From contig JAKLHH010000179.1 of assembly GCA_022710245.1 (NCBI GenBank), forward strand, positions 1-10,046: 10,046 nt of DNA, written 5' to 3'. The notes under the pieces were generated by a model. It was given only the letters and a program-made list of their open reading frames with translations. It was not told where the DNA came from and did no database searches. Made by a program: the position numbers and the translations under genes. Source of the stretch: Myxococcota bacterium. Lineage in GTDB: Bacteria; Myxococcota; Polyangia; GCA-2747355; JAKLHH01. Positions 1 to 10,046 of the stretch are shown here, in pieces (the first letter of the stretch is position 1; each line of letters begins with the position of its first letter).

Positions 1-1
1 C

Positions 2-466
2 GCGGCGGGCTACGGCGTGGTCTTCTTCCTGATGGTGATCCGCGCCGAGGTGCCAGCGCCGCTGCCCTCGGCGAGCCGGCCGCTGGATCGCGAGGAGGAC
101 GCGCGCTGCACGCTCTGCGGCGCCTCGGTCCACTTCGCCGCGGGCGCCTTCTCGAGCCTCTGCCGCTACTGCGGCGGGGAGACGTTCCGGGTCGCCTTCG
201 CGAGGCGCGCGCGGCGGGAGACCGCGGCGCAGGCCCACCAGGTCGCCCGCTCGCTCCACGCGCTGACGAGGCAGCTCCGGGACCGCTGGCGCGGCATGGT
301 GCGCGTCTTCTTCATCGGGGTCTTCGTCGTGCTGGCGATCGGCGTCTGGACGGCGCTCCTGCGCGTCTCCATCATCCTCTCGCTGATCGGCGCGACGGTG
401 GTGATCATGATCCCGCTCTGGCTGCACGCGCTCGCCGAGCGGGTGCGCGCGCGTCGGCGCCGCTGA
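2..466 (+). CDS. Zinc-ribbon membrane protein, 5' end outside window
   Basis: The frame is open to the left edge, so this is the last 154 residues of a longer protein. A GTG at 17 is possible but would cut into a hydrophobic stretch (GYGVVFFLMVI), so I take the gene as truncated by the window. Visible residues 36-57 form a zinc-ribbon pattern CxxC-x14-CxxC (CTLC, CRYC). A basic, probably cytoplasmic stretch rich in Arg follows (about 65-98), then two adjacent hydrophobic helices (about 101-120 and 123-143) and an Arg-rich tail ending RARRRR. The layout is helix, zinc ribbon, two helices. I do not recognise the family. The ribbon could bind zinc structurally and mediate protein or nucleic-acid contact, but no enzymatic motif is visible. 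It converges on the secreted-protein gene with a 32-nt gap and no convincing terminator between them. Confidence 0.7.
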   Translation, partial: AAGYGVVFFLMVIRAEVPAPLPSASRPLDREEDARCTLCGASVHFAAGAFSSLCRYCGGETFRVAFARRARRETAAQAHQVARSLHALTRQLRDRWRGMVRVFFIGVFVVLAIGVWTALLRVSIILSLIGATVVIMIPLWLHALAERVRARRRR

Positions 467-498
467 TCACGCGGGCGGCGCCGGGGACGGGCCGCAGC

Positions 499-828
499 TC
501 AGGGGAAGATCGTCACCCGGTCGAGGCCCTGCGGCGAGTTCTTCGCCTTCGACATGTTCACCGCGCCCTTCGGCTCCGGGGTCACGATCTGGATGTGCGG
601 CCCCGACCCCCAGTTGACCTTCGAGGCGAAGGTCTTGCTGGTCGGCGAGGCGCTCTTGCTCAGCTTCACGGTCCAGCCCTTGCCGTAGCGGCCGAACTGA
701 TCGCTGACCTTCTTCTGCACGAGGGTCTTCGCGTAGGCGTCGGTGATCAGCTTGGGCGTCGCGGCGCTGGCCAGCGCGGGCATCGCCAGCAGGCCTGCCA
801 GGGTGAGGGCGAGGGCGGCTCTCTTCAT
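499..828 (-). CDS. Small secreted basic protein, function unknown
   Basis: A 109-residue protein. The start was chosen at the ATG at 828 because a strong GGAGGAG lies 5 nt upstream and the first residues make a textbook Sec signal peptide: MKRAALALTLAGLLAMPALA, then ASAA with likely cleavage after about residue 22. A longer frame starting at 879 would add 17 residues in front of this signal and is less likely. The mature part is about 87 residues with no cysteine. It is rich in Lys, Ser and Thr (YAKTLVQKKVSDQFGRYGKG, KLSKSASPTSKTFASK), which is unusual in a genome that otherwise prefers Arg. It ends in GLDRVTIFP. No known domain is recognised. Likely periplasmic or extracellular. It is divergent from the lipoprotein gene and could share a control region with it. 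Confidence 0.75.
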   Translation of the reverse strand: MKRAALALTLAGLLAMPALASAATPKLITDAYAKTLVQKKVSDQFGRYGKGWTVKLSKSASPTSKTFASKVNWGSGPHIQIVTPEPKGAVNMSKAKNSPQGLDRVTIFP

Positions 829-1013
829 CTGGGCTCCTCCGGGGGCTAAGGGTAGAGCTTCGCGGCCTCTCCACAGCAAGGCGCGTGCCGCGAGGGGCGT
901 CCTGCCGTTCAGCGGGGTTAGCGCGGCCGCGCGGAGGGGTGGCCAGCAGAGCTGCAGGTGACTCCTCCGAAGTTCGATGAGGGGGCTTTTCCTCCGCGGT
1001 GGGTGGCCCTATC
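829..1013. other. Divergent intergenic region
   Basis: This 185-nt stretch lies between the divergent secreted-protein and lipoprotein genes and is the longest non-coding stretch of the window. It should hold promoters for both, but I cannot assign -35/-10 boxes with confidence in such GC-rich sequence. The only standout is a perfect 12-bp palindrome GCGCGGCCGCGC at 921-932, which could be an operator but is easily reached by chance at this composition. Confidence 0.4.
834..840 (-). promoter_or_regulatory. Ribosome binding site for the secreted protein
   Basis: Read on the minus strand this is GGAGGAG, 5 nt before the ATG at 828. It is one of the two best Shine-Dalgarno matches in the window, and it decides the start of the secreted-protein gene in favour of the ATG that opens the signal peptide. 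Confidence 0.7.
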
Positions 1014-1879
1014 ATGCGCGCCGTGCGGGTGCGCATCACAAGCTGGCCGCTCACGGCCGTCGCGGTGCTCCTCGGAGGCTGCTCCTTCAACGGCCGCGGG
1101 GTCTGGAGCGGCGGGGGCGACGTCGGTCAGGTCGACCGGGCGGGCGAGCGCGACGCGACGGCTCGCGACGCGGCGAGCGATCTCGCTCGCCCCGACAGCG
1201 CGCGTCCCGACCGTGGTGTGGACGGCCGATGGTGTGCCTGTCGGCGGCCGGGACCCTCTGCGCCCTCCCGGCCCCGGCGATCACCATCGACGCGGACCTC
1301 AAGGACTGGAGCACCGAGGGCTGGGTGAGCCTCACCGACTGGGCCGGGCTCGGCTCCAGCGAGACCACGCCGCCCGCCGCCGCCGACCTCTCCGCCCAGC
1401 TCGCCGCGCGCTGGGACGCGGGCGCCCTCTACCTCGCCGTCAAGGTCACGGACGACTCCCACAACAACCTCTACTACTCGGACCCCTGCAGCATGGAGAA
1501 CGGCGACAGCGTGCAGGTGGCCTTCGACGTGGCAGGCGACCAGGGCGACGAGCTCGACGACACCGACGACTACGTCTACGGCTGGGGCGTCGCCGGCAGC
1601 GGCATTGGCTGCCGCTGGTGGGCGCCCTCGAGCGCCGGGAAGTCGAGCTACACCTTCGCGGTCAAGCGCGCGATCCCCAGCACCACCTACGAGGTTCGCC
1701 TGCCCGCCGCCGACCTCGGGCTGGCCGGCCTGGTCGTCGGTAAGGCCCTCGGCTTCGCGGCGCGGGTCAACGAGAGCGACATCGGCAGCTACGGACGCGA
1801 TGGCTTCCTCGCCTGGCAGGGGGGCAGCGGCGAGGACTGGGACCCGTCGAAGTTCGGTGTGCTGAAGCTCAGCCCGTAG
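1014..1879 (+). CDS. CBM9/DOMON-like lipoprotein with apparent frameshift
   Basis: Two reading frames seem to make one gene. From the ATG at 1014 (weak GGTGG 7 nt upstream) the protein begins with a lipoprotein signal: Arg-rich start, hydrophobic core and lipobox LGGC with the lipidated Cys at 23. A flexible linker rich in Asp, Arg and Ala follows (DARDAASDLARPDSARPDRG). This frame hits a stop at 1328. The next frame, from about 1226 to the TAG at 1877-1879, encodes a domain resembling family 9 carbohydrate-binding modules: an ITIDADLKDW start, WDAGALYLAVKVTDD, NGDSVQVAFDV, TTYEVRLPAADLG and LGFAARVNESD. Third-position GC follows the first frame up to about 1224 and the second after it. One missing base near 1224-1228 would rejoin them (VDG then PMVCLSAAG), giving about 288 residues. 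Likely outer-membrane anchored and possibly glycan-binding. The shift may be a sequencing error, a real mutation or, less likely, programmed. A gene caller might start at 977 or at the ATG at 1229, but neither has a convincing signal peptide. It converges on the HdrB-like gene with a 33-nt gap. Confidence 0.7.
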
Positions 1880-1912
1880 CTCCGCTCGCTCTGCGCGACA
1901 CCCAGATTCAGA

Positions 1913-2698
1913 TCAGATCCCGAGCGCGCGCCGCGAGAGGCCGAGCGCGAGCCCGAGGAGCTGCGGGTAGAGGAGCGCGGGGAGCCCGTCGCCCCCCAGC
2001 TGCTCCTGGCAGTAGGGGCAGGCGGTGCAGAGGCAGTCCGCCCCCGACTCGCGGGCGTCGGCGAGCTTGCCCGTGCGCATCCTCCCCGCGATGGTCGGGT
2101 TCGTCTCGGCGATGGGCGCGCCGCAGCACTCGAGCCGTCGCGGCCAGTCCACCGGCGTCGCGCCCGTCGCCGCGATCAGCCGCTCGAAGACCGTGGGCGC
2201 GTGCGGGCTGTCGAGGTCGACGACGTCGCTCGGCCTCAGCGCGTGGCAGCCGTAGTGCGCCGCGACGCGGCGGTCGCGCTGCGGCGTGGTGACCCGCGCC
2301 GCGATCGCCTCGGCGCCCACCTCGCGGTCGAGGAGGTCGAGGAGGTGCCGCACGCGCGTGCCGGCGGAGAGGAAGAGCCCCTCCCGCTCCAGCGCGGCGG
2401 CCACCGGTCCGCGCATCGCCTCGTCGTGCGTGAGGAGGTGCTGGGCGTGGCGGAGGCTGCCGTAGCAGCACTGGCAGAGCGTGAGCACGTCGAGGCCGCG
2501 AGCGCGCGCGACCGCGAGGTTGCGGGCGGCGAGGATGAGCCAGGCGTCGAGCCGCAGGTGCCGCGCGGGGTAGCCGCAGCAGGTGAAGTCGAGCTCGACG
2601 AGCTCGACGCCGAGGCGGCGCAGCACCGCCCGCGCCGAGCGCTCGTAGGCGGGCAAGCGCGCCGGGATCTTGCAGCCGACGAAGAGCGCGAGCTTCAC
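1913..2698 (-). CDS. HdrB-like CCG-domain Fe-S subunit
   Basis: A 261-residue protein resembling subunit B of heterodisulfide reductase and the C-terminal half of GlpC. It has two CCG domains. The first shows Cys9, the pair CCG at 40-41 and a Cys group at 75-78 (LCQCCYG). The second shows Cys151 (HYGCHALRPSD), CCG at 191-192 and CTACPYC at 224-230. Such CCG cysteines bind non-cubane [4Fe-4S] clusters in HdrB, and in GlpC and succinate dehydrogenase E they link a flavoprotein to the quinone pool. No membrane helix or signal is seen, so it should sit on the cytoplasmic side. The start is GTG at 2698. Its GTGA overlaps the stop of the membrane Fe-S gene, and a GGAGG lies 6 nt upstream, so the two are translationally coupled. 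It is the last gene of the minus-strand operon. Likely job: the terminal Fe-S piece of the glycerol-3-phosphate dehydrogenase complex. A separate Hdr-like partner role cannot be excluded. Confidence 0.88.
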   Translation of the reverse strand: MKLALFVGCKIPARLPAYERSARAVLRRLGVELVELDFTCCGYPARHLRLDAWLILAARNLAVARARGLDVLTLCQCCYGSLRHAQHLLTHDEAMRGPVAAALEREGLFLSAGTRVRHLLDLLDREVGAEAIAARVTTPQRDRRVAAHYGCHALRPSDVVDLDSPHAPTVFERLIAATGATPVDWPRRLECCGAPIAETNPTIAGRMRTGKLADARESGADCLCTACPYCQEQLGGDGLPALLYPQLLGLALGLSRRALGI

Positions 2699-4575
2699 GC
2701 GGCGCCTCCGTTGCTCTCGCCGCGGCCGCGCTCGCCTCCGTCGCTGACGCGGCCGCGCCCGCCTCCGTCGCTCTCGCCGCGGCCGTGCTCGCTCGCCGGG
2801 GGCAGCGCCGTCAGCCGCGCGTGGGCGCGGTTGCGCAGCTCGTAGAGGACGTCGGTGACGCGGATCCCCGCCGGGCAGTGCTCCTGGCACTGGTAGCAGG
2901 TCGCGCAGTCCCAGACCATCCGCGAGCCGAGCGCGAGCTCGACCAGGCCCAGCCGGAGGAGGTTCATGATCTTCTGCGGGGTCGCGTCCAGTTCGCCCTG
3001 CTCGCCTCCTGCGGAGGCTCCACGATGAAGGGCGAACTGTCGCTCGGCGTGCGCGGCGTCGCCTCGCCCGAATTGCGGGTCCTCGCCGCCGGAGCAGGCG
3101 ACCACCGGGCAGACGTTGGTGCAGGTCTGGCACTGGACGCAGGGCGTGAAGGCACGGCGGTCCTGCGTCAGCGCCGTGGTGGTGGGCGCGCCGGCGGCGG
3201 CGCCGCGGCTGGCCGCGAGGCGCTCGGCCCAGTCGGCGGCAGGCGTCGCCTTGATCCAGAGCGCCGCGCGCGGGTGCCCGCGCTCGGCGAGCGCGGCGCG
3301 ACCCGCCGCCCAGAGGTCCTCGAGCTCGAGGCCGACGGGGCAGGCGAGCGTGCAGCGGCCACACTCGCTGCAGGCGAGCGCGCCCTCGGCCGCGCGGCGG
3401 AGCGCGTCGCCACCCTCGCCGTCGCTCAGCTGTCCCGTGGCGAGCGCCCGCGTGGCGAGGAGCTTCTCCGCGGGGAGGACGCCGGGGTTGTCGAGGAGCG
3501 CGGCGAGCGGTCGTACCGAGCAGCGGGCGTCGCAGAGGCCGCAGCGCACGCAGGCGTCGAGGGCCAGCGCGCGACGCGTGGCGCGGTTCGCGGCGGCGGC
3601 GCGTGCGGCGGCGAGCCCCGTCCTGCCTCCTGCGCGGCGGGCCCCGGCGGCAGCGAGCAGCGCGACCGGGTCGGCGACGACGTGGAAGAAGCGGCTGAAG
3701 GGGAGGTAGGCGAGGCCGAGGAAGCAGAGGAGCAGGTGGAGGTGGTGGAGCCAGCCCTCGACGTCGCGGCGGGTCAGCGTCACCGCGAGGGGCGAGAGCG
3801 CGCGCGAGAGTGTGTAGGAGGCGACCGCGGCGCGCGGGCGCGAGTGGCAGCTCGCGCAGCCCTGCTCGTGCAGGTCCTTGCCGGCGGCGAGGAGCTTCGC
3901 GTCGGCGCGCGGCAGCCCGGCGAAGGCGACGCCGTGCTCGGCGGCCCAGTGCAGGCGCAGCGGCACCAGGTCGTCGCCCGAGGCGACCGGGTACTCGGCG
4001 ACCATGCGCTCGAAGGCGCGCGGCGAGGTGATCTTGAGCGCGGTCAGGAGGAAGCCCGAGCCGAGGACCAGCGCGAGGAGGAGGACGAAGCAAGGGTCGC
4101 GGCGCCGCGGGGCAGGCAGGGCGCGCCGCCGGAGCCGGCGCCAGGCCGCGCCGAGGAGGAGCCCGCCGACGACGAGCAGGCCGAGGAGGTCCCGCAGCCA
4201 GAGCCACGGGTTCAGCGTCGCCTGGTAGTTGCTGACGAGCTTGGCCGTCACCAGCGCGCCGAGCGCGTGGAGGAAGAGCAGCCCGCTGAAGCCGAGGACG
4301 ATGGCCAGGTGTGCGGCCCAGCGCACCGGGTCGGCGCGGAGCAGTCGTCGCTGCAGGAGCACGTCGCCGAGGAGCGCGAGGAGCTGGCGCAGGAGCGGCG
4401 CTCCGGCCAGCGAGGTGATCGCGCCCCGCAGCGCGGCGAGGAGGCGGCGTCCCGCCCCCGCCCGCTCGCCGGCCGCGCCGAGCCAGCGGGTGAGCCAGGT
4501 GGTGGCGCGCCAGAGGGTGCCCAGGGCCGCGATCGCGAGGGAGGCGTAGAGGGCGTAGCGCAGGAGCGGCGTCAT
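2695..4575 (-). CDS. Membrane cytochrome / polyferredoxin fusion (NarI-like + HdrC-like)
   Basis: A 626-residue fusion. The N-terminal ~300 residues hold five likely helices (about 5-22, 88-110, 127-145, 162-180 and 277-293), as in NarI/DsrM-type quinone-interacting cytochrome b proteins. Candidate heme ligands are His89, His103 and His277/278/280. Arg-rich loops after helices 1 and 3 point to the cytoplasm, which places loop 181-276 in the periplasm. That loop carries a single heme-c site CASCH (240-244). The cytoplasmic C-terminal half has four ferredoxin motifs CxxCxxCxxxC at 342-352, 402-412, 479-489 and 557-567. The last pair, with its spacing and the SRMVWDCATCYQCQEHCPAG context, is HdrC-like. 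A repeated Gly/Arg/Ser tail ends the protein. The start is ATG at 4575, with GGAG 8 nt upstream and an ATGA overlap with the GlpAB stop. Likely role: it accepts electrons from GlpAB and HdrB and passes them to the quinone pool or a periplasmic acceptor. The quinone site and the direction of electron flow are inferred. Confidence 0.85.
   Translation of the reverse strand: MTPLLRYALYASLAIAALGTLWRATTWLTRWLGAAGERAGAGRRLLAALRGAITSLAGAPLLRQLLALLGDVLLQRRLLRADPVRWAAHLAIVLGFSGLLFLHALGALVTAKLVSNYQATLNPWLWLRDLLGLLVVGGLLLGAAWRRLRRRALPAPRRRDPCFVLLLALVLGSGFLLTALKITSPRAFERMVAEYPVASGDDLVPLRLHWAAEHGVAFAGLPRADAKLLAAGKDLHEQGCASCHSRPRAAVASYTLSRALSPLAVTLTRRDVEGWLHHLHLLLCFLGLAYLPFSRFFHVVADPVALLAAAGARRAGGRTGLAAARAAAANRATRRALALDACVRCGLCDARCSVRPLAALLDNPGVLPAEKLLATRALATGQLSDGEGGDALRRAAEGALACSECGRCTLACPVGLELEDLWAAGRAALAERGHPRAALWIKATPAADWAERLAASRGAAAGAPTTTALTQDRRAFTPCVQCQTCTNVCPVVACSGGEDPQFGRGDAAHAERQFALHRGASAGGEQGELDATPQKIMNLLRLGLVELALGSRMVWDCATCYQCQEHCPAGIRVTDVLYELRNRAHARLTALPPASEHGRGESDGGGRGRVSDGGERGRGESNGGAA
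2705..2709 (-). promoter_or_regulatory. Ribosome binding site for HdrB-like gene
   Basis: Minus-strand GGAGG sits 6 nt before the GTG at 2698, inside the 3' end of the upstream gene. It supports the GTG start and coupling through the GTGA overlap. The motif is part of the tandem repeat unit, so copies of it also occur further upstream in the repeat array. Confidence 0.65.
2705..2791 (-). repeat. Three-copy tandem repeat in C-terminal coding end
   Basis: Three imperfect direct copies of 30, 27 and 30 nt start at 2705, 2735 and 2762, each opening with CCTCCGT(T/C)GCT on the plus strand. They encode the last ~30 residues of the membrane Fe-S protein as a hydrophilic repeat (GRGESDGG, GRGRVSDGGE, RGRGESNGG). 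The middle copy is 3 nt shorter, so the frame is kept. Each copy contains a minus-strand GGAGG; only the one at 2705-2709 is correctly spaced for the next gene. Confidence 0.75.
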
Positions 4576-7500
4576 CGGGCGCGCTCCGCCGCTCCGCTCC
4601 CGCGGCTCGCGCTCGCCGCGCTCGTGCGCGACCCGGCGAGGGCCGCGCGCGCGGCGTCCACCGCGACCCGCGCCGAGGCGATCGCCACGCCAGCGCCGCA
4701 CTTGGCGCGAGCCCAGTCGTGGTGGGCGAGCATGGTGCCGATCGCGAAGAGGAGCGCGTGCTGCGGCCTCCCCAGCGCGTCGCGCGGCCGGAAGGCCTCG
4801 TCGACCTCCACGCCCGCCTGGTTCACCGGGTGGCCGGCGGGATCGAAGAAGTCGGCGCGGTGCCACTCTGCGCGTGTCGGCGGCTGGTACACGGGGAGGT
4901 CCAGCAGCGCCTCGCGGACCTGCGCGCGGTCGGCGAGCAGCCCGCGTCCCATGAAGCGACCGGTGGCGAGCACCACGGCGCGGGCCCGCAGCGGCGCGCC
5001 GCCCGGCGCGGCGCCCTCGAGGTAGAGGGTGAAGGCGTCAGCCTCGGGCACCACGGCGACCACGCGCTGCTGGACGAGCCGGCGCACGCCGCGTGAGGTC
5101 ACCGCGCGCTCGAAGGCCTCCTTCAGGCGCAGGCCCGGGACCGACGGGGGCATGCCGGGGATCTCGAAGACCGGCGCCTCGAGGCGGCGCTCGAGCTCGG
5201 CGGCGATCTCCTCGGTGCGGCGGAGCCCGAGGACGGCGGGCAGCCCCACCGCCCTGGCGCCGCCGAGCTGCGGCCGGATCAGCGCGGCGAGCGCCGCCCG
5301 GCCCGCCTCGAGCTCGAGGGCGCGAGCGAGGTGCGCCGCGCAGACCTCGCCGGCTCGCTGGCCGGTCGCAGGCGAGGGCGCACCGGAGCGCGCTCTCTCG
5401 GGATCGTCCTGCAGCGCGCGCGGGTCGAGGCGGAGCGTGCGCAGCCCGGGCCAGCGCGAGCCCGCGACCGCCGCGATGGCGGCCGCGCTGTGCTCTCGCA
5501 GCCCCTCGAAGTCCACCAGCAGGCAGGGCGTCCGCGCGGCGAGGGCGCTGACCCCGGCGAGCATGCTCCGCGGCACGGCGTAGGTGGACTTCACCGTCCC
5601 CGCGCTGGTGAGGAGCTCCTGGTTCCTCTCGCCCGGCGGGGCGTAGACGAGCCCCGCCTCGGCGAGCGCCGCGAGCACCTCGTCGAAGCCGGCGCGCAGC
5701 TCGGCGGGAGCCACCCGCGCGTAGGGGTGGCGCGGCTCACGCGCGACCGCGGCGACCGCGGCCCAGGGGTCGGACCAGTGGCGGCCCTCGTCGAGGGGGT
5801 GCACGCCCATCAGGTCGAGCAGGCCGCTGGAGAAGAGGAGCGCGCCCGCGTTCCCGATCTGCACGGTGCGGAGCCCGCGGTTCCCGGCGAAGACGGCGGC
5901 GGCCATCCCCGCGAGGCCGGCGCCGACCACGGCCACGTCATGCACCGCCGGCGCGGCCTCGGGCGCCCGGCGAGGCGAGGCGCTCGCGCTCACCGCGCTG
6001 GCGACGGCAGGCTCACCGGTTTGCCCGCCGGATCGGGTACCGTCGGGGCCGAGCACCGCGGGCGCGGGCGGCGCCGGCACCTCTCCCGGCGCGGCTGGCG
6101 GGACCTCGCTGGCCTGGCCCGCGGCGGAGCGGCCGAGGAGCTCGCTGCCGTGGAGGCCGCAGTGGATCGCCTCGGCGAGCTCGGCCTGCGCGAGCTGGTC
6201 GCCCCAGAGCACGGGCCGCACCCCTCGCCAGCGCTCGCGCAGGAACTCGAGGCTCTCCTCGAGTCCGCGGGCGCCCGCGTAGGCGCCGCGATCGTAGAGG
6301 TGCGCGACGGTGCGGATGGTGCAGAAGCCGCCCTGGCAGGCGCCCTTGCCGAGCCGGCTGCGCAGCGCGAGGTCGGCGAGCAGCGATCCCGGGGCGACGC
6401 AGAGCTCGGCGCGCTCCCGCCCGGGATCCGCGGCGCCGGTCGCCGGGCGCAGCTCCGTGACCAGCGCGTCGACGGTGGTGCGCGAGACCATCTCGCACTC
6501 GCAGAGGAGCACGTCGCTCGGCCCGTGGCGTCGCATCCAGGCGCGCGGCCCCAGCGCGGGCTCCGTCCAGGCGCCGCCCGGGTCGGCGGGGAGCGGCTCC
6601 TCGCGCGTGCGGCAGGCGGCGCTGACGCCGAGGCGCCGGCAGGCGAGGTCGGTGGTGCGCTCGGCCATCAGGCGGCAGGTGGTGAGCTTGCCGCCGGTGA
6701 TGGTGATCAGGTTCGCGATCCGGTCCTGCGCGTGGTCGATCAGCGCGAAGCCGCGGCTCACGGCGCGCGCGTCGCCCGCCGCGGTCGCCGCCGCCGAGAT
6801 CAGCGGCCGCACCCCGGCGTAGGCGCGCACGAGGCGGGTCTCGCGCAGGAGCGGCAGCATCGCCGCCGCCTCCTCGACGATCAGGTCCACCTCCTCGGTC
6901 GTCGGCTGGATCTCCTCGAGGTCGTCGACTGTGATCGAGGTGGTGCCGACGATGGAGACGGTGCCGCCCGGCATCACGATGTCCGCGTTGCTCGGGCGCC
7001 GCAGCCGGTTGATCACGCGCTGCGCGAGGCGGGCGTGGGTGATGACCAGGGTGCCCTTGGAGTAGACCATCGGCACGCCGGCGCCGGCCAGCGCCGCGAT
7101 CTGCCGAGCCCAGGCCCCGGCCGCGTTGATCACCAGCTGCGGCTCCACCCGCAGCTCGGCGCCGGTCACCGTGCTCCGCAGCCGGGCCGCGACGATGCGC
7201 TCGCCCTCGCGCTCGAGCGCGACCAGCGCCGTGCGGCGGAGCAGCCGCGCGCCGAGTCGCTCGGCCTGCGCCATGCTGTCGAGGGAGAGCATGAACGGAT
7301 CGATGGACGCGTCGGGGACCGCGTAGACGGCGATCGCCCGCTCGGAGAGCGCGGGCTCGAGGGCGCGCGCCTCGGCGAGCGGCACCGCGCGGGCGGGGAT
7401 GCCGGCTCGCGCGCACATCTCCGGAAAGGCGGCGACGTGGTGCTCGTCGTCCCCCTCGACGGCGATGAAGAGACCGCCGGTGTCCTGGATGCACTGGGGG

Positions 7501-7742
7501 GCGAGGCGCTTGAGGATGGCGCCCTCCTCGCGGCACTCGATGGCCGCCGCGAGGTCGTTCGAGACGTAGCGCGCGCCGCTGTGCAGGAGGCCGTGGTTGC
7601 GGCCCGAGGCGCCCGCGTTGAGGTCAGCGCGCTCGACGAGGACACAGGCGACCCCGCGCAACGCGAGGTCCCGAGCGACCGCGGTGCCGGTCGCCCCGCC
7701 CCCGACGATGAGGACCTGGGTCTCCACTGCGCCTGCAACCAT
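4572..7742 (-). CDS. glpAB: GlpA-GlpB fusion, anaerobic glycerol-3-phosphate dehydrogenase
   Basis: One uninterrupted 1056-residue protein joins two subunits that are separate in E. coli (GlpA 542 aa, GlpB 419 aa). The GlpA part (about 1-540) starts with an FAD-binding motif VGGGATGT (13-20), then GASGRNHGLLHSGARYV (44-60), INAAGAW, YSKGTLVI, VGTTSI, YAGVRPL and ITITGGKLTT, which closely match E. coli GlpA as I recall it. A BFD-like [2Fe-2S] domain follows with CxC (414, 416) and Cx4C (469, 474). A Pro/Ala/Ser-rich linker spans about 541-598. The GlpB part (about 600-1056) has a dinucleotide motif VGAGLAGM, LFSSGLLDLM, GTVKSTY, PGMPPSVPGLRL, VVLATGRFMGRGL, ADFFDP and a final FAIGTMLA. It converts glycerol-3-phosphate to dihydroxyacetone phosphate at the inner membrane face, passing electrons to the two Fe-S genes downstream. 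The ATG at 7742 is preferred, although its ribosome site is weak; GTG at 7727 is an alternative. A GTG at 5945 in the linker might give free GlpB. Confidence 0.93.
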   Translation of the reverse strand: MVAGAVETQVLIVGGGATGTAVARDLALRGVACVLVERADLNAGASGRNHGLLHSGARYVSNDLAAAIECREEGAILKRLAPQCIQDTGGLFIAVEGDDEHHVAAFPEMCARAGIPARAVPLAEARALEPALSERAIAVYAVPDASIDPFMLSLDSMAQAERLGARLLRRTALVALEREGERIVAARLRSTVTGAELRVEPQLVINAAGAWARQIAALAGAGVPMVYSKGTLVITHARLAQRVINRLRRPSNADIVMPGGTVSIVGTTSITVDDLEEIQPTTEEVDLIVEEAAAMLPLLRETRLVRAYAGVRPLISAAATAAGDARAVSRGFALIDHAQDRIANLITITGGKLTTCRLMAERTTDLACRRLGVSAACRTREEPLPADPGGAWTEPALGPRAWMRRHGPSDVLLCECEMVSRTTVDALVTELRPATGAADPGRERAELCVAPGSLLADLALRSRLGKGACQGGFCTIRTVAHLYDRGAYAGARGLEESLEFLRERWRGVRPVLWGDQLAQAELAEAIHCGLHGSELLGRSAAGQASEVPPAAPGEVPAPPAPAVLGPDGTRSGGQTGEPAVASAVSASASPRRAPEAAPAVHDVAVVGAGLAGMAAAVFAGNRGLRTVQIGNAGALLFSSGLLDLMGVHPLDEGRHWSDPWAAVAAVAREPRHPYARVAPAELRAGFDEVLAALAEAGLVYAPPGERNQELLTSAGTVKSTYAVPRSMLAGVSALAARTPCLLVDFEGLREHSAAAIAAVAGSRWPGLRTLRLDPRALQDDPERARSGAPSPATGQRAGEVCAAHLARALELEAGRAALAALIRPQLGGARAVGLPAVLGLRRTEEIAAELERRLEAPVFEIPGMPPSVPGLRLKEAFERAVTSRGVRRLVQQRVVAVVPEADAFTLYLEGAAPGGAPLRARAVVLATGRFMGRGLLADRAQVREALLDLPVYQPPTRAEWHRADFFDPAGHPVNQAGVEVDEAFRPRDALGRPQHALLFAIGTMLAHHDWARAKCGAGVAIASARVAVDAARAALAGSRTSAASASRGSGAAERAR

Positions 7743-7756
7743 ACCCCAGCCGGGGT
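7743..7756. promoter_or_regulatory. Hairpin abutting the glpAB start codon
   Basis: ACCCC-AGCC-GGGGT is a perfect 5-bp stem with a 4-nt loop, directly adjacent to the ATG at 7742 in the 29-nt gap after the phosphatidyltransferase gene. In the mRNA it would occupy the position of the ribosome binding site. There is no U-tract, so it is not a standard intrinsic terminator. It could lower or modulate glpAB translation, or be chance in GC-rich sequence. Confidence 0.35.
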
Positions 7757-7771
7757 CCGAGGGGGAAGCCG

Positions 7772-8644
7772 TCAGGCGTGGGTCGGATGGGTAGGTGAGG
7801 GCGAGCCTTCGGCCGGAGCTGGTGGCGTCTCGCTCGGTGGCGCCTCGGCCGCGTGAGGCGGCGGCGGTGCGCCCGCCCGCTCCTGCCGACCGAAGATCAA
7901 CGTGATGGCGATGGTGCGGTGGAGCCCGCCCGCGGTCCCCAGCACGGCGCTGATGATGAGCAGGACGGCGACCGGCCAGTAGAAGGGGTGCGCCGCGGTG
8001 GGGTCGATCCAGAGCTGCGCGACCGGCGTGAACACGCTCACCACCGAGAGCCAGACCATGCGCTCGGCGCGCTGGAAGATGCCCTTGTTGTACTCGAGCC
8101 CCATCACCTCGCCGCGGGCCCGGGTGTAGCTCATCATCATCGAGCCGGTCACCGTGAGCGCGCAGGTGAGCATCATCCACCACCAGTCCCGGTAGTAGAC
8201 GGCGAGCCCGAGGTAGATGGCGATCTCCACGTAGCGATCGCAGACCGCGTCGAGGAAGTCCCCCGAGCGGCTGGTGGTGTTGGTCAGGCGCGCCACCCAG
8301 CCGTCCATCATGTCGAGCGCGCCGGAGACCAGCAGCAGCCAGCCCGCCGCGCCGAACCAGCCGACCCCGTAGGCGGCGCCGGCGAGCACGCCGACGATGG
8401 TGGAGAGGATCGTCACCTGGTTCGGGGTGAGGCGCAGCTTGATCAGCCCGCTGACGATGTGCTCGAGGCCCCAGAAGAACCAGTGCGCGCCGAAGCCGGG
8501 GATGAGCACGTTCTTGGTCGGGTTGATCTTGGCGCTCGGCTGATAGCCGTGGCGTGCGCGCTGCACGGCGAAGACGGCCATGCTGAGCAGGGCCAGACCG
8601 AGCACGGTCAGGTGAGGCCAGAGCGCGACGAGGATCGATCGCAC
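7772..8644 (-). CDS. CDP-alcohol phosphatidyltransferase family protein
   Basis: A 290-residue membrane enzyme of the family that transfers a phosphatidyl (or similar) group from a CDP-activated lipid to an alcohol. The signature is complete: D111xxD114G115xxA118R119-x8-G128xxxD132xxxD136, where the aspartates bind the metal ions and the CDP group. About six to eight hydrophobic helices are visible, including an N-terminal one (about 11-28). SYTRARGEVMG (172-182) and the FQRAERM that follows resemble phosphatidylinositol- and phosphatidylglycerolphosphate-synthase relatives, but the acceptor alcohol cannot be told from sequence alone. The ~35-residue Pro/Ala-rich tail is beyond the conserved core and probably disordered. 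The start is GTG at 8644, 8 nt after the lipid kinase stop, with only a weak GAG ribosome site; ATG at 8581 is possible but would remove most of the first helix. It lies between a lipid kinase and glpAB, consistent with a glycerophospholipid pathway. Confidence 0.88.
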   Translation of the reverse strand: MRSILVALWPHLTVLGLALLSMAVFAVQRARHGYQPSAKINPTKNVLIPGFGAHWFFWGLEHIVSGLIKLRLTPNQVTILSTIVGVLAGAAYGVGWFGAAGWLLLVSGALDMMDGWVARLTNTTSRSGDFLDAVCDRYVEIAIYLGLAVYYRDWWWMMLTCALTVTGSMMMSYTRARGEVMGLEYNKGIFQRAERMVWLSVVSVFTPVAQLWIDPTAAHPFYWPVAVLLIISAVLGTAGGLHRTIAITLIFGRQERAGAPPPPHAAEAPPSETPPAPAEGSPSPTHPTHA

Positions 8645-8652
8645 GGGCAGGC

Positions 8653-9726
8653 TCAGCGCGAGAGGCCGGCGGACCGGGGCAGCCAGATGCGCAGCGGGGG
8701 GCCGCTCGCGATGCGGATGTCCGAGCTGCCGCCCTCCATCCGCTCGCCGTCGAGCGCGTAGCCCGAGCCGTAGCCGTGCAGGATGAGCGTGCGAGCGTGC
8801 CCGGTGAGGTGCTTGGCGTCGCCGTGGTAGCGGTTCATGAGCAGCTTGTAGGGGCGCTTGAACATCTCGCGAGTGGACATGAAGTTGACCAGGTACGAGA
8901 AGCGGCGCTGGCTCGCGGCCAGCGGCGCCGGGCAGGGCCTGAGGACCGGCAGGTGCTCGTGGAGGGTGGTCGCGATGGTCATCTTGAAGCCATCGCAGCC
9001 GCAGTCCTCGCCGTCGACGGAGACGCGGGCCGGCGTGTCGCTGAAGATGTGCTTGCCGAACGGGGTCCCGAGCGCGCCGCCGATCAGCAGCCGGGCCAGG
9101 CCGAAGAGCGCCAGCTCCTTGCGCGTGCCGCGGCCCAGCGAGTGGATGTACCGGTTGAGCTTGTACGGGATGCCCGCCATCAGGATGAAGCCGAGGACGT
9201 CCCGCGGCAGGCGCGGGTCGTGGACCCGGATGGTGCCGAGCTGCCTCTCCCGCAGCGCGGCTCCACCTCTGGCGGCGTCGCGCAGCGACCCGAGCAGCTC
9301 CGCGCGCCGCTGCAGCAGCCCGAGGTTGCTCGCGACGGCGTTGTAGGAGCCGCCGCGCAGCGGGACGAAGGCCGGCAGCTCGAGCTCGCCGTAGCGGAAG
9401 TAGGCCTCGGTGACGGTCGCCTGCAGGCTGCCGTCGCCGCCGTCGACGACGATGACGTCCACGCCCTCCTCGCGAAACTCCCGGACCACCGCCGCGAGCC
9501 CGGAGAGCTGGTCGGTCTGCCGGATCAGCGCGCGCGAGCCGAGCAGGTCGCGGTAGAGGGCGAGCGCCTGCGGGTGGCGGACGTTGCGCCCCGAGTGCGG
9601 GTTGTGGATGAGACCGAGCTTCACCTCGGCCAGCTGCTCGGGCTCGAGCTTGCGCGACTCGTAGGGGCTGTCGGCAGTCGGCGGCTCCCAGCGAACCGGC
9701 CTGCGTGAGACTCGAGCAGTGACCAT
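8653..9726 (-). CDS. Diacylglycerol/sphingosine kinase family lipid kinase
   Basis: A 357-residue protein with the DAGK catalytic fold. A first strand with NPHSGRN (42-48) resembles the N-terminal nucleotide-site motif. VDGGDGSLQ (94-102) is the GGDG signature that holds the ATP phosphates, and VPLRGGSYNAVASNLG (121-136) takes the place of the usual P-x-GTxNdxA segment. A late ALDGE followed by beta-rich SSDIRIASGPPLRIWLP closes the second domain. The family phosphorylates diacylglycerol or related lipids to phosphatidic acid at the membrane. The true substrate is unknown, and the middle part (about 240-310) is unlike YegS, with cysteines at CGCDG and an HLPVLRPCP segment. The start is ATG at 9726 with a weak ribosome site. 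The first ~34 residues are hydrophilic and precede the catalytic domain. The gene is followed after 8 nt by the phosphatidyltransferase, and phosphatidic acid is the precursor of CDP-diacylglycerol, so adjacent steps in lipid synthesis are plausible. Confidence 0.83.
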   Translation of the reverse strand: MVTARVSRRPVRWEPPTADSPYESRKLEPEQLAEVKLGLIHNPHSGRNVRHPQALALYRDLLGSRALIRQTDQLSGLAAVVREFREEGVDVIVVDGGDGSLQATVTEAYFRYGELELPAFVPLRGGSYNAVASNLGLLQRRAELLGSLRDAARGGAALRERQLGTIRVHDPRLPRDVLGFILMAGIPYKLNRYIHSLGRGTRKELALFGLARLLIGGALGTPFGKHIFSDTPARVSVDGEDCGCDGFKMTIATTLHEHLPVLRPCPAPLAASQRRFSYLVNFMSTREMFKRPYKLLMNRYHGDAKHLTGHARTLILHGYGSGYALDGERMEGGSSDIRIASGPPLRIWLPRSAGLSR

Positions 9727-9757
9727 ACCAGACCCGCGTGACAGGGCTCTTCGCCCC

Positions 9758-10045
9758 TCAATCCCTCTGTGTTCTAAGTTGGCCTTCTCGCAACAACTTT
9801 AGCAGATACGGCAGGGCAAACACAAACGGGTGCCGTCGATGCGACTCGGGGATGACCAGCCCGGGGTCGCGGCGCGAGAGCTTGCCCAGCACAGCCTCGG
9901 CCCAGCCGTCCATGGTCAGGAGCACCTTCGGCCAGCGCGCCACCCCGCGCCGACGGCTGCGACCGAGGCGCGCGAGGGCGGCGCCCCGCTGCTCGGAGCC
10001 GAGCAGGCTCTCGTAGCGCTCGCCCACCCGTCGCACCAGCCCGCG
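9758..10045 (-). CDS. C-terminal end of an unrecognised protein
   Basis: The frame stays open to the right edge. Only the last 95 residues are visible, so this is the 3' end of a gene that begins outside. The segment is Arg-rich at first (LARLGRSRRRGVARWPKVLL), then has an aliphatic/aromatic stretch (HPFVFALPYLLKLL), and ends LREGQLRTQRD with TGA at 9758-9760. I do not recognise the family. It points the same way as the lipid kinase with a 31-nt gap, so it is probably the preceding gene of the same operon. The last ~20 codons are less GC-biased than anything around them (CTA, TTG, CTT, AGA, ACA and GAT appear together). Confidence 0.6.
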   Translation of the reverse strand, partial: RGLVRRVGERYESLLGSEQRGAALARLGRSRRRGVARWPKVLLTMDGWAEAVLGKLSRRDPGLVIPESHRRHPFVFALPYLLKLLREGQLRTQRD

Positions 10046-10046
10046 C

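What the first reader, a model, noticed from the sequence alone, without database searches (positions are those of the whole stretch)
1913..7742. Re-partitioned GlpABC: a hybrid of anaerobic G3P dehydrogenase and an Hdr-type module
In E. coli GlpC one protein holds both the ferredoxin pair and the CCG domains. Here GlpA+GlpB are merged, while the GlpC functions are split into a membrane HdrC-like fusion and a free HdrB-like protein, with 4-nt overlaps tying all three. The set may be a membrane-integrated G3P:quinone (or other acceptor) oxidoreductase that has not been described as such. Four cubane clusters, two CCG sites, hemes b and c, two flavins and a [2Fe-2S] would form an unusually long redox chain.
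Basis: inference. Interest (0 to 1): 0.72.

Follow-up and report, generated by a model that had tools for sequence, protein, structure and literature searches.

The report
Glycerol-phosphate dehydrogenase on heterodisulfide-reductase-type membrane arm
This bacterial gene set appears to burn glycerol-3-phosphate through an enzyme whose usual membrane subunit has been swapped for a haem-bearing, methanogen-style module that could pass the electrons to quinones or to proteins outside the inner membrane.

The parts
4572..7742 (-). GlpA-GlpB fusion protein, 1056 aa (FAD G3P dehydrogenase + BFD-type [2Fe-2S] + second flavoprotein)
   Evidence: fused relatives
6123..7742 (-). GlpA part (residues 1-540), with substrate-site candidates R58, R312, R330, K352
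   Evidence: residue roles recalled
6321..6503 (-). [2Fe-2S] binding region of GlpA: C414, C416, C469, C474
   Evidence: 25 of 25 relatives
5955..6122 (-). Ala/Pro-rich linker between GlpA and GlpB parts (residues ~541-596)
   Evidence: sequence; linkers of three other fusions differ
4638..5954 (-). GlpB part (residues ~597-1035)
   Evidence: NF003725 over cut-off
2695..4575 (-). membrane protein, 626 aa: NarI-like helices, c-haem loop, two dicluster domains, the second HdrC-like
3844..3858 (-). CxxCH c-haem site (residues 240-244), in the long loop between helices 161-182 and 272-293 of the model
   Evidence: 81 of 81; helices, loop charges
3340..3552 (-). first dicluster domain, 8 Cys (residues 342-412), SdhB/FrdB-like
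2875..3141 (-). second dicluster domain, 8 Cys (residues 479-567), HdrC-like
1913..2698 (-). HdrB-like protein, 261 aa, two complete CCG motifs (C9, CC40-41, C75xxC78; C151, CC191-192, C227xxC230)
7772..8644 (-). CDP-alcohol phosphatidyltransferase, 29 nt upstream; possibly same operon, not seen with the system in relatives
   Evidence: no tblastn match in the 80 loci
8653..9726 (-). diacylglycerol-kinase-like lipid kinase, possibly same operon, not seen with the system in relatives
   Evidence: no tblastn match in the 80 loci

Best explanation
A respiratory G3P dehydrogenase in which an Hdr/EtfD-type membrane arm stands in for GlpC. Steps: G3P is oxidised to dihydroxyacetone phosphate at the GlpA FAD (supported by conserved residues and neighbouring genes). 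Electrons pass by the GlpA [2Fe-2S] and the GlpB flavin (inferred from E. coli GlpAB) to HdrB's noncubane clusters and the HdrC cubanes (inferred from HdrABC and EtfD), then through the SdhB-like cubane pair to the b haems in the membrane (ligand motifs shown, order inferred). From there they go to quinone and/or over the periplasm-facing c haem to a periplasmic cytochrome (inferred, untested). In a sister family the same arm is encoded with an HdrA-like flavoprotein instead of GlpAB, so it is an exchangeable module.
Against: No biochemistry; the acceptor (quinone, cytochrome c, disulfide) is not shown. 9 of 26 Glp-linked loci have no UgpB, GlpK-like or GlpR neighbour (two of them short contigs), and the window has none. 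Three scanned beta-proteobacterial kinases score 204-265 bits against a GlpK cut-off of 590, and the scanned GlpR scores 323.6 against 331. Both noncubane sites keep all ligands, as in a disulfide reductase. A GlpD-type protein matches in 25 of 26 genomes at E <= 1e-40, over cut-off in 4, so the set need not be the main G3P route. The GlpA-linked label cannot be judged for 16 of the 54 unlinked arms.
Confidence: 0.72

Rival explanations
1. G3P:cytochrome c oxidoreductase: the b haems only ferry electrons to the periplasmic c haem, and from there to periplasmic cytochromes (metal oxides, nitrite, oxidases), with little or no quinone reduction.
For: CxxCH invariant in 81 of 81; the charge pattern of the loops fits a position outside. 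One Glp-linked locus (L001) has an ORF of 1834 codons with 39 CxxCH motifs beside the genes.
Against: EtfD and NarI, the nearest solved folds, work with quinone (EtfD from passages; NarI recalled). ORFs with three or more CxxCH are near the arm in only 1 of 26 Glp-linked loci and 2 of 54 unlinked ones. The sister family has the same c-haem motif, so it is not specific to G3P.
Confidence: 0.15
2. The HdrB site is catalytic: the complex reduces (or oxidises) a disulfide or DsrC-type protein, with the membrane arm as the other electron partner.
For: Both CCG motifs complete; HdrB score 202.6 bits. EtfD, an electron relay, has one site altered to a linear [3Fe-4S] cluster (PMC13083937 passages).
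Against: Found in beta-proteobacteria and myxobacteria, in many loci beside G3P uptake genes; the neighbour clusters that were scanned gave no disulfide-linked family (most neighbours were not scanned); score under the CoB-CoM reductase cut-off of 345.
Confidence: 0.08
3. The flow runs inward: quinol or periplasmic cytochrome electrons reduce dihydroxyacetone phosphate to G3P for lipid synthesis; the window's lipid genes share the operon.
For: A lipid kinase and a CDP-alcohol phosphatidyltransferase lie directly upstream in the window.
Against: tblastn found those two genes in none of the 80 relatives' loci; 17 of 26 Glp-linked relatives sit with uptake or catabolic genes instead.
Confidence: 0.03

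Closest known systems
E. coli anaerobic GlpABC
   Same: GlpA and GlpB by family score; role of an FeS arm carrying electrons to the membrane
   Different: no GlpC; arm is a NarI/c-haem/HdrC protein plus separate HdrB; GlpA and GlpB fused here
EtfD / ETF:menaquinone oxidoreductase (M. smegmatis 9ojn)
   Same: NarI-like membrane domain continuing into Hdr-like FeS domains; best fold match
   Different: noncubane clusters are in EtfD's own chain, here a separate protein carries the CCG motifs; partner is ETF there, GlpAB here; CxxCH and an extra cubane pair here (by sequence and the passages of PMC13083937)
Methanogen HdrABC and HdrDE
   Same: HdrB with two complete CCG motifs, HdrC-type cubane pair; b-haem membrane arm as in HdrE (recalled)
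   Different: flavoprotein is GlpAB, not HdrA; no heterodisulfide substrate expected; scores under the equivalog cut-offs
HdrF-GlpAB gene clusters of Desulfobacterium autotrophicum HRM2 (PMC2702500)
   Same: membrane Hdr proteins encoded beside glpAB, electron transfer proposed in 2009; one of the HdrF is encoded by two genes (HdrF1/F1' in the supplement legend, hdrF2F2' in the main text)
   Different: HdrF is said to hold HdrC and HdrB domains, with up to six membrane helices; no c haem of HdrF is mentioned in the passages seen; the sequences were not compared here, so it may be the same family
HdrA-linked sister family, mostly Desulfobacterales (54 of 80 loci)
   Same: same membrane arm and, in most loci, HdrB; same invariant haem and cubane ligands
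   Different: no GlpAB found; HdrA2-like gene with NuoG-type N-terminus in 38 of 54 loci, downstream in 37 (one example scanned)
S. acidocaldarius GlpA-CoxG (PMC11962113)
   Same: GlpA-type dehydrogenase with a non-GlpC membrane anchor
   Different: anchor is CoxG-like and thought not to carry electrons

Membership tests
GlpABC anaerobic G3P dehydrogenase | GlpA catalytic subunit | tested here: met
   NF008313 461.9 vs 425; TIGR03377 532.7 vs 552.8, just under; substrate residues conserved (roles recalled)
GlpABC anaerobic G3P dehydrogenase | GlpB subunit | tested here: met
   NF003725 503.8 vs 345; TIGR03378 210.9 vs 174.15
GlpABC anaerobic G3P dehydrogenase | GlpC subunit | tested here: not met
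   best GlpC score 34.1 (membrane protein) and 20.9 (HdrB-like) vs 278; elsewhere in the genome not testable, none held
CoB-CoM heterodisulfide reductase (HdrBC) | HdrB with two noncubane CCG sites | tested here: met
   PF02754, two stretches; motifs complete
CoB-CoM heterodisulfide reductase (HdrBC) | equivalog-level HdrB and HdrC score | tested here: not met
   HdrB 202.6 vs 345.15; HdrC 47.9 vs 160
EtfD/EMO | NarI-like membrane domain joined to Hdr-like FeS domain | tested here: met
EtfD/EMO | CCG domain in the same chain | tested here: not met
   CCG domain is encoded by the next gene
EtfD/EMO | ETF as electron donor | not testable with these tools
   needs biochemistry; no ETF family among the nine window ORFs scanned

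The most novel reading that the evidence does not exclude
A new type of bacterial G3P dehydrogenase (GlpAB + HdrB + NarI/c-haem/HdrC) that sends electrons straight to periplasmic cytochromes through its own c haem, built from an exchangeable membrane arm that takes different cytoplasmic flavoproteins (GlpAB, HdrA-like) in different lineages.
Probability: 0.2. Interest if true: 0.7.

Novelty: new variant of a known kind. Interest (0 to 1): 0.5.

Why it matters
[quoted passage not shown] This family is a bacterial exception, found in records titled as Myxococcales, beta-proteobacteria, Desulfobacterales and Spirochaetes. It shows one membrane electron arm used with different flavoproteins, and it makes a clear test possible: what does an invariant, probably periplasmic c haem do in a G3P-oxidising complex?

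Tried and rejected
Rejected: split of GlpC (family scores). Rejected: the A-B fusion as an assembly slip, since other fusions with different linkers exist. P0122 (fused) and the membrane protein P0049 list the same source and longest contig length, 5972, which suggests one contig; that contig was not read. Rejected: lipid genes as part of the system (no match in the 80 loci). The first count of GlpK neighbours (cluster c3, 11 loci) was corrected: by tblastn 10 loci, of which only L040 and L065 are close to GlpK; the query came from L065 itself, and the UgpB and GlpR queries from L004 and L024. Three of the divergent kinases were scanned. L082, L084 and L085 also carry GlpK downstream. The UgpA label of cluster c1 holds poorly for L024 (59.6 vs 335). 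The first count of HdrA-like neighbours (single-linkage cluster, 37 of 54 loci) was replaced by tblastn, 38 of 54. A claim that no multihaem cytochrome lies nearby was dropped: L001 has one such ORF.

Rfam and tRNA scans of the window gave nothing. Hydropathy: the scan at 1.5 did not pick the N-terminal helix (3-29 of the model) and did pick 56-74, so the count of five membrane helices leans on the model and the NarI match. Foldseek had one match under E 0.001, EtfD.

Limits: only the best 80 of 157 relatives were kept, and protein searches scored capped candidate lists. Trees are quick ones with SH-aLRT only, midpoint-rooted, with long branches flagged. 16 of 54 unlinked arms have under 1.4 kb upstream; one search used a third of the unlinked arms. 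Neighbour genes were called by a simple script and some antisense false genes appear. L083 had too little flank to judge and was left out of the group counts; in the tree it fell with the unlinked arms. No whole genome is held for the window. Literature searches: in an open-licence library only.

Full report
What is there. On the minus strand, a GlpA-GlpB fusion (7742-4572, 1056 aa), a 626-aa membrane protein (4575-2695) and a 261-aa HdrB-like protein (2698-1913) follow one another with two 4-nt overlaps. Pfam and NCBIfam name GlpA and GlpB clearly, and find dicluster domains with an HdrC-like end in the membrane protein and two CCG domains in the third protein. HdrB of methanogens is the best solved relative of the third protein (E 6.4e-48).

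Cofactor anatomy. In an alignment of the window and 80 relatives, His 89, 103, 280 and 298, the CxxCH at 240-244 and sixteen cubane cysteines are invariant, 81 of 81. They are invariant again in an alignment of 70 rows, the window plus 69 picked from the listed proteins. The four His fit two b haems as in NarI (inference). The CxxCH lies in the long loop between model helices 161-182 and 272-293. The loop before the first of these has 8 basic and 1 acidic residues, the CxxCH loop 12 and 10, which fits a place outside if the FeS domains are inside (inference). The hydropathy scan alone is not clean: it missed the N-terminal helix and picked 56-74. HdrB keeps both CCG motifs, and GlpA keeps its four [2Fe-2S] cysteines in 25 of 25 relatives. 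GlpA R58, R312, R330 and K352 line up with conserved residues of solved G3P dehydrogenases and are present in 25 of 25. That these bind substrate is recalled, not from a call.

Relatives. A scan of species genomes gave 157 relatives of the membrane protein and kept 80. Of these, 26 have GlpA and/or GlpB directly upstream. In the other 54 none was found in the DNA held; 38 of these have at least 1.4 kb upstream, 16 do not and cannot be judged. GlpA and GlpB are separate ORFs in all 25 relatives where both could be read; one contig (L018) begins inside GlpB. An HdrA2-like gene is in 38 of the 54 unlinked loci, downstream of the arm in 37, and in 0 of the 26 Glp-linked ones. The one example scanned scores 794.6 bits as HdrA2 (cut-off 1100) and has a NuoG-type N-terminus.

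Tree. The 27 Glp-linked arms (window included) lie on one side of one branch (SH-aLRT 100). Ten further arms were fetched later, from the family of L016's genome (12 genomes, 6 with a match) and the phylum of L001's genome (235 genomes, 6 with a match, three of them already known loci). Nine could be labelled, six with and three without GlpB, and all nine fell on the expected side (33 vs 21, support 99). The association is therefore a property of a subfamily, not of this window.

Substrate. Among the 26 Glp-linked loci, UgpB lies nearby in 12, a GlpK or GlpK-like kinase in 10, and a GlpR-type regulator in 4; 17 of 26 have at least one, 9 have none. One example each of UgpB, UgpE, UgpC and a glycerophosphodiester phosphodiesterase scores over its cut-off; the GlpR example is just under. 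The three beta-proteobacterial kinases scanned are far under the GlpK cut-off, though GlpK is their best model. Canonical GlpC is over cut-off in 2 of 26 of those genomes, both inside frames of 977-995 aa, a length unlike GlpC; weaker matches occur in all 26. A GlpD-type protein matches in 25 of 26 at E <= 1e-40, over cut-off in 4. So the set probably serves as a second, conditional G3P dehydrogenase, as GlpABC does beside GlpD in E. coli (inference).

Fusion. A search limited to proteins of similar length found three fused relatives (61%, 61% and 49% identity, 93-98% coverage) and seven more distant ones at 33-37%, one named as from Chloroflexi. The linkers of the first three differ from the window's. 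The fusion is real but rare and not needed for the system.

Not a split GlpC. HdrB scores 202.6 bits as HdrB against 20.9 as GlpC. The membrane protein scores 47.9 as HdrC and 34.1 and 20.7 against two GlpC models. The Hdr-type arm has replaced GlpC.

Acceptor. Quinone is the default from EtfD and NarI. The invariant c-haem motif leaves room for a cytochrome route. One Glp-linked locus, L001, has a 1834-codon ORF with 39 CxxCH motifs beside it, but such ORFs are near only 1 of 26 Glp-linked and 2 of 54 unlinked arms.

What is known. The Desulfobacterium autotrophicum HRM2 paper of 2009 reports membrane Hdr proteins (HdrF) clustered with glpAB and suggests electron transfer; one HdrF is encoded by two genes (PMC2702500, passages and section 20). 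Its HdrF was not compared with this family here and may belong to it. A 2023 paper briefly describes an HdrA-associated complex with a c-haem, CCG-bearing protein in a syntrophic sulfate reducer (PMC10553843, passages), perhaps akin to the sister family. A 2025 paper states that canonical bacterial glpA consistently co-occurs with glpB and glpC (PMC11962113, passages and part of the discussion). The eight literature searches named under Tried and rejected showed no account of this c-haem arm with GlpAB; only listings were seen for most papers, and the library holds open-licence papers only.

Verdict. New variant of a known kind: a GlpAB dehydrogenase on an EtfD/Hdr-type arm with a c haem. Steps shown: gene order, ligand conservation, subfamily association. 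Steps inferred: cofactor binding, electron order, acceptor, physiological role.

Noticed in passing
window 7772-9726, minus strand: A CDP-alcohol phosphatidyltransferase (best NCBIfam hit archaetidylinositol phosphate synthase, 132.6 vs cut-off 180) and a diacylglycerol-kinase-like protein lie just upstream with short gaps, perhaps one operon with the G3P genes.
   Followed up: partly
window 977-1879, plus strand: A protein with a CBM9-like carbohydrate-binding domain, convergent with the operon's end.
   Followed up: no
L001 10093-15594, minus strand: An open frame of 1834 codons with 39 CxxCH motifs, a giant multihaem cytochrome candidate, near the Glp-linked genes of a Myxococcales relative.
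   Followed up: no
L007, L014, L015, L069 (cluster c6): A long protein (858-1317 aa as called) lies near the Glp-linked arm in four loci; the L069 copy has FAD-oxidase, Fer4, CCG, DUF3683 and DUF3400 domains.
   Followed up: no
L030, L046, L051, L052, L055, L056: In these six sister-family loci a NuoF-like gene (L046 copy scanned) and a small gene before it (not scanned) sit by the arm, suggesting NADH- or ferredoxin-linked use.
   Followed up: partly
L024, L040: A GlpR-type regulator, two ABC ATPases and permeases lie upstream, reminiscent of a glycerol ABC importer (the likeness is recalled).
   Followed up: no
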